NCBI GenBank assembly: GCA_902826615.1
Contig: CADEFN010000007.1
Location: forward strand, 195,167-259,166
From: an uncultured Gemmatimonadota bacterium
GTDB taxonomy: Bacteria > Gemmatimonadota > Gemmatimonadetes > Gemmatimonadales > Gemmatimonadaceae
DNA: 64,000 nt
Direction: 5' to 3'
Positions 1-64,000 of this stretch are shown one piece after another. The notes under the pieces are model-generated. The model saw only the letters and a list, made by a program, of their open reading frames with translations, was not told the origin of the DNA and did not search any database. The position numbers were made by a program, and so were the translations under genes. The stretch's first letter is position 1; the number at the start of each line of letters is the position of its first letter.

Positions 1-431
1 GGGTCGTGCGCCACCCACGTGGCGAGAAGCTGCCTGAGAGTTACACATCCAAACGCCGGATGCTCGCCTTCGAGACCCAGTTCGGCCTCGGTAAGGTTCC
101 AGCCTGCGAGGGTCGCGAGGTTCTCCCGCCTCACGACCGCGAACTCCTCGAGGAGCGTCGCGAGTGCTTTCCCTCGGCTTTCCTCAAACTGCGCGAAGCG
201 GTCGAATGGATCGAAGCGGCGATTGGCTCCCTGCGTCAGGATCAGCCGGGCGCGTGGTATCCAGTCGGTGCGCTCGCCATGTAGCAGGTGGCCCACCACG
301 TCGAAGGGGCTCCATGTGTCAGGGCCTTCAGTGGCCCGGACCCAGGCCTGAGGAAGACCCGCAAGCATCCCTTGAAGCACAGCAGGCGTGCGTTCCAGGA
401 CCAGCACGGCTTCGGAGAGCACAAACTCCAT
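1..431 (-). CDS. DinB-family protein, C-terminus cut by window edge
   Basis: The minus-strand frame stays open from an ATG at 431 to the window edge, giving 143 codons with no stop. The protein begins MEFVLSEAVLVLERTP and carries the DinB-like segment WSPFDVVGHLLHGERTDW around residues 40-58, then RFAQFEESRGKALATLLEEF. This four-helix fold usually binds a metal through three histidines: one visible candidate is in the GHLLHGE segment, and another is in the WVAHD segment at the cut end. The start lies 20 nt after the guaA stop, so it is probably the last or a late gene of that operon. DinB-fold proteins include bacillithiol- or mycothiol-type thiol transferases and uncharacterised damage-induced proteins. 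The exact reaction cannot be told from the sequence. Confidence 0.75.
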   Translation of the reverse strand, partial: MEFVLSEAVLVLERTPAVLQGMLAGLPQAWVRATEGPDTWSPFDVVGHLLHGERTDWIPRARLILTQGANRRFDPFDRFAQFEESRGKALATLLEEFAVVRRENLATLAGWNLTEAELGLEGEHPAFGCVTLRQLLATWVAHD

Positions 432-451
432 GGATTACCTCGTGACGGGAC

Positions 452-2008
452 CTACTCCCACTCGATGGTGGCAGGGGGCTTGGAGCTCACGTCGTACACC
501 ACGCGATTCACCCCGCGCACTTCATTGATGATGCGATTGGACATACGCCCCAGCACGTCAGGCGGATAGGGGAACCAATCCGCCGTCATCCCGTCGGTGC
601 TGGTGACAGCACGAAGCCCCACGACGTTCTCGTACGTGCGGCCGTCACCCATCACACCCACCGAGCGCACGGGGAGCAGGACGGCAAAGGCCTGCCAGAT
701 GTCGTTGTACAACCCGGCGGCGCGAATCTCCTCGAGATAGATGGCGTCGGCGCGGCGCAGCACGTCAAGCTTCTCCTCGGTCACGTCACTCAACACACGA
801 ATAGCCAGACCGGGTCCCGGGAAGGGATGCCGCCCCACCATCTCCTCTGACAGCCCCAGCTCCCGCCCGACATTCCGCACTTCGTCCTTGAACAACTCGC
901 GGAGCGGTTCGATGAGCTTGAACTTCATCCCGGGCTTGAGGCCACCAACGTTGTGATGCGTCTTGATCGTTGCGCTCGGGCCACCCTTGGCGCTCACGCT
1001 TTCGATGACGTCGGGATACAACGTACCCTGCACGAGAAACTCCGCACCCTGCCCCGCCTCGGCGGCCGCGTCCTCGAATACATCGATGAAGGTGTGCCCG
1101 ATGATCTTCCGCTTCTGCTCCGGATCGTCCACACCGGCCAGCGCTGACAGGAATCGCGCTTCGGCGCGCACGGTCACGAGTTTCATCCCCATGCTCGACC
1201 GGAACATCCGCTCCACCTGCTCACGTTCGTGCAGCCGCAGCAGCCCTGTATCGACAAAGATGCAGGTGAGCTGATCTCCAATTGCGCGATGCACCAGGGC
1301 GGCTGCCACCGAGGAGTCGACACCGCCAGACAAACCGCAGATCACCTGCTTGTCGCCAACCAGCGCACGAATCTTCGCCACCTCATCCTCGATGAAGTGA
1401 CCCGGTGTCCAGCTCGGGCTGCAGCCGCAGATACCAAATACAAAATTGCTGATGATTTCCGGACCACGCGTGGTGTGGGCCACCTCCGCATGGAACTGGA
1501 TGCAATGGATCGGCTTGCTCTCGTGCCGCATCCCGACTAGCGGGTTGTCGCCACTCGACGCCGTCGCGACAAATCCGGGAGGAAGCTTCTCGACGTGGTC
1601 GCCGTGGCTCATCCACACCTGCGTCGACTCGTCAGGCGCGAATCCCGCGAAGACGCCTGAGGGCTCACGCACGGTGACTTCCTGGCGGCCATACTCACGC
1701 CGTCCCCCGCCTTTCACTTCGCCACCGACGGTGTGTGCAATCCACTGCATGCCGTAACAGACTCCCAGCACAGGGGCAACGTCGAGGATACCCGGATCAA
1801 AGGTCGGCGCACCCTCTTCGTACACACTCGATGGACCACCCGAAAGGATGATGCCGCTTGGCTTCCACTGGCGAATCCACTCCAGCGACCGCGGGGGATG
1901 AATCTCGGAGTAGACACGCGCTTCCCGCACGCGTCGCGCAATGAGCTGAGTGAACTGCGATCCGCAGTCGAGAATCAGAATGCGGTCTGCGCCATGTGCC
2001 TGGGTCAC
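452..2008 (-). CDS. guaA: GMP synthase, glutamine-hydrolysing
   Basis: Converts XMP to GMP using glutamine and ATP, the last step of GMP synthesis, in the cytosol. The 518-aa length is normal. The N-terminal class I amidotransferase domain has the nucleophile C84 in GVCYGMQW and the H173/E175 pair in FHAEV. The ATP-pyrophosphatase domain has the P-loop GLSGGVDSS near residue 225, and the C-terminal dimerisation domain ends in the typical PATIEWE. The start overlaps the stop of the upstream phosphoesterase by 4 nt (ATGA), indicating translational coupling. A DinB-like gene follows 20 nt after the stop. Confidence 0.98.
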
Positions 2009-2529
2009 GCGCCGTCCGTGGTGGTCAGGGTGTCGGTGTGTTTCAGCTTGAAGAATTGCACATCCCGTGTTTCGAGATCGAGGATGGCGCCGCCGGGTTC
2101 ACCATGCAGCCATCCGCAGCCCTCACCGGGATTCACGATCAGTGTCTCTCCGCGCTCCTTCATCTCTTCGCGGTGCGTGAAGCCGTGGACCACGATCCCG
2201 TGTCCCTCGATGGAGCGCTGATTCACCTCGGCCAGCTCGTGCACCATGAGGATGCGCTGTCCGCCGAGTTCGAGGGAATGCGGCGACTCGAAGAGTTCGA
2301 TGCCCACACCTCGCTGCGCGAAGGCACGTAAGCCCTCACGATCTCCATCGTTGCGCCCGAAGATGCCAATGACCGGCATCGACGCCTCCACAAATGGCAT
2401 GAGCGCAAATGGCGCGACAAAGTCACCCGCGTGCAACACCAGCTGCACACCTTTCGACTGCATGTACTTGACCAGCGAGTCGATCGCAGGGAGACGATCG
2501 TGTGTATCCGACAGCAGGCCCACCTTCAT
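2005..2529 (-). CDS. metallophosphoesterase, YfcE/MJ0936 type
   Basis: A 174-aa calcineurin-like phosphoesterase. The dinuclear-metal motifs are clear: LLSDTHD at residues 5-11, HAGDF around 36, GNxD replaced by GRNDGD around 79, then VHELAE and [11 protein letters not shown]. Small enzymes of this family hydrolyse phosphodiesters in vitro. Their physiological substrates are mostly unknown, so no gene name is given. It overlaps lysA upstream (ATGA, 2526-2529) and guaA downstream (ATGA), so it is co-translated with both. The change of GNCD to GRND at one metal site is also seen in other members and need not inactivate it. Confidence 0.88.
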
Positions 2530-3800
2530 GCGCTCGCCCTCCAGTCAGGAGTGGAAACCTCGCGCTGCACCAGCTCGGCGTACGATTCACGCCGGGTGAC
2601 CACCGCCCACCGGCTGCCGTCCACGAGCACTTCGGCCGGGCGCTGTCTTGCATTGTAGTTGGACGCCATCGCGTTGCCGTAGGCACCCGCCGTGAACACG
2701 GCAATGAGGTCACCCGGGCTGGCGTCGTCCATCTCACGATCGAGCGCCAGAAAGTCGCCACTCTCGCAGATCGGTCCGACCACATCAAATCGTCCCTGGG
2801 GACGTCCATCACGCACCGATGCAATCCGATGATAGGCATCATAGTGCGAGGGGCGAAGCAGCTCCGTCATACCGGTGTCCGTCACCAGGATGTCGCGTCC
2901 ACCGGCATGTTTGCGGTAGAGCACACGGCCCAGCAGGAGCCCGGCCTCGGCCACCAGAAAACGACCCGGTTCTACGATCAGCTCCAGGCCCAGCCGCTTG
3001 GCCACGGGGAGCACCGTGTCGGCGTATGCTGACAGGTCGGCCGGCGCTTCCCCGTTGTAGGGCACGTATAACCCGCCACCGATATCAACGTGGGTGAGCG
3101 TATCCACTCCCCCTGCGCGCAGCGAGGCAATCAGCGCCTCGAGGCGTTCGAGTCCGTGCCCGTAGGGTGCCAGCTGCGAGAGCTGCGACCCGATATGCAT
3201 GCCGATGGCGCAGAGCCGCACATGCGGGAGCGCATGCGCGCGAAGCCCCACCTTCTCGGCCTGATCGTACGGGACGCCAAACTTGTCTCCCTTCTCACCG
3301 GTCTTGATGTATTCGTGGAATGACTCCACCGAGACTTCGGGATTCACCCGAATGCCGATGCGCGCCACGACGTTGCGAGCGGCCGCGAGCCTGCTGATCA
3401 GTTCAACTTCTTCGAGGGACTCCACGGAGATGAGCGAGACACCAGCGTCGAGTGCGTCGCCAAGTTCCTCGGCCGACTTGCCAACACCCCCAAAGATGAT
3501 CTCGTCAGGCGTAAATCCGGCCTGTCGGGCGCGATACAGCTCCCCTCCCGACACCACATCGACACGGACTCCAACTGATCGCAGCAGCGAAAGCACGGCA
3601 AGGCTGCCATTGGCCTTGCACGCATAGTGAATACGATGCGGTACACTGGCCAGGGTCTCGCGCAGCCGCGCGGCCTGACGACGGATCATCTCCGTACTGT
3701 AGACGTAGACCGGAGTGCCCACATCCTCCGCCAGCTGTTCCAGCGAGACTCCCTCCGCGTGCAACACACCGCCGACCCAGGTGAATGGAGCCCAGGTCAT
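2526..3800 (-). CDS. lysA: diaminopimelate decarboxylase
   Basis: A PLP enzyme of the fold III (alanine racemase-like) class that decarboxylates meso-DAP to L-lysine. With the ATG at 3800 the protein is 424 aa, normal for the family. This start forms a TGATG junction with the proS stop; a further in-frame upstream start would lie inside proS. The PLP lysine is K62 in HYACKAN. Also visible are the HIGSQ motif, the GGGLYVPYN loop, the EPGRFLVAEAG phosphate-binding motif and the CESGDFL active-site cysteine segment. The rest of the lysine pathway in this window is at 49292-55154, in a separate operon. Confidence 0.96.
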   Translation of the reverse strand: MTWAPFTWVGGVLHAEGVSLEQLAEDVGTPVYVYSTEMIRRQAARLRETLASVPHRIHYACKANGSLAVLSLLRSVGVRVDVVSGGELYRARQAGFTPDEIIFGGVGKSAEELGDALDAGVSLISVESLEEVELISRLAAARNVVARIGIRVNPEVSVESFHEYIKTGEKGDKFGVPYDQAEKVGLRAHALPHVRLCAIGMHIGSQLSQLAPYGHGLERLEALIASLRAGGVDTLTHVDIGGGLYVPYNGEAPADLSAYADTVLPVAKRLGLELIVEPGRFLVAEAGLLLGRVLYRKHAGGRDILVTDTGMTELLRPSHYDAYHRIASVRDGRPQGRFDVVGPICESGDFLALDREMDDASPGDLIAVFTAGAYGNAMASNYNARQRPAEVLVDGSRWAVVTRRESYAELVQREVSTPDWRASA

Positions 3801-5269
3801 CAGTAGGCCTTGGCCCACACCACCTGATGTTTTGCCGGCTCGCCAGTCACCATGCACGTCGTCGGGCCGCCAGGGGTACGGAACTCCTCGTCCGGTATGC
3901 AGCGAATGGTCGCCTTGGTCTCTTCCTTCACTTTGGCTTCGACCGCGGGGTCCCCATTCCAGCCGGCATAGACAAAGGCCCCCTCACCCTCCATGAGCTC
4001 CTTGAAGCGATCGTAGGAGATGGGTTCGCGCACGCTGTTGGCCTCACGACGATCGCGCGCCGCCTTGAGCATGTCGTCCTGAATGGTACCGAGGACGCCG
4101 GCCACCGACTCGGCGATTCCATCGAGGCTGAAGATCTTCTTCTCTCGTGTGTCGCGACGCGCTGTCATGCAGGAGTTGCCGGCCAGGTCACGAGGGCCAA
4201 GCTCGATGCGCAGCGGTACACCCCGCAGCTCCCACTCGTAGTACTTCGCACCTGGCTTGATGCCTTCGCGGGCATCGATGTGCACACGAATGCGGTCGTC
4301 GCCGCGGCCATTCCAGGACGAGAGCGTCGTCTTGAGCTGCTGTGCCGCCTCGAGCAGCCGGCTCCGCTCCTCGTCGGACTTCCAGATCGGCACCACCACC
4401 ACTTCGGTTGGCGCGAGTTTGGGCGGAACACGCAACCCGTTGTCGTCGCCATGCGTCATGACGAGCCCACCAATCATGCGGGTAGATGCACCCCATGACG
4501 TATTCCAGGCGAATTGCATCTCACCGGCTTCGTCCTGGAACTGCAGCTCGAACGCCTTGGCGAAGTTCTGGCCGAGGTTGTGGGACGTGCCGGCTTGCAA
4601 CGCCTTGTTGTCCTGCATCATGGCTTCGCACGAGTAGGTGCGCAGCGCGCCGGCGAACTTCTCCGATTGCGTTTTGAGACCCGTCACGACCGGCATGGCG
4701 ATCCAGCCTTCCATGAAGGTGCGATAGACGCCCAGCATCTGCCGGGTTTCGGCCTCGGCCTCATCGTGTGTCGCGTGGGCGGTGTGCCCTTCCTGCCAGA
4801 GGAACTCGAGGGTGCGAAGGAACAAGCGCGTCCGCATCTCCCAGCGGACTACGTTGGCCCACTGGTTGATGAGAATCGGCAGGTCGCGATAGCTCTGCAC
4901 CCACTTGGCAAACATCGAGTAGATGATCGTTTCCGATGTCGGCCGGATGACGAGGGGTTCATCGAGTTTCTTTCCGCCGCCGTGCGTGACCACCGCCGCC
5001 TCGGGCGCAAAGCCCTCGACGTGTTCGGCTTCCTTGCGCAGGTAGCTCTCGGGGATCAGGAGCGGGAAGTAGGCGTTGCGATGCCCGGTGGCCTTGAACA
5101 TGTCGTCCAGCGCGCGTTGCATCCGTTCCCAGATGCCGTAGCCATCGGGGCGAATGACCATGCAGCCGCGCACCGGTGAATAGTCGGCGAGCTGCGCGCG
5201 AAGCACCACTTCGTTGTACCAGGCGCTGAAGTCGGTGGCGCGAGGGGTCAGCTTCTTGTCGTCACTCAT
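3800..5269 (-). CDS. proS: prolyl-tRNA synthetase, short archaeal/eukaryotic-like type
   Basis: Class II synthetase charging tRNA-Pro. At 489 aa it lacks the large editing insertion of the 570-aa bacterial type. The N-terminus ([20 protein letters not shown], then [13 protein letters not shown]) and a C-terminus ending in KAY with cysteines upstream (IRCIPD, TCMVTG) match the ProS type 3 subfamily found in archaea, eukaryotes and some bacteria. Motif 2 is visible as [22 protein letters not shown] split over residues about 140-160. The stop forms a TGATG overlap with lysA. hisS lies 70 nt upstream on the same strand, so two synthetase genes are adjacent. Confidence 0.96.
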
Positions 5270-5282
5270 TGGGACCTGGGAA

Positions 5283-5306
5283 AGGCGGACAGGCGAACAG
5301 GCGAAG
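5283..5306. repeat. three degenerate 8-bp tandem units
   Basis: In the 70-nt gap between hisS and proS, the plus strand reads AGGCGGAC, AGGCGAAC, AGGCGAAG in direct tandem. It is too short and degenerate to assign a function. It is compositionally similar to slipped-strand intergenic repeats. Confidence 0.5.
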
Positions 5307-5339
5307 GGAGCTCGAACAGTGGAGGGATCGCGTGCAACG

Positions 5340-6650
5340 TCACGGCGTCGCGGCCAGTGCGGCTTTCACGGCGTCCGTCAGGCGAGCGAGCGGTATGACC
5401 GTCTGCGTTCCCTCCGTACCGCGAAGGTCTTTCCACTCGACTTCGCCACGGTCCCGCAGACCCTCACCTACAAACACGATGCTGCGCGCCCCGGCAGCGT
5501 TGGCGGCTTTCATCTGTTTGCCAAGGGACTGATCGCGAAGCGGTGTTTCCACGCGGGCACCGACACGACGCAGCGCGGTGGCCACCTCGACCGCCGACCG
5601 GCGAAACTCGGCAGTTACGGGCGCGACCCACACATCGACATCAGCCGAACCCAGCGGCATCTTGCCACGCGCCTTGAGCAGCTCACCCAGCACCACGTCG
5701 CCCATGCCAAAACCGAGCGCCGGCATATCCACGCCGCCTAACGCCTGGAGCAGGTTGTCGTAGCGCCCACCACCGCAGATGGCGCGGAACTCCCCCTTGG
5801 CGTCAAACAACTCGAAGACGATGCCCGTGTAATACGCCAGGCCCCGCACAATCGAGAGATCGAGCTGTAGGTAGTCGATCACGCCGTGCGCCGTGAGCAA
5901 TGCCCGATACTCATCAAAGCGCGTCAGCGCCTCTTCCACCTCGGCGTGCCCCGCAAAGTCCCGGCGCAAGGCGTCGAAGTCAGAGGCCCGAACCATGGCG
6001 AGCGCCTTCACGGCCACCTCTTCGCTCACCCCCGCCGTGGTGAATCGCTTGACGAGTGCCACCTGATCTTCGCGCTCGATTTTGTCGACGGCGCCAAAGG
6101 CTGCACTCAACGCCTCGTCAGGCACACCGAGCCCACGCAGGATGGCACTGAGCAGCCGACGATCGCTGACGCGTGCCTTCACATCGTCGGGCCCGAGTCC
6201 GCAGTCCCGCATGACCGTGCAGGCCACCGCGAGCAGTTCGGCGTCGGCCGACACGTCTGCTTCGCCGAAGATGTCGACGTTGAGCTGGAAGTGTTCGCGC
6301 AGACGTCCCTTCTGCTGTCGCTCGTAGCGGAAGAGCTGAGGCATGGAGAACCAGCGGACCGGCTTGCGGAGGGCGTTGGCTTTGGACGCCACCATACGCG
6401 CCACCGTGGGCGTCATCTCCGGTCGCAGCGCCACGGCGCGACCACCCTTGTCCTCGAAATTGTAGAGCTGCCCGACGATTTCGTCGCCGCTCTTCTTGGT
6501 GTACAAATCGAGGGGTTCCAGCGGGGGGCCGTCGTATTCCTGAAAGCCGAAGCCCCGAGCAGCGTGACGCCACCGGTCAAACAACCATGACCGTTGCGAA
6601 AAGCTCTCGGGGTAGAAGTCTCTGAATCCGGGTAACGCCCCTGCCGACAT
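5340..6650 (-). CDS. hisS: histidyl-tRNA synthetase
   Basis: Class II synthetase charging tRNA-His. At 436 aa it is normal length. It begins [15 protein letters not shown] and shows the motif 1 region ending [11 protein letters not shown]. Motif 2 is [17 protein letters not shown] around residue 110, and the histidine-specific RGLAYYTG motif sits near 270. Motif 3 is [13 protein letters not shown], followed by the C-terminal anticodon-binding domain. It follows folC with only 3 nt between, so it is in the accD-folC-hisS-proS string. The motif 2 stretch clearly separates it from HisZ, which lacks the catalytic features. Confidence 0.97.
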
Positions 6651-6653
6651 CCG

Positions 6654-7946
6654 CTAAACGTAGTCGCCAAGAGGACTTACGTGCAAGCGAGCCATCGCGT
6701 CGCCGACGGTGTGAAACGACCCCGTCACAAGCGAAGTCCCCGGCCCGCGCTGCACCTCCGCCAGGGCGATTTCGAAGTCCGGTTGCGCCTTTGCATCGAG
6801 CCCCAGCGCCCGTGCGTGGGCCAGGGCCGCCGAGAGATCCCAGGCACGGCTCGCGGGGGCGGTCGGCGCATTGGTGAGAATCAGGCGATCCACGCCCTGC
6901 GCGAGTGTGGCGATGATTTCGTGCCAATCCTTGTCGGCCAGCACACAGAGGAGGGCCGTGACCGGGCGCGCGGGCTGCACATGCTGAAGAGTCCGCACGA
7001 GGACACCGGCGCCATCGGCGTTGTGGGCCACATCAAAGATCCAGCGCCCCACCTGATGGAAGCGTCCTGGCAACCGGACGTTTGCCAACGACGCCAGCGC
7101 CTGCGGCCACCCGGGCCACAGGTCACCAGCTTCACGCAGTGTCAGCAGCGCCACGGCTGCATTTGATGCCTGGTGTTGACCAGCGAGTGGTGTGGTCACC
7201 CGCCAGGTACTCCCGTCGGCGTCGAGCGTGAACGAGGTGCCTTCGGCCGTCACCACGACATCACGAGGCAACGACGCGCGCCAGGTGTCGACAATGCGTT
7301 GGGCACCATTCTGTCTGGCATGTTCGGCGAGCAGGGCGGCAATCCCCTCATCGGGCTCACCAATGACTGCGGTCGTACCGCGCTTGAAGATGCCTGCCTT
7401 CTCTGCCGCAATCTTTTCGCGCGTGTCTCCAAGCTGCTCGACATGATCGATGCCGATGGCGGTCACCGCCGCCACCAGTGGCCGAACGACGTTGGTGCTG
7501 TCGAGACGCCCTCCGAGCCCCGTTTCGATCACCGCGACATCGACCCTCTGCTCCGCAAAATGCGCGAAGGCCATGGCCGTCGTGGCCTCGAAGAAGGTGA
7601 CACCGAGCGCCTCCACAGTCGGAGTCCATCGCTCGAGGAACTCCACCACCCAGGCGGGATCGATTGCCGTTCCGTTGATGAGGAACCGCTCGCGAAAGTC
7701 GACCAGGTGCGGCGAGGTGTACTTCCCGACCCGCAGCCCCTGTGCGCGCAACATGGCATCAAGGGTGGCACAGACACTTCCCTTGCCGTTGGTCCCCGCC
7801 ACATGCAACACGCGCAAGCGGTCATGCGGTCGCCCCAGCACGTCGAGAAAGGCCTCGGTGCGCTCGAGCCCGAACTTGCTGATGCCGGTTGTGCGCGCAA
7901 AGAGGGCGTCAAGCGCCCGCCGATAGGCGGTCAGCTCGTCGCCCAT
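6654..7946 (-). CDS. folC: folylpolyglutamate / dihydrofolate synthase
   Basis: Mur-ligase-family enzyme that adds glutamate to dihydropteroate and folates. The protein is 430 aa. Visible motifs are the P-loop GTNGKGSVC near residue 53, the Mg-binding segment YTSPHLVDFRER, the ETGLGGRLDSTN motif, the IGIDHVEQLG loop, the KAGIFK carbamylated-lysine motif and FDVAHNADG in the C-terminal domain. Its start overlaps the accD stop by 16 nt. The accD-folC neighbourhood also occurs in Proteobacteria, which fits a conserved pairing. hisS starts 3 nt downstream. Confidence 0.95.
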   Translation of the reverse strand: MGDELTAYRRALDALFARTTGISKFGLERTEAFLDVLGRPHDRLRVLHVAGTNGKGSVCATLDAMLRAQGLRVGKYTSPHLVDFRERFLINGTAIDPAWVVEFLERWTPTVEALGVTFFEATTAMAFAHFAEQRVDVAVIETGLGGRLDSTNVVRPLVAAVTAIGIDHVEQLGDTREKIAAEKAGIFKRGTTAVIGEPDEGIAALLAEHARQNGAQRIVDTWRASLPRDVVVTAEGTSFTLDADGSTWRVTTPLAGQHQASNAAVALLTLREAGDLWPGWPQALASLANVRLPGRFHQVGRWIFDVAHNADGAGVLVRTLQHVQPARPVTALLCVLADKDWHEIIATLAQGVDRLILTNAPTAPASRAWDLSAALAHARALGLDAKAQPDFEIALAEVQRGPGTSLVTGSFHTVGDAMARLHVSPLGDYV

Positions 7947-8794
7947 CCTGCTGCCGCGGGTTTGCCACTCATGTGGCGCAGCAGTCTGCCTAACGTCTGC
8001 TTGAGATCCTTGCGATGCGACACCAGGTCGAGCATGCCGTGATCCAGCAGAAACTCGGCGGTCTGGAATCCCTCGGGCAAGTCCTGTCCGAGCGTCTGCT
8101 TGATGACCCGAGGGCCGGCAAAGCCGATCACCGCGCCCGGCTCGGCGATGATGGCGTCGCCCAGCATGGCGTAACTCGCGCTCACCCCGCCTGTGGTGGG
8201 GTTGGTCAGCACCGAGACATAGGGAATACGGCGGTCGGCGAGCTGCGACAACACGGCCGATACCTTGCCCATCTGCATCAGCGAGAGCACCCCCTCCTGC
8301 ATGCGGGCGCCACCAGAGGCCGAGACGACGATGAGCGGGTGTTTTCGCTCCAGCGACTTCTGGGCAAGACGAGCGATCTTTTCGCCCACCACCGAGCCCA
8401 TGGAGCCACCCATGAAGGCAAAATCCATCACACCCAGGTTCACCGGCATCTCGCCGAGTTTGCCCGAGACAGTGAGGATGGCGTCCATCTCTCCGGCATT
8501 CGTGCGGGCCTTTTTCAGGCGCCCGGCGTAGTCAGGAAAGCCGAGTGGGTCGGTCGACCTCAGGTCCGCTTCGGTTTCTTCCCACGAGTTGTCGTCCATG
8601 ATGATCTGGACGTACTCCACGGCCCGGATGCGGCGGTGATAGTCGCAGTTGGGACACACGCTGAAATTCCGCACAAACTTCTCGCGGATGTCGGTGTGCC
8701 CGCAGGCCTCGCATTTCTCCCAGACATCAGGGGGAATCTCGAGACGATCGCGCCTGGGCTGGCGAGCCTTTTTCTCTTTCTTGAACCAAGCCAT
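7931..8794 (-). CDS. accD: acetyl-CoA carboxylase carboxyltransferase beta subunit
   Basis: Beta subunit of the carboxyltransferase that makes malonyl-CoA for fatty acid synthesis. The ATG at 8794 gives 287 aa, the usual length, starting MAWFKKEKKAR. The N-terminal zinc ribbon is clear: CEACGH and later CPNCDYH around residues 24-48. The crotonase-like core contains VMDFAFMGGSMGSVVGEK and SASGGARMQEG. An upstream in-frame extension into the rodA gap has no family similarity and was not used. No accA appears in the window. A separate acyl-CoA carboxylase set lies at 34986-39915. Confidence 0.96.
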   Translation of the reverse strand: MAWFKKEKKARQPRRDRLEIPPDVWEKCEACGHTDIREKFVRNFSVCPNCDYHRRIRAVEYVQIIMDDNSWEETEADLRSTDPLGFPDYAGRLKKARTNAGEMDAILTVSGKLGEMPVNLGVMDFAFMGGSMGSVVGEKIARLAQKSLERKHPLIVVSASGGARMQEGVLSLMQMGKVSAVLSQLADRRIPYVSVLTNPTTGGVSASYAMLGDAIIAEPGAVIGFAGPRVIKQTLGQDLPEGFQTAEFLLDHGMLDLVSHRKDLKQTLGRLLRHMSGKPAAAGWATS

Positions 8795-8864
8795 GGTCGG
8801 AAGATGCGGAAATTCCCGGGGCTCCGGTAGGCGCTTGTGCGCCCGGATTGCCCCCGGGTAGTGG

Positions 8865-10127
8865 CTAGCGCCGCAAGCCGATGGGGAGCGCGTCTGCCTC
8901 GCCCCGGCCCTCGCTGGAGATCCTGATAAGGATGCCCACGGCCAGCCAGCAGGCGAGCATGAACGATCCCCCATAGGAGAAAAATGGCAGGGGAATCCCC
9001 GTGATCGGCATGAGGTTGAGGGTCATCCCGATGTTCACGATCACGTGCACAAACCAGCTCCCGAGGAGCCCAAAGGCCACCAGGGACGAGAAGCCATCAT
9101 TGGCCCGCGCCGCCACGCGGATGACCCGCAGGAAGAGGAAGAGGAAGAGCATCAGGGCCAGGCTCACCCCAAGGAAGCCCAGTTCCTCGCCCACCACGGC
9201 GAAAATGAAGTCCGTGGTCTGCTCTGGGAGAAATGCGCCCCGTTTCTGGGTCCCGTCGAGGTAGCCCTTCCCCGTCAGCCCTCCCGAACCGATGGCGATC
9301 TGCGACTGGATGACGTGATATCCCGTGCGCTTTGGGTCCTGTGAGGGATCGAGGAAGACCAGCAACCGGCTCTGCTGATAGGGACTCAACTTCTCCCAGA
9401 GAATTGGGGCCGCGACTCCCATGACGACATTGGCCACGATGAGCACCACCCCTTCGACGACATAGGGCTTGTACCAGAGCACGACGGCGATCAGCACCAG
9501 CAGCCACGCGCCCCAGATTCCGGTGGAGAAGGCCAGCACCAGGGAGATGGCAGGGCTCGCGACCAGCAGGAGGAGGGGCCAGCTCACTCCGGCCCAGAAC
9601 AACATCCCGAAAAAGATGCCGATGAACACCATCCCGGTGCCCAGATCAGGTTGCGCCATGACCAGAACCCAGGGCAACAACACAGCCGCAGCGGGTTGCC
9701 AGAGTTCGAGGAGTGACTTGGGCGGTTCACGACGGGCCGCGAGCATCCGCGCCAGCATGAGGACCACCGCAACCTTCGCCAGCTCGGCGGGCTGCCCCAG
9801 ACGCACTCCACCGATGGTGAGCCAACCCTTCACACTTGCCGCTGTGCCCGCACCCGAACCGAACACCAGTGTGACCAGAAGCAGCACCACGGCCAGCGCG
9901 TACGCGGGTGTGGTCACCCACTCGAGAAAACGCACCGACAAGCGTGAGAGCACAAAGGCTGAAGCAACGGCCACGGCAAACCAGATCAGCTGCCTCTGGT
10001 AGGCGCCCATGTCGGCCGCGATCCGGGCATCGGTCTGCCCCGCAGAATACACCACGGCAATGCCGTAGGCCGACAAGAGCAGCGCGATGATAGCCAGCGG
10101 ATAATCCGCCACAACGCGCTTGATCAA
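8865..10127 (-). CDS. rodA: peptidoglycan glycosyltransferase of the SEDS family
   Basis: Integral membrane glycosyltransferase that polymerises lipid II with PBP2 during elongation. It has about ten hydrophobic segments and the SEDS signatures GWLTIGGVRLGQPAELAK, AQPDLGTGMVFIGIFFG and LMPITGIPLPFFSYGGS. I place the start at a TTG at 10127, which overlaps the mrdA stop (TTGATC contains both) and gives 420 aa. No ATG or GTG is present nearby without running back into mrdA, and the resulting N-terminus MIKRVVADYPLAIIALLLSA is a normal RodA start. A weak GGTGG sequence lies upstream. It is co-translated with mrdA. Confidence 0.93.
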   Translation of the reverse strand: MIKRVVADYPLAIIALLLSAYGIAVVYSAGQTDARIAADMGAYQRQLIWFAVAVASAFVLSRLSVRFLEWVTTPAYALAVVLLLVTLVFGSGAGTAASVKGWLTIGGVRLGQPAELAKVAVVLMLARMLAARREPPKSLLELWQPAAAVLLPWVLVMAQPDLGTGMVFIGIFFGMLFWAGVSWPLLLLVASPAISLVLAFSTGIWGAWLLVLIAVVLWYKPYVVEGVVLIVANVVMGVAAPILWEKLSPYQQSRLLVFLDPSQDPKRTGYHVIQSQIAIGSGGLTGKGYLDGTQKRGAFLPEQTTDFIFAVVGEELGFLGVSLALMLFLFLFLRVIRVAARANDGFSSLVAFGLLGSWFVHVIVNIGMTLNLMPITGIPLPFFSYGGSFMLACWLAVGILIRISSEGRGEADALPIGLRR

Positions 10128-11896
10128 TTCCCCACCACGTTGGCCGGCTCGATGGCGGGCCGCTTGAAATAGTGCGCAATCACCTTGGACGCGATGCGCG
10201 CCGCTGCATAGCCATGTTCTCCCTGCCACAACATCACGGCCACCACAATCTCCGGCTTCTCCTGCGGAGCGAAGCCGACGAACCAGGCGTGATCCTTTTT
10301 GGTTTCGTTCTGCGCGGTGCCGGTTTTCCCTGCGAGCTGTACCCCCTCGATCGCTGCGCTGCCGGCTGTACCACGACCCGACACCACATCACCCATGGCC
10401 GAACGCAACCCGGCGAGTTGGGCAGGCGTGAGGTTCATGATCTTGGTGCGGATTGGATCGCGGGCCACCACCTCAGGCCGTGCGGCGTGTCCGTCGGTGG
10501 CCAGTGCCGAGTAGAATCGCGTCATGTTCAGCACGGTTTGGCTGTTGTAGCCCTGCCCGATGCTGAGATTGAGCGTCTGCCCGTTTGACCAGTTGCCCTT
10601 GCCAAAGACCTTGTCGAAGTACGCTGCCCCGGTGGCCCACACGGGTGTGGCTTCACCTGGAAGGTCAATCCCGGACTTCTCGCCCATCTTGAGTGACACA
10701 CCACCGGCGAGGAGGCGCGACAGCGTAATACGCAGCCCAAGCTGATAGAAGTAGGTGTCACACGACTTGGCGATGGCCTGCGTCAGGTCCACGTTGCCAT
10801 GCCCTGCCGCGCTCCAGCAGCGCCAGTACCGCGAACCGTACTGATACCCACCATTGCACGGCCTCGGCATGGTGGTGGTGAAGTCCACCAGCGAGTCCTG
10901 CAAGGCAATAGCGGCGGTCGCCAGCTTGAAGGTGGACGCCGGTGGATACTTCCCCTGCATCGCCTTGTTGTACATCGGGCGCCGGACCGTATCGGCGTTC
11001 AGCTCCCGCCAGTACTCGGGTGGTATGCCCCCAATAAAGCGGTTGGGGTCAAACGACGGGGAGCTGTGCAACGCGAGCACGGCCCCGGAACGCGGATCCA
11101 TCGCCACGACACCTGCGACCACACTGTCGCCGAGGTAATCGGCAATGAACTTCTGCAGATCGAGGTCGATGTTGGTCTTGAGCGACTTGCCAGGCACGGG
11201 AGGGTCGTCGGCCCGATCGGCCCCATCGCGCACCACCCGACCTCGTGCATCCACTTCGACGAAGCGGCTCCCTTCCTTGCCACGCAGTTCCTTTTCGTAC
11301 TGCCGCTCGAGACCCTGCAGGCCGATCTCCTGCCCCATCTTGTATCCCTTGAACTCCTCGGAGTTGAGATCGTTTTCTCTGATTTGTCCCGTCCAGCCAG
11401 TGAAGGCGGCGACCGCCGGGCCATCGGGATAAAAGCGCTTGGGCGCCGACTGGATAATGAGACTGGGGAACTCGACCCGATGCTCCTCGAGGACCGACAC
11501 CTGGTCGAATGATGCGTCCGCGAGGATAACGGCGGGGCGATTGGGCTCGCGGCGGAAGCGCTGCACGACCCGCGCTATGTCGTCCTCACTCAGCTGAATG
11601 ATGCTGGAGAGACGCTGCAACGAGGCCCGCAATGAGTCGGACGAGGGACTGAGGAGTGAGACGGAGTATCCGGGGACGTTTTCGGCGATGATGGCGCCAT
11701 GCCGGTCGTAGATCACTCCGCGGGCAGCGGGGAGCGGCACCTCGCGCAACCGGTTTCGCTCCGACGACAGCCGATACTGCTCGGTATTGAGCACCTGCGC
11801 CCGGAAAAACGCCGTCGCCAGCAGCCCCAGGGCAACGGCCACCGCACCGCCGGCCACACGCCCGCGCCGCTGGATGTCGTTAGGATGGAAACTCAT
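10124..11896 (-). CDS. mrdA: penicillin-binding protein 2, elongation transpeptidase
   Basis: Class B PBP that cross-links lateral-wall peptidoglycan together with RodA. It has 590 aa with a short cytoplasmic N-terminus and one membrane segment at about residues 15-33. The pedestal domain includes ARGVIYDRHGAIIAEN. The transpeptidase domain has all three motifs: S321-T-F-K324 (YPPASTFKLA), S378-C-D380 in AKSCDTYFYQLG and K524-T-G in LAGKTGTAQN. SCD in place of SxN also occurs in PBP2 proteins. It overlaps mreD and rodA by 4 nt on each side, so the whole rod operon is translationally coupled. Confidence 0.97.
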   Translation of the reverse strand: MSFHPNDIQRRGRVAGGAVAVALGLLATAFFRAQVLNTEQYRLSSERNRLREVPLPAARGVIYDRHGAIIAENVPGYSVSLLSPSSDSLRASLQRLSSIIQLSEDDIARVVQRFRREPNRPAVILADASFDQVSVLEEHRVEFPSLIIQSAPKRFYPDGPAVAAFTGWTGQIRENDLNSEEFKGYKMGQEIGLQGLERQYEKELRGKEGSRFVEVDARGRVVRDGADRADDPPVPGKSLKTNIDLDLQKFIADYLGDSVVAGVVAMDPRSGAVLALHSSPSFDPNRFIGGIPPEYWRELNADTVRRPMYNKAMQGKYPPASTFKLATAAIALQDSLVDFTTTMPRPCNGGYQYGSRYWRCWSAAGHGNVDLTQAIAKSCDTYFYQLGLRITLSRLLAGGVSLKMGEKSGIDLPGEATPVWATGAAYFDKVFGKGNWSNGQTLNLSIGQGYNSQTVLNMTRFYSALATDGHAARPEVVARDPIRTKIMNLTPAQLAGLRSAMGDVVSGRGTAGSAAIEGVQLAGKTGTAQNETKKDHAWFVGFAPQEKPEIVVAVMLWQGEHGYAAARIASKVIAHYFKRPAIEPANVVGN

Positions 11897-12381
11897 GCCG
11901 GGGCCCCCTCAAGCATGTTCCGGAACAACATGATGACGATCAATCCCGTCAGTGCCGTGAGCGCCGCGGCCAGCGGCGACCAGACAAGCAGCTGCGTGAC
12001 CATGGCTCCCGCCCCCATTTGCCGTTCCAGAATGAGGAAGAGGATGTCGTAGACCCACTTCCCGGCAAAAAAGAAAAAGGCGTGCAGGAGCACGTTGTCA
12101 GAGAAAAACACGGCCTTGAGCCACGAGGCGGCAAAACCGATAACGGCGAGCGTAAAGGCTCCGGCACCAAACGAAACAGGCACGAGCGCGTCGCACAGAA
12201 TGCCGACCACAAATCCGAGTGCGGCGGCAGCCCCCGGCCGCAGACGAACGGCCGCAAGAAGGACCGCGAGCACCAGGAAGTCCGCTTCTGCGCGCCACGC
12301 CAGCACCGGCCGCAACGTGAAGTGGAGCACGATGAGCACCAGAAAAAGCAGGATCAGCCGAAGCGCGCGCTGGACACTCAT
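11893..12381 (-). CDS. mreD: rod shape-determining protein MreD
   Basis: Small (162 aa) inner-membrane protein of the elongasome, with about five hydrophobic segments. The first is RLILLFLVLIVLHFTLRP at residues 7-24. MreD is poorly conserved at sequence level. The call rests on size, hydrophobicity, the FLVLAVLLAAVRLRPGAAAALGF-type second and third helices (given here only as a description of residues 34-56) and its place between mreC and mrdA. It overlaps both by 4 nt. Confidence 0.9.
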   Translation of the reverse strand: MSVQRALRLILLFLVLIVLHFTLRPVLAWRAEADFLVLAVLLAAVRLRPGAAAALGFVVGILCDALVPVSFGAGAFTLAVIGFAASWLKAVFFSDNVLLHAFFFFAGKWVYDILFLILERQMGAGAMVTQLLVWSPLAAALTALTGLIVIMLFRNMLEGAPA

Positions 12382-13520
12382 GGCCGACGTGGCGTGGAGT
12401 CGCGCCGAGGAGGCCTGATCACTGGTGGCTGAGCTGAAGGCGCGACCGTCATCGCGCTGCCGCCAGCGGCGATCGAGTCCGCCGCGAGGCTCGCGGCAAC
12501 CGAATCCTTCGCGGCCTGGGTTGCGGCGTCACGAGCGGCGGTAACCGAATCGGCCCGGCGACGTGCATCGACAAGCGCCGCCGCTGCCTGGCGCGTGATG
12601 GAGTCACCCGCCGCGATCACGGTACTCATGACCACCTCCGCCGCGTTCGGGTTGTTCCACAGTGCCGGGAGTTCTTCGCGCACGAGTCCGGGTGCGAGCA
12701 CCAGCACGTTGGAGAGATCCTGCGGCCGTGTAGCCGGGCGTACGAGGTACGTACGCGTCCACTGCTCGGTCGTCTTGAGCTCACCGATCACCGTGCCAAT
12801 CGCCATGCCTTTCGGGAACACGCCACCCAAACCCGAGGAAACAACCAGGGTGCCTTGCTTGAGGACATCGCGGAACGCGACACCGCGCATTTCGAGCAGC
12901 AGCCGTTCAGGTCCCGCACACGAGGACTCATCCATGCCCTCGCAGCTCGCCCCATCCTTGAGGTGCGGGGTCACGATGCCGAACGTTCCCCCGTCGGCTG
13001 ACATCGCCGACACACGGAAATCGGGATGAGACCAGAGAATCACCTGACTGCTGGTCGGCGAAACCGAAGTCACACGTCCCACCACGCCATCGGGCGCAAC
13101 CACGGGACTGTTGGGAACAACCCCGGCGCGCGAACCCACCGTGACCAGCACCGTGTGACTCTCGCCCGTGACCTGCCCATGGAGCGCCTCGGCAGGAACG
13201 AAACCACGGCCCACACGGGGCGACATGGCGAGCAAGCGACGCAGGCGAGCGTTCTCCGCGTCAAGCCCCTGAAGCTCCGTCACCTGGAGAGAGAGAGAAT
13301 CGATCCGCGCGGTCAGCCCCTCCCGCTCCACGAACGCCGCACGCGCGCGCTCGGAGCGCTGCTGGAGGGCCAGCAATGGACGCGAGAGTGTGCGCTGAAA
13401 TCCGGCAGCGATGGCGTCGCGCGCAGGCGCAGGCAGCACGATGGCCAGCAGGGCCAGCAACGTGCAGATCACCAGTAACGCGGCGTCGATTCTGGTACTC
13501 GCCCGAGCAGCCCGCGCCAT
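12378..13520 (-). CDS. mreC: rod shape-determining protein MreC with alanine-rich tail
   Basis: Bitopic periplasmic scaffold linking MreB to PBP2/RodA. It is 380 aa. A membrane segment lies near residues 13-30, then a coiled-coil region (about 55-95), then the two-barrel MreC domain with VGSRAGVVPNSPVVAPDGVVGRV split over residues 127-149 and LVVSSGLGGVFPKGMAIG near 225. After the MreC core, residues about 300-380 form a low-complexity Ala/Asp/Arg then Pro-rich tail (ARRRADSVTAARDAATQAAK, later APSAQPPVIRPPR) not present in typical MreC. The gene starts 9 nt after mreB and overlaps mreD. Confidence 0.95.
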   Translation of the reverse strand: MARAARASTRIDAALLVICTLLALLAIVLPAPARDAIAAGFQRTLSRPLLALQQRSERARAAFVEREGLTARIDSLSLQVTELQGLDAENARLRRLLAMSPRVGRGFVPAEALHGQVTGESHTVLVTVGSRAGVVPNSPVVAPDGVVGRVTSVSPTSSQVILWSHPDFRVSAMSADGGTFGIVTPHLKDGASCEGMDESSCAGPERLLLEMRGVAFRDVLKQGTLVVSSGLGGVFPKGMAIGTVIGELKTTEQWTRTYLVRPATRPQDLSNVLVLAPGLVREELPALWNNPNAAEVVMSTVIAAGDSITRQAAAALVDARRRADSVTAARDAATQAAKDSVAASLAADSIAAGGSAMTVAPSAQPPVIRPPRRDSTPRRP

Positions 13521-13529
13521 GATCCCTCG

Positions 13530-14567
13530 CTAGGCGGAGAGTACCGAGAAGTACTTCTGTTCGTCGTCGAGGATCCGACCGACACCACGCACGACACACG
13601 TCAACGGATCTTCGTCCACGTGGATCGGGAGCCCGGTCTCCTGACTCAACACGACGTCGAGGCCACGGATGAGTGCGCCACCCCCGGTCATCACGATCCC
13701 TCGATCGACGATGTCGCTGGAGAGTTCGGGGGGAGTGATCTCAAGGGCCCGCCGCACCGCGTCAACAATCTGCTGGATGGGCTCCTGGATGGCTTCGCGA
13801 ATTTCCGTGGACTGCACTCGCACGATCTTCGGAATGCCGGAGACGAGGTCGCGCCCCTTCACTTCCATCTCACGCTCCTCACCAACCGGAGCGGCGGACC
13901 CTACGTGAATCTTGATCTGCTCGGCGGTGGGTTCACCGATGAGGAGATTGTAGTTCTTGCGCATGAACTGCACGATCGCGGTGTCCAGCTCATCGCCCGC
14001 CGTGCGAATCGAGGTGTCGGAGACAATCCCCGACAGCGCGATGACGGCGATTTCGGTGGTACCACCACCGATGTCGATGACCATGTTGCCGGTGGGCGTC
14101 TCGATCGGGAGTCCCACGCCGATAGCCGCAGCCATGGGTTCGGCCACCATGAACACTTCTTTCGCGCCAGCGCCGAGCGCAGAATCGCGCACCGCGCGCT
14201 TTTCGACCTCGGTGATACCAGACGGCACACAGACAATCACCCGGGGCTTCATCTTGAACATGCGGTTCTTGATGATGAGCTCCAGGAAATAGCGGAGCAT
14301 CTTCTCGGTGACGTCGAAGTCGGCGATCACGCCGTCCTTCATGGGACGCACCGCAATGATGCCGTCTGGTGTGCGCCCGAGCATGCGCTTGGCTTCGAGC
14401 CCGACCCCTTTCACTTTTTTCGTCTCGCGGTCCATCGCGACGACGGAGGGCTCGTTCAGGACGATTCCCTCACCCTTGACGTAGATCAGGGTGTTCGCGG
14501 TACCAAGGTCAACCGCAATGGCATTAGCGGGGAAGAGTTTCCCCGCCTTGGGGAACGGCCAGCGCAT
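13530..14567 (-). CDS. mreB: actin-like cell shape protein MreB
   Basis: Cytoplasmic actin homologue that guides wall elongation. Its 345 aa is normal. The phosphate 1 motif is [18 protein letters not shown]. The phosphate 2 motif is [15 protein letters not shown] and the adenosine motif is [12 protein letters not shown] near residue 290. It is the first gene of mreBCD-mrdA-rodA. A candidate promoter lies about 70 nt upstream (14638-14666). The window therefore suggests a rod-shaped or elongating cell. Confidence 0.98.
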
Positions 14568-14637
14568 GTATTAGAACACCCCTGGCGCCGGGGCAGGCGC
14601 CGGTGGATTTGTAGGCAACTCGGGTGGTGCAACGTCT

Positions 14638-14666
14638 AAGCTAGCGCTGCACGTGACATGCTGCAA
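14638..14666 (-). promoter_or_regulatory. candidate sigma-70-type promoter for the mre operon
   Basis: On the minus strand TTGCAG (14666-14661) is followed after 17 nt by TAGCTT (14643-14638), 70 nt upstream of the mreB ATG. The same CTAGCTT -10 candidate occurs upstream of rplM and rpsA. The surrounding gene-free stretch 14568-14838 also holds a GGCGCC-GGGGCA-GGCGCC inverted repeat at about 14585-14602, near the mreB start. I see nothing else there. Confidence 0.5.
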
Positions 14667-14838
14667 GGTGTTGCCAGATCACAACCTAGCTCGCTTGCAC
14701 AGGTGCGGCCTGAGGCACCTTTCTCGAGTCGAATTATCCACACGGCGTGCATCCGGACACAGCCTCGACACCCACCGATCTCGCGGCCGCCACGACCCAA
14801 CCGCGGCGCAGCGGCCAGCCCCTCAGGAGACCGACAGG

Positions 14839-15273
14839 CTAACCCGTGCTGCCGAATCCACCGCTGCCACGGGCGGTATCGTTGAGTGACTCACTCGGCT
14901 CCAGCGTGGGGGCTTCGAACCGGGCAAACACCAGCTGCGCAATACGGTCGCCGCGGCGGATGGACACCGGCTCCGCGCCGAGGTTGATGAGAATGACCTT
15001 CAGTTCGCCCCGATAGTCCGGATCGATGGTGCCCGGTGCGTTAGGCACACTGAGTCCGTGCTTGAGCGCGAGCCCCGATCGCGGCCGCACCTGCATTTCC
15101 ATACCACTCGGCAGCGCAAAGGCAAACCCTGTTCCCACCGCTCGACGCTCGTTAGGCGCGAGCACCAGATCGGGTTCGGCCGAACACACGTCGTACCCCG
15201 CTGCCTCCGCCGACTGTCGAGCCGGCAGGGGCAGATCGGGGTTGTGCGGAAGACGGAGGATGCGGACAGACAT
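14839..15273 (-). CDS. dut: dUTP diphosphatase
   Basis: Trimeric dUTPase that hydrolyses dUTP to dUMP and keeps uracil out of DNA. The ATG at 15273 gives 144 aa, typical. The five motifs are visible: [13 protein letters not shown] (1), [12 protein letters not shown] (2), [13 protein letters not shown] (3), [11 protein letters not shown] (4) and the C-terminal [11 protein letters not shown] (5), which closes over the active site. A longer upstream start would run into the ald stop region and lacks similarity. It lies 25 nt after ald. Confidence 0.97.
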
Positions 15274-15298
15274 CCGGGAGTGGCCGGCGGGAATATCG

Positions 15299-16414
15299 TT
15301 AGGCAAGGAATCCGCTGGCCTCGTGATTCGGCAAGCCAAACGCCTCGGCCACACCGGGATACGTCACCTTGCCGTCAATCATGTTCAGCCCCTTGAGCAG
15401 CGCGGGGTTCTCCCTGAGCGCGCGCTGCCAGCCCTTGTTGGCCAGCTGCAAGGCATACGGCAGCGTGGCATTAGTCAGGGCCAGCGTGGAAGTGCGTGGC
15501 ACCCCACCGGGCATGTTGGCCACGCCGTAGTGAATCACGCCGTCCACGACGTAGGTGGGGTTTTCGTGGGTGGTGGCGTGAATGGTCTCCACGCATCCGC
15601 CCTGATCGATCGCCACGTCCACAATCACCGAGCCCGGGCGCATCTTCTTGAGGTCTTCACGGCGCACGAGCTTGGGCGCCTTGGCTCCCGGAATGAGCAC
15701 GCCGCCCACCACGAGATCGGCGGTCGCAATCTGCTCCAGCACATTGTGCCGGTTGGAGAAGATCAGCTGCACGTTGGCCGGCATCACGTCCGACAGGTAG
15801 CGCAGGCGCTCCAGGGAGATGTCGAGGATCACGACCTTGGCACCCATGCCAGCGGCCATCTTGGCGGCGTTGATACCCACAATGCCACCACCGAGGATGA
15901 CCACCTTGGCCGGCGGCACGCCCGGAACACCACCCAGCAGCACACCGCGCCCGCCATACAACTTCTCGAGGTACTTGGCCCCTTCCTGCACGGCCATGCG
16001 ACCCGCCACCTCGGACATCGGGGTCAGCAGGGGCAGCTCACCGTTAGGCAGCTCGACCGTTTCGTAGGCAATGCAGGTGGCCCCGGCATCCATGTGCGCA
16101 CGGGTGAGCTTTTCGTCAGCGGCAAAATGGAAGTAGGTGAAGATCACCTGCCCACGCTTCATGCGTTTCCATTCAGGCTCGATCGGCTCCTTCACCTTGA
16201 TGATCATGTCGGCCTTGGCCCACACCGCATCGACGCTCGCCTCGACCGCGGCGCCAACATCGAGGTAGTCCTGGTCACTGAAGCCGCTACCCTCTCCACC
16301 TCCCTTCTCCACCACTACCTGGTGGCCCGCCGCAATCAGCGCCTCGGCGCCAGCCGGAACGACGGCAATGCGGTTCTCATTCGTCTTGATCTCTTTCGGT
16401 ACGCCGATCAGCAT
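15299..16414 (-). CDS. ald: alanine dehydrogenase
   Basis: NAD-dependent interconversion of L-alanine and pyruvate plus ammonium. It is 371 aa, as expected. It begins [20 protein letters not shown], the standard N-terminal pyruvate-binding region. The catalytic lysine and histidine region is [10 protein letters not shown] and FTYFHFAAD. The Rossmann motif [18 protein letters not shown] sits near residue 175, and the tail has [16 protein letters not shown]. It sits 24 nt after the M16 peptidase gene. Its stop codon TAA lies inside one copy of the window-wide CGTTAGG motif. Confidence 0.96.
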
Positions 16415-16438
16415 GGTCGTGGGTGTCAGAGTGAAAGG

Positions 16439-17707
16439 TCAGCGAGCGGGGCCAGGCCCCAGCGTGAGTGTCGTCAGCGACGCCGGAGCCAGAAATTCAG
16501 CGGCCACCGCCGCGGCGTCTTCCGCGGTGATCGCATCAATAAGCGGCAGCACGTCGTCCAGACTTCGGAAGGGATCGCCGTACAACTCGGTTGCGGCGGC
16601 CCGGTACAGCCGGGAGCCCGCCCCCTCCAGCGAGAGCGTCAGCTGACCTTTCAGCTGACTGCGCCCGATGGTCAGTTCTTCGTCGGGGAGTCCATGGGTT
16701 GCCATGTCCTCCAGTTCCGCATGCACGGCGCCGAGTGCTTCCTGCACCTGCTCAGGCGATGTAGCCAGATACACACCGTGCATCCCCGTGGCGGCATAGT
16801 GCTGATGGAACGAGTAAATGGAGTACGCCAGCCCGCGCTCCTCCCGTACCCGCTGAAAGAGACGCGAACTCATCCCACCTCCGAGCATCGAGGCCACGAG
16901 GGAGAACGCGTATCGGCGTGGATCGGTGTACGGAATGCACAACCCACCGAGCACGACATGGCTCTGTGCCACGTCGCGTTCCACGTGCTGCACAAGCCCG
17001 CGCCGTGTGGAGGCTGGTGCCACGGACGGACGCACAACCTCCCCACCGGGAAGAGCCGCCCACCCCGCCGCCTCGAGCACATCGATGAGTGCATCGTGCT
17101 CCACGTGCCCGGCGGCCGACAGGACGACATTGCCCGGACGGTACGCTCGGGCGTGCAGGGCGCGCACAGCGTCCAGGGGTAACGCCCCCACACTCTCTCG
17201 CGTGCCGAGGATGGAGTACCCCAGCGGGTGAGCGCCCCAGAGCAACTCGTTATGCAACTCGAAGACAATGTCGTCGGGGGCATCCTCGACCATCGAGATT
17301 TCCTCGAGCACCACTTTCCGCTCGAGATCGAGGTCGGCCGCGCGCAGCAGCGGCGAAAACATGAGGTCGAGGAGCACATCCGCCGCCTGCGGCAGATGCT
17401 CGTCGAGCACCCGAGCCTGGAAAGCGGTGTGTTCCCGCGAGGTCCAGGCGTCGAGTGAACCGCCGAGACTTTCCAGCGCCAGGGCCAGGTCACGCGGGCC
17501 GCGTTTCTGGGTGCCTTTGAAAACGAGGTGCTCGAGCATATGGGAGACTCCCATGTGTTCGCGCACCTCGTGAACCGACGCCGCACGCACCCAGGCGCCT
17601 AACGCGACCGAGCGTACGTGCGGCATGTATTCCGACACGACCGTGAGGCCGTTGGCGAATGTGGTTCGCCGAAGCCCCTCGACGTCCGCGCCGGTGGTCT
17701 TGACCAC
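16439..17707 (-). CDS. M16 family zinc peptidase
   Basis: Processing-peptidase-like metalloprotease, 422 aa, single M16 pair of domains. The inverted zinc motif H56-M-L-E59-H60 lies in GVSHMLEHLVFKGT, with the third ligand in the RKVVLEEISM helix about 75 residues later. The second half has the R/Y substrate-binding region GMSSRLFQRVREERGLAYS. No signal peptide is visible, so it may act in the cytosol. It starts 2 nt after pnp, an arrangement (rpsO-pnp-M16-dut) known in many bacteria including Bacillus-type PepR/YmxG clusters. The substrate is unknown. Confidence 0.93.
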   Translation of the reverse strand: MVKTTGADVEGLRRTTFANGLTVVSEYMPHVRSVALGAWVRAASVHEVREHMGVSHMLEHLVFKGTQKRGPRDLALALESLGGSLDAWTSREHTAFQARVLDEHLPQAADVLLDLMFSPLLRAADLDLERKVVLEEISMVEDAPDDIVFELHNELLWGAHPLGYSILGTRESVGALPLDAVRALHARAYRPGNVVLSAAGHVEHDALIDVLEAAGWAALPGGEVVRPSVAPASTRRGLVQHVERDVAQSHVVLGGLCIPYTDPRRYAFSLVASMLGGGMSSRLFQRVREERGLAYSIYSFHQHYAATGMHGVYLATSPEQVQEALGAVHAELEDMATHGLPDEELTIGRSQLKGQLTLSLEGAGSRLYRAAATELYGDPFRSLDDVLPLIDAITAEDAAAVAAEFLAPASLTTLTLGPGPAR

Positions 17708-17709
17708 GT

Positions 17710-19932
<2,223 letters not shown>

Positions 19933-20022
19933 TGTGGCCGCTGTGCCATGGGGCGCGCCGCGAGCGGAGCCTCTGCCAGGCCCGGGGAGCGCGTGAGTAA
20001 AAAAAGGAACTACAACACAAAA

Positions 20023-20049
20023 CGCGCGGGGCTCGAAAGCGCCCGCGCG
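20023..20049 (-). terminator. intrinsic-terminator-like hairpin between rpsO and pnp
   Basis: An 8-bp GC stem (CGCGCGGG against CCCGCGCG), extended by a GC pair across one bulge, is followed on the minus strand by TTTTGTGTTGT. It lies 22 nt after the rpsO stop. As pnp follows on the same strand it may be a partial terminator or an RNase-processing site setting the rpsO:pnp ratio. The rest of 19933-20071 shows a second T-run (20000-20005). Confidence 0.7.
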
Positions 20050-20071
20050 GGAAGTGAACTACAAATGAGAA

Positions 20072-20332
20072 CTAGTGACGGAGGCCAAGATCGCCGATGA
20101 CCTGGCGGTACCCCTCGACGTCGGAGCGCTTGAGATAATTCAGCAGCCGCTTGCGCTTTCCGATCATCTTCAGAAGGCCGCGACGGCCGTGATGGTCCTT
20201 GGGATGCGCCTTGAAGTGGCCATCGAGAAATCGGATGCGATCCGTCAGGACCGCGATCTGCACCCTGGGAGAGCCGGTGTCGGTCTCGTGGGTCTTGTAC
20301 TTGCCAACCGTTGCTGCCTTTTCAAAAGCCAT
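20072..20332 (-). CDS. rpsO: 30S ribosomal protein S15
   Basis: Primary 16S rRNA-binding protein, 86 aa against the usual 88-89. It begins [20 protein letters not shown] and contains [13 protein letters not shown] and [19 protein letters not shown], the highly conserved rRNA-binding helices. It is divergent from the kinase gene at 20435. The 102-nt gap contains a hairpin (20372-20397) that could lie in its leader. It heads the rpsO-pnp-M16-ald-dut string. Confidence 0.98.
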
Positions 20333-20371
20333 GTGGTATATTCCCCGCGCGACCAGAGTCGCTACTTGCGC

Positions 20372-20397
20372 TAAGTTCGTTGAAGCATAACAACTTA
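20372..20397. promoter_or_regulatory. inverted repeat in rpsO/kinase divergent region
   Basis: TAAGTTcGTT and AACAACTTA form a 9-bp stem with one bulged base around a 7-nt loop, 40-65 nt upstream of the rpsO ATG and 38-63 nt upstream of the kinase GTG. It may be an operator, or part of an S15-responsive mRNA leader. On the plus strand TTGCGC(20366)-16 nt-TAACAA(20388) overlaps it as a weak promoter candidate. Confidence 0.35.
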
Positions 20398-20434
20398 CTG
20401 GCCGCCATCTAACCTGTAAAGGCGTCTATCAAAG

Positions 20435-22108
20435 GTGCCGGACCGATACCTCGGAAAGACGCTCGGCAAGTACCGAGTCGAGGAGCTCATAGGGACCGGT
20501 GGGTTCGCCTGGGTATACCGGGGTTATGACCCGAGTCTGGATATTCCGGTCGCCCTCAAGGTCCTCAAGCCGCAATTCGCCGGGGACCCGCAGTTCGAGG
20601 AGCGCTTCCGTCGTGAGGCCTCCACCGCGGCACGCCTCCGGCACCCCAACATCGTCAAGATCTACGAAGTCTGGAAAGACGGCGATGCCGTCTACTTCGC
20701 GATGGACTACCTCCCCAGCGGCCTGGCCAACAAGCTGGAGAATACGTCGTACCTCGCCGAAGAGTTCGTCATAAAGCTCGGCATCGACGTGGCCCGCGCC
20801 CTGGGGTTCGCGCATCGCGAAGGGGTAATCCACCGGGACATCAAGGTGGACAACATCCTCTTCGACGTGCACGGCAATGCCGTCGTGGCCGATTTTGGGA
20901 TTGCTCGCGCCGTGTCCGGTTACACCCAGCAGACCGGCACCAACATGGTGGTCGGCACACCGCAGTACTTCGCCCCGGAACAGGCGCGGGCCAAGGCGCT
21001 GGATGGCCGGGCGGACATCTACTCGCTGGGCGTATCGCTATACCGCGCCACGACGGGCCGCCTCCCCTTTGAGGGTGAGGACTGGTACGAAATTGCCCGG
21101 GCCCACGTGGAAGACGTCCCGACGCCTCCCCGCTCCATCAATCCGGCCATTTCGCCCGCCTTCGAGCAGTTGATCCTCCGCTGCCTGGCCAAGCATGTGG
21201 ATGACCGGCCCGCAACCGGGGAGCAGCTGGCCGACGAACTGGCCTCGGTACAGGCCAACCCGAATCGGGTCGACGCCCCCAGAGCAGCGGCGGGTCTCTC
21301 TGGCATCTTCCTGTCGCCCACCGAGACCCCCACGATCACCAGCGAGGCTCTGCCCAGCGGTAGGCGGCGACGACGGCGTCCCTCCCGACTGGTGCGGCGC
21401 TTCGGAGCAGGCGTCCTGGCGCTGGGGCTCGTCACTGCCATCGCGCTTCCCCTGCTGACCCGCGATACGACGGTCGCAGCGCCGGTGGACCCACCACGGC
21501 TTCCGCCGTCCACCATGTCCCTCGACCCGAGAATCGTAGACTCCCTGCGTCAGGACTCGGTGGCGGACCCCATCGGCGCAATCATCCAGGGCATCGAACG
21601 CGACTCCACCCGACGCAAACCGGCCGTCGCCAAGGCGTCGCTGCGTGTCACGGCGCCTGATGGCGCCCGACTTTCCGTGAATGGGTTCGACGTCGGTGCC
21701 TCCTCCTGGGCCGCCGACACGATGGCCGCCGGGACGTACACCGTCCGGGCGTCACTGAGTGCCATGGAAGGCTGCCCATCGGCCTTCGATTCGCGCACCG
21801 TGCGACTACGCGCCGGCAGCAGTGATCGCGTGGAAATGGCGGTGCGCACCTGCGGGCTGCTGAACATCACAATTCGCAACCGTCCCCTTCCGACGGGGCT
21901 GCGATTTGCGGTATCCGGGGGCGGCGTGCGGCAGGAAGGCGACCTTCCGATTGCCAACCCGCTGTTGCTCCCGGTTGGTGACTATACCCTGCAGGTCACC
22001 GCCGATGGAGCCTGCACCATGTACACGAGTACTGTGCAGGTTGCCGCAGATGTGGTGCGTGGCACGACCATCACGATGGATTGCGCAGTGCCGACGAAAA
22101 CTCGTTAG
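20435..22108 (+). CDS. membrane-anchored eukaryotic-type Ser/Thr protein kinase
   Basis: PknB-like kinase, 557 aa from a GTG start. All catalytic motifs are present: glycine loop GTGGFAWVY (20-28), K42 in VALKVLK, HRDIKVDN with D135, DFG at 153-155 and the APE motif at 180-182. The activation loop is rich in Thr/Tyr. A linker and an Arg cluster (310-321) precede one membrane helix at about 322-340. The periplasmic part has two repeats resembling PEGA-type beta domains: ASLRVTAPDGARLSVNGF, and a second ending in LPVGDYTLQVTADG with paired cysteines. So a sensor ectodomain probably controls a cytosolic kinase. Its stop TAG and that of the convergent gene are separated by one base. Confidence 0.94.
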   Translation: MPDRYLGKTLGKYRVEELIGTGGFAWVYRGYDPSLDIPVALKVLKPQFAGDPQFEERFRREASTAARLRHPNIVKIYEVWKDGDAVYFAMDYLPSGLANKLENTSYLAEEFVIKLGIDVARALGFAHREGVIHRDIKVDNILFDVHGNAVVADFGIARAVSGYTQQTGTNMVVGTPQYFAPEQARAKALDGRADIYSLGVSLYRATTGRLPFEGEDWYEIARAHVEDVPTPPRSINPAISPAFEQLILRCLAKHVDDRPATGEQLADELASVQANPNRVDAPRAAAGLSGIFLSPTETPTITSEALPSGRRRRRRPSRLVRRFGAGVLALGLVTAIALPLLTRDTTVAAPVDPPRLPPSTMSLDPRIVDSLRQDSVADPIGAIIQGIERDSTRRKPAVAKASLRVTAPDGARLSVNGFDVGASSWAADTMAAGTYTVRASLSAMEGCPSAFDSRTVRLRAGSSDRVEMAVRTCGLLNITIRNRPLPTGLRFAVSGGGVRQEGDLPIANPLLLPVGDYTLQVTADGACTMYTSTVQVAADVVRGTTITMDCAVPTKTR

Positions 22109-22109
22109 G

Positions 22110-22514
22110 CTACCTGGACGCGCCGACGGCGAGGGCACCGATGGCCCCGCCAACAAAGAGCCCGCTCCAGAAGGACTTGCTCTTCACCCACGAGCGGCCG
22201 GGTTCGGGAACCGTGGCGACGTGATCGGTGGAGACAGCAGTAGTCTGGCCGGTGACCAGCGCGACGACGTCGCCGTTCCGCACCGAGAGAATCCGGAAAC
22301 GCGCAACGAGCGCATCACGACGGCGCGGGTCCACGGCCGTACCACTCTGACCGGGCTTGACCCATCGGACATTTCCCGTGCGGAACGAAAGCGTGCTATC
22401 GCCAACCGCGCTGATCTCGAAACGCGCCGACCGCGCGGGGGCCTGTCCCGCCAGCGCGGCGGGGGCCGCCAGCAGGACAAACAGAGTCAGCAGCGCCGAA
22501 ACGCCACGGCTCAC
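22110..22514 (-). CDS. small exported protein of unknown function
   Basis: A 134-aa protein with a clear signal peptide: SALLTLFVLLAAPAALAGQA at residues 6-25, likely cleaved after ALA. The middle has beta-rich sequence containing DSTLSFRTGNVRWV and RFRILSVRNGDVVALVTG, as if a small barrel about signal or charge. The C-terminus SFWSGLFVGGAIGALAVGA (114-132) is a glycine-zipper-like hydrophobic helix that may re-anchor it in a membrane. I do not recognise a family. It overlaps rseP by 4 nt (ATGA), so it is co-translated with that envelope-stress protease. It converges on the kinase gene. Confidence 0.75.
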   Translation of the reverse strand: MSRGVSALLTLFVLLAAPAALAGQAPARSARFEISAVGDSTLSFRTGNVRWVKPGQSGTAVDPRRRDALVARFRILSVRNGDVVALVTGQTTAVSTDHVATVPEPGRSWVKSKSFWSGLFVGGAIGALAVGASR

Positions 22515-23716
22515 GACAGGAAACTCACGATGTCGTTGAAGTTCACCAGGACAAACAATGCCAGGATCACCAGCACCCCAAAGCGCATGAGGTATTCCTG
22601 TGTGCGCTCAGATAACGCACTGCCCTTAGCCGCCTCGATGAGCCGTACCAGGATCTGCCCGCCATCGAGCACGGGAATCGGCAGGAGATTGAGCACGGCG
22701 AGGTTCATGCTCAGAAAGGCGATGAGGACAAGGAGTGGTTCGAGTCCGGTCTTCGCCACTTCGTAAGAGACCTGGGCAATACGCAGCGGCCCACCAAGCT
22801 GCTTGACCGAAACGGCACCGGTAAAGAGGCCCTTCACCACACGCACGACTTCCGTGCCCATACGACCGGTGATGACCAGGCCGTCAGAGATTGCCTGCCC
22901 GAACGTCGCCGGCTCATGTCGCAGATGCTGCGCCGAGAAAACACCCATGCGGCCGATCATGCGGTTCGACTGGCTGTCGGCGCGAACCGCCTCGGGTGTG
23001 ATTACCAAACGATCCGAAGTTCCATCACGATGCACCACCGACACCTCGACCGGCACTCCGGGGGACCCAGCGACCTCCGAGACAACCGCCGCCCAGCTGG
23101 TCACGGGCTTTCCGGCCACCGTCACGATCGAGTCACCGGCGCGCATGCCGGCAATCGCCGCGGGCATCCCGGGCACCACCGAATCGATGACGGCCGTCAT
23201 GTTGGGTTCCACGGTTGCGAACTGACCGCCGAAGGTGCGTCCGTAGGCCATGACCCCGCCGATCCCGACACCAACGGCGAGGAGCGCGTTCATGATGACG
23301 CCCGCCGACAAGATGAGCAGCTTGCCCCACAGCGGCTTCGACTCTACCCAACGCTCTGGCGGCACCGGCTTCGGACCGAAGGGCTTGAGCGCCTCCGGAT
23401 CGAATGGGATGGGATTGAAGCCGCGCTGATGTCCCTGGATTTCCTTTTCGTCAGGTGCCGCGTTGACGTCCACACCACCTTCGATAGCGCTCACCGAGTC
23501 GCTGTCCTTGGTGGCCATGGCGACGAATCCGCCAACCGGGAACCAGGAAATGCGATAGTCCGTCTCACCGCGACGGAAGCCCCACAGGCGGCGACCCCAG
23601 CCGAAGGCAAAGACCGGCGCGTAGACGCGCATGAACTTGGCCGCCAAAAAGTGGCCGAGCTCGTGCACAAACACTACCAGTCCGAAAACAATCAGCGGCG
23701 CAAGCCACTTCAGCAT
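22511..23716 (-). CDS. rseP: site-2 (RseP-type) intramembrane zinc metalloprotease
   Basis: Regulated intramembrane protease, 401 aa. The zinc motif HELGH is in the first helix (FVHELGHFLAAK, residues 17-28). The third ligand motif is LLPIPVLDGGQ (near 345-355). There is one PDZ domain between, including VVPGMPAAIAGMRAGDSIV. Two or more further hydrophobic helices are visible. In Proteobacteria RseP cleaves the anti-sigma factor RseA; here the substrate is unknown. It overlaps dxr by 7 nt, the common cdsA-dxr-rseP order. Confidence 0.95.
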   Translation of the reverse strand: MLKWLAPLIVFGLVVFVHELGHFLAAKFMRVYAPVFAFGWGRRLWGFRRGETDYRISWFPVGGFVAMATKDSDSVSAIEGGVDVNAAPDEKEIQGHQRGFNPIPFDPEALKPFGPKPVPPERWVESKPLWGKLLILSAGVIMNALLAVGVGIGGVMAYGRTFGGQFATVEPNMTAVIDSVVPGMPAAIAGMRAGDSIVTVAGKPVTSWAAVVSEVAGSPGVPVEVSVVHRDGTSDRLVITPEAVRADSQSNRMIGRMGVFSAQHLRHEPATFGQAISDGLVITGRMGTEVVRVVKGLFTGAVSVKQLGGPLRIAQVSYEVAKTGLEPLLVLIAFLSMNLAVLNLLPIPVLDGGQILVRLIEAAKGSALSERTQEYLMRFGVLVILALFVLVNFNDIVSFLS

Positions 23717-24843
23717 GCGAACAATCCGGTGACATGGTCCCTGGCTGCCCGGTCGGCGGCCAGCAGTACATCCCGACTCCCGTCAGCACCCCCGCCTAAC
23801 GCATCGAGCGCCGACGCGATCGCCGGGGCGATCCCCGAGAAAGCAATACGGCCATCGAGGAAGAGCGCAACTGCCTGTTCGTTGGCCGCGTTGAAGACCG
23901 CCGGTGCTACGCCTCCCTTACGCCCAGCGCCGACGCCCAGTTCCAGGGCCGGAAAATCAGCATGCCTGACCGGCTCGAAGGTAAGGGGCGACGCCGCGAC
24001 GGGGTCGAAGCGTGGTACCCCGTTGTCTTCCAGACGATCGGGGTGGGTGAGGGCATACAGGATAGGCAGTTCCATAGACGGCACCCCCAGCTGGGCCACC
24101 ACGCTCCCATCCGTAAACTCGACCATCGAGTGCACGATACTCTGCGGATGGACTACGACATCGATACGGTCGTAAGGGATTCCGAACAGCAGGTGTGCTT
24201 CGATGACTTCGAGGGCCTTGTTGGCGAGGGTGGCGGAATCCACCGTGATCTTGCGACCCATGGACCAGGTGGGGTGCTTGAGAGCGTCCGCCAGGGTTGC
24301 CGTCTGCAGCCGCTCACTCGACCAGGTGCGGAAGGGACCCCCTGACGCGGTGATCACCAGACGCCGCACTTCGGAACGGGGGCGACCTGCCAGACACTGC
24401 AGAATTGCCGAGTGCTCGGAGTCCACGGGGACAACGGCCCCGCCGCCGTGCGCCATCGCCTCGAGCACCAGGCTCCCGCCGACCACCAACGACTCCTTAT
24501 TCGCCAGCGCGACTCGCTTGCCGGCATGCAGCGCGGCGAGCGTCGCATCGAGCCCTGCGGCTCCCACGACCGCGTTGATGACCACTTCGACGCCCGGGTG
24601 GGTGGCGGCACGGACCAGCGCCTCCGCGCCCCTACCCCAGCCTGCTGGAACGGCATCCGCGCTGTCGGTGATACCGGCGTAGGCCGGAGCATGCTCATCG
24701 ACCAAGGCTTGCAGCTCAGCCACACTTCGATGCGCCGTGAGCGCACAGATGAAGAAGCGCTCCGAATGACGCCCTATCACGCGGATGGCGGATCTGCCGA
24801 TCGAGCCCGTCGCCCCGAGGATTGCCACACCGGACGCGGTCAT
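23710..24843 (-). CDS. dxr: 1-deoxy-D-xylulose 5-phosphate reductoisomerase
   Basis: Second enzyme of the MEP isoprenoid pathway: NADPH-dependent conversion of DXP to MEP. The ATG at 24843 gives 377 aa and overlaps the cdsA stop as ATGA; sequence further upstream is cdsA in another frame. Motifs: the NADPH site GATGSIGRSAIRV at residues 9-21, the LANKESLVVGG segment, the metal site VPVDSEHSAI, then SASGGPFR-type TASGGPFRTW, and SMGRKITVDSATLANK. The first enzyme, Dxs, is encoded at 62692-64000. Confidence 0.96.
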   Translation of the reverse strand: MTASGVAILGATGSIGRSAIRVIGRHSERFFICALTAHRSVAELQALVDEHAPAYAGITDSADAVPAGWGRGAEALVRAATHPGVEVVINAVVGAAGLDATLAALHAGKRVALANKESLVVGGSLVLEAMAHGGGAVVPVDSEHSAILQCLAGRPRSEVRRLVITASGGPFRTWSSERLQTATLADALKHPTWSMGRKITVDSATLANKALEVIEAHLLFGIPYDRIDVVVHPQSIVHSMVEFTDGSVVAQLGVPSMELPILYALTHPDRLEDNGVPRFDPVAASPLTFEPVRHADFPALELGVGAGRKGGVAPAVFNAANEQAVALFLDGRIAFSGIAPAIASALDALGGGADGSRDVLLAADRAARDHVTGLFAC

Positions 24844-25697
24844 GCCCCGGCCGGCTTGAGCAATGCCGAAAGCATCAGATAGGCTACCGGCAGCACGAAG
24901 TACACCGAGTCGAGCCGGTCGAGGATCCCGCCATGCCCGGGGAGCAGGTGCGAACTGTCCTTCACACCGGCCTCGCGCTTGAACATCGACTCCACAAGAT
25001 CGCCCACCTGCGCGGCGCCACTGACCACCACACCGAACACGATGGCGAGCGGAAGAGTCAACGAAAGCTGCGCATAGTTTGGCAACACCCAGGTGTTGTA
25101 CGCCAGGCTCGCGGCGACGGTGGTCACCACAGCACCCCATGCTCCTGCCTGTGTTTTGCCGGGGCTCACCGAGGGCATGAGCTTGGCCTTGCCCAGCCAC
25201 CGGCCCACGAAATACGCGCCGACGTCAGACGCCCAGGTGAGCAGCACCGGGTAGAACACGAGGGCCGTGCCTCCAGCGGGCGACACCACAAAACGATGAT
25301 GCCGCAGCAGGTAGGCAAAGGTGAGCATGCCACCAGCGTACGCGGCACCGGTCACGGTGATCGAGACGGAATCGAGGGGACGTCCCTGTACCCCACGCAT
25401 GAACAAGGTGAGGCCGAGCAAGGAGACGAACACCACCGCGGCCACCGCGGCCGGATCTCGCAGCAACCCCAGGCGATGCATGGCCACATAGAGCGGCAGG
25501 GCCGCCGCAATGGTGACACCAGGTACCTCGAGCGGCTCGACACCCAGCTGCCGAGCCATGCGGTACAACTCCCAGGCGCCCAGTCCTCCGAGCACCGCAA
25601 GAAATCCCGCCAGTGGAAGCTCGCCGAGATAGACCGCGCCGGCTACAATCGGAATGCCGACAATCGCAACGGCGACGCGGCGGGCGAGTTCGCCGAT
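24840..25697 (-). CDS. cdsA: phosphatidate cytidylyltransferase, probable AUC start
   Basis: Membrane enzyme making CDP-diacylglycerol from phosphatidate and CTP. The C-terminal signature is intact: KREAGVKDSSHLLPGHGGIL then DRLDS. About eight hydrophobic segments are present. No ATG, GTG or TTG gives the normal N-terminus: the first canonical start (GTG 25595) lacks an RBS and removes the first membrane helix. In frame, the sequence immediately after the frr stop reads ATC GGC GAA CTC, giving MGELARRVAVAIVGIPIVAG, a typical CdsA start. GGAGGT lies exactly 7 nt upstream of that ATC. I therefore use ATC at 25697, giving 285 aa. Confidence 0.85.
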   Translation of the reverse strand: MGELARRVAVAIVGIPIVAGAVYLGELPLAGFLAVLGGLGAWELYRMARQLGVEPLEVPGVTIAAALPLYVAMHRLGLLRDPAAVAAVVFVSLLGLTLFMRGVQGRPLDSVSITVTGAAYAGGMLTFAYLLRHHRFVVSPAGGTALVFYPVLLTWASDVGAYFVGRWLGKAKLMPSVSPGKTQAGAWGAVVTTVAASLAYNTWVLPNYAQLSLTLPLAIVFGVVVSGAAQVGDLVESMFKREAGVKDSSHLLPGHGGILDRLDSVYFVLPVAYLMLSALLKPAGA

Positions 25698-25700
25698 GGG

Positions 25701-26252
25701 TCAGACCTCCATGATTTCGGCTTCCTTCCCCTTCACCGCGGCATCGATCTTGGCGATCGAATCGTCATGCAGCTTCTGGAGGTCCTTCTCGGCGTGTTTC
25801 ACGTCGTCCTCGGACACCCCATCGAGCTTCTTGAACTTGTCACGGGCCTCGGTGCGCCAGTGGCGCACCGAGATCTTGCCTTCTTCCGCGAGTTTGTGGA
25901 TGATCTTGACGAGGTCCTTTCGCCGCTGCTCGTTCATCGAAGGGAGCGGCACACGAATCACGGCACCCTGCGTCACCGGATCGAGCCCGAGCTCTGCCTC
26001 ACGAATCGCCTTTTCGACCACCTTGATCTGGCCCTTGTCGAACGGCGTGACGATGAGCAACCGGGGTTCGGGCGCCGAGACGGTCGCGACCTGGTTCATG
26101 GTCATGGCGCTGCCGTACATCTCGACACGCACCGTATCGAGCATGCTGGGCGACGCCTTCCCGGAGCGAATGGAGGAGAACTCGTGCCTGGTCCCCTCGA
26201 CCGCTTTCTCCATGTGAGTCCGGGTGTCCTTCAGGATGTTGGCAATGCTCAT
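25701..26252 (-). CDS. frr: ribosome recycling factor
   Basis: Splits post-termination ribosomes with EF-G. It is 183 aa, typical. The three-helix-bundle sequence is standard: MEKAVEGTRHEFSSIRSGKA near the N-terminus, PPFDKGQIKVVEKAI-like TPFDKGQIKVVEKAI in the middle and RRKDLVKIIHKLAEEGKISV near 110-130. It overlaps the pyrH stop as ATGA. The common next gene uppS is absent, and cdsA follows directly after 3 nt. Confidence 0.97.
   Translation of the reverse strand: MSIANILKDTRTHMEKAVEGTRHEFSSIRSGKASPSMLDTVRVEMYGSAMTMNQVATVSAPEPRLLIVTPFDKGQIKVVEKAIREAELGLDPVTQGAVIRVPLPSMNEQRRKDLVKIIHKLAEEGKISVRHWRTEARDKFKKLDGVSEDDVKHAEKDLQKLHDDSIAKIDAAVKGKEAEIMEV
25705..25710 (-). promoter_or_regulatory. 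Shine-Dalgarno GGAGGT deciding the cdsA start
   Basis: A perfect anti-16S match overlapping the last codons of frr (ATG GAG GTC TGA). The 7-nt spacing points to the ATC at 25697-25695; no ATG, GTG or TTG is within normal distance in the cdsA frame. Confidence 0.7.
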
Positions 26253-26962
26253 CGCACCATCGTCCCCACGCGTTCGCCGCGCACCGCGCGCGCGACAGCT
26301 CCGCGCTCGTGAATGTTGAGTACGATCAAAGGCAACTTGTTCTCCTTGCAGAGCGTGACCGCGGTCTGGTCCATCACGCCCAGCTCTTCCAGCATGACGT
26401 CCCGATACGAGATCTGCTCGTACCGCTTGGCCGTCGGGTCCTTCTTGGGGTCCGCCGAGTACACGCCATCGACGCTGGTGGCCTTGATGATCACCTCGGC
26501 CTTGATCTGAATAGCGCGGAGCGCGGCAGCCGTGTCAGTGGAGAAGTACGGATTCCCCGTCCCCGCTGCGAAGATGACAATCCGCCCCTTATCGAAGTGG
26601 CGAAGCGCACGTCTTCGAATGTAGGGCTCAGCCAGCTCTTCCATCCTGATTGCTGTCATCACCCGGGTGTCGAGCCCCTTCTTTTCCAGCACGTCCTGCA
26701 GGGCCAGCGCATTAATCACGGTCCCGAGCATTCCCATGTAGTCGGCGGCAACCCGGTCCATGCCAAGGGCGGCGAGCTGCGTCCCTCGCACCATGTTCCC
26801 GCCCCCGATGACCAGTCCAACGCCAACACCCATGTCGACGATCCCCTTGATCTCGTCGGCAAACTGGGAAACCCGTTCGAAGTCGTACCCCGATCCCTTG
26901 TCACCCGCGAGGGCTTCGCCGGAGAGCTTGAGGAGGATTCGCTGGAAGGCAGGTGCGGTCAT
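26249..26962 (-). CDS. pyrH: uridylate kinase
   Basis: Bacterial UMP kinase of the amino acid kinase family, 237 aa. It shows RILLKLSGEALAG at the N-terminus, the GVGLVIGGGNMVRG loop, the DYMGMLGTVINALALQDVLE helix region around residue 75, and KATSVDGVYSADPKKDP near 160, the ATP-binding end. It is encoded between tsf and frr, the conserved bacterial order, and overlaps frr by 4 nt. The 140-nt gap to tsf contains a hairpin. Confidence 0.97.
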   Translation of the reverse strand: MTAPAFQRILLKLSGEALAGDKGSGYDFERVSQFADEIKGIVDMGVGVGLVIGGGNMVRGTQLAALGMDRVAADYMGMLGTVINALALQDVLEKKGLDTRVMTAIRMEELAEPYIRRRALRHFDKGRIVIFAAGTGNPYFSTDTAAALRAIQIKAEVIIKATSVDGVYSADPKKDPTAKRYEQISYRDVMLEELGVMDQTAVTLCKENKLPLIVLNIHERGAVARAVRGERVGTMVR

Positions 26963-27057
26963 GAATCAGGGACAGGGGGACGGCAGAAGGCTGACGGCGA
27001 CGGTAACCAACTCGACCCACTGGGCGCAAGCAGAAATCACCGACAAGGTGCGTGGCA

Positions 27058-27087
27058 GGCAGGTGGTGCGAGAAGCCCCCACCTGCC
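27058..27087 (-). terminator. hairpin after tsf without a U-tract
   Basis: GGCAGGTGG and CCACCTGCC form a perfect 9-bp stem with a 12-nt loop, starting 15 nt after the tsf stop. No T-run follows, so it may be a processing or stability element rather than a true terminator. The remaining bases of 26963-27102 show only degenerate purine-rich repeats. Confidence 0.45.
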
Positions 27088-27102
27088 CACGCCGATCCGA
27101 GC

Positions 27103-27993
27103 CTACTCCTCGCCCATCTGATAGCGCACGAAGCGCTTGATCGAGAGCGGGGCACCGGCTTCCTTCGACTTCTGCTCGACGAGCTGCTTGATGCTCATGT
27201 TCGGGTCGCGCACCCAGGGCTGCTCGAGGAGGGCCGCCTCAGAGTAGAGCTTGCCGACCTGCCCTTCCACCATCTTGGCGATGATGTTGTCGGGCTTGCC
27301 AGACTGCTTGGCCTGCTCGGTGAAGATGGCCCGCTCCCGCTCGACGAAGTCAGCCGGCACTTCTTCGCGGGTGACGCCATAGGGAACACGGGGCACGCCG
27401 GCGGCCACATGTTCGGCGACCGACTTGGCCAGTTCACGAGCGGCATCACTGGCCCCTCCACGGACGTCCACGACCACGGCGACCTTGCCGTTGAAGTGCA
27501 CATAGTGGCCGAGTACGCCGTCGGTGGCAAAACGCGCATAACGACGGAACACCACGTTCTCTCCCGTCTTGGCAGACGCGGCCTTGACCACGTCCTCAAC
27601 GGTCATGCTCTTGTCATGGTGATACGCCTGCCCCAGGGCCGTGCCCTCGGCGGCGTTGTGCACGGCCGAGTCGAGTGCTGAGTCGGCAAAAACGTGCTCG
27701 GCAATGGCATGGGCCAGGACCCCAAACTCATCGTTGCGCGCCACGAAGTCGGTTTCGGAGTTGACTTCGATGATGGAGGCCACCTGTCCATGATCGGAGA
27801 TCTTGACCACGATACGCCCTTCGGACGCGGCGCGACCGGCCCGCTTCTCGGCCTTGGCGATGCCCTTCATGCGGAGCAGCTCGATGGCCTTGGTGATGTC
27901 GCCATTGGCTTCTTCGAGCGCTTTTTTGCAATCCATCATGCCCGCACCGGTGCGCGCGCGCAGGTCTGCTACGTCCTTGGCCGTGATTGCCAT
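27103..27993 (-). CDS. tsf: elongation factor Ts
   Basis: Nucleotide exchange factor for EF-Tu, 296 aa from the ATG at 27993. The longer in-frame start at 28050 would include the rpsB-tsf hairpin and is not conserved. The N-terminal UBA-like part has MAITAKDVADLRARTGAGM and DCKKALEEANGDITKAIELL. The core exchange motif is EVNSETDFVARND at about residues 74-86. The C-terminal dimerisation subdomain ends near SIKRFVRYQMGEE. It follows rpsB as in most bacteria. Confidence 0.97.
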   Translation of the reverse strand: MAITAKDVADLRARTGAGMMDCKKALEEANGDITKAIELLRMKGIAKAEKRAGRAASEGRIVVKISDHGQVASIIEVNSETDFVARNDEFGVLAHAIAEHVFADSALDSAVHNAAEGTALGQAYHHDKSMTVEDVVKAASAKTGENVVFRRYARFATDGVLGHYVHFNGKVAVVVDVRGGASDAARELAKSVAEHVAAGVPRVPYGVTREEVPADFVERERAIFTEQAKQSGKPDNIIAKMVEGQVGKLYSEAALLEQPWVRDPNMSIKQLVEQKSKEAGAPLSIKRFVRYQMGEE

Positions 27994-28022
27994 TGTCTCT
28001 GTCCTTGCACTTGGTGTGAAAA

Positions 28023-28047
28023 CGCCGCCGGCACTGGGCCGGCGGCG
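28023..28047 (-). terminator. terminator-like hairpin between rpsB and tsf
   Basis: CGCCGCCGGC and GCCGGCGGCG form a perfect 10-bp stem with a 5-nt loop, followed on the minus strand by TTTT. It ends 25 nt upstream of the tsf start. It probably acts as a partial terminator that sets S2 above EF-Ts, or as an RNase cleavage site. Confidence 0.65.
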
Positions 28048-28122
28048 CAACTCGTGAGATCAGGGAAACCCGTCGAGGGATTCCGCTTGTGGAGGGTGCC
28101 GCCCAGGCCCCTCCGCTCAACC

Positions 28123-29028
28123 TTACTCGGCGTCGACTCCAGCGTCGCCGGCGTCCACTGCATCCACTTCCCCTTCCCCACCTTCAGGGCTGCCTGGCTT
28201 GAGGCGCGCTGCAATTGCCTCAGGCTTGGCCCGACGGCGACGCGGACGGCGGCGGCGACGGCGCTCGTCGTCGCCAGTCGGCTCGAGACCGCGGTCGGAC
28301 GAGTAGGTGCTCTCTTCCGCCTCTTCCTCGACCGCACGCACTGGCGCCTCGCGACGTGCTTCGCTGATCACGTCGGCGATGAACCGGGTGATGAGGTCAA
28401 CAGAACGGATGGCGTCGTCGTTGCCGGCAATCGGTACCGTGATCTTGTCGGGATCCGAGTTGGTATCGCAGATCGCGACGATCGGGATGCCGAGCTTGTT
28501 GGCTTCGGAGACCGCGATGCGTTCCTTCTTGGAATCGATGACAAACATGAGGCCCGGCAGGCGTGTCATGTTCTTGATGCCCGAGAGGTTCTTGAGGAGC
28601 TTGTCGCGCTGACGCGTGAGCAGGAGCTGCTCTTTCTTGGTGTAGTTCTCGAACTCGCCGCCGGCTTCACTGCCCGCTTCGAGTTCCTTCAAGCGCTTGG
28701 TCTGCTTCTTGATCGTGCCGAAGTTGGTGAGGAGACCGCCGAGCCAGCGCTCCGTGACGTAGAGGCCGCCACAGCGATCGGCCTGCTCGCGCACGATGGC
28801 ACCCACCTGGCGCTTGGTGCAGACGAAGAGGACGTTCTCGCCGCGCATGACGACTTCGCGCACGAACTTTTCGGCTTCGGCGATCTGCTTGATGGTCTTC
28901 TGCAGATCGATGATGTGGATCCCGTTGCGCTCCGCGAAGATGAAGCGGCGCATCTTGGGATTCCAGCGACGGGTCTGGTGCCCGAAGTGGACGCCAGCTT
29001 CGAGAAGCTGCTCGAGTGTAGGCTGCAT
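28123..29028 (-). CDS. rpsB: 30S ribosomal protein S2 with long charged C-terminal extension
   Basis: The first 230 residues are a standard S2: MQPTLEQLLEAGVHFGHQTR, RRWNPKMRRFIFAERNGIHI region, GTLTNFGTIK-type GLLTNFGTIKKQ, and PGLMFVIDSKKERIAVSEA with the coiled-coil insert between. The protein is 301 aa, about 60 longer than E. coli S2. The extra tail begins after EEEAEESTYSSDRGLEPTGD. It contains a block of Arg/Lys (RRRRRRPRRRRAK), then an acidic stretch ending GDAGVDAE. Such a tail could reach rRNA or mRNA on the 30S back, but that is inference. Confidence 0.97.
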   Translation of the reverse strand: MQPTLEQLLEAGVHFGHQTRRWNPKMRRFIFAERNGIHIIDLQKTIKQIAEAEKFVREVVMRGENVLFVCTKRQVGAIVREQADRCGGLYVTERWLGGLLTNFGTIKKQTKRLKELEAGSEAGGEFENYTKKEQLLLTRQRDKLLKNLSGIKNMTRLPGLMFVIDSKKERIAVSEANKLGIPIVAICDTNSDPDKITVPIAGNDDAIRSVDLITRFIADVISEARREAPVRAVEEEAEESTYSSDRGLEPTGDDERRRRRRPRRRRAKPEAIAARLKPGSPEGGEGEVDAVDAGDAGVDAE

Positions 29029-29083
29029 GCGGTGGTGCTCTCCTGTCGGGTTGTTCGTCCGCGTCCGTCATCGTCGCCTTTGA

Positions 29084-29098
29084 CCGGTGATTCACCGG
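29084..29098. repeat. 15-bp perfect palindrome in rpsB leader
   Basis: CCGGTGATTCACCGG is a perfect inverted repeat with a single central base, 56-70 nt upstream of the rpsB start. It could be an operator or an mRNA element. No family match is known to me. Confidence 0.5.
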
Positions 29099-29152
29099 CA
29101 CCCGGGGCAACTCGGGAACGCGTGCGGGATTGTGTGTGCCGGAGATGGTGCC

Positions 29153-29177
29153 GTCCCCGGTTCCGGCGCCCGGGGAC
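29153..29177 (-). terminator. GC hairpin downstream of rpsI
   Basis: GTCCCCGG and CCGGGGAC form an 8-bp stem with a 9-nt loop, 55 nt after the rpsI stop and 125 nt before rpsB. No U-tract follows. It may end or process the rplM-rpsI mRNA. The gene-free region 29029-29231 holds this and the palindrome at 29084; I see no clear promoter. Confidence 0.35.
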
Positions 29178-29231
29178 TCAAACAAGGAACTGCAACCAGC
29201 CAATCCGGCGTCACCCGACGCCAGACCAGGA

Positions 29232-29624
29232 CTAACGCTTGGAGAACTGGAAGCGCTTGCGGGCGCCGGGACGGCCGGGCTTTTTGCGCTCCACGGCCCG
29301 GGCGTCGCGCGTGAGGAGACCGAGGTCACGCAGCTTGCGGCGGTGTCCCTCGTCGATCGAGACGAGTGCGCGAGCGACGGCGAGACGCAGCGCCCCGGCC
29401 TGCCCGTTGAGCCCACCACCGGCCAGCTTCGCGCGGACATCAAAGCGTCCGAGCGAGTCCGTCGCGGTAAAGGCCTGCTGGATCGCGCTCACCAGCGAAG
29501 GACGCGGGAAGTAATCGCCGAGCGTACGGCCATTCACATCCCACTTGCCCGAACCGGGCTTGAGGTACACACGGCAGACGGCCTCCTTGCGGCGGCCAAC
29601 GGCGCGAATCTGCGACTCGGACAT
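29232..29624 (-). CDS. rpsI: 30S ribosomal protein S9
   Basis: 130 aa, normal. It begins with IRAVGRRKEAVCRVYLKPGS and ends with the basic tail KKPGRPGARKRFQFSKR, whose terminal Lys-Arg reaches the P-site tRNA. It contains LVSIDEGHRRKLRDLGLLTR, also typical. It lies 3 nt after rplM, the universal rplM-rpsI pair. Confidence 0.98.
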   Translation of the reverse strand: MSESQIRAVGRRKEAVCRVYLKPGSGKWDVNGRTLGDYFPRPSLVSAIQQAFTATDSLGRFDVRAKLAGGGLNGQAGALRLAVARALVSIDEGHRRKLRDLGLLTRDARAVERKKPGRPGARKRFQFSKR

Positions 29625-29627
29625 GCG

Positions 29628-30074
29628 TTAGGAACCCTGGACGTTGAAGGAAAGCGGGGTCGGCTTCTGCGCGGCGTGCGGATGTTCGCCATTGGCGTAC
29701 ACACGCAGCTTGAGGCGCAGGACCTGACGGGAAAGGGCCGACTTGGGCAGCATGCCGAAGACCGCCTTCTCGATCACCCGCTCCGGATGCTTGGACTGCA
29801 CGGCGCTGTACGGCGTGTGACGCTCGTGACCCATGTACCCGGTGTGCGAGAAATACTGCTTCTGCTCGCTCTTCTTGCCGCTCACCTTCACCTTGGAGGC
29901 ATTGATGACAATGACGTTGTCACCCGTGTCCATGTGCGGGGTGTAGATCGGCTTGTGCTTGCCCCGAAGGATCCTGGCGATCTCGGAGGCGAGGCGGCCC
30001 AAAATCATGCCATCGGCATCGACGATGAACCATCGCCGATCGATGTCCTTGGGGGTCGCGCTGAAAGTCTTCAT
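29628..30074 (-). CDS. rplM: 50S ribosomal protein L13
   Basis: 148 aa from ATG 30074, which matches the family start MKTFSATPKDIDRRWFIVDA. Conserved parts include LGRLASEIARILRGKHKP, the DNVIVINA strand and MLPKSALSRQVLRLKLRVY. A longer frame to 30128 adds residues with no L13 match. It heads the rplM-rpsI unit, with a candidate promoter at 30163-30192. Its TAA stop lies within a CGTTAGG motif copy. Confidence 0.97.
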   Translation of the reverse strand: MKTFSATPKDIDRRWFIVDADGMILGRLASEIARILRGKHKPIYTPHMDTGDNVIVINASKVKVSGKKSEQKQYFSHTGYMGHERHTPYSAVQSKHPERVIEKAVFGMLPKSALSRQVLRLKLRVYANGEHPHAAQKPTPLSFNVQGS

Positions 30075-30162
30075 TGGTGGAACCCGGGAAAGGCGCGCGC
30101 TTCCGGCGACGTGGCCGAAAGCGCGCAAAGTGCTCAGAAATCGTGGTTTACGGCAGCCGCGT

Positions 30163-30192
30163 AAGCTAGACGGTACCGGGGGGAGAGGGCAA
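30163..30192 (-). promoter_or_regulatory. candidate promoter for rplM-rpsI
   Basis: On the minus strand TTGCCC (30192-30187) and TAGCTT (30168-30163) are separated by 18 nt; the -10 candidate is 88 nt upstream of the rplM ATG. The extended CTAGCTT is shared with the mreB and rpsA upstream regions. The 30075-30338 gap otherwise contains the susD terminator. Confidence 0.45.
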
Positions 30193-30266
30193 GAGGGGTC
30201 GGGCTCGGAGAGCGGAATTGTGCGGTCGCGAAGCCAAAAAACTGCCCCAGCCCTTAAAACGCGAGA

Positions 30267-30295
30267 GGGGCAGGAGAGCCGCGGCTCCCTGCCCC
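30267..30295 (-). terminator. strong hairpin downstream of susD-like gene
   Basis: GGGGCAGG pairs with CCTGCCCC and an inner GAGCC pairs with GGCTC around a GC loop, with one unpaired A. It is 44 nt after the susD stop. TTTT follows 7 nt later on the minus strand. It likely ends the susCD transcript and insulates rplM. Confidence 0.65.
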
Positions 30296-30338
30296 CTTCG
30301 GTCTTCGGTTCACGTCGGCCCCAATGACTACCTGAGCC

Positions 30339-31715
30339 CTACGGGTTCCGGTCGAGACACTGGGTGAACTTCGGGTTGTTCAGCTCGTCGAACGGAACCG
30401 GGAAGTTCACGTCCTGCCCGTACGTGCCACCGCCCTTCGAGGCGGGGTACGAGCCAGTCGGGAAGACGGCTTCACGGTTGCGCTGATACTGACGAACCAG
30501 CCGACGCATGTCGCCCAGACGGTGCGCGGTCAGGAAGAGCCAGTACGCGCGCTCCTTGAAGTGCGCATCAACCCGCCCAGCCTGCGTGCCCGGGTCGGTG
30601 ATAGGCGCAAGAGACTGCGTCGTACGGAGGGCATTGTGGATCGCCAGCAGCTGAGTTGGGTTCGCAGCCTGCAGCGCCGCTTCGGCTTCGATGAGCCTGG
30701 CTTCCGCGCCGGTCGCCACAGGGATGCTGGCGGAGCGGTTGGGGTATTTGGCCGGCAGGAAGAGCGGCGTGGTCCCGTCGAAGCCCGTGAAGGCTGCGCC
30801 GGTGCCGCGTGGCGACAGCGTCCGCGGGTCGTTGTCGGAACGATACGCCAACCCGTTGGCACCTTCGCGATCAGCCACGGAGAAGCGGCGGTTGACCGCC
30901 ATCACGACGAAGACGCCGTTGTTCTGGCGGCTGCTGTTCTCCGAGTGCTCCGTGTTGTAGACGAAGCTCGTCGGCACCGCCGCCACGGCCGCTGCCGCGT
31001 CGGCAAAGCGCCCGAGATTGAGCAGCACACGACCACGTCCCACACGCGCAAAGTTCGCCTGCGCGACTGCGGCCGCCGACGTCTGCGTGCCCACAACAGT
31101 GAGTGCCTTGTCGAAGGAGGCCAGCGCAGCGGTGTACATCTGCGTGCTGGTCTGCGGATCGCCAAAGACGGTTTCGCCAGCGTCGGTCAACTCCGAGAAC
31201 GGTACCCCGGAGCAGAACGACTCGGCGATCAGCGTGATGGCCAGCCCTTCGAGGTTGCGCATTTCTGCCGCAGCCGGGCTGGTGGGCTGGAACTCCTCAT
31301 ACTTCTTGGCCGCGCGGAGCGCCGAAGCACGCGCGCGCTGACTGTTCCGCATGAGCGTGTTGATGTTGCCATTCACGGTCTGCATGTTGCGCGAATCGAA
31401 CTCGCGGCGGGTCGGGAAGGTCTCGGCCCACTCCAGCTCGTCGCCCAGCAGGCCGCCGTTCTGGATAAAGCCGTCCTCGGCGTCACCACCGCCAGCGTAC
31501 GCGCGGGCGAAGTCACCAACTGCGCCCTGCCGCAGCACGGGAAGCACGCTGGGATCAGAGAGCGATCCTGGCGTGGCAACATCGGGATCCGGAACATCAA
31601 GTGCATCATCGAGGCTGCATGCGCCGAGCGCGAGCGTCGCGAGCAGCACGGCCGCTGTTGCGGCGCGCTGTGCGACGCTGCGAGCGCCAGGCACAAATCG
31701 GTTGTTGGATTGCAT
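30339..31715 (-). CDS. SusD/RagB-family outer-membrane lipoprotein
   Basis: Surface substrate-binding lipoprotein that caps a SusC barrel. It is 458 aa from ATG 31715. A signal peptide ends in the lipobox LGAC (around residues 27-30: LLATLALGACSLDD), followed by DVPDPD. The helical TPR-like body includes ARVGRGRVLLNLGRFADAA and RLIEAEAALQAANPT. The C-terminal region ERAYWLFLTAHRLGDMRR is typical of RagB/SusD proteins. It is 20 nt after the SusC-like gene. The ligand cannot be inferred: no polysaccharide-degrading gene is adjacent. Confidence 0.92.
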   Translation of the reverse strand: MQSNNRFVPGARSVAQRAATAAVLLATLALGACSLDDALDVPDPDVATPGSLSDPSVLPVLRQGAVGDFARAYAGGGDAEDGFIQNGGLLGDELEWAETFPTRREFDSRNMQTVNGNINTLMRNSQRARASALRAAKKYEEFQPTSPAAAEMRNLEGLAITLIAESFCSGVPFSELTDAGETVFGDPQTSTQMYTAALASFDKALTVVGTQTSAAAVAQANFARVGRGRVLLNLGRFADAAAAVAAVPTSFVYNTEHSENSSRQNNGVFVVMAVNRRFSVADREGANGLAYRSDNDPRTLSPRGTGAAFTGFDGTTPLFLPAKYPNRSASIPVATGAEARLIEAEAALQAANPTQLLAIHNALRTTQSLAPITDPGTQAGRVDAHFKERAYWLFLTAHRLGDMRRLVRQYQRNREAVFPTGSYPASKGGGTYGQDVNFPVPFDELNNPKFTQCLDRNP

Positions 31716-31735
31716 GGTATGAGTCACCTGGTTCG

Positions 31736-34700
31736 TCAGAAGTTGGCGTTCAGGCGGAGCACGAAGTAGCGCACTGGCGGCTGTGCCAGGAAGTCCGCGG
31801 TCGTGAAGTTGGTCGTGGCGTTGGAGTTCACTTCCGGATCGAAGCCGGAGTAGTTCGTCCACACGGCCAGGTTCCGTCCCGCGAACGTCAGCCCGAGGGT
31901 GGAGAAGCCCAGCTTGGTGGCAATGCGCTGCGGCGCGTTATACGTGACCGCGACTTCGCGCAGGCGAGTGAACGAGGCGTCTTCCACGTACCCCGACACG
32001 GTGCCCATGATCGAGGCAATCACCTTGGCCTGATCTTCGAGCGACGCCTTGGGGTCCATGATGTCCTGACAGTTGCGGAACTGCGAGCAGCGGAACTCAC
32101 GCGTGGAGTTGAAGAGCTTGTGCCCACCACGATGATTGAGCAGTGCCGTGACCTGCACGTTGCGGAACAGCGTGAGGGTCTGATTCAGGTTGACCTCGCG
32201 CGGCGCCAGGGGCTGACCGATGTAGACTGCGGTGTCCGTGAGTGCGACTTCGCACGCCGGGCCACCGGCCACCTGCGGATTGGCAATGCCACCGATGGTG
32301 GGGCAGTTCACGCGCGTGATCGTCCCGTTTCCGTCCGCGTCCTTGAACGTGTAGTCGCGGAGGTAGTAGCCGCCTAACGGGGACCCCTTGGTGTGACGCT
32401 GCGAGGAGTTGAAGCCGAAGATGATCGGCGAGATCCCCGTGCCGAGTTCACGCAGCTGGTTCTGGACCTGCGTGTACGTGCCCTGGATTTCATACCGGAC
32501 ATTCTTCAGGTCGAGCGCGACCGTGTTGAGTTCGAACTCGATACCGCGGTTGCGCACTTCGGCGAAGTTGACGAATCGCGAACCCGCATTACCCAGCGAG
32601 GGCGCCAGGACGCGGCTGACCAGGGCGTCGTTGGTGACCTTGTTGAAGTACGTGCTGCTCAGACCAACGCGACCGTTGAAGGCCGTCATCTCGAAGCCAC
32701 CCTCGACTTCCTCGGAGATCTCCGGATTGAGATCGGCGTTGCCGGCGCCACCCACGGTGACTGCGGGGACATCGGCACCACCCAAACGCACAGAAACCGG
32801 GGAGAAGAAGGTTTCGGCCTGACGGAAGCCCGGGCGGTTGCCCGACTTGCCGTAAGCAGAGCGGAGACGGAACTGACCGAGCCAATTCGGCTTGGGGAAC
32901 CAGGCTTCTTCGGAGAGCACGTACGATGCACTCACCGCCGGGTAGTAGATAAGCCCAAGCTGCGATCCGAAGTTGGAGTTGTCGTCCGCGCGAACGGCGC
33001 CGGTGAGGAAGAGGCGATCCTTCCACGCCAGCTTCTGCTCGATGTAGCCACCAACCGTGATCACCTGCTGGTTGGACTCGCCGACGGCGAAGCGGGCCGA
33101 GGTGCCGTTGAGCGAACCGGTACCGGGAATGAGCACCGCACCGGTGGCCTGCGACCACCGCTGGATTTCGTTGATGTACTGACCGCCAACCGACGTCTGA
33201 GAATTGAGGCGGCCACCCAGCAGGTCGAACGTCGACGTCAGCGTACCGTTCGCGGTAAACGTCGGCGATTCGTCGCGCCGATTGAATCGCGAGCCCTCGA
33301 GCGTCGCCGCGCTGAAGTTCACCTTGTTGGGCGGAATCAACTGCTGGTCGTACTGAGACACGACGTCGGCACCGACGCGGCCCACAGCACGCAGCCACGA
33401 GAGCGGCTGGTAGTTGGTCGTGGCACCCACCACCAGGCGGGAGATATCCTGCTGGCTGTTGACGTTGAAGTAGTCCGTCGACGGAACGTTCGCCGTGAAA
33501 TAGCCACGGGAGAGTGAGTCCGATCCGCAACGGGAGTTGGCGCGGAAGGTGCTCGGCGAGCAGTCAAAGGCCTTACCCAGCAACCCGGCGGACAAGGCAC
33601 CGAAGGTGGTGTTGTCGTTGAAGGCCAGGTTGGCCTTGGAGCGCGTGTACCCGATGGTCACGTTCGCATCGAGATTGGGCTTGAGCTGCGCGCGAACGTT
33701 GGAGCGGAAGTTGATACGACGGAGCCGGTTGGGCTCGAAGATCCCCTGCTCACGCTCGTACTCGCCACCCATGTAGTAGGTCACGTCGTTGACGCCACCA
33801 GCCGCATTGAGGCCGTACTGCTCGCGATAGCCCTGGCGCTGCGGGCTCACGTTCTCCAGCGGGTTCCACGATAGCAGGGAGTCGCTGATGACGTTGCAAA
33901 GATTGCGGCCGCGGCTGTCGAGGTTACAAGTGGTCAGTGCACCAGCTGGCGTGCGGCCGACCTGCAGGTAGTTGGCGGGATACGTGGTCTGATCTTCGAT
34001 GGTGCCGTATTCCGCATAGCTGTTCCAGCGCGTCTTGCCGGCACGACCACGCTTGGTCGTGATCTGGATGACGCCGTTGGCGGCAGCAGAGCCATAGAGC
34101 GCCGTGCCCGACGGACCCTTGATGACCTCGACGTTTTCGATGTCTTCGGGGTTGATGTCGTCCCAGCGCGAAGTGCTCTGACCACCGAGACCAATGCTGA
34201 ACGCATTGTTCGCGTTGTTCGACACCTGTACGCCGTCGATGATGATGAGCGGCTCGTTGTTCAGGTTGATCGAGTTGGCACCGCGAATACGGATGCGGGA
34301 GTTGGTGCCCGTGGTTCCGCCGGCGTTGGTCACCGTGAGACCAGCGGCGCGCGACGACAACACGTTCGAGAAGTTGTTGACCGCGGGAAGCGGCAGTTGC
34401 TCGGTGCTGATGGTGGTCGACGTCGCACCGCTCTCGCGGCGGCGCTGCGTTTCACCGGTAGCGGTCACGTTGACTGCGTCGAGCGTCAGCGCGGCACCAG
34501 CCAGTGAGAAGTTCACCGTCAGCGTCTGACCTGCCACAACGGTGACGGACTGCGTGGCGCCGGAGTAGCCAATACGGATCGCTCTGAGGGTGTAGGTGCC
34601 AGCAGGCACCGAGACGATCCGGTAGTCCCCTTCGTCCGTCGTGCGTGCGCCGCGGACCGAGCCCGCCAGCTGCATCTGTACTTCGCCGAGCGGTTGGTTG

Positions 34701-34840
34701 GTGGCACGGTCAGTGACCTTGCCGATGATGGTGCCCCCGGGTCCCTGTGCAAGAGCCGACGACGCAGAGAGCGCCGAGCCAAGCAGGAGACTGAGGGCCA
34801 GACTGCGCAAACGAGGTGTTCGTTGCATCAGTGGCTCCAT
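31736..34840 (-). CDS. SusC/RagA-family TonB-dependent outer-membrane transporter
   Basis: A 1034-aa (1030 if the second ATG at 34828 is used) TonB-dependent receptor. The signal peptide ends SALSASSALAQG. It is followed by a carboxypeptidase-regulatory-like beta domain (GTIIGKVTDRATNQPLGEVQ to about 115), a plug domain with RIRIRGANSINLNNEPLIII and the SusC signature DIENVEVIKGPSGTALYGS, then a 22-strand barrel ending with RYFVLRLNANF, the terminal aromatic recognised for outer-membrane assembly. With the SusD gene it forms a standard energised nutrient uptake pair. TonB/ExbBD are not in the window. Confidence 0.95.
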   Translation of the reverse strand: MEPLMQRTPRLRSLALSLLLGSALSASSALAQGPGGTIIGKVTDRATNQPLGEVQMQLAGSVRGARTTDEGDYRIVSVPAGTYTLRAIRIGYSGATQSVTVVAGQTLTVNFSLAGAALTLDAVNVTATGETQRRRESGATSTTISTEQLPLPAVNNFSNVLSSRAAGLTVTNAGGTTGTNSRIRIRGANSINLNNEPLIIIDGVQVSNNANNAFSIGLGGQSTSRWDDINPEDIENVEVIKGPSGTALYGSAAANGVIQITTKRGRAGKTRWNSYAEYGTIEDQTTYPANYLQVGRTPAGALTTCNLDSRGRNLCNVISDSLLSWNPLENVSPQRQGYREQYGLNAAGGVNDVTYYMGGEYEREQGIFEPNRLRRINFRSNVRAQLKPNLDANVTIGYTRSKANLAFNDNTTFGALSAGLLGKAFDCSPSTFRANSRCGSDSLSRGYFTANVPSTDYFNVNSQQDISRLVVGATTNYQPLSWLRAVGRVGADVVSQYDQQLIPPNKVNFSAATLEGSRFNRRDESPTFTANGTLTSTFDLLGGRLNSQTSVGGQYINEIQRWSQATGAVLIPGTGSLNGTSARFAVGESNQQVITVGGYIEQKLAWKDRLFLTGAVRADDNSNFGSQLGLIYYPAVSASYVLSEEAWFPKPNWLGQFRLRSAYGKSGNRPGFRQAETFFSPVSVRLGGADVPAVTVGGAGNADLNPEISEEVEGGFEMTAFNGRVGLSSTYFNKVTNDALVSRVLAPSLGNAGSRFVNFAEVRNRGIEFELNTVALDLKNVRYEIQGTYTQVQNQLRELGTGISPIIFGFNSSQRHTKGSPLGGYYLRDYTFKDADGNGTITRVNCPTIGGIANPQVAGGPACEVALTDTAVYIGQPLAPREVNLNQTLTLFRNVQVTALLNHRGGHKLFNSTREFRCSQFRNCQDIMDPKASLEDQAKVIASIMGTVSGYVEDASFTRLREVAVTYNAPQRIATKLGFSTLGLTFAGRNLAVWTNYSGFDPEVNSNATTNFTTADFLAQPPVRYFVLRLNANF

Positions 34841-34985
34841 TGGGTTGGGGTAGAAAAGCTCCAGTACGCCAGTCGCAGTACCACGGGCGTCACCGAAGAG
34901 TACTCAAACTGACCGGAAACCCGAAAGTTCCCGTCGGGATATTTGTGACGAAACGTCAGGGGTGCCCGGACCTCGGGCGTAGGGG
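34841..34985. other. gene-free gap upstream of susC
   Basis: A small stem TGACG-TTT-CGTCA (about 34948-34960) follows the biotin-carrier gene on the minus strand, and TTGAGT with TGGTAC at 18 nt is a weak promoter possibility for susC. No confident element is visible. Confidence 0.3.
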
Positions 34986-35486
34986 CTATTCGAGCTCGAC
35001 CAGCACTGCCCCTTTCTCGACGGCGGCGCCCAGGGCTACGGGGATACTCTTCACCCGACCGGCCGAGGGGGCACGCAGTTCGTTCTCCATCTTCATGGCC
35101 TCCATCGCCACAAGGCCCTGACCAGCGTCCACCTGGTCGCCGACCTTTACGTAGACCTTCACAATCAGGCCGGGCATCGGTGCCAGGAGGGGCTTGGGTC
35201 CCTGCACTCCAGCCGTTGCAGCGGTGAGATCGCGAATGGTGCGCGTGCGCTCGTCGAGCGCGTCAACCGTCAGACGATGGCCATCAATCCACAAGGTGTA
35301 GGCGCCCCGGTGCTCCCCGCGCTTATAGGCCACGCGATGCACCTCGCCGCCCAGCCGCAGCACCTGCACCGGCGTGCCCTGGACCTGCTCGAGGTGCGCA
35401 GGGAGAAGGGTGTCGCCGAAACGCACTCCCCCCTCCTCGAGCGAAAGTTCATGGCGGGTGCCATCCACATCGACCACGTACTTCAT
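34986..35486 (-). CDS. biotin carboxyl carrier subunit of acyl-CoA carboxylase
   Basis: 166 aa from ATG 35486, which overlaps the RNA methyltransferase stop as ATGA. The C-terminal 70 residues are a biotinyl domain with the acceptor lysine in EAMKMENE and PMPGLIVKVYVKVGDQV. The N-terminal half (VDVDGTRHELSLEEGG, YTLWIDGHRLTVDALDE) resembles the BT linker that joins biotin carboxylase to carrier in fused propionyl/methylcrotonyl-type alpha chains. So this looks like a split alpha chain whose other part is the accC at 36697. Biotin transfer is to the carboxyltransferase at 38365. Confidence 0.92.
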   Translation of the reverse strand: MKYVVDVDGTRHELSLEEGGVRFGDTLLPAHLEQVQGTPVQVLRLGGEVHRVAYKRGEHRGAYTLWIDGHRLTVDALDERTRTIRDLTAATAGVQGPKPLLAPMPGLIVKVYVKVGDQVDAGQGLVAMEAMKMENELRAPSAGRVKSIPVALGAAVEKGAVLVELE

Positions 35487-36700
35487 GCGATGATCCTCGT
35501 GAGGAGGCAAACGGTTTCCACGTGGGCCGTCTGCGGAAACATGTCAAAGGGGGTGACGCGTTCGAGCCGCCAGGAAGGAAGCCGCGCGAGGTCGCGCGCA
35601 AGCGTGGCGGGATCGCAACTGACATAAATGAGACGGGATACTTCCGCCGACTCGAGTGAATCGCACACGCGCGCGTCGACGCCGGTGCGCGGCGGATTGA
35701 CCAGCACAAGGTCGGCGGGAAGCGCGTCGTCGAGTGCATCCTCGACCCGTGCCGTCACCACACGAGCGCTCTGTCCGAGTCGTTCCTTTGCGCTGCGTGT
35801 CGCTTCGTAGTCCAGCTCGATCAGCGTGACTTTGGCACCGGCCTTCACGAAGTCCGCCGAGACGTCGCCACGACCGCCGTAGGCATCCACCACGCGCAAG
35901 CCCGGCGTCACCGCAGCAAGCGACAGGATGTGAGACTGCATCACCTGCGCCATGGCGGGATTGACCTGCACAAACGCCCCGCTGGATGCGGCGTCGCCTC
36001 GGAGCACCGCGACACCGTGCGCACCCTCCGAACGGACAGACACCAGCGAGGGACACCGCGCGAGGAACTCATCACAGCGCGGCCAGGTGGCCGGCAATCC
36101 GATGAGATTGAGCGAGACGCCGCCATCGCCTTGCAGCAACTCGGCGCGGACTTCGTCGACATCGGCCAAACACTCCGCAGCACCTCGCACTTCGTGCCAG
36201 GCGGCGACGAGTGACTCCGCCGCTATCAGGCAATCATCGAGGGCGAAGATGCGGTCGGGGTCGTCAAAAGGGCGCAGTCCACCGCGCCAGCCCGCGGGTG
36301 AGGGGCGCAGCGTGAGGGTGAGCTTCCGGCGGTATCGCCACTCGAGTGGCGAGGGCACCACTTCGTCGACGGCTGCGTCGCGTTTGGCGATTCGCCGCAG
36401 GGCCTGCTGCACCATGTCCCGTTTGGCCGCGCGCTGATCGGCGATGCCAAGATGCTGCAGCTGGCACCCCCCACAGCGATCAGTGACGTAGTGCTGACAT
36501 GGCGGCTCCACCCGTGCGGGCGACGCCTCGAGAATCTGACGCAACCGACCTTCTGCGTGCCGTTTGCGCCGCGACAGGGCGACGGTCACCCGGTCGCCCG
36601 GGGCCGTGCGTGGCACAAAGACAGCCATGCCGTCGAGGCGTCCCACCCCTGCTCCACCACTGGCGATGGAGTCAATGGTCACGGTGGCCGTTTCCCTCAC
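35483..36700 (-). CDS. rlmD: 23S rRNA (uracil-5-)-methyltransferase, RlmD/TrmA type
   Basis: SAM-dependent m5U methyltransferase, 405 aa. Order of parts: TRAM domain (about 1-60: TVTIDSIASGGAGVGRL), an iron-sulfur cysteine cluster C-x5-D-C-x2-C (CQHYVTDRCGGC) with another Cys in LDDCLIA, the FVQVNPAMAQVM motif, the SAM site VVDAYGGRGDVSADF, NPPRTGVDA, then catalytic cysteine in IYVSCDPATLARDL. This fits RlmD/RlmCD; target U1939 or U747 cannot be told. It overlaps both neighbours by 4 nt, so it is co-translated inside an acyl-CoA carboxylase operon, an odd pairing. Confidence 0.88.
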   Translation of the reverse strand: MRETATVTIDSIASGGAGVGRLDGMAVFVPRTAPGDRVTVALSRRKRHAEGRLRQILEASPARVEPPCQHYVTDRCGGCQLQHLGIADQRAAKRDMVQQALRRIAKRDAAVDEVVPSPLEWRYRRKLTLTLRPSPAGWRGGLRPFDDPDRIFALDDCLIAAESLVAAWHEVRGAAECLADVDEVRAELLQGDGGVSLNLIGLPATWPRCDEFLARCPSLVSVRSEGAHGVAVLRGDAASSGAFVQVNPAMAQVMQSHILSLAAVTPGLRVVDAYGGRGDVSADFVKAGAKVTLIELDYEATRSAKERLGQSARVVTARVEDALDDALPADLVLVNPPRTGVDARVCDSLESAEVSRLIYVSCDPATLARDLARLPSWRLERVTPFDMFPQTAHVETVCLLTRIIA

Positions 36701-38211
36701 GTCGAACGGAGCCCTTCGCGACGCGCCGCTTGCTGCCAGGCATTAGTTACTGGCGTCGTCGCGACCGCGCCTGTCGAGGCACCCCGGGTTCCCCGGTCAC
36801 GGCTCGCCAGCAGGGCACCGGCAGCCGCCGCCACGCGCATGATGTCTTCGGGGGCCCGCTGCCCGACCAGCTGTGGCAGCTTGCGCTCGAGCCACTGAAT
36901 TTCGATGTCACCGCGGCGAAAGTCCTCGTCCTCCATCATGCGCAAATGGAACTCACGCGACGACTCGATCCCGACGATGGTGAGTTCCTCCAGCGCCCGG
37001 TGCATGCGTGCAATCGCCTGGTCACGTGTATTCGCCCAGACAATGAGTTTTGCGAGCATGGGATCGTAGTGCAGACCCACGACACTCCCCGACTCCACGC
37101 CGCCATCCCATCGCACCCCCGGGCCGGTCGGCACATGCAGATACTCGATGCGACCCGTCGAGGGCAGGAACCCATTGGCGGGATCCTCACTCGTTATGCG
37201 ACACTCGATGGACCATCCGCGCGGTGTGAGATCGGCCGGAAACGGCAGTCGTTCGCCTGAGGCTACACGAATCTGCCACTGGACGATGTCGATCCCGGTG
37301 ACCAATTCCGTCACCGGGTGCTCCACCTGCAACCGGGTGTTCATCTCCAGGAAGTAGTAGTTCCCTTCCCGGTCGAGGAGAAACTCGCAGGTGCCGGCGT
37401 TGACATATCCTGCGGCGCGCGCGGCAGCCACGGCGGTGGCACCCATGCGTTTGCGCAACTCAGGCGATACCGCCACCGAGGGCGCCTCTTCGATCATCTT
37501 CTGGTGCCGACGCTGCACCGAACACTCCCGTTCCCCGAGCGACAGCACGGTTCCGTGCTGATCGGCCAGCACCTGGATCTCGACGTGACGCGGACCCACG
37601 ATGTACTTCTCGACATACACGGTGTCATCGCCAAAGGCGTTCTTCGCCTCGCGACGCGCGGCATCCAATGCCCCCGCCATCTCACCGGGCTCACGCACGA
37701 CGCGCATGCCCTTCCCGCCCCCGCCGGCCGCCGCCTTGAGCAACACCGGATACCCGAACCGCTGGGCGATCTCGAGTGCTTCGGCGGCGTCTTGCAATCC
37801 CTCGGTTGTTCCTGGGACTACGGGCACACCAGCCGCGATCGCCAGCTGACGCGCGGCGGTTTTGCTGCCGAGTGCGGCGATGGCTTCCGGTGGTGGACCG
37901 ACGAAGATGAGACCGGCGTCACGTACGGCGCGCGAAAACCACTCGCGCTCACTCAGAAAGCCATACCCGGGATGGATCGCCTCGGCGCCGACACGTTTGG
38001 CCACTTCGATGATGTGATCGCCCTTGAGATAACTCTCACTGGAAGGCGCCGGCCCGATGTTCACGGCCTCGTCGGCGGCACGCACATGCGGCGCCTGCGC
38101 GTCGGCGTCTGAGTAGACCGCCACGGTACGCACCCCCAGCTCACGGCACGCGCGAATGATGCGGAGGGCGATTTCGCCGCGATTGGCGATGAGGAGTTTG
38201 GAGATCATCAC
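36697..38211 (-). CDS. accC: biotin carboxylase subunit of acyl-CoA carboxylase
   Basis: ATP-grasp enzyme that carboxylates biotin. It is 504 aa, about 55 longer than E. coli AccC. It has KLLIANRGEIALRIIRA, AIHPGYGFLSER, the ATP loop LKAAAGGGGKGMRVV, ECSVQRRHQKMIEEAPS and NTRLQVEHPVTELV. After the core (ending near QLVGQR, residue 454) is a tail DIMRVAAAAGALLASRDRG and more, where fused proteins carry the BT linker. Since the carrier is a separate gene downstream, the complex is split. The start may be either of two adjacent ATGs. It overlaps the methyltransferase gene by 4 nt. Confidence 0.93.
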   Translation of the reverse strand: MMISKLLIANRGEIALRIIRACRELGVRTVAVYSDADAQAPHVRAADEAVNIGPAPSSESYLKGDHIIEVAKRVGAEAIHPGYGFLSEREWFSRAVRDAGLIFVGPPPEAIAALGSKTAARQLAIAAGVPVVPGTTEGLQDAAEALEIAQRFGYPVLLKAAAGGGGKGMRVVREPGEMAGALDAARREAKNAFGDDTVYVEKYIVGPRHVEIQVLADQHGTVLSLGERECSVQRRHQKMIEEAPSVAVSPELRKRMGATAVAAARAAGYVNAGTCEFLLDREGNYYFLEMNTRLQVEHPVTELVTGIDIVQWQIRVASGERLPFPADLTPRGWSIECRITSEDPANGFLPSTGRIEYLHVPTGPGVRWDGGVESGSVVGLHYDPMLAKLIVWANTRDQAIARMHRALEELTIVGIESSREFHLRMMEDEDFRRGDIEIQWLERKLPQLVGQRAPEDIMRVAAAAGALLASRDRGTRGASTGAVATTPVTNAWQQAARREGLRST

Positions 38212-38222
38212 AGCGGAGGGAC

Positions 38223-38276
38223 GGGAAGCACGAGTAGCACGGGAAGCACGAGTAGCACGGGAAGCACGAGTAGCAC
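38223..38276 (+). repeat. three exact 18-bp tandem repeats (six 9-bp units)
   Basis: GGGAAGCACGAGTAGCAC is repeated exactly three times. Each unit is two related 9-mers (GGGAAGCAC, GAGTAGCAC). It lies just upstream of accC on the transcribed strand. A related array in inverted orientation begins 43 bp away at 38320. Confidence 0.95.
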
Positions 38277-38319
38277 GGGGCCAGCCGAGAACTCACAGGT
38301 TTGCCAAATCGCGGCGGTC

Positions 38320-38364
38320 GTGCCTCTCGTGCTTCTCGTGCTTCTCGTGCCTCCCGTGCTTCCC
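38320..38364 (-). repeat. five 9-bp tandem units, inverted to the 38223 array
   Basis: Read on the minus strand the 45 bp are GGGAAGCAC, GGGAGGCAC, GAGAAGCAC, GAGAAGCAC, GAGAGGCAC. The array touches the pccB stop codon. Together with 38223-38276 it can form a long imperfect hairpin in the pccB-accC transcript. Confidence 0.95.
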
Positions 38365-39915
38365 TCAGAGTGGCAGATTGCCATGTTTCTTGGGCGGATT
38401 GCGATCGCGTTTGCCTTGCAGCGTGTCCAGTGCATCGATGAGCCGGGGGCGGGTGTCACGCGGATCGATGATGTCGTCGACGTAACCGCGTGAGGCGGCG
38501 ACATACGGATTGGCAAACTTCTCGGTGTATTCCGCCACCCGTTCATCCATCGCCTTGGCCGGGTCCGGTGACTCAGCGATTTCCTTGCGGAAGAGGATTT
38601 CGACAGCGCCCTTGGGTCCCATGACCGCAATTTCCGCGGAGGGCCATGCCACGTTGAAGTCGCCCCGGATATGCTTGGAGCTCATGACGTCGTACGCACC
38701 CCCGTATGCCTTGCGGGTGATGACGGTGAGCTTGGGGACGGTGGCCTCGCAATAGGCATAGAGCAGTTTGGCCCCGTGCCGGATGATGCCTCCATGCTCC
38801 TGCCCCACACCGGGGAGGAAACCCGGCACGTCCTCGAAGGTCACCAGCGGAATGTTGAAGGCGTCGCAAAAGCGGACGAACCGCGCGGCCTTGACCGATG
38901 CGTTGATATCCAGAACACCAGCGAGAACGGCAGGCTGGTTGGCCACGATGCCCACGCTGTAGCCGCCGAGGTGCGCAAATCCGCAGAGGATGTTGCCGGC
39001 ATAATCCTTGTGGACCTCGTAGAACTCACCGTCGTCGACGACCCGCGCGATGACCTCGTGCATGTCGTACGGCTTGCTGGCATGCTCGGGCACCACGTCC
39101 AGGAGCGACTCATCCCGGCGATCGCGGGGGTCGGTGCCCGGCCCCCGTGGCGGCTCGCCAAGATTGTTCTGGGGGATATAGCGGAACAACTCGCGAATGG
39201 CCTGCAGACTCTGCAACTCGGAGTCATGCGCGAAGTGCGCCACCCCTGAGGTCGCGGCGTGGGTGTCGGCACCGCCGAGACGCTCCATCGTAACGTCTTC
39301 GTGCGTGACCGTCTTCACCACGTTAGGTCCGGTGACAAACATGTACGACGAGCCACGGACCATGTAAACCAGGTCGGTGATGGCCGGCGAGTATACCGCG
39401 CCGCCAGCACATGGGCCGAGGATAGCCGAAATCTGGGGGATCACACCGGAAGCGAGTGTGTTGCGCAGGAAGATCTCGGCATACCCTCCAAGCGAGACCA
39501 CTCCTTCCTGGATTCTCGCCCCGCCTGAGTCATTGAGACCGATGACCGGAGCCCCGTTACGCACCGCCAGGTCCATGACCTTGCAGATCTTCTCCGCAAA
39601 GGCCTCGGAGAGCGACCCACCAAAAACGGTGAAGTCCTGCGAGAAGACATAGACCAGCCGGCCATCGATCCGGCCGTGCCCGGTGACCACGCCGTCGCCA
39701 TACACCTTCTGGCCTTCCAGCCCGAAGTCGGTTGAGCGGTGGGTCACGAAGCGGTCGTATTCCACGAACGACCCCTCGTCCAGGAGGACGTCGAGTCGTT
39801 CCCGGGCCGAGAGCTTGCCCTTGTCATGCTGGGCCTTGATGCGAGCGGCGCCGCCCCCCTCTTCCGACTGGGCGCGGCGCGCTTCGAGCAGATCGAGTTT
39901 TTCGCGAAGCGTCAT
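38365..39915 (-). CDS. acyl-CoA carboxylase carboxyltransferase subunit (propionyl-CoA type)
   Basis: Transfers CO2 from carboxybiotin to an acyl-CoA. The 516-aa protein starts at ATG 39915 with [14 protein letters not shown], the family start. The N-terminal crotonase-like domain has [56 protein letters not shown] and [17 protein letters not shown]. The C-terminal domain has [20 protein letters not shown] and [17 protein letters not shown]. This resembles PccB of propionyl-CoA carboxylase. An acetyl-CoA or broad specificity is possible. It is separated from accC by 153 nt of repeats and is divergent from sthA. Confidence 0.93.
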
Positions 39916-40015
39916 GGGCGGGAAAGGTAGTCCCGGGATCCTCCCACCGGAGCCCCAGGTCCAGTTCCGACCCGTTTCGGCCGATCCTTGCATGGATAGG
40001 AGAAACATTCAGTCC

Positions 40016-41407
40016 ATGGCTGACGAAGCATACGACCTGGTCGTGATCGGATCCGGCCCTGCGGGCCAGCGTGGCGCTATTGCAGCCGCCAAGCTGGGCA
40101 AACGTGTGGCAATCGTCGACCAGCGCGCACTCGTAGGTGGGGTGTGCCTTCATACGGGCACCATTCCCAGCAAGACGCTGCGTGAAGCCATTCTCTATCT
40201 GAGCGGTTTCCGTCAGCGCGCATTCTACGGGCGCGACTACTCCCTCAAGGACGACCTGTCGATTTCGGACCTGACGTCGCGGGTGCAGATCGTCCTGGCG
40301 CGCGAACTGGAGGTGATCCGGGCGCAGCTCAAGCGCAACAACGTCACGCTGCTCTGCGGGAAGGCCACGTTAGGCGACAGTCATCATGTCGTGGTGACCT
40401 CGGACGAGGGAGGCAGCACCCGGGTCTGCGCCCGTCATATCCTGATTGCCTGCGGCACCCGCCCGGCACGCACGCCGTCCATTCCGTTCGACGGAGAGCG
40501 CTACCTCGATTCCGACCAGATTCTCCAGCTGCGTGAACTCCCGCGCGAGATGATCGTCGTGGGGGCCGGCGTGATCGGGCTCGAATACGCCTCGATGTTC
40601 TCGGCCCTCGGGGTCCGCGTCACCGTAGTGGACGCGCGGGAGCAGCTGCTCGATTTCGCCGACCGTGAGCTGGTCGAAATGTTGTGCCACGTGATGCGGC
40701 AGCAGAACGCACTCTTCCGGCTTGGCGACGGGATCCAGGAGGTGTCGCTCGACGCACGTGGGCGCATCGTCGCCCGGCTGACGAGCCAGCGCGTGGTGCG
40801 CGGCGATGTGCTGCTGTACAGCGCAGGAAGGCAGACCAACGCCGACCTGCTCGACCTTGGTGCAGCCGGACTGAGCGCCGACAATCGTGGCCGCATCGCG
40901 GTGAATGCGAACTTTCAGACCGACGTTCCCAGCATTTACGCGGCGGGTGATGTCATCGGCTTTCCGGCACTCGCTGCGACATCGTCAGAGCAAGGCCGGC
41001 TGGCCGCCTGTCACATGTTTGGAGTACCGGCAGCTGCGGCGCCAAACGACCTCCTGCCCTACGGGATCTATACCATTCCCGAGATGTCGATGGTGGGTGC
41101 GACCGAGCAAACGCTGCAGGCAGAACAGGTGCCGTACGACATAGGCATGGCCCGCTTTGGCGAACTCGCCCGCGCCCAGATGATGGGAGTGGATTCGGGT
41201 TTGCTGAAGGTCCTCTTTCACCGGGAAACACACCGGATTCTGGGCGTGCACACCATTGGCGATTCGGCCACGGAGCTCATTCACATCGGCCAGACAGCAA
41301 TGGCGTTAGGCGGCACCATCCAGTATTTTCGGGATGCCGTGTTCAACTACCCCACCTTGGCCGAGGCGTACAAGGTGGCTGGGCTCGACGGGACGAATCG
41401 TTTGTAG
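40016..41407 (+). CDS. sthA: soluble pyridine nucleotide transhydrogenase
   Basis: FAD flavoprotein that exchanges reducing equivalents between NADPH and NAD. It is 463 aa from ATG 40016; an in-frame ATG at 39992 is the alternative. The FAD motif is YDLVVIGSGPAGQRGA. The active-site region CLHTGTIPSKTLREA keeps the first cysteine but has Thr where dihydrolipoamide dehydrogenase has the second disulfide cysteine, and this GTIPSK form is the SthA hallmark. The NAD motif is IVVGAGVIGLEYASM and the second FAD motif is IYAAGDVIGFPALA. It is divergent from the carboxylase genes. AGGAGA lies 12 nt before the start. Confidence 0.93.
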   Translation: MADEAYDLVVIGSGPAGQRGAIAAAKLGKRVAIVDQRALVGGVCLHTGTIPSKTLREAILYLSGFRQRAFYGRDYSLKDDLSISDLTSRVQIVLARELEVIRAQLKRNNVTLLCGKATLGDSHHVVVTSDEGGSTRVCARHILIACGTRPARTPSIPFDGERYLDSDQILQLRELPREMIVVGAGVIGLEYASMFSALGVRVTVVDAREQLLDFADRELVEMLCHVMRQQNALFRLGDGIQEVSLDARGRIVARLTSQRVVRGDVLLYSAGRQTNADLLDLGAAGLSADNRGRIAVNANFQTDVPSIYAAGDVIGFPALAATSSEQGRLAACHMFGVPAAAAPNDLLPYGIYTIPEMSMVGATEQTLQAEQVPYDIGMARFGELARAQMMGVDSGLLKVLFHRETHRILGVHTIGDSATELIHIGQTAMALGGTIQYFRDAVFNYPTLAEAYKVAGLDGTNRL

Positions 41408-41528
41408 TCCCCAATCCGGCCGGGGGGGCCCCCAAGTCAGGTTGGCCGATGAGCTCACGGGGGGAGACGAAGGGGTGGGGTAAAGCGTCCTTTCATCGAT
41501 ACTCGTACCATTTACCGCACGGCAAAAC

Positions 41529-42665
41529 ATGCGCACCGCCCAGCAACGCTGGACCCAGGAGTCCGGCTGGATCCAGTCACCCGAATCGACACTACCCAAC
41601 GCCCAGCTGGTGCTGGTTTTTGGCAGCCGCGCCGCACTGGGATGCCCCGACTGGCGCGCCGCAGTGCACGAGCAGTATCCGGCCGCGCGGATCATCGGAT
41701 GCAGCACCGCTGGCGAGATTCTGGGCGAGCAGGTCTTCGATGACTCGATCACCTGCACCGCGCTCGAGTTCAGCAAGACGACGTTGCGCATCGAAACCGC
41801 CAGCGTCGCCGATAGCACGGAATCCCATTCCGCCGGCGCCGTACTGGCTGGGCGCCTTCGAGATCCGGGCCTTCGACACGTGGTGGTGTTGAGCGACGGG
41901 CTCAATGTGAACGGCAGCGCGCTGGTGTCGGGGCTGGCCGAAAATCTCCCACCTGATGTGGGAGTCACGGGGGGGCTGTCAGGCGACGGAGACCGGTTTG
42001 AGGAAACACTCCTGCTCGTCGACGACCACCTCTCGTCACGCGCCGTCGTGGCCGTGGGCTTCTATGGCGATGCCCTGGTGGTGGGTTGCGCATCCCTTGG
42101 GGGGTGGGATCCCTTCGGTCCCGAACGCGTCATTACCCGCTCGCACGACAACGTTTTGCATGAGCTGGACGGCAAGTCGGCGCTGGCCCTCTATTCGAGC
42201 TATCTCGGCGAACATGCGGCAGGTCTCCCGGCCACCGCCCTGCTCTTTCCTCTCAGCGTTCGGACAAACACCACGGCTCGGCCCGTCGTGCGTACCGTGC
42301 TGGCCGTGGACGCAGACGCAGGCACGATGACTTTTGCCGGCGACGTCCCGCAGGGCGCCTATGCACAGCTCATGCGCGCCAACTTTGACCGCCTCATCGA
42401 CGGAGCCGCTGGAGCCGCGCGCAGTAGCTATGGACCCCTGGGTACGCTGAAGCCAGAGTTTGCGCTGCTCATCAGTTGTGTGGGGCGAAAACTCGTGCTC
42501 GGGCAGCGGATCGAAGAAGAGGTGGAGAGTGTGCGTGAGGTGCTCGGCCCCGGCGCGGCGCTGGCTGGCTTCTACTCCTACGGCGAGATCTCCCCGTTCA
42601 CACCCACGGCCCGGTGCGAGTTGCACAACCAGACCATGACGATCACCACGTTCGCCGAGCGCTGA
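41529..42665 (+). CDS. FIST-domain sensory protein
   Basis: 378 aa with FIST_N (about 25-215) and FIST_C (about 220-365). Recognisable features are RIIGCSTAGEI, the DVGVTGGLSGDG loop and the C-terminal GFYSYGEISPF ... LHNQTMTITTF ending. FIST domains are predicted to bind small ligands, possibly amino acids, and usually sit next to signalling proteins. No signal peptide or membrane helix is seen, so it is cytosolic. Its TGA stop overlaps the ATG of the next gene (TGATG), a direct coupling to the histidine kinase. The 121-nt gap upstream has a GGGGGCCCCC palindrome at about 41423-41432 and no clear promoter. Confidence 0.92.
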   Translation: MRTAQQRWTQESGWIQSPESTLPNAQLVLVFGSRAALGCPDWRAAVHEQYPAARIIGCSTAGEILGEQVFDDSITCTALEFSKTTLRIETASVADSTESHSAGAVLAGRLRDPGLRHVVVLSDGLNVNGSALVSGLAENLPPDVGVTGGLSGDGDRFEETLLLVDDHLSSRAVVAVGFYGDALVVGCASLGGWDPFGPERVITRSHDNVLHELDGKSALALYSSYLGEHAAGLPATALLFPLSVRTNTTARPVVRTVLAVDADAGTMTFAGDVPQGAYAQLMRANFDRLIDGAAGAARSSYGPLGTLKPEFALLISCVGRKLVLGQRIEEEVESVREVLGPGAALAGFYSYGEISPFTPTARCELHNQTMTITTFAER

Positions 42666-45262
42666 TGCACTCCCTGCTCGCGCGTCAGCTCAAGAAGGCA
42701 GGCGTCACCGACCTGGAGAACCTCCCGGCCTACGCACGGCAGATGGTCCAGGCCGTAAACGCGGCATACGCGCAGTACGACGACGATCGCGTCATGATGG
42801 AGCGCTCGCTGGAACTCTCGTCGCGCGAGCTGATCCAGGCCAACGCAGATCTTCGTGCGCTGCTGCAATCGCTGCCCGACCTCTTTCTCCGGCTCGACGT
42901 GGACGGAGTCATCACCGATTGCCGGGGACCGGACGCGGCGGAGTTTCTGGCCGTCTCCGATGTAGTGATCGGCAAGGCGCTGGCTGCCCTGCTATCGCCC
43001 GACGCTGCCGAGGTGTTGCGGACGGCGATCGCGCAGGTGCGCGAGTCGCGTCAGCGGGTTTCGGTGGAATACGAGGAGCAACTGAATGGCGCACGGCAAC
43101 ACTTCGAGGCGCGACTGACTCCGGTGTTCGAGGATCAGGTCATCCTCATCATTCGAAACATCTCGGCAGTCAAACGGTTCGAAGATGCGATTCTCGCCGA
43201 GAGAGCGTTTCTGCGGCTGGTCATCGATCTCAACCCGAACTTTGTCTTTGCGAAGGACCGCGATGGCCGCTTCACGCTGGCCAACCGCGCCGTCGCCGAA
43301 GCATATGGCACCACGGTCGAAGGATTGCTCGGCAAGCGAGACGCTGACTTCAATCCCGACGCGGCCGAGGTAGCACACTTCCTTGCCGATGACCGTCGCG
43401 TGATGGACACGCTGGCGGACAAGTTCGTCCCCGAGGAAGTCATCACTGATGCGTCTGGCCGCACACGCTGGCTGCAGACCGTCAAGCGACCCATCGTTGA
43501 CGCCGACGGGCTGTCGCGCCAGGTGCTCGGTGTGGCGTCGGACATCACGCTGCGCAAAGCAGCGCAGGAGGCACTCGAGCGACGCAACGCGCAGACCATC
43601 CGGCAACAAGCCGCGCTGCAGGAACTCGCCAATCTGGGAGGGACGGACCCGACCACCGGCATGGGCCGCGCCTGTCGCATCGCGGCCGAGACACTCGGCG
43701 TCGCGCGTGCGAGCATCTGGTACCTCGACGAGAGCGGCTTGGAGATCCGGTGCGCCATGCTGCATGAGCGCGGCACACTGCAACGGGATCCCGGGATCGT
43801 ACTTCGGCGCGCGGACTATCCTCGCTACTTCGCCGCGCTCGACGAACCAAACACCATCGCCGCAGACGATGCGTGCATGGACCCGCGCACCTCGGAGTTT
43901 GCCGACGGCTACCTCCGGCCACTTGGCATCACCGCCATGCTCGATTGCGCCATTCGCGTCGAAGGGTCGTCCGTTGGTGTGTTGTGCCTCGAACACATCG
44001 GCTCCCCGCGCACATGGGCGCTCGAGGAGCAGGAATTCGCGCAAGCCCTGGCCAGCTTCGTCGCGCTGTCGCGCTCCACGGAGCAACGCAAGGCGCTGGA
44101 AGAACAGCTGCGGCACTCGCAGAAGATGGAAGCCGTGGGCGTGCTCGCAGGGGGCATCGCCCACGATTTCAACAACCTGCTGACCGCCATTCTCGGGTTC
44201 TCCGAGCTGATCCTCCTGCAGCCCGAGGTCGACGAGAACACCCGCGGTCAGGTGACCGAGATTGTGCGTGCCGGACAGCGCGCCAGCGAACTCACCAGTC
44301 AGCTGCTTGCCTTCGGGCGCAAGCAGGTGCGCAATGCTCGCGTAGTGGGGCTGAACGCCCTGGTGACCAATGTGAGCCGCATGTTCACGCGGTTGCTGGG
44401 CGAACACCTGGAATTTCGCGCGGTGCCGGCGGAGACCGAGGTGTTTGTGCATGCCGATCCGCACCAGCTGGAGCAGGTGCTGCTCAACCTCGTCGTGAAT
44501 GCCCGCGACGCGATGAAGGCCAGCCCCGGGGTGATCACGGTGCGTGTCAGCACCCATGAGGTCACATCATCGTTAGGTGACGGCGCCATGGCCGCGGGGT
44601 CGTATGGGCTGGTCTCCGTAGAGGACACCGGCGCCGGTATTCCATCGCACCTCCTTCCCCGCGTGTTCGAACCCTTCTTCACCACCAAACCCGTGGGAGA
44701 GGGTACCGGTCTCGGGCTCGCGATGGTGTACGGCATCGTGCAGCAGAATCAGGGGCACGTGGAGTTGCAGAGTGTGGTGGGCCAGGGTACGGTGGCGCGT
44801 GTACTCCTGCCCCGCGTCGCGCCCCAGGAGTCGGCACCGACACTGGCCACGCCCGATGGACTGGTCTCTGGTGGCTCCGAGACGGTGCTGCTCGTCGAAG
44901 ATGAGGCGATTGTGCGTCTGCTGGCGGTGCAACTGCTGCAGCGGCTTGGGTACAGCACCGTGGTGGCTGCCCGCCCCAGCGAAGCACTGGAGATTGCGCG
45001 CAATCCGGCCCAGCAGATTGACCTCCTGGTGACCGACCTCGTGATGCCGGAGATGAACGGGCGTGAGCTTTATCGTGCGATTGCGACCCAGCGGCCCGGG
45101 CTCCGGGTGCTGTACATGTCGGGCTACGCGCCAACCGGTGTGTTAACAACCGAGGAGTTGCAGCCAGGCGCGCGGTTCCTCCCCAAGCCGTTCACCATGA
45201 AGCAGCTGGCCGACTCGGTCCGGGCGGTCATCGGAGACAGCGTCGAGATGGCGCAAGGCTGA
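42665..45262 (+). CDS. hybrid sensor histidine kinase (PAS-PAS-GAF-HisKA-HATPase-REC)
   Basis: 865 aa from the ATG overlapping the FIST stop. Order: an N-terminal helical segment (1-65: [36 protein letters not shown]) seen in FIST-linked kinases, PAS 1 (about 66-170), PAS 2 (about 180-300, ending [13 protein letters not shown]), GAF (about 314-470), HisKA with H500 in [11 protein letters not shown], HATPase with N612, D654-T-G and [11 protein letters not shown], then a receiver domain with acceptor D791 in [13 protein letters not shown] and K841. No membrane helix is visible, so input is cytosolic, probably through the FIST partner. No DNA-binding output is adjacent. Confidence 0.95.
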
Positions 45263-45278
45263 CCCGTCACACCCAGGC

Positions 45279-45320
45279 AAACAGAAAGCGCGAGACCGTG
45301 AGGCCTCGCGCTTCTGTTTT
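45279..45320. terminator. bidirectional intrinsic terminator
   Basis: AAACAGAAaGCGCGAG pairs with CTCGCGCTTCTGTTTT with one bulged A and a 10-nt loop. T-rich tracts follow on both strands (TTCTGTTTT on plus, TTTCTGTTT on minus). It lies between the convergent histidine kinase and rpsA genes. Confidence 0.9.
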
Positions 45321-45336
45321 CCACCACGTCTCCGGA

Positions 45337-47121
45337 TCAGTCTTCGTCCGGGATCGTGAGATCGTCCGGAATGGCGGGCACGTCATCTTCCGAGTGGATC
45401 TTGACCGGCCCTTCGGGGCGCGGCGGCTGATCAGCCGGAATATTGGTGACCGACAGAACGATGCGGCGATGGATCGGATCAACTTCGACCACACGCAGCT
45501 CGAGGTTCATGCCGTCGTAGCAGACCTCGGCCGGCGACTCGATCGCCTTGTCCGACGGCAGGTGCGACAGCGGGACAAACCCTTCGATGTCGTTGCCGAT
45601 GTCGACCACAACACCCTTCTCCATCAGGCGAGCCACCTTGCCGCTCAGCTCGGTGCCGACCGTGTAGGTCTCACCAATACGCAGCCACGGATCCTCGGTC
45701 GCCTGCTTGAGTCCGAGCGAGATGCGCTTGTTGTCGGCATCGATGGAGAGGATGACAACATCGACCGCATCGCCCTTCTTGACCACTTCCGACGGGTGCT
45801 GCACGCGCTTGGTCCAGCTCATGTCGGAGATGTGGATCAGGCCGTCGATCCCCGGCTCGATTTCGACAAACGCGCCGAAGGAGGTCAGGTTGCGGACCTT
45901 GCCGTTGAGACGGGCGCCCACCGGGTACTTGAGCGGCAACACCATCCACGGATCCTGCTCGGTCTGCTTCATACCGAGCGAGATCTTCTCCTCGTTCGGA
46001 TCCACCTTGAGCACCACAGCCTCGATGCTCTCGCCGATCGACACGATCTTGGAGGGATGGCGGACGTTGCGCGTCCAGCTCATTTCGCTGATGTGCACCA
46101 GCCCTTCGATGCCGGGCTCGAGCTCGATGAAGGCGCCGTAGTTGGTGATCGAGACCACCTTGCCGGCCACACGCGTGCCAACCGGGTACTTCTCGATGAC
46201 GTCCTTCCACGGATACGGCTGCAGCTGCTTGAGGCCCAGCGAGATACGCTCGCGGTCCCAATCGATGTCGAGAACCTTGACCTCCATCTCCATGCCGATC
46301 TGCACCATCTCGGTGGGGTGCTGGATGCGGCCCCAGGACATGTCGGTGATGTGGAGCAGGCCATCGACGCCACCGAGGTCGATGAACGCCCCGAAGTCGG
46401 TGATGTTCTTGACGACGCCTTTCCGCACCTGGTCCTTCTGCAACTCCTTCATCAACTTCTCGCGCTTGCCGGCGCGCTCGGCTTCGAGCAGCACACGACG
46501 CGAGACCACGATGTTGCGGCGACGCTTGTTGAGCTTGATGATCTTGAACTCGTACTTCTGGCCAAGGAGTTCGTCGATGTTCGGCACGCGACGCAGGGCG
46601 ATCTGCGAGCCGGGGAGGAAAGCGTCGACACCCATGAGGTCGACCACCACACCACCCTTGATCTTCTTGACGAGTGTGCCGGTGACCGGCTGATCGGTTT
46701 CGTATGCGATGCGGATCTTCTCCCACACGCGCATGAAATCGGCCTTCTTCTTGGACAGGACGACGGAGCCTTCCTGGTCCTCGAGGTGCTCGAGAAGCAC
46801 ATCGATCTTGTCGCCGACCTTGAGCTCGGGCAGGTCCTTGAACTCTTCCAGCGGAATGGTGCCTTCGGACTTGAAGCCGATATCGAGCACCACGAGGTTC
46901 TCGCGGATTTCGAGCACAGTGGACGAGACGATTTCACCTTCGTCGATCGAGGCGAGGGTCCCGTTGTACATCTCGAGCATGCGGTCGTACTCAACCGACG
47001 AGTATTCGTCTTCGTCGTAGAGTTCGGGGCGACGGTTGGCGAGCGGGCGAAGTTCGCCCTTCTGCGCCTTGCGCTTCTCCGCCGTGGTCATGCCGGCAGG
47101 GGTGGATACGTCAGTCATCAA
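45337..47121 (-). CDS. rpsA: 30S ribosomal protein S1
   Basis: 594 aa with six S1 RNA-binding repeats. Clear copies include GVVKNITDFGAFIDLGGVDG, KVVSITNYGAFIELEPGIEG and KVRNLTSFGAFVEIEPGIDG, each followed by LHISDMSW- or VHISEMSW-type sequence. The final repeat has VVDIGNDIEGFVPLSHL. An acidic N-terminal 50 residues and an acidic end (HSEDDVPAIPDDLTIPDED) flank them. It docks on S2 and helps load mRNA. Either of two adjacent ATGs may start it. cmk lies 211 nt upstream, a common cmk-rpsA order. Confidence 0.97.
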   Translation of the reverse strand: MMTDVSTPAGMTTAEKRKAQKGELRPLANRRPELYDEDEYSSVEYDRMLEMYNGTLASIDEGEIVSSTVLEIRENLVVLDIGFKSEGTIPLEEFKDLPELKVGDKIDVLLEHLEDQEGSVVLSKKKADFMRVWEKIRIAYETDQPVTGTLVKKIKGGVVVDLMGVDAFLPGSQIALRRVPNIDELLGQKYEFKIIKLNKRRRNIVVSRRVLLEAERAGKREKLMKELQKDQVRKGVVKNITDFGAFIDLGGVDGLLHITDMSWGRIQHPTEMVQIGMEMEVKVLDIDWDRERISLGLKQLQPYPWKDVIEKYPVGTRVAGKVVSITNYGAFIELEPGIEGLVHISEMSWTRNVRHPSKIVSIGESIEAVVLKVDPNEEKISLGMKQTEQDPWMVLPLKYPVGARLNGKVRNLTSFGAFVEIEPGIDGLIHISDMSWTKRVQHPSEVVKKGDAVDVVILSIDADNKRISLGLKQATEDPWLRIGETYTVGTELSGKVARLMEKGVVVDIGNDIEGFVPLSHLPSDKAIESPAEVCYDGMNLELRVVEVDPIHRRIVLSVTNIPADQPPRPEGPVKIHSEDDVPAIPDDLTIPDED

Positions 47122-47181
47122 TCTCCGTTTCCGCGTGCAGTTCAGCCCGCGCGGCCGGGGTTCGGGTGAAAGGTCGTTTTG

Positions 47182-47187
47182 AAGCTA
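47182..47187 (-). promoter_or_regulatory. TAGCTT -10 candidate upstream of rpsA
   Basis: GGCTAGCTTC on the minus strand, 60 nt before the rpsA start, matches the CTAGCTT of the mreB and rplM candidates. No good TTG-type -35 is seen 17-18 nt upstream. Confidence 0.35.
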
Positions 47188-47294
47188 GCCGGGAAATGTA
47201 CTTGGGCGGGGGCGAGGAGGGCAACGAGGGATCGGTCGGGACGCGACAGGCTATTCCCCTGCACCTGGTCCCTGTCGTTCCTGCTCCCGCCCGT

Positions 47295-47314
47295 GCAGGA
47301 GTGCCCCCTCCTGC
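47295..47314 (-). terminator. hairpin after cmk
   Basis: GCAGGAG pairs with CTCCTGC (7 bp) around TGCCCC, 18 nt after the cmk stop on the minus strand. No U-tract follows. The rest of 47122-47332 is GC-rich and carries only the rpsA promoter candidate. Confidence 0.4.
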
Positions 47315-47332
47315 CCCCGGTCGCCGGTGACC

Positions 47333-48040
47333 CTACTCCCCCGCGGCGGAGGCCCGGGCCAGGGCCACAATCCGGCCCACCTGCTCCTCCTGCGTCAGGG
47401 CCGAGGTGTCGATGAGAATCGCGTCCCTGGCCTGAACGGTCTGCGTGGCGTCGGCGGCGTCCCGCCGGACCAGGAGCTCCGTTTCGGCTGCGATTTCGGC
47501 GTCGGTAGGCCGCCGTTGCACCCGCTGAAGCAGCCTCCGGCGCGCCCGCTCCCATGGGTCGGCGATCAGGAAAATCTTGAGCTCGGCGTCCGGAAAGACC
47601 GCGGTCCCCATGTCTCTGCCGTCAACAACGACGTCAAAGCGGGTGGCCACCTCGCGGACCCGGGAGTTCACCCACGACCGTACCACCTGCATCTGGGCCA
47701 CCACTGCCACGTGCGACGTCACCTCGGGGGAGCGCAACTCCTCGCTGGCCTCATGACCATCGATCCACACATCGAACGATGTGCCCTCGTTGGGCGCCAG
47801 CGTCACGCGTTGCGCACAGTCGAGCACCGTCGAGGGGTCCCAATTGGCGGGGGGCCCCGCCCACCGCAATGCGGCCGCGGTCACCGCCCGATACAGCGCC
47901 CCGGAGTCGACATGACGATACCCCAGATCCTGGGCCACCCACTGGGCCGTGCTCGACTTTCCCGACGCTGCGGGGCCATCGATTGCCACCACCCGGTGAC
48001 CGTTGCGCCAGGTCCTATCGAGTGACGCGAGCGAGGTCAT
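47333..48040 (-). CDS. cmk: cytidylate kinase
   Basis: Phosphorylates CMP/dCMP with ATP. The ATG at 48040 gives 235 aa, starting just before the P-loop VVAIDGPAASGKSST, as expected. Further motifs are YRHVDSGALYRAVT and DVVVDGRDMGTAVFPDAE, plus RRLLQRVQRRPTDAEIAAE in the lid region. It overlaps the end of aroA by 26 nt. Upstream in-frame sequence is aroA in another frame. Confidence 0.95.
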   Translation of the reverse strand: MTSLASLDRTWRNGHRVVAIDGPAASGKSSTAQWVAQDLGYRHVDSGALYRAVTAAALRWAGPPANWDPSTVLDCAQRVTLAPNEGTSFDVWIDGHEASEELRSPEVTSHVAVVAQMQVVRSWVNSRVREVATRFDVVVDGRDMGTAVFPDAELKIFLIADPWERARRRLLQRVQRRPTDAEIAAETELLVRRDAADATQTVQARDAILIDTSALTQEEQVGRIVALARASAAGE

Positions 48041-49289
48041 GCCAGAACGAGGGATAGGAAACGTCAACCGCCTCCGGTTGATCCACTTCGAAGCGTAATC
48101 CGGTAATGGCCCCAAGCACACCAAAGGCCATGGCAATGCGATGGTCTCCATGGGTAGCAACCGGAGCATCGCGCAAATCGGCCGGCCCCGAGATGACCAT
48201 CCCGTCTTCGAGCTCCTCTGCACGCACCCCGGCAAGCCGGAGATTCGACACCATGACCGATATGCGGTCGCTCTCCTTGCTACGGAGCTCCATGGCGCCG
48301 CGGATCACGGTGTCGCCCTCGGCGATGGCCCCAAGTGCGGCAAGCATTGGCAGTTCGTCGATGAGGCTCGGAATCTCCTGTTCGTCCACGGTGGTCGCGC
48401 GGAGCGCCCCGGCATGCACCACGACGTCGCCAACCGGCTCTCCTCCGGCCTGCGACTCGTTATGCACATCGAACACCACGCCCATTCGCTCCAGGGCGCG
48501 GAGAAAGCCGACGCGATGCGGATTGAGGAGCACCTGGGTGAGCGTCAGCGATCCCGAGGCCGCCCCGGCAGCGAGGGCCGCAAAAAAAGCCGCCGATGAG
48601 GGATCGCCGGGCACATCCCACTCAGCAGGAGGGAGTGCGGCCGAGGGCTCGAGGACAATCCAGTCACCGGCATGGGAGAGCGGCGCACCTAACGACTGGA
48701 GCATTCGTTCGGTGTGATCGCGTGAGGGCTGCGGTTCGCGCACCCGCACCGTCACCCCTCCGCACAACCCCGCCAGCAAAATGGCGCTCTTGACCTGCGC
48801 ACTGGCTACCGGTGACTCCCACGAGACCTCATGCAGCGCTCCGCCCGTGACCTGCATGGGGAGTGTGCCCTCGTTCTCCATCCACGCAATGCCGGCGCCC
48901 ATCCGTGCGAGCGGATCGGAGATCCGTCGCATGGGCCGACGCCGAAGTGAGGCGTCCCCATCGAGGGTTGCAATGGTGCGCTGTGCGGCCGCCACGCCGG
49001 ACATGAGCCGTGCGGTAGTGCCGGAGTTCTCGCACGCCATGGGTGTCTCGGGATGGGCGTGCGCGTGAAGGCCTCCGCCGGCAATCGCCATGTCGGCCCC
49101 CAGCGCGGGAACCGACCAGCCGAGGGCGCGCAGCGCTCCGGCAGTTGCCCGCACGTCGGCCGACTCCAGGATTCCCCGGACGCGCGACGTCCCGGTGCCT
49201 AACGCCGCGAAGATCAGGGCACGGTGCGAGAGGGACTTGTCTCCCGGCACCTGCAGCGATCCGCTGACCCGTGCCACGCGCCGGTGCAC
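48015..49289 (-). CDS. aroA: 3-phosphoshikimate 1-carboxyvinyltransferase (EPSP synthase)
   Basis: Sixth shikimate-pathway enzyme, joining PEP and shikimate-3-P. The GTG at 49289 gives 424 aa and begins 2 nt after the dapD stop; a GTG at 49277 is the alternative. Motifs: VPGDKSLSHRALIFAALGTG at the N-terminus, ENSGTTARLMSGV (the LFLGNAGTA-region equivalent), DGDASLRRRPMRRISDPLARMG split over residues 115-136, and RSKESDRISVMVSNLR. The motif has NSGTT instead of NAGTA, as in class II-like enzymes. It is part of the dap-aroA-cmk-rpsA string. The true start remains uncertain by a few codons. Confidence 0.94.
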   Translation of the reverse strand: MHRRVARVSGSLQVPGDKSLSHRALIFAALGTGTSRVRGILESADVRATAGALRALGWSVPALGADMAIAGGGLHAHAHPETPMACENSGTTARLMSGVAAAQRTIATLDGDASLRRRPMRRISDPLARMGAGIAWMENEGTLPMQVTGGALHEVSWESPVASAQVKSAILLAGLCGGVTVRVREPQPSRDHTERMLQSLGAPLSHAGDWIVLEPSAALPPAEWDVPGDPSSAAFFAALAAGAASGSLTLTQVLLNPHRVGFLRALERMGVVFDVHNESQAGGEPVGDVVVHAGALRATTVDEQEIPSLIDELPMLAALGAIAEGDTVIRGAMELRSKESDRISVMVSNLRLAGVRAEELEDGMVISGPADLRDAPVATHGDHRIAMAFGVLGAITGLRFEVDQPEAVDVSYPSFWHDLARVTR

Positions 49290-49291
49290 CG

Positions 49292-50146
49292 CTACCGCAG
49301 CCAGCTTTCGAGGGCGGTGGCCGTATCGGTCTTGTCGTCTCGGTATTTCACGATGACGGGCGTCTGAATCGCGATGCCTTGCGAGTGGCCCCACCCTTCC
49401 CTGACCTGCCGTGATCCGGGGACCACCACCGCGCCCGCCGGAATTTCCAGGGGTGCAGTGGCCGATCCGCGATAGACCGTTTCGCGCACGAGGTCAAACA
49501 CCGGCGTGCCGCGCGTCAGTACGACTCCGGCTCCAAGCACCGCCTTTTGCCTGACGACCGTGCCTTCGTACACGCCGCAGTTGCCCCCCACCACGACATC
49601 GTCTTCGATGACCACCGGCGCGGCGTTGATCGGCTCCAGCACGCCACCAATTTGCGCGGCGGCGCTGAGATGCACACGCGCCCCGATCTGTGCGCACGAG
49701 CCCACCAGCGCATGTGAATCGATCATGGTACCGGCGCCGACCCAGGCCCCAACGTTCACGAACATGGGCGGCATGCACACCACGCCAGGCGCCAGGTATG
49801 CGCCCTTGCGCACCGAGGAGCCACCGGGAACGATGCGCACGGCATCCCCCGTCGTGAAGCGACGCACGGGGATGGTGTGTTTGTCAAAGAAGGGGAACAA
49901 CTCCTCTTCACCCATGCGCACGATGCGACCGACGCGGAAACCCAGCAGGATGCCCTGCTTCACCCACGGCACGGCACGCCAGGCCCCGGTGTGGTCCTGC
50001 TCCGCGGCTCGCACCTCGCCGTACTCGAGCGCGTCGAGGAGCTGGGCGACGACAATCTCGGCGTCAGGCGGGAGTGGCACCCCGGGCGGGTAGGCTGCCA
50101 GCTCCGCGATGTGGCCTGCGAGCGCAGCGGTGCTGTCGCCACTCAT
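49292..50146 (-). CDS. dapD: tetrahydrodipicolinate N-succinyltransferase
   Basis: Commits tetrahydrodipicolinate to the succinylase branch of DAP/lysine synthesis, using succinyl-CoA. It is 284 aa. After a helical N-terminal domain comes a left-handed parallel beta-helix of hexapeptide repeats: VPGGSSVRKGAYLAPGVVCM, then MFVNVGAWVGAGTMIDSHALVGSC and later EDDVVVGGNCGVYEGTVV, shown here in parts under 25. The lysine route therefore needs a desuccinylase, matching the dapE-like gene upstream. It overlaps dapA by 4 nt. Confidence 0.96.
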   Translation of the reverse strand: MSGDSTAALAGHIAELAAYPPGVPLPPDAEIVVAQLLDALEYGEVRAAEQDHTGAWRAVPWVKQGILLGFRVGRIVRMGEEELFPFFDKHTIPVRRFTTGDAVRIVPGGSSVRKGAYLAPGVVCMPPMFVNVGAWVGAGTMIDSHALVGSCAQIGARVHLSAAAQIGGVLEPINAAPVVIEDDVVVGGNCGVYEGTVVRQKAVLGAGVVLTRGTPVFDLVRETVYRGSATAPLEIPAGAVVVPGSRQVREGWGHSQGIAIQTPVIVKYRDDKTDTATALESWLR

Positions 50147-51027
50147 GCCAGCGCCCCGGCCGTCTGCAGCGCAGACCGCACGAGTGGCTCGTAAGGCGCC
50201 GCCAGTGGCACGAGGGGTGAACGCACCACATTCTCCATCCGTCCAAGCATGGAAAGCGCCGCCTTCACCGGAATGGGGTTCGACTCGGCGAAGGCCGCGT
50301 TCATCCAGGGCTGCAGGCGCCGGTGAATGGCCCGCGCGGCCCCGTAGTCACCCGCCGCACAGGCATCGGCGAGTTCGGCCATGGCCCGGGGCGTGGCATT
50401 ACTCGTCACCGAAATCACCCCGTCCGCGCCTAACGCCATCATCGGGAGTGTCAGGGCATCGTCGCCCGAGAGCACCGCGAAGTTGGGCGGGCGTTCACGC
50501 AGGATTTCACCGACCTGCACCAGGTTTCCCGATGCTTCCTTGATGGCCACGATGCCGGGCACGGCGGCCAGCGCCAGCGTCGTCCGCGCCTCCATGTTGG
50601 AGCCCGTGCGTCCTGGCACATTGTACAGCACGATCGGGAAATCGACCGCCGCCGCCACCGCGCGAAAGTGCGCCTCGATGCCCCGCTGCGGCGGTTTGTT
50701 GTACATCGGGGAGACGTGCAGGGCGTGCGTCGCGCCACGCGCCTTGGCGATCCTGGTGAGGGCGATGGCTCGCGCGGTGTCGTTGGACCCGGCACCGGCG
50801 ACCACCGGAACCCGCCCCGCCACTTGCTCCACCGTGATCGCCACCACGCGCTCGTGTTCGTCTGGTGTGAGCGTGGCGGCCTCACCGGTGGAACCGCAGG
50901 GCACCACGAAGTGCACCCCTTCGCGCAGTTGCCATTCGACAAAGGTCCGCAGCCGGACCTCGTCCACGGCTCCGTCGGCGGTAAAGGGCGTCGCCAGCGC
51001 CGTTCCGCATCCCCGCAACGCCAGCAT
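50143..51027 (-). CDS. dapA: 4-hydroxy-tetrahydrodipicolinate synthase
   Basis: Condenses pyruvate with aspartate semialdehyde. ATG 51027 gives 294 aa, typical, starting 2 nt after the dapB stop. It is a TIM barrel of the NAL family. Motifs: GCGTALATPF, VPCGSTGEAATLTPDEH, YNVPGRTGSNM with the catalytic Tyr, and the Schiff-base Lys in GIVAIKEASGN. Feedback control by lysine in this family varies and cannot be judged. Confidence 0.96.
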   Translation of the reverse strand: MLALRGCGTALATPFTADGAVDEVRLRTFVEWQLREGVHFVVPCGSTGEAATLTPDEHERVVAITVEQVAGRVPVVAGAGSNDTARAIALTRIAKARGATHALHVSPMYNKPPQRGIEAHFRAVAAAVDFPIVLYNVPGRTGSNMEARTTLALAAVPGIVAIKEASGNLVQVGEILRERPPNFAVLSGDDALTLPMMALGADGVISVTSNATPRAMAELADACAAGDYGAARAIHRRLQPWMNAAFAESNPIPVKAALSMLGRMENVVRSPLVPLAAPYEPLVRSALQTAGALA

Positions 51028-51029
51028 GG

Positions 51030-51728
51030 TCACCGTTCCCGGCCCTCCTGCAAGAGATCCCGCATGGTGAACACTCCCCTTAGGTTTGCCAGCCACACCG
51101 CGGCACGCAACGCACCGTCCGCAAAGACCCGGCGGTCGCGCGCTTCGTGCGACAACACAATCTGCTCGAAGGGACCGTCGAACAGGAGGGCATGTGTCCC
51201 GGGAACAGACCCCACCCGCACACTCGACACCGGTACCTCGCGGCCGAGCCCCTTTTTGGTGACGTCGCGTAGTGCCGCGGCCGTGCCGGAAGGCGCGTCA
51301 AGCTTCGCGCTGTGGTGCGTCTCGACGATGGCTCCCTCGTACTGCGGATGCGAGGCAAAGACGATTCCCGCGCGCTCGGCCAGATCGAGAAAGAGGGCGA
51401 CCCCCAGCGAGAAGTTCGGTGCCACCAGCAATGCGCCGCCGCTCTCGCGAACACGTGCCTCGACCGCGCCTCGCTGTTCGTACCAGCCGGTGGTGCCGCA
51501 CACCACCGGAATGCCGGCGTCAACACAGGCGTTCAGGTTGCCGACCGCCGCATGCGGCTGCGTAAACTCGATGGCCACGTCCGCACGGCCGGCCCACTTT
51601 GCGATGCCCTCGCCCCGCGCATTGTCATGTTCACCGAGCATCCCCACCACGTCGATGGAGCGCTCGCCAGCCAGGTCTCTAATGGCCCGACCCATCCGTC
51701 CATCGCCAATCAGGAGGAGTCGGGTCAC
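51030..51728 (-). CDS. dapB: 4-hydroxy-tetrahydrodipicolinate reductase
   Basis: NAD(P)H-dependent reductase following DapA. It is 232 aa, shorter than the 270 aa of E. coli. The N-terminal nucleotide site is RLLLIGDGRMGRAI, with GxGxMG altered to GDGRMG. The conserved catalytic stretch is EGAIVETHHSAKLDAPSGTA (residues about 130-149). VAPNFSLGVALF and the CGTTGW segment are also typical. It overlaps lysC by 4 nt. Confidence 0.95.
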   Translation of the reverse strand: MTRLLLIGDGRMGRAIRDLAGERSIDVVGMLGEHDNARGEGIAKWAGRADVAIEFTQPHAAVGNLNACVDAGIPVVCGTTGWYEQRGAVEARVRESGGALLVAPNFSLGVALFLDLAERAGIVFASHPQYEGAIVETHHSAKLDAPSGTAAALRDVTKKGLGREVPVSSVRVGSVPGTHALLFDGPFEQIVLSHEARDRRVFADGALRAAVWLANLRGVFTMRDLLQEGRER

Positions 51729-53083
51729 GAGATGCCGTTGGGAAAGAACTCGTCATGCAGCCGGGACATGGCGGGGTTCACCTGATCGGCATCGACAATC
51801 AGCGTGAGGTTGATCCCGCTCGCGGAGAGCGAGAGCATGTGCACGCGGATGTCGCGGACTGCGCCAAGGGCACGGCTCATGGCGGCACTGGACTCCCCCA
51901 TCCCGGCGCCGACAATGGCCACGATGCCGCGATTCCGTTCCACCGAGACATCACCTAACTGCGACAAGTCCACCACCAGCGAGTCGAGATGGGTGGCGTC
52001 ATCGATGGTGACACTCACCGAGATCTCCGACGTGGCCACGACGTCGACACTGGTGCGGTGACGGCCGAAGACCTCGAAGATGGTGGAGAGAAAGCCGTGC
52101 TGCAGGAGCATCCGCGGACTCTTCACCTTGATGATGGTGACGCCACCCTTGCCGGCAAACGCACTGACCGGGCGACGCGGAGCATCGAAGGTGATGAGCG
52201 TACCCCGCCCTTCGGGGCGACGGGAGTTGAAGATGTATACCGGGATTCCCAGTCGCACCGCAGGTGCGATCGTACTCGGATGCAGCACCTTGGCGCCGAA
52301 CGACGCCAGTTCACTGGCTTCGTCAAACCGGATGCGCTCGATGAGCCGCGCCCCCGTCACCACACGCGGATCGGCCGTGAGCATGCCATCGACATCGGTC
52401 CAGATCTCGATCGCCTCGGCGCCTAACGCGGCGCCAAACAGCGAGGCGCTGTAGTCCGAACCGCCACGACCCAGTGTTGTCACGATGCCATGGTCCGTCG
52501 CACCAACGTACCCGCCCACCACCGGAACCCGTCCCTGCGCAATGAGCGGCCGCACGATACGCTGCGACGCCTCGGCAATCCGGTCGGGCCGTGGCTCGGC
52601 GCGCTCGAACTGGTCGGAGGTAATCATCACCGACGTGGCATCGACGTGTTCGGCAGGCACCCCGCGCTCGCGGAAGGCCGCCACCACCAGCACCGACGAA
52701 AGCATTTCCCCTTTTGAGGCAATGGCGTCGCGGGCGCGCGGTGTGGCGTGACCAAGCGTGGAGAGCGCCTCCGACAGGTGCGCCAGCTCGTCGAAGGTGA
52801 CGCTCAGTTCGGCCTGCACCTCATCGAGCACGACGCCCGGCTTGAGGAGTGCGGCCGCCGTCTCGAGATGCCGGTCGCGCAGGGCTTCCACCCCGCGGAT
52901 GGCGCTGATGAGCTGCCCTTCGGACGCTTGCTGCGCGATGGCGATGAGCGCGTTGGTCGCTCCGGCGAGCGCCGAAACCACCACCATCGGCTGCCGGTCC
53001 ATGCGGTCGCGCACAATCGACGCGGCTCGGTCGATGGCCTCCGCGTCTCCAACCGACGTGCCGCCGAACTTGATGACAATCAT
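51725..53083 (-). CDS. lysC: aspartate kinase, monofunctional
   Basis: First step of the aspartate family. ATG 53083 gives 452 aa, beginning MIVIKFGGTSVGDAEAI; the much longer upstream frame runs through asd. The kinase domain has VVSALAGATNALI, VVGGYVGATDHGIVTTLGRG and EIWTDVDGMLTADPR. Two ACT domains follow (VTIIKVKSPRMLLQHGFLST, then a region with IVAIVGAGMGESS), so allosteric control by lysine or threonine is likely. It overlaps asd and dapB by 4 nt each. Confidence 0.95.
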   Translation of the reverse strand: MIVIKFGGTSVGDAEAIDRAASIVRDRMDRQPMVVVSALAGATNALIAIAQQASEGQLISAIRGVEALRDRHLETAAALLKPGVVLDEVQAELSVTFDELAHLSEALSTLGHATPRARDAIASKGEMLSSVLVVAAFRERGVPAEHVDATSVMITSDQFERAEPRPDRIAEASQRIVRPLIAQGRVPVVGGYVGATDHGIVTTLGRGGSDYSASLFGAALGAEAIEIWTDVDGMLTADPRVVTGARLIERIRFDEASELASFGAKVLHPSTIAPAVRLGIPVYIFNSRRPEGRGTLITFDAPRRPVSAFAGKGGVTIIKVKSPRMLLQHGFLSTIFEVFGRHRTSVDVVATSEISVSVTIDDATHLDSLVVDLSQLGDVSVERNRGIVAIVGAGMGESSAAMSRALGAVRDIRVHMLSLSASGINLTLIVDADQVNPAMSRLHDEFFPNGIS

Positions 53084-54162
53084 GCTTGGCCGATCACCCC
53101 ACGGGAGACCAGGACTTCCGCGTTGAGAATCGAGCCACCCGCGGCCCCGCGAATAGTGTTGTGCCCGAGGGCCACAAGTTTGACATCGAGAATGGGGTCG
53201 GGGCGTACCCGCCCGACCGTCACCGTCATGCCGTTCCCCGCACGCACGTCGCGCCGTGTTTGCGGGCGATCGACCGCATCGGTGACCACCAGCGCACGGT
53301 CGGGGGAACTGGGCAGACCTAACGACGATGGGTCCCCGCGCCACGAACGCAGCACCTCCAGGGCCTCGTCGGCCGTGACGCGGCGGTCGCAGGCCACCGA
53401 CAGACAGGTGAGATGACCGTTCTCCGTCGCGACGCGATTGGCGTGGGCACTGACCGCAAAGGGCGCCGGCGTGATGGCGTCATTCGTCAGGCGGCCCAGC
53501 ATCTTGTTCATCTCGCGTTCGATCTTCGGCTCTTCGTCGCCGATGTACGGGATCACGTTACCGAGGATGTCGAGCGATGGCACCCCGGGATACCCCGCTC
53601 CGGAAATTGCCTGGAAGGTGGTGACAAAGACACTCTTGAGACCAAAGGCTTCCTGCAGGGGAGCGAGCGCCATGGCCGCCACCGTCGCCGCACAGTTGGC
53701 GTTGGTGACGATGCCACCTTTCCATCCGCGCCGCTGACGCTGGACCTGGAGCAGATCGAGGTGCCCAGCGTTGACCTCCGGGATCACGAGAGGCACGTCG
53801 GCGTCCATGCGGTAGTTCTTCGCATTGCTCAGCACCATGCGTCCGGCTGCCGCAAAGGCCCCTTCGATGGTGCCGGCCACACCCGAATCGAGCGCAGAGA
53901 ACACGATCTCCGCATCAACCTGCTCAGGCACACACTCCACCACCGTCATGGCGGCGATGTCGTCGGGCATCACTCCTTCGATCCATCGGGTGACCGCACC
54001 GTACTTCTGCCCCGCCGAGCGCTCGGAGGCAGCGACGGCCGACACCGTGAACCAGGGGTGACCCTGGAGCTGGCGAATGAAGGTCTGGCCCACGGCGCCG
54101 GTGGCACCGAGCACTGCGACCTTGATACGACGGCCGCCGGGGAGTGTGCTGGAAGTGGTCAT
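53080..54162 (-). CDS. asd: aspartate-semialdehyde dehydrogenase, archaeal/fungal-like type
   Basis: Reduces aspartyl phosphate to the semialdehyde. ATG 54162 overlaps the dapE-like stop (ATGA) and gives 360 aa. The NADP motif is AVLGATGAVGQTFI. The catalytic cysteine is in TNANCAATVAAMAL. NAKNYRMDADVPLVIPEVN, FQAISGAGYPGVPSLDILGN and AHANRVATENGHL resemble the archaeal and fungal Asd group rather than the E. coli form. Upstream frame to 54696 lies in the neighbouring gene and was rejected. Confidence 0.95.
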   Translation of the reverse strand: MTTSSTLPGGRRIKVAVLGATGAVGQTFIRQLQGHPWFTVSAVAASERSAGQKYGAVTRWIEGVMPDDIAAMTVVECVPEQVDAEIVFSALDSGVAGTIEGAFAAAGRMVLSNAKNYRMDADVPLVIPEVNAGHLDLLQVQRQRRGWKGGIVTNANCAATVAAMALAPLQEAFGLKSVFVTTFQAISGAGYPGVPSLDILGNVIPYIGDEEPKIEREMNKMLGRLTNDAITPAPFAVSAHANRVATENGHLTCLSVACDRRVTADEALEVLRSWRGDPSSLGLPSSPDRALVVTDAVDRPQTRRDVRAGNGMTVTVGRVRPDPILDVKLVALGHNTIRGAAGGSILNAEVLVSRGVIGQA

Positions 54163-55154
54163 GCGCTGAGGAGGGTGCGAACGAGGCGCTGATAGGAGTC
54201 CACGGCGGCGCGCAGTTCGGCGACCGAGACATGTTCCTCGGAGGTGTGCGCGACATGGATCGAGCCGGGACCTAAGAGCAGTGGCGTCCCCCAGCGCGAC
54301 AGAAGCGGGATATCGGAAGTGTACGACACCGGTGCCGTCTCGAAACCATCGATGGTGTGAAAGAACTGCACCGGAATGAAGGAGCCATAGCTGATCTCGG
54401 CGCGGCCGGCGACCCAGCGCTCGAGTGCCTCCTTCACGACATCGACTTCCCCAACCAGCCGAAACATCAGCTCCGTCTCGCAGTGGCCGGGAATGATGTT
54501 GGCCTCGGTGCCCCCGCGGATGGTCCCGATGTTGACCGTCGTGGGACCGAGGCGGGGATCGGACGGCCAGCCGACACTGCCTAACGTGGGGAGAAGCGCG
54601 AGCATGGGCTCGATGGCCGACAGCCCGAGGTGCGGATACGCGGAGTGTGCCTCCCGCCCACGGGTGGTGAGCGTCACACGCAGAGACCCCTTGCACCCGA
54701 TCGCGAGTCGCGACTCCGTGGGCTCGCCATTCACCAGAAACTTGCTGGTGGCCGGCAGGCGGTTGGCCATGCGGGCGCCATCGGACCCCTTCTCTTCTCC
54801 AACAACAAGCAGCAGATCAACCCGGTCCTCTCCCTGCTCGGCCAACGCCTGCGCCGCACACATCATGGCGGCCGCAATACCCTTGGCGTCGCAGCTGCCG
54901 CGCCCGTAGAGCAGATCTCCGGTAAGACGCGGCGCGACGTACGGGGGGACGGTATCGAGGTGGGTCGACAGGGTCACGCCACCACCGGCCCGCGACGCCC
55001 ACACGTTCCCGCGCCCCGGGGTGACTTCCTGGACGGTGACGTTCCAGCCGCGCGAGACAAGCCAGCGCGAGACAAAATCGACTGCCTTCCCTTCGCCGCC
55101 GGTGGGAGACTCGATGGCGAGCAGTTCAGCAGCAAGTGCTACGACGTCGGACAT
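54159..55154 (-). CDS. dapE: M20 family deacylase, probable succinyl-diaminopimelate desuccinylase
   Basis: 331-aa zinc hydrolase. ATG 55154 lies 33 nt after the tRNA-Leu gene; a longer frame would run through the tRNA. Metal ligands and catalytic residues: H65 and D67 in STHLDTVPPY, bridging D89 in YGRGSCDAKG, E120-E121 in VVGEEKGSDGA, E144/E147 in NGEPTE, and His in HTSEEHVS. M20 members also include ArgE and LysK. Given dapD and five other lysine genes downstream and no arginine genes, desuccinylase activity on N-succinyl-LL-DAP is the best guess. It is somewhat shorter than the 375 aa typical DapE, so the assignment is not certain. Confidence 0.75.
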   Translation of the reverse strand: MSDVVALAAELLAIESPTGGEGKAVDFVSRWLVSRGWNVTVQEVTPGRGNVWASRAGGGVTLSTHLDTVPPYVAPRLTGDLLYGRGSCDAKGIAAAMMCAAQALAEQGEDRVDLLLVVGEEKGSDGARMANRLPATSKFLVNGEPTESRLAIGCKGSLRVTLTTRGREAHSAYPHLGLSAIEPMLALLPTLGSVGWPSDPRLGPTTVNIGTIRGGTEANIIPGHCETELMFRLVGEVDVVKEALERWVAGRAEISYGSFIPVQFFHTIDGFETAPVSYTSDIPLLSRWGTPLLLGPGSIHVAHTSEEHVSVAELRAAVDSYQRLVRTLLSA

Positions 55155-55187
55155 TGATAACCCGGGTAAGTCGGATGAATCCCTCGA

Positions 55188-55270
55188 TGCGAAGGGCGGG
55201 ACTCGAACCCGCACCCGGTTGCCCGGAGGGGATTTTAAGTCCCCCGCGTCTACCATTTCGCCACCCCCGC
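55188..55270 (-). tRNA. tRNA-Leu, anticodon UAA
   Basis: An 83-nt tRNA on the minus strand. The acceptor stem is GCGGGGG with CCTTCGC (two G-U pairs) and discriminator A. The anticodon stem is GGGGA/TCCCC around CTTAAAA, giving UAA at 55237-55235. It has a long variable arm (class II) and the T arm GCGGG-TTCGAGT-CCCGC. No 3' CCA is encoded. It decodes UUA (and UUG by wobble), a rare codon here. It lies between galK and the dapE-like gene. Confidence 0.95.
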
Positions 55271-55338
55271 ATCTGCCGCGCTCGTGACGTGGCAGTGCGT
55301 CGCAACTTACTGCGCGCTACCGTGCGGCGGGAGCGAGA

Positions 55339-56484
55339 TCACGCAGTGGGCACCCAATCAATTCTGGCGCCAGACGCCGCCGTCGACATCCAGGTGGAGG
55401 GCGCGCGCCGCCACTCGCTGGCGAATTCAGGGACAATCGATTGCGAGAGCTCACGCAGCGCAGACTCTCTCCCCACCACAATGGCGCACCCACCCCAGCC
55501 TGCCCCGGTCATTCGCGCGCCTTCGATCCCGTCCAGTTGCATGGCATGCTCCACCACCCAGTCGAGTTCAGGGGAGGAACACTCGTAGTCATCCCGCAAC
55601 GAGCGATGGGATGCCAGCATCACCGCCCCCACGCTTTCACCGCGCATCGCGAGGTCAACGAACTCGCCGACTCGACGTGTTTCTCCCACCACGTGTGCAG
55701 CACGGCGCCGTACTTCGTCAGACAAGGTGGCCTGCTGAACGGCCTGTGGGGTCGCGTGTGCGAGATGCCGCAACGTGGCATCGGAGCGCTGCAATTCGTG
55801 CAACGCCACGTCGCACTCCGCACGCCGCTCGTTGTATCGGGAATGGCGCAACGCTCGCGGTGTTGCCGTATCGACGATGAGGACGGCCCGATGGAACGGC
55901 ACATGCTCCCGTTTGCCCGAATCGCACCAGAGGCGCAACGCATGCCCTTCACGCGCAAAGGCACTCACCGTTTGATCCATCACCCCGCAGGCGACCCCGA
56001 CGAACTCCGTTTCTGCCCGATGCGCGATGGTCGCCAGCTGCTCACGCGCCGACTCTGCTTCGCCATTCCATACCACGAGCCCCGCAAGCGCCGTGGCCAC
56101 TTCCAGCGCCGCCGAGGAACTCAGGCCCGCTCCCTGTGGAACCTCGCTCGTGACGGCCACCTGTACGGATGTGGGGCGCCCGACGCCACGCAGCTCGCGC
56201 AATGTGCCATGGAGATAGTCCCACCACTGCCCGGACCGTTGCGGAGACCCGGCGTCAAACTCGACCATGCCACTCGCCGACGCCGACACGGCCTGGCTCG
56301 TCGATCGCCCTGATGATCCCATGGCCACCCAGGTACGCTGCGCAATCGCCATCGGCAGCACCTGGCCGCCGTTGTAGTCGATGTGTTCGCCGATGAGGTT
56401 CACCCGCCCCGGCGCCGACGCCACCACCTGCGGCCTGACACCAAACGATTCTGTGAAGAGATCGATGGCGCCGTCGACGCTCAC
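55339..56484 (-). CDS. galK: galactokinase
   Basis: GHMP-family kinase forming galactose-1-phosphate, 381 aa. The galactokinase signature APGRVNLIGEHIDYNGG lies at residues 24-40. The ATP-binding motif is EVPQGAGLSSSAALE. GVACGVMDQTVSAFA carries the catalytic Asp. Motif 3 is ARMTGAGWGGCAIVV. It overlaps the glycosidase-like gene by 4 nt (ATGA) and is 68 nt upstream of tRNA-Leu. No galT, galE or galM is nearby, so galactose use must be completed elsewhere. An N-acetylgalactosamine or arabinose kinase activity is less likely given the signature. Confidence 0.93.
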   Translation of the reverse strand: MSVDGAIDLFTESFGVRPQVVASAPGRVNLIGEHIDYNGGQVLPMAIAQRTWVAMGSSGRSTSQAVSASASGMVEFDAGSPQRSGQWWDYLHGTLRELRGVGRPTSVQVAVTSEVPQGAGLSSSAALEVATALAGLVVWNGEAESAREQLATIAHRAETEFVGVACGVMDQTVSAFAREGHALRLWCDSGKREHVPFHRAVLIVDTATPRALRHSRYNERRAECDVALHELQRSDATLRHLAHATPQAVQQATLSDEVRRRAAHVVGETRRVGEFVDLAMRGESVGAVMLASHRSLRDDYECSSPELDWVVEHAMQLDGIEGARMTGAGWGGCAIVVGRESALRELSQSIVPEFASEWRRAPSTWMSTAASGARIDWVPTA

Positions 56485-58304
56485 GGGGTTACGCCGAGCA
56501 CATGGACGGAGAGCCAGAGCATGTACGCAAGCAGTCCGGCGAGCGACGCATCGCCCCCATTTTCGGTGGCACGTCCCTCGGCATCCACAAACTCGGCCGC
56601 CAGCCCGTTATGCAATGGAGCCCGGCGCAACCACTTGAGGGTGTCACTGGCATCGGGGCCAAGCAGATGCGCGATCTGCCTGACGAGTACATGCGGTTCG
56701 AGTTCGATCGATCGCACGGTGCGGCGGTAGGTGGAGTCGGAGCGATCTGCGGCATCGTACATCGGGAGCCAGACCACCGACGCCGAGGGTTCGTCGTCCG
56801 CCACCGCCTCGCCGGTCAGGTTCACCGCCGACATCAGGATCTCCTTGCCGTCGCGCTCACGCGCAAAGTGCCGCTGCACCGCCGCGCGCACCGCATCGGG
56901 ATCATCCACGGATTTCGCCGTTTCTTCATCAAGCGTGCGTCGAAACACATCGAGGGCGGCCGCCACCACGGCATTGCCGTGGAGGGTGTAGGCAAACGGG
57001 GTCGGGTTGCCCGACGGCGAGATCTCGGTGGAATAGAGCGGGATCTCCTCGTGCCGCCGCACACGCACGTCCTCAAATGCACCATACAACGTGTCGGCAA
57101 TCACCGGCTCGTCCACGACCTGTTCGTCGCTGGTTTCGCGAATGTAGCGCTCGATGGCGATGGCGTACGCCGATGCGCCTTCGAGGGAGAACCCCGGTTC
57201 GAACAATGTGCCGTCGAGATACCGGACGCCCTGCCCGGGCGAGTACCCGTGCAGTTCGCACGAACGCAGCAACAGTTCACGCGCCAGTGGTGCGTCGGCC
57301 AGCTGAATGGCCGGCAAGGTCCACATGAGTGCTTCCCATTCGCGTACCGTGACCCCGCGTGAGTGCCAGGGCGCACGGGTGCGCATGACGTAGAAATGCG
57401 CGTCATCGAGGGCACGCCCCACGCCATAGAAATAGGCAAACAGCAGATTGCGGTTGATCAGGGCGTCGAGTGTGTCGTTGCCCGTGGACTGTTCCAGCGA
57501 TCGCAAAGCGTCACGGGTGGCACTCAGCAGGTAGCGCCAGCCACGACGCCGCATCACGGCAACGGTGGCTTCGGCACCATCGCCTTCGGGGCCCACCGCC
57601 AGAAAAAACGCAGTATCCGCATTCCCCTTGGGAGGGAGGCGAATTTCGCGGCGGATGGCGTATGAGGTATCGGACGGCGTCTCGATGGAGGCGGCCCCGT
57701 CGGAGCCAATAGCCAGGGCCGCGAGGCCCGGAACGGCCTCACCCGAAAGCACGACGGCGTCGGTGGTCCCACGACGCACGGAGTGCTTGTCGATGAAGGG
57801 ACGCGCCGCGCGCACCCGAAGCTGCCGGTGACCTAACGAGCCGTCGAGCCCGACCGTGAGCCGTACGGCAGTACCGGAGCGGTTTTCGAAGGCCAGGGCG
57901 TACACCGCACCGGCGGTGTCAGCGTCGCGACCATACGGTGCAAAAATCGTCGCTCGCACCACAACCGAACCCACCGTCGCAGTAAAGGTCGGGAGCCAGC
58001 CGAACGCGCGTTCCCACGCCAACTCCTGCTCAGCCCACTGAACCGGGACGCCATCGACCGCGAGGTAAGGCCGGGCCAGAGGCTCCTCACGACCACTCGT
58101 GAAGTCGGGCCCTCCGGCAAACTCCACCGCCGCGCGGGCCGCACGGTGCACCACCCCGACCGCATGGATGGAGCCATCGATCGGATGGACACAAGGGAGG
58201 GCAATCCAATGGTTGCCGGTGATCTGCCACGGCGTGGCGGGGACTGGAATTGGCTGCAACGGGAGGCGACTGACAGGGGAAGCGGCAGGGCTGCTACGGC
58301 TCAA
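56481..58304 (-). CDS. six-hairpin glycosidase-like protein
   Basis: About 607 aa if the TTG at 58304 is used; GTG 58352 or a TTG further in are alternatives and no good RBS decides. The N-terminal half is beta-rich (QITGNHWIALPCVHPIDGS, FGWLPTFTATVGSVVVRATI), then an alpha-helical half with repeats such as LINRNLLFAYFYGVGRALDD, GVTVREWEALMWTLPAIQLA and GVRYLDGTLFEPGFSLEGAS. The beta-sandwich plus alpha/alpha-barrel order recalls GH15/GH65/GH100-type carbohydrate enzymes. I cannot name a family. No signal peptide is seen. It is translationally coupled to galK, suggesting a role with galactose-containing or related sugars. Confidence 0.65.
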   Translation of the reverse strand: MSRSSPAASPVSRLPLQPIPVPATPWQITGNHWIALPCVHPIDGSIHAVGVVHRAARAAVEFAGGPDFTSGREEPLARPYLAVDGVPVQWAEQELAWERAFGWLPTFTATVGSVVVRATIFAPYGRDADTAGAVYALAFENRSGTAVRLTVGLDGSLGHRQLRVRAARPFIDKHSVRRGTTDAVVLSGEAVPGLAALAIGSDGAASIETPSDTSYAIRREIRLPPKGNADTAFFLAVGPEGDGAEATVAVMRRRGWRYLLSATRDALRSLEQSTGNDTLDALINRNLLFAYFYGVGRALDDAHFYVMRTRAPWHSRGVTVREWEALMWTLPAIQLADAPLARELLLRSCELHGYSPGQGVRYLDGTLFEPGFSLEGASAYAIAIERYIRETSDEQVVDEPVIADTLYGAFEDVRVRRHEEIPLYSTEISPSGNPTPFAYTLHGNAVVAAALDVFRRTLDEETAKSVDDPDAVRAAVQRHFARERDGKEILMSAVNLTGEAVADDEPSASVVWLPMYDAADRSDSTYRRTVRSIELEPHVLVRQIAHLLGPDASDTLKWLRRAPLHNGLAAEFVDAEGRATENGGDASLAGLLAYMLWLSVHVLGVTP

Positions 58305-58455
58305 CTTACTTCGGACGTCGGGGGACTGCAGTGGGAACGCCGTCCCCAGCACAGGGTTGAACCACGGACAGACCGGGGTCCGAGCCCGGCGTGGGGCGCG
58401 GAGGCGGCTTATCTTCCCCTCCCGTTCGGCCCTCCTGACCCTCACACGCTTTTCC
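58305..58455. other. divergent gap between glycosidase-like and exported protein genes
   Basis: About 150 nt, depending on the two uncertain starts. GC-rich, with no convincing promoter motif or hairpin. Confidence 0.4.
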
Positions 58456-60114
58456 TTGCGACTGATCCGGCCGCTCCTTCGGTGTGTGCTGCCCCTGTTC
58501 CTGGCTGCCGTTCCTCTTGAGGCCCAGCGCGTCCTCGGTCCCGGTGACGATGCGACGCTCATCCCCAAGGGGATGCTTCGCGTGACCATCAGCCCGACCT
58601 GGGGGAGATACCATGAGCGCTTTGCCGACGGCCTGGGTGTCGCCCCTCGCGGCACTCGGGAGTCCCTCGCTGCGGACCTGGCCGGCGACTCCCTTGGTCC
58701 GGGCCGGCTCCCGATGCTCCTGCCACTCCAGGCAAGTCTGCAGAGTCTTCTCGGCGTCACCGGTGGACTGCCGCTCAGTCTCGGGCGCTTCGATGCCCGC
58801 TACGACGCCATGGTCACCCGCACCCCCCTGACCGCCGAATACGGCGTGACGCGCCGAGTGGCGTTAGGCGTGGTCCTCCCCATCGTGACCACACGCACCG
58901 AAGTGTCGCTCGTCCCCAACCCCGGAGGCCTCACCGGCACCGTGGGCCTCAACCCATCGCTGACCAACAGCGCCGCGCGCTCCACCAACCTCGGGGTGCT
59001 CAATCAGCTCACGGCGGCTACACAAGCACTGCAAACCGCCCTGCAGCAATGTGCTGGGAGCACAGCGCCCGAGTGCGCGGCGATCAATGCCGATCGCAAC
59101 CGGGCCCAGGCCCTCGTCTCGGGCGCCAATACGGCGGCCGCGGCGCTCGTCGCGGTGTACGGCGTTGACGCCACCCGCATCGGCTCGCGGTTTGCCCCGG
59201 TCGGTGGATCTGCTCTCCACACGCAGGTCGGCAATCGCCTTGCAACCCTCGCCACCGACTTCGCCGCATTTCTCGGAAGCCCGACCAGTGGCACCAGCTG
59301 GATCTCAGCGCGCCCCGTTGGCGCCCCGCCCATTGCGTATCAGGACTTCCAGCGCCTGCTCGCCGACCCCGGATTCGGGATTGCCGGGGACTCGCTGATC
59401 AGCGTACAGACACGAAGGCTGGGAGACATCGAGGTCGGTGCCAAGGTGTTGCTGTACGATGCGTTTGGTGGGCGCGCACCGCAGACGGTTGTCCCGGGCG
59501 GATTCAAGGCCCGCGTGGCCGTGGGTGGTGCCTACCGATTGGGAACAGGCACCCGTGACTCCGTGGATCACTTTGCCGACCTCGGTTCGGGCGATGGGCA
59601 GGCCGACATCGAAGGGAGAGTCTTCGTCGATCTGCTCATGGGGCGGCGTTTCTGGACCTCGGTGGTGGCCCGATATGCCGTCCAGCAGGCCGACGAGCTC
59701 ACACTCCGTGTGCCTTCCGTGCCACATGAGCCCTTCCCCCTCGCGGCGTCGCGGACGCTGCTGCGTCGAGACCTGGGCGATGCCTTGACGGCTGAAGTAA
59801 CCCCGCGCTGGGTGCTCAACGACTACCTCGCCTTCAGCGGCTCGTGGCAGCTCTACAGAAAGGGCGCCGATTCCTACACGGCCACAACGGCCGGCACCGA
59901 CCCCGCCATTCTGAGCTTTGGCACGGAGCAACTCTGGCAGCGCGCCACCGTCTCCGTGACCTACTCAACGATGGCGCAGTACTTCCAGAAGAAAGCGCGC
60001 ACACCTCTCGAAGTCAGTCTCACGAGCGGCCGAACGCTGTCGGGCCGAGACGGCGCACCGGCGCAATCGATCACGGCGCTGACGCTGCGCGTCTACAACC
60101 ATCTCTTCCAGTAG
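58456..60114 (+). CDS. exported protein, possible outer-membrane beta-barrel
   Basis: 552 aa if the TTG at 58456 is used. This gives an ideal signal peptide, LIRPLLRCVLPLFLAAVPLE followed by AQR. No canonical ATG fits without a long hydrophilic extension. The mature part has alternating strands, e.g. TPLTAEYGVTRRVALGVVLP and EVGAKVLLYDAFGG, and a C-terminal repeat of strand-like segments (AVGGAYRLGTGTRD, SVVARYAVQQADELTLRVP). This is like the long barrel proteins of the transporter/porin class. A central helical region (about 160-235) is Ala-rich. It ends RVYNHLFQ, so the last residue is not aromatic. It converges with recN (9 nt between stops). Family not recognised. Confidence 0.65.
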   Translation: MRLIRPLLRCVLPLFLAAVPLEAQRVLGPGDDATLIPKGMLRVTISPTWGRYHERFADGLGVAPRGTRESLAADLAGDSLGPGRLPMLLPLQASLQSLLGVTGGLPLSLGRFDARYDAMVTRTPLTAEYGVTRRVALGVVLPIVTTRTEVSLVPNPGGLTGTVGLNPSLTNSAARSTNLGVLNQLTAATQALQTALQQCAGSTAPECAAINADRNRAQALVSGANTAAAALVAVYGVDATRIGSRFAPVGGSALHTQVGNRLATLATDFAAFLGSPTSGTSWISARPVGAPPIAYQDFQRLLADPGFGIAGDSLISVQTRRLGDIEVGAKVLLYDAFGGRAPQTVVPGGFKARVAVGGAYRLGTGTRDSVDHFADLGSGDGQADIEGRVFVDLLMGRRFWTSVVARYAVQQADELTLRVPSVPHEPFPLAASRTLLRRDLGDALTAEVTPRWVLNDYLAFSGSWQLYRKGADSYTATTAGTDPAILSFGTEQLWQRATVSVTYSTMAQYFQKKARTPLEVSLTSGRTLSGRDGAPAQSITALTLRVYNHLFQ

Positions 60115-60123
60115 CAACCGCGG

Positions 60124-61803
60124 TCAGGACTCCTTTCGCTTGGCCGTGTGGGCGAGAAGCTCGCGCGCATGTTTGCGGCCGGCGACACTCCCGGCGTCTC
60201 CTCCCAGCATCCGCGCCGTTTCTTCCACGCGTGCATCCCCATCCACGAGGCGCAAGTCCGCGGTAGTCACACCGCCACGCGCGCCCTTGGACACCACCAC
60301 GTGCCGGTGCGCTCTCGACGCAATCTGCGCCAGGTGAGTAATGGCCAGCACCTGATGGTGTGACGCCACCTCGCGCATGGTGTCGGCGACCTGCAGGGCA
60401 ACACCACCCCCGATCCCGGCATCGACCTCATCGAAGATCAGCGTGGGGACCTGATCAATTCGCGCGAGAATGGTGGTGATCGCAAGCATGACACGCGCCA
60501 GTTCGCCACCACTCGCCACACGCGCGAGCGGACGGGCGTCGTGACCCACATTGAGTGCGACATGAAACTCGACCGCCTCGGCGCCTGAGCGCGTGATCTC
60601 ACCGAGTGGCAGGAGCACCACGCGCAGGTGCCCGTCAGCCAGCCCAAGGCGTGGCAACAGCTTGTCAACTTCTTTCTGCAGTTTGCCGGCCGCCTTGGTG
60701 CGTGCCTCGGTGAGGCGACGCGCCGCATCGACCAGTGCTGCCCGAGCCGCCGTCTCACGCTGAGCCAGCATCCCGAGGTCCATGGCGGCGGTGTCGAGCA
60801 GATCCAGCTCCTGTTGCGCCTCCTGCAGCGCCTGCAACGCCGACTCAACCGACCCTCCGTACTTCTTGCCGAGACGAAAGAGCACGTCCCGGCGTCGTTC
60901 CACTTCCACCAGGCGAGCCGGGTCGACGTCGAGCCCGTCTTCGTAGTGCGCCGCATCGCGCGAGAGTTCCTGGAGTTGCGCAAAGGCCGCATCGAGCATG
61001 GAGCGCATGCGCTCGAGCGAGGGATCCACCCGCGCCGCGGCGCCTAACGCACGCTGGGCAACCCCGAGCGCGCGGAGTGCCCCCTCCTCATCATCCTCCA
61101 CCGCCGACCGGAGGTGCTCCACGTGCTGCCGCAGCTCGCCGACATGGTTCAGCCGTCGTGACTCTTCGTCGAGACGGGCCTCTTCTCCGGGGACGAGGTG
61201 TGCGGCGCCGATCTCACTGACCACGTGCCGCAGGTAGTCCGCCCGGCGCTCCGCTTGCTCGCGACGAGTCACCAGTGCCTTCATTTCCGCCGACACCGAC
61301 GCCAGCTGTTCATGGGCAGCCGCGGTCGCTGCCACGGCATCTGCTGCGCCAGCGTAGGCATCGAGAATCACACGCTGACGTTCGGGCTCGAGCAGACCAC
61401 GCGATTCATGCTGCCCATGCACACTCACCAGGAGCTGACCAACCTCCGCCAGCACCGCACTGGTGACGCTGATGTCGTTGATCCAGGCACGGCTGCGCCC
61501 CGCAGCCGACACCTCACGCCGGATTACCACGCGCTGCTCGTCGGGCTCGATCCCCCGATCGTCGAGCGCCTGCAGGACGGCCCCCGGCTCTCCGATCTCG
61601 AATATGCCCTCCACGACGGCCTTGTCGGCCCCGGCCCGCACCTGATCGGCGCTGGCCCGATCACCGCAAATAAGACCTAACGCTTCAATAATTATGGACT
61701 TGCCTGCGCCAGTTTCCCCCGTCAGCACATTGAGACCGGGAGCGAGTGGCAGGGTGACCGACTCGATGATGGCGACGTTGCGGATGCGGAGTTCGGTCAG
61801 CAT
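60124..61803 (-). CDS. recN: DNA repair ATPase RecN
   Basis: SMC-like protein of double-strand break repair, 559 aa from ATG 61803 (MLTELRIRNVAIIESV). The Walker A is LTGETGAGKSIIIEALG. There is a long coiled-coil middle (about 150-350). The signature motif is VASGGELARVMLAI and Walker B is PTLIFDEVDAGIGG. The tail includes QVLAITHLAQIASRAH. It is 46 nt after nadK, a common nadK-recN order. Confidence 0.96.
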   Translation of the reverse strand: MLTELRIRNVAIIESVTLPLAPGLNVLTGETGAGKSIIIEALGLICGDRASADQVRAGADKAVVEGIFEIGEPGAVLQALDDRGIEPDEQRVVIRREVSAAGRSRAWINDISVTSAVLAEVGQLLVSVHGQHESRGLLEPERQRVILDAYAGAADAVAATAAAHEQLASVSAEMKALVTRREQAERRADYLRHVVSEIGAAHLVPGEEARLDEESRRLNHVGELRQHVEHLRSAVEDDEEGALRALGVAQRALGAAARVDPSLERMRSMLDAAFAQLQELSRDAAHYEDGLDVDPARLVEVERRRDVLFRLGKKYGGSVESALQALQEAQQELDLLDTAAMDLGMLAQRETAARAALVDAARRLTEARTKAAGKLQKEVDKLLPRLGLADGHLRVVLLPLGEITRSGAEAVEFHVALNVGHDARPLARVASGGELARVMLAITTILARIDQVPTLIFDEVDAGIGGGVALQVADTMREVASHHQVLAITHLAQIASRAHRHVVVSKGARGGVTTADLRLVDGDARVEETARMLGGDAGSVAGRKHARELLAHTAKRKES

Positions 61804-61849
61804 GGGCTGCCAGACGATGACCGGGGCATAAACACGGGCGCGGCGCCGG

Positions 61850-62692
61850 TCAGCTACCGCCCCAGCCGAGTTTGTGCCGCATCCGTGCAAAGAACGTCGT
61901 TTCCGGAAAACGCACCAGACGCACGCGCCGGTTTGCCCGGCGCACGGTCAGCACGTCGCCATGCACAAACTCGGCGCTCTCCTGCCCATCCACCGTGATG
62001 AGCTGTTCGCTGGCGTCATCGGCCACGCGCAAGCTGACCAGGGTGCCGGGCGCCAGCAGCAGTGGCCGCACCGTGAGGGTGTGCGCGGAAATCGGCGTGA
62101 GGATGATCGAGTCGAGTTCGGGATGCACAATGGGACCGCCCGACGACAGCGAGTACGCCGAAGACCCGGTTGGTGTGGCGAGAATCAGTCCATCGGCCGC
62201 ATACGACGCGATGCGTTCGCCGTTGGCGTCCACGACCAGACGAATCACGCGTGCCTTTCCGCCCTGGTGCAGCACGACGTCGTTGAGTGCGAACCAGCTC
62301 TCGAGTGCGACACCACTTCGCGAGAGTTGCGCCTCGAGCATCATCCGGGGCTCGGCGATGTAGTCACCCCCTGCAAAACGCTGCAGGGCTTCTTCGGCCT
62401 CGTCGCCACCACACGCGGTGAGAAACCCGAGATGCCCCAGGTTGACCCCCAGGATCGGGAGTTCCCGCCCGCCAAGGGCACGCGCTCCGCGGAGAAAGGT
62501 GCCGTCACCCCCGAGGGTCAGCATGGCGTCGATGTCGGCACCAGCGTGCAGATGCTCGGCAGTGGGTACAAGGTCATGCAACGCGTCCTCGAACAGCAGC
62601 GACACACCGGCGCGTGGTGCCACCGTGCGCAACCGTTCGAGGAAGGAGCCTAACTCCGGATACCCCCTGTTTCCGACAACGCCCAGCCGCAT
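61850..62692 (-). CDS. nadK: NAD kinase
   Basis: Forms NADP from NAD, 280 aa. The GGDGT motif (LTLGGDGTFLRGA) is near residue 60. The second conserved part is FALNDVVLHQGGKARVI, with ND in place of the usual NE. TPTGSSAYSLSSGGPIVHP and PISAHTLTVRPLLL complete the family pattern. It forms a TGATG junction with dxs. With sthA, the window holds two NADPH-balance enzymes. Confidence 0.95.
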   Translation of the reverse strand: MRLGVVGNRGYPELGSFLERLRTVAPRAGVSLLFEDALHDLVPTAEHLHAGADIDAMLTLGGDGTFLRGARALGGRELPILGVNLGHLGFLTACGGDEAEEALQRFAGGDYIAEPRMMLEAQLSRSGVALESWFALNDVVLHQGGKARVIRLVVDANGERIASYAADGLILATPTGSSAYSLSSGGPIVHPELDSIILTPISAHTLTVRPLLLAPGTLVSLRVADDASEQLITVDGQESAEFVHGDVLTVRRANRRVRLVRFPETTFFARMRHKLGWGGS

Positions 62693-64000
62693 CAGCCGGC
62701 GATCGCCTCAGCGTCGTGCAAGGCGCGTACACGATCCGCGATGCCCGCCGCCGTGAGTCCGCACTCGGTAAGCTGTGTGGTGCGCGAGGCGGCGTACACA
62801 ATGCGGTCGGGCACACCATGCGCCACCACACGAACGCCCGGATCGCTGCGCTGGACCACCGAAGCCATGAACGCTCCGAAGCCGTTCACCACACAGCCCT
62901 CTTCCACCACCAGCAGCGAGCGATGTTCCGCGAGGATGGCCTGAAGCGTGGCTTCATCATACGGCTTGAGGAAGCGGGCGTTCACTACCGTCACATGCAG
63001 CCCTTCGCTGGCCAGTGTTTCAGCGGCGGCAAGGGATGGGTTGACCATGGTGCCCACCGCGAGAATGGCGACCTCACTCCCCTTTCGCAGCACTTCCCAC
63101 GAGTACATGGGCACCGCCGGAATCTCCGACATGGAGGGGACCGTGTCGGGCGCCGCGTCGCGTGGGTACCGGAGACAGAACGGACCGTCGTGTTGTGTGC
63201 CGGTGCGAAGGAGCGCCAGCATCTCGCGTCCATCCTTCGGTGCCGTCACGACCATGTTGGGCACGGCCAGCATGTAGGGAATGTCGTACAACCCCATATG
63301 CGTCTCGCCGTCTTCTCCCACCACACCCGCGCGATCCATGCAGAAGGTGACCGGGAGGTTCTGGAGCGCCACATCATGGATGATGTTGTCGTACCCGCGC
63401 TGCAGGAATGTAGAGTAGATGGCCACCACCGGACGAAGACCACGGGTGGCCATACCGGCCGAGAAGGTCACCGCATGCCCCTCCGCAATCCCTACGTCGA
63501 AAAAGCGGGCGGGATGTGACTTGGCGACGATCCCGGTGCCGGTCCCGCTTGGCATCGCGGCCGTGACGGCCACCACGCGCGGATCCTCCTGCATCAGCTC
63601 CGAGAGCCCGCGCCCGAACACGGCGGTGTACGCGGGGTTGGCGGTCGATGTCTTGAGCTGCTTGCCGGTTGCCGGGTCGTGCCCCGGCGGCAAGGCATGC
63701 CACTTCTCGCCATGTTCGCCGGCCGGGAATCCACGTCCCTTTTGCGTCACGACGTGCACCAGCCGCGGCCCGGTCATGGCGCGTACGGCACCCAGCATGT
63801 CGACCAGCTGCTCGGTGTCGTGCCCGTTCACGGGTCCGAAGTACCGGAAGCCGAGTTCCTCGAAGAGGACGCCCGGGGTGAGGAAGGACTTCACACTTTC
63901 TTCCCACTTGCGCACCAGCAGATCGATGGCCGGTGTCTTCTCGATGAGCTCCCCGATCTTGCTGCGGACCCGGTTGTAGATCGGGTTCCGCTGCACCTGG
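62692..64000 (-). CDS. dxs: 1-deoxy-D-xylulose-5-phosphate synthase, N-terminus cut by window edge
   Basis: ThDP enzyme that condenses pyruvate and glyceraldehyde-3-P, first step of the MEP pathway. About 436 C-terminal codons are present of a usual 620-650. Visible parts include GFRYFGPVNGHD, HVVTQKGRGFPAGE, the transketolase pyrimidine-binding domain (ARFFDVGIAEGHAVTFSAGM), DRAGVVGEDGETHMGLYDI and the C-terminal domain. The ThDP diphosphate-binding N-terminal domain lies beyond the window. The stop overlaps the nadK start (TGATG). Confidence 0.97.
   Translation of the reverse strand, partial: QVQRNPIYNRVRSKIGELIEKTPAIDLLVRKWEESVKSFLTPGVLFEELGFRYFGPVNGHDTEQLVDMLGAVRAMTGPRLVHVVTQKGRGFPAGEHGEKWHALPPGHDPATGKQLKTSTANPAYTAVFGRGLSELMQEDPRVVAVTAAMPSGTGTGIVAKSHPARFFDVGIAEGHAVTFSAGMATRGLRPVVAIYSTFLQRGYDNIIHDVALQNLPVTFCMDRAGVVGEDGETHMGLYDIPYMLAVPNMVVTAPKDGREMLALLRTGTQHDGPFCLRYPRDAAPDTVPSMSEIPAVPMYSWEVLRKGSEVAILAVGTMVNPSLAAAETLASEGLHVTVVNARFLKPYDEATLQAILAEHRSLLVVEEGCVVNGFGAFMASVVQRSDPGVRVVAHGVPDRIVYAASRTTQLTECGLTAAGIADRVRALHDAEAIAG

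Follow-up and report, generated by a model that had tools for sequence, protein, structure and literature searches.

Facing arrays of a 9-nt repeat between pccB and accC belong to a dispersed, genus-restricted family of intergenic repeats in Gemmatimonadaceae

The pccB–accC gap

The window, which is the whole stretch of 64,000 nucleotides analysed here (contig CADEFN010000007.1, positions 195,167 to 259,166), comes from an uncultured Gemmatimonadota bacterium and carries pccB and accC on its minus strand. pccB encodes a carboxyl transferase (PF01039; 38365..39972, stop codon at 38365-38367) and accC encodes a biotin carboxylase (PF00289, PF02786, and PF02785; 36697..38211). A gap of 153 nt (38212-38364) lies between the accC start and the pccB stop. 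The start region of accC is conserved in relatives and offers two start candidates on the minus strand, GTG at 38211 and ATG at 38208 (38206-38208). Since the C-terminus of PccB has the same length as in relatives, the pccB stop is native.

The gap is filled by two arrays of 9-mers in inverse orientation, as noticed in the initial annotation of this DNA. A 23-nt repeat pattern matched the window eight times compared with a mean of 0.04 matches in shuffled sequence, and the window contained no further RGCACGRGW array besides this pair. The right arm (38316..38360, minus strand) is sense to pccB and consists of five RGCACGRGA units. The 4 nt that separate its first unit from the pccB stop (38361..38364, minus strand) read GGGA and represent a truncated form of the cap AGGGGCRGA described below. 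The left arm (38218..38280, plus strand) is antisense to accC and comprises seven 9-mers including imperfect end units. Its cap AGCGGA (38212..38217, plus strand) adjoins the accC start, and the arm begins 9 nt from the ATG. TRF detected 3.3 copies of an 18-bp unit with 100% identity at 38221-38279 in this arm. The arm edges leave a loop of ~35 nt (38281..38315). The observation made in the initial annotation is thus confirmed. Its consensus G(G/A)G(A/T)(A/G)GCAC is a rotation of RGCACGRGW, and its 43-nt loop is revised to ~35 nt. The RNA of the whole gap is predicted to fold at -98.5 kcal/mol (z -10.7). Rfam models assigned only a tRNA in the window and gave no match in the gap.

Distribution, anatomy, and placement of the repeat family

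The genome of the window (G000) was searched with a 24-nt three-unit pattern allowing up to two mismatches, and the same pattern read backwards served as control. This revealed 133 + 145 = 278 matches compared with 3 + 2 = 5 in the control. The suggestion that the array might be a chance repeat unique to this locus is therefore contradicted, even though relatives lack an array between pccB and accC: G152, G153, and G154 of the same genus have a short gap that contains no array, G151, also of this genus, has no array after pccB, and eight loci of pccB relatives assigned to Gemmatimonadota or close to it contained no arrays. In a set of 179 genomes from the taxonomic family, the 24-nt pattern matched 164 times in G151, 55 times in G153, 11 times in G152, and once in G154, and at most six times in each genome outside the genus. 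A four-unit pattern with up to three mismatches was matched in 15 of 395 genomes of the phylum. Three of these belong to the genus (G000 with 202 matches, G153 with 31, and G152 with 5; G154 had none and G151 was outside that draw), and the other twelve contained at most five matches each. The 9-mer family is thus abundant in only one genus of the phylum. No description of it was found in the open-licence PMC literature. The graded density within the genus, dense in G000, moderate in G151 and G153, sparse in G152, and nearly empty in G154, provides a basis for comparison.

We identified 52 elements with 82 arrays in 1.65 Mb of G000, in pieces that were picked for a pattern match except for the fully tiled contig C2 and the blind tiles L098-L110. 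Contig C2 (947 kb) contained 25 arrays compared with 4 in the reversed sequence. Thirteen of its elements carry three or more units in an array, which extrapolates to ~80 elements per G000 genome. Single 9-mers outside arrays were at background in C2 (49 compared with 48 in the reversed sequence), indicating that the unit is enriched in arrays only. DNA uptake sequences of Neisseria and Pasteurellaceae are also short motifs that occur as inverted pairs downstream of genes, and this candidate was rejected because the 9-mer is not over-represented singly. None of the arrays in the four stretches from viral contigs comes after a called gene end. The sister-species loci were picked for matches, except for the orthologue loci and the G154 tiles. 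Orthologues of array-bearing G000 genes carried an array in 3 of 13 cases in G151, 2 of 6 in G153, 0 of 3 in G152, and 0 of 13 in G154, which indicates that single locations are not strongly conserved.

The basic unit of the family is a single arm, which consists of a short 5' cap and usually four near-identical 9-mers, followed by nothing conserved. The cap consensus AGGGGCRGA is often truncated, and its final GA is near-invariant (of 74 arrays, 72 have the G and 70 have the A). Among the 82 arrays, 45 contain four units, 8 contain two, 8 contain three, and 10 contain five; longer arrays have six units in 6 cases, seven in 4, and eight in 1. The two-unit arrays (8/82) were excluded from the base counts. 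In G151-G153, the cap is often close to CCAGGGCGA and the arrays tend to sit farther from the stop.

The matches of the family are close to its consensus. When C2 matches with up to five mismatches were counted, 15 had none, 6 had one, 1 had three, 3 had four, and 1 had five. Thus, 21 of 26 matches had at most one mismatch, none occurred at six to eight mismatches, and no decay tail was seen; the reversed control in this test also catches reversed real arrays. The remaining variation is concentrated at two positions. In C2, the minor base reached a frequency of 0.44 at position 1 and 0.42 at position 7, compared with a mean of 0.039 at the other seven positions. Position 7 is likewise A/G-dimorphic in G151, G152, and G153, and positions 2, 3, and 9 drift between species. 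Since neutral ageing would blur all positions, either the seven fixed positions are under selection or the source was ambiguous at two positions. At the variable positions, a unit predicts almost nothing about the one beside it: adjacent units agreed in 0.530 of cases at position 1 (0.512 expected) and in 0.582 at position 7 (0.517 expected), and 57 different four-unit A/G patterns were found among 66 arrays. A coding role, in which the unit reads GCA CGR GAR and both variable sites are synonymous, was set aside because position 4, which is also a third codon position, is fixed.

Genes were called with a codon-usage ORF caller made for this analysis, and placement was scored relative to these calls. 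Of the arrays, 58 lie near a gene end on the same strand; 48 of these start 2-8 nt past the stop, and 25 start exactly 7 nt past it. When array-bearing genes were compared with their orthologues, 20 of 23 stop within three residues of the point where the relative stops and the other 3 are longer, indicating that the arrays follow native gene ends. About ten arms face a gene start in antisense orientation, several of them at 9-12 nt like the left arm at accC. Of 49 elements, 15 lie in convergent gaps, 31 in tandem gaps, 2 in divergent gaps, and 1 inside a called gene; this classification omits 3 of the 52 elements, which lack a three-unit array. The 13 C2 elements occupy seven convergent and six tandem gaps but no divergent gap, although C2 offers 106 convergent, 502 tandem, and 107 divergent gaps (convergent versus rest, p 0.001). 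The polarity of two-arm elements is invariant, with a plus arm followed by a minus arm in 25 of 25, and single arms in tandem gaps are sense in 16 of 20. Arrays also occupy four gaps of 89-132 nt within the S10/spc operon, namely tuf-rpsJ, rpsJ-rplC, rplB-rpsS, and rpsN-rpsH (L093, G000:C4:160001-180000, 8902-16431).

We also considered whether the element supplies the stop codon. TAG is used by 28 of 48 array-bearing genes compared with 205 of 617 C2 genes, yet the orthologue test was not convincing: a non-TAG stop of the relative was changed to TAG in 8 of 16 genes with arrays and in 31 of 104 without, and this candidate was rejected. At three C2 sites (329129, 416210, and 755031), genes that run past or lack their native end read into the array and acquire repetitive C-terminal tails. 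At C2 800771-800869, the loop between the arms contains a hairpin of ordinary appearance followed by a T-run, which gives the impression that arms were added on both sides of a native terminator.

Folding and origin of the arrays

Folding was compared between two-arm elements, single-arm elements, and control regions. For each of the 25 two-arm elements, z was -5.8 or lower. Median z was +0.37 among the 24 single-arm elements, of which only 4 were below -3, and -0.28 among 40 control post-stop regions, of which 6 were below -3. The two arms of an element agreed at 0.454 of the variable positions, compared with 0.509 when pairs were shuffled. With the register chosen for best agreement, the values were 0.574 and 0.642, respectively, and 99.5% of shuffles were as high or higher. 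Compensatory matching is therefore absent, and identity between facing arms seems, if anything, to be avoided. Since most single-arm elements (20 of 24) fold no better than chance, arms of the same element are unmatched, and arrays sit inside the S10 operon, the hairpin looks like a by-product of two facing arms.

These results bear on the possibility that the elements act as REP/BIME-like RNA hairpins, which would end transcription, protect the 3' end, or stall or insulate ribosomes after the stop, in the manner of a REP located within 15 nt of it or of a ribosome termination structure. The folding of every paired element (25/25) is expected of such a hairpin, and the arm start falls inside the footprint of a terminating ribosome. 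In the cited parts of published accounts, near-stop REPs act on translation (PMC12306157) and stable post-stop structures are widespread (PMC7518266). Against this, 24 of 49 elements have a single arm and 20 of these have z above -3, arms within an element are less alike than arms of different elements, and arrays occupy gaps of the S10 operon, where termination would be costly. The arrays in the four S10 operon gaps speak against a terminator in particular, and no GC-rich hairpin followed by a T-run was found at the arms. We therefore consider this function unlikely for the family. The role of mRNA stabiliser between subunits, which the initial annotation had raised, is possible at pccB-accC but cannot be the common role of the whole family.

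The arrays could also be microsatellites formed in place by polymerase slippage and tolerated in non-coding gaps. Slippage would produce exact 18-bp units like those seen in the left array at pccB-accC, and a few longer arrays exist, with up to 13 units in the sister species. However, slippage does not explain why the unit and the cap are common to many loci, why 57 A/G patterns occur among 66 arrays with weak identity between neighbouring units, why the copy number peaks sharply at four, or why the mismatch counts show no decay tail. The order of the units in G151 is a further argument against it. In 18 arrays of four or five units, all 22 units of the T2 type occupied one of the first two places, whereas 5000 shuffles placed a mean of 9.4 and at most 17 there. 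The ordered T2 units suggest that whole ordered arms were copied. Slippage is thus very improbable as the origin of the family, and the recent expansion that had been deduced from the exact 18-bp units holds for the left arm of this locus but not for the family, as the near-independence of neighbouring units and the unit order in G151 indicate.

Alternatively, both arms may be the terminal inverted repeats of one small MITE-like transposon. This would account for the fixed polarity, the caps at both outer ends, the size of ~110 bp of many elements, and local tandem copies in G152 (L209). It is difficult to reconcile with the arms of one element being no more alike than random pairs, with the many solo arms, and with loops that appear unrelated by eye in the elements compared, one of which (C2 800771) holds the terminator-like hairpin. 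A MITE-like origin is accordingly quite improbable. The tandem copies in L209 (G152:C224, 1461-1833) are three two-armed elements of ~125 bp, and such a local duplication was not seen in the G000 pieces examined.

The Y1/RAYT transposase (PF01797) was detected in 0 of 5 genus genomes, and the same search was positive in 5 of 14 controls. The classification as a novel REP-like family is accordingly upheld in part: the elements are dispersed and intergenic, lie at gene 3' ends, and form facing inverted pairs, but a single copy has no palindrome and no fold and the genus lacks a detectable Y1/RAYT gene. A reverse-transcriptase source was also rejected. PF00078 was matched once in G000, just over the Pfam cut-off (G000:C25:4802-5269, L260), and in none of the four sister genomes, and it therefore does not track the arrays; the G151 (74%) and G153 (82%) genomes are incomplete.

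Proposed reading and comparison with known systems

The window feature can be described as a facing pair of copies of a short repeat that is dispersed in the genome and restricted to one genus. The reading that we prefer, to which we assign a probability of about 0.4, is that the units of each array serve as successive recognition sites for a factor that binds DNA or RNA sequence-specifically, and that the arrays are dispersed by copying. Copies border coding regions, their caps adjoining the boundary and their G-rich strands running into the gap, and most of them lie just past a stop. They probably arise by copying of an ordered arm rather than by slippage, with machinery other than a detectable Y1/RAYT enzyme. 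The putative factor would tolerate either purine at positions 1 and 7, and selection for its binding would keep the other seven positions intact. The protein-binding array that the initial annotation had listed among its options fits the intact 9-mer consensus as judged from sequence. At pccB-accC, the facing arms are predicted to form a transcript hairpin of ~45 bp, which plausibly stabilises the pccB mRNA and insulates accC translation as a secondary effect.

Several observations weigh against the binding-site reading. The start-adjacent antisense arms do not fit a pure 3'-end role, and the change of the unit between sister species is odd for one conserved factor. Orthologous gene ends mostly lack the array (0 of 13 in G154 and 3 of 13 in G151 carry one). 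In addition, recent copying from a degenerate source may account for the intact consensus in place of purifying selection. Seven intact and two nearly random positions at dozens of loci would imply either a strong binding factor or copying with programmed ambiguity.

A second repeat came to light in G151, where (GGGATTC)4 lies directly behind the stop of the orthologue of one array-bearing gene. A three-unit GKGATTC pattern gave 81 matches in G151 and 0 in the other four genus genomes. In the G151 loci read (L265-L276 and L238), where the arrays are close to the published GGGAATC of Xanthomonas, 13 of 17 arrays have four units, adjacent pairs run plus then minus in 10 of 10, and a cap near AGGGCC is common. 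A same-strand stop lies within -10 to 60 nt in 7 of 17, which is weaker than for the G000 9-mer. G152, G153, and G000 contain a further heptamer, GGCAGAY, at high frequency. The reversed control is invalid for this heptamer because its reverse is nearly one of its own rotations. Three short arrays of this type lie right behind stops near 741508, 750882, and 936481 of C2.

These families raise the idea that the element class is set by architecture rather than by sequence, and that a template-directed enzyme adds G-rich repeats to the 3' ends of breaks in gaps in the fashion of telomerase. The class would then be defined by a cap, about four short units with two-base ambiguity, and a G-rich strand running 3' from a coding edge, and unrelated units (the 9-mer of G000, GKGATTC of G151) would fill the same layout in sister species. 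Templating would be ambiguous at two positions and would add about four repeats per event. Such addition would yield the fixed polarity, the independence of the arms, the intact but dimorphic consensus, and the replacement of the gap up to the coding edges. We regard this scenario as a long shot.

The family can be compared with several known systems. Published ribosome termination structures, as presented in the part of the account cited, share with the 9-mer family a position directly after stops, and the paired arms are likewise very stable (PMC7518266). The family differs in that single arms are unstructured and in being a sequence family, more than a fold. REP/BIME elements, in the cited portions of their descriptions (PMC3733652 and PMC12306157), resemble it in being dispersed downstream of genes, in tandem and convergent gaps, and as pairs of opposite orientation. 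They differ from it because a single copy of the 9-mer arm contains no 20-40 bp palindrome and its cap is no hairpin tagged with GTAG or CGTC. REPs of the CGTC type are, according to the part cited, likewise without a dedicated transposase (PMC3733652).

The closest layout is that of the heptamers GGGAATC and GGGGA(C/T)T of Xanthomonas and Nostoc reported by Rehm et al. (2015), whose function was left open in the sections cited (PMC4692102). As portrayed there, these repeats are dispersed intergenic tandem arrays with a preference for four units, sense near stops and antisense near starts, forming facing pairs, and few lie between divergent genes; the G000 9-mer shares all of these features. 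The rationale given in the same sections for four units is quadruplex formation (PMC4692102). Four G-tracts folding into a G-quadruplex on the sense strand would suit the four-unit mode, the strand, the stop proximity, and the facing pairs, which the family has in common with the GGGAATC repeats. The tracts themselves, however, are poorly kept. Of 74 arrays, only 17 have four G3 tracts with loops of up to 9 nt when the cap is counted and 11 when it is not, only 13 of 66 arrays contain GGG in each of their first four units compared with 8.1 expected by independence, and many units of the G151 heptamer read GTG. A quadruplex is thus highly doubtful, and since the two sister-species families keep four units and polarity but often lose G-tracts, the number four needs another cause. 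Compared with the repeats of Rehm et al. as characterised in the cited sections, the 9-mer family also has an unrelated 9-nt unit (RGCACGRGA), a conserved cap, two A/G-dimorphic positions, and a start mostly 2-8 nt past the stop, and it occurs in another phylum. The G000 9-mer family is therefore of the Rehm type in layout, but is no member by unit sequence or G-tracts. The GKGATTC heptamer of G151 is, by contrast, very near the published unit GGGNATC as given in the cited sections (PMC4692102).
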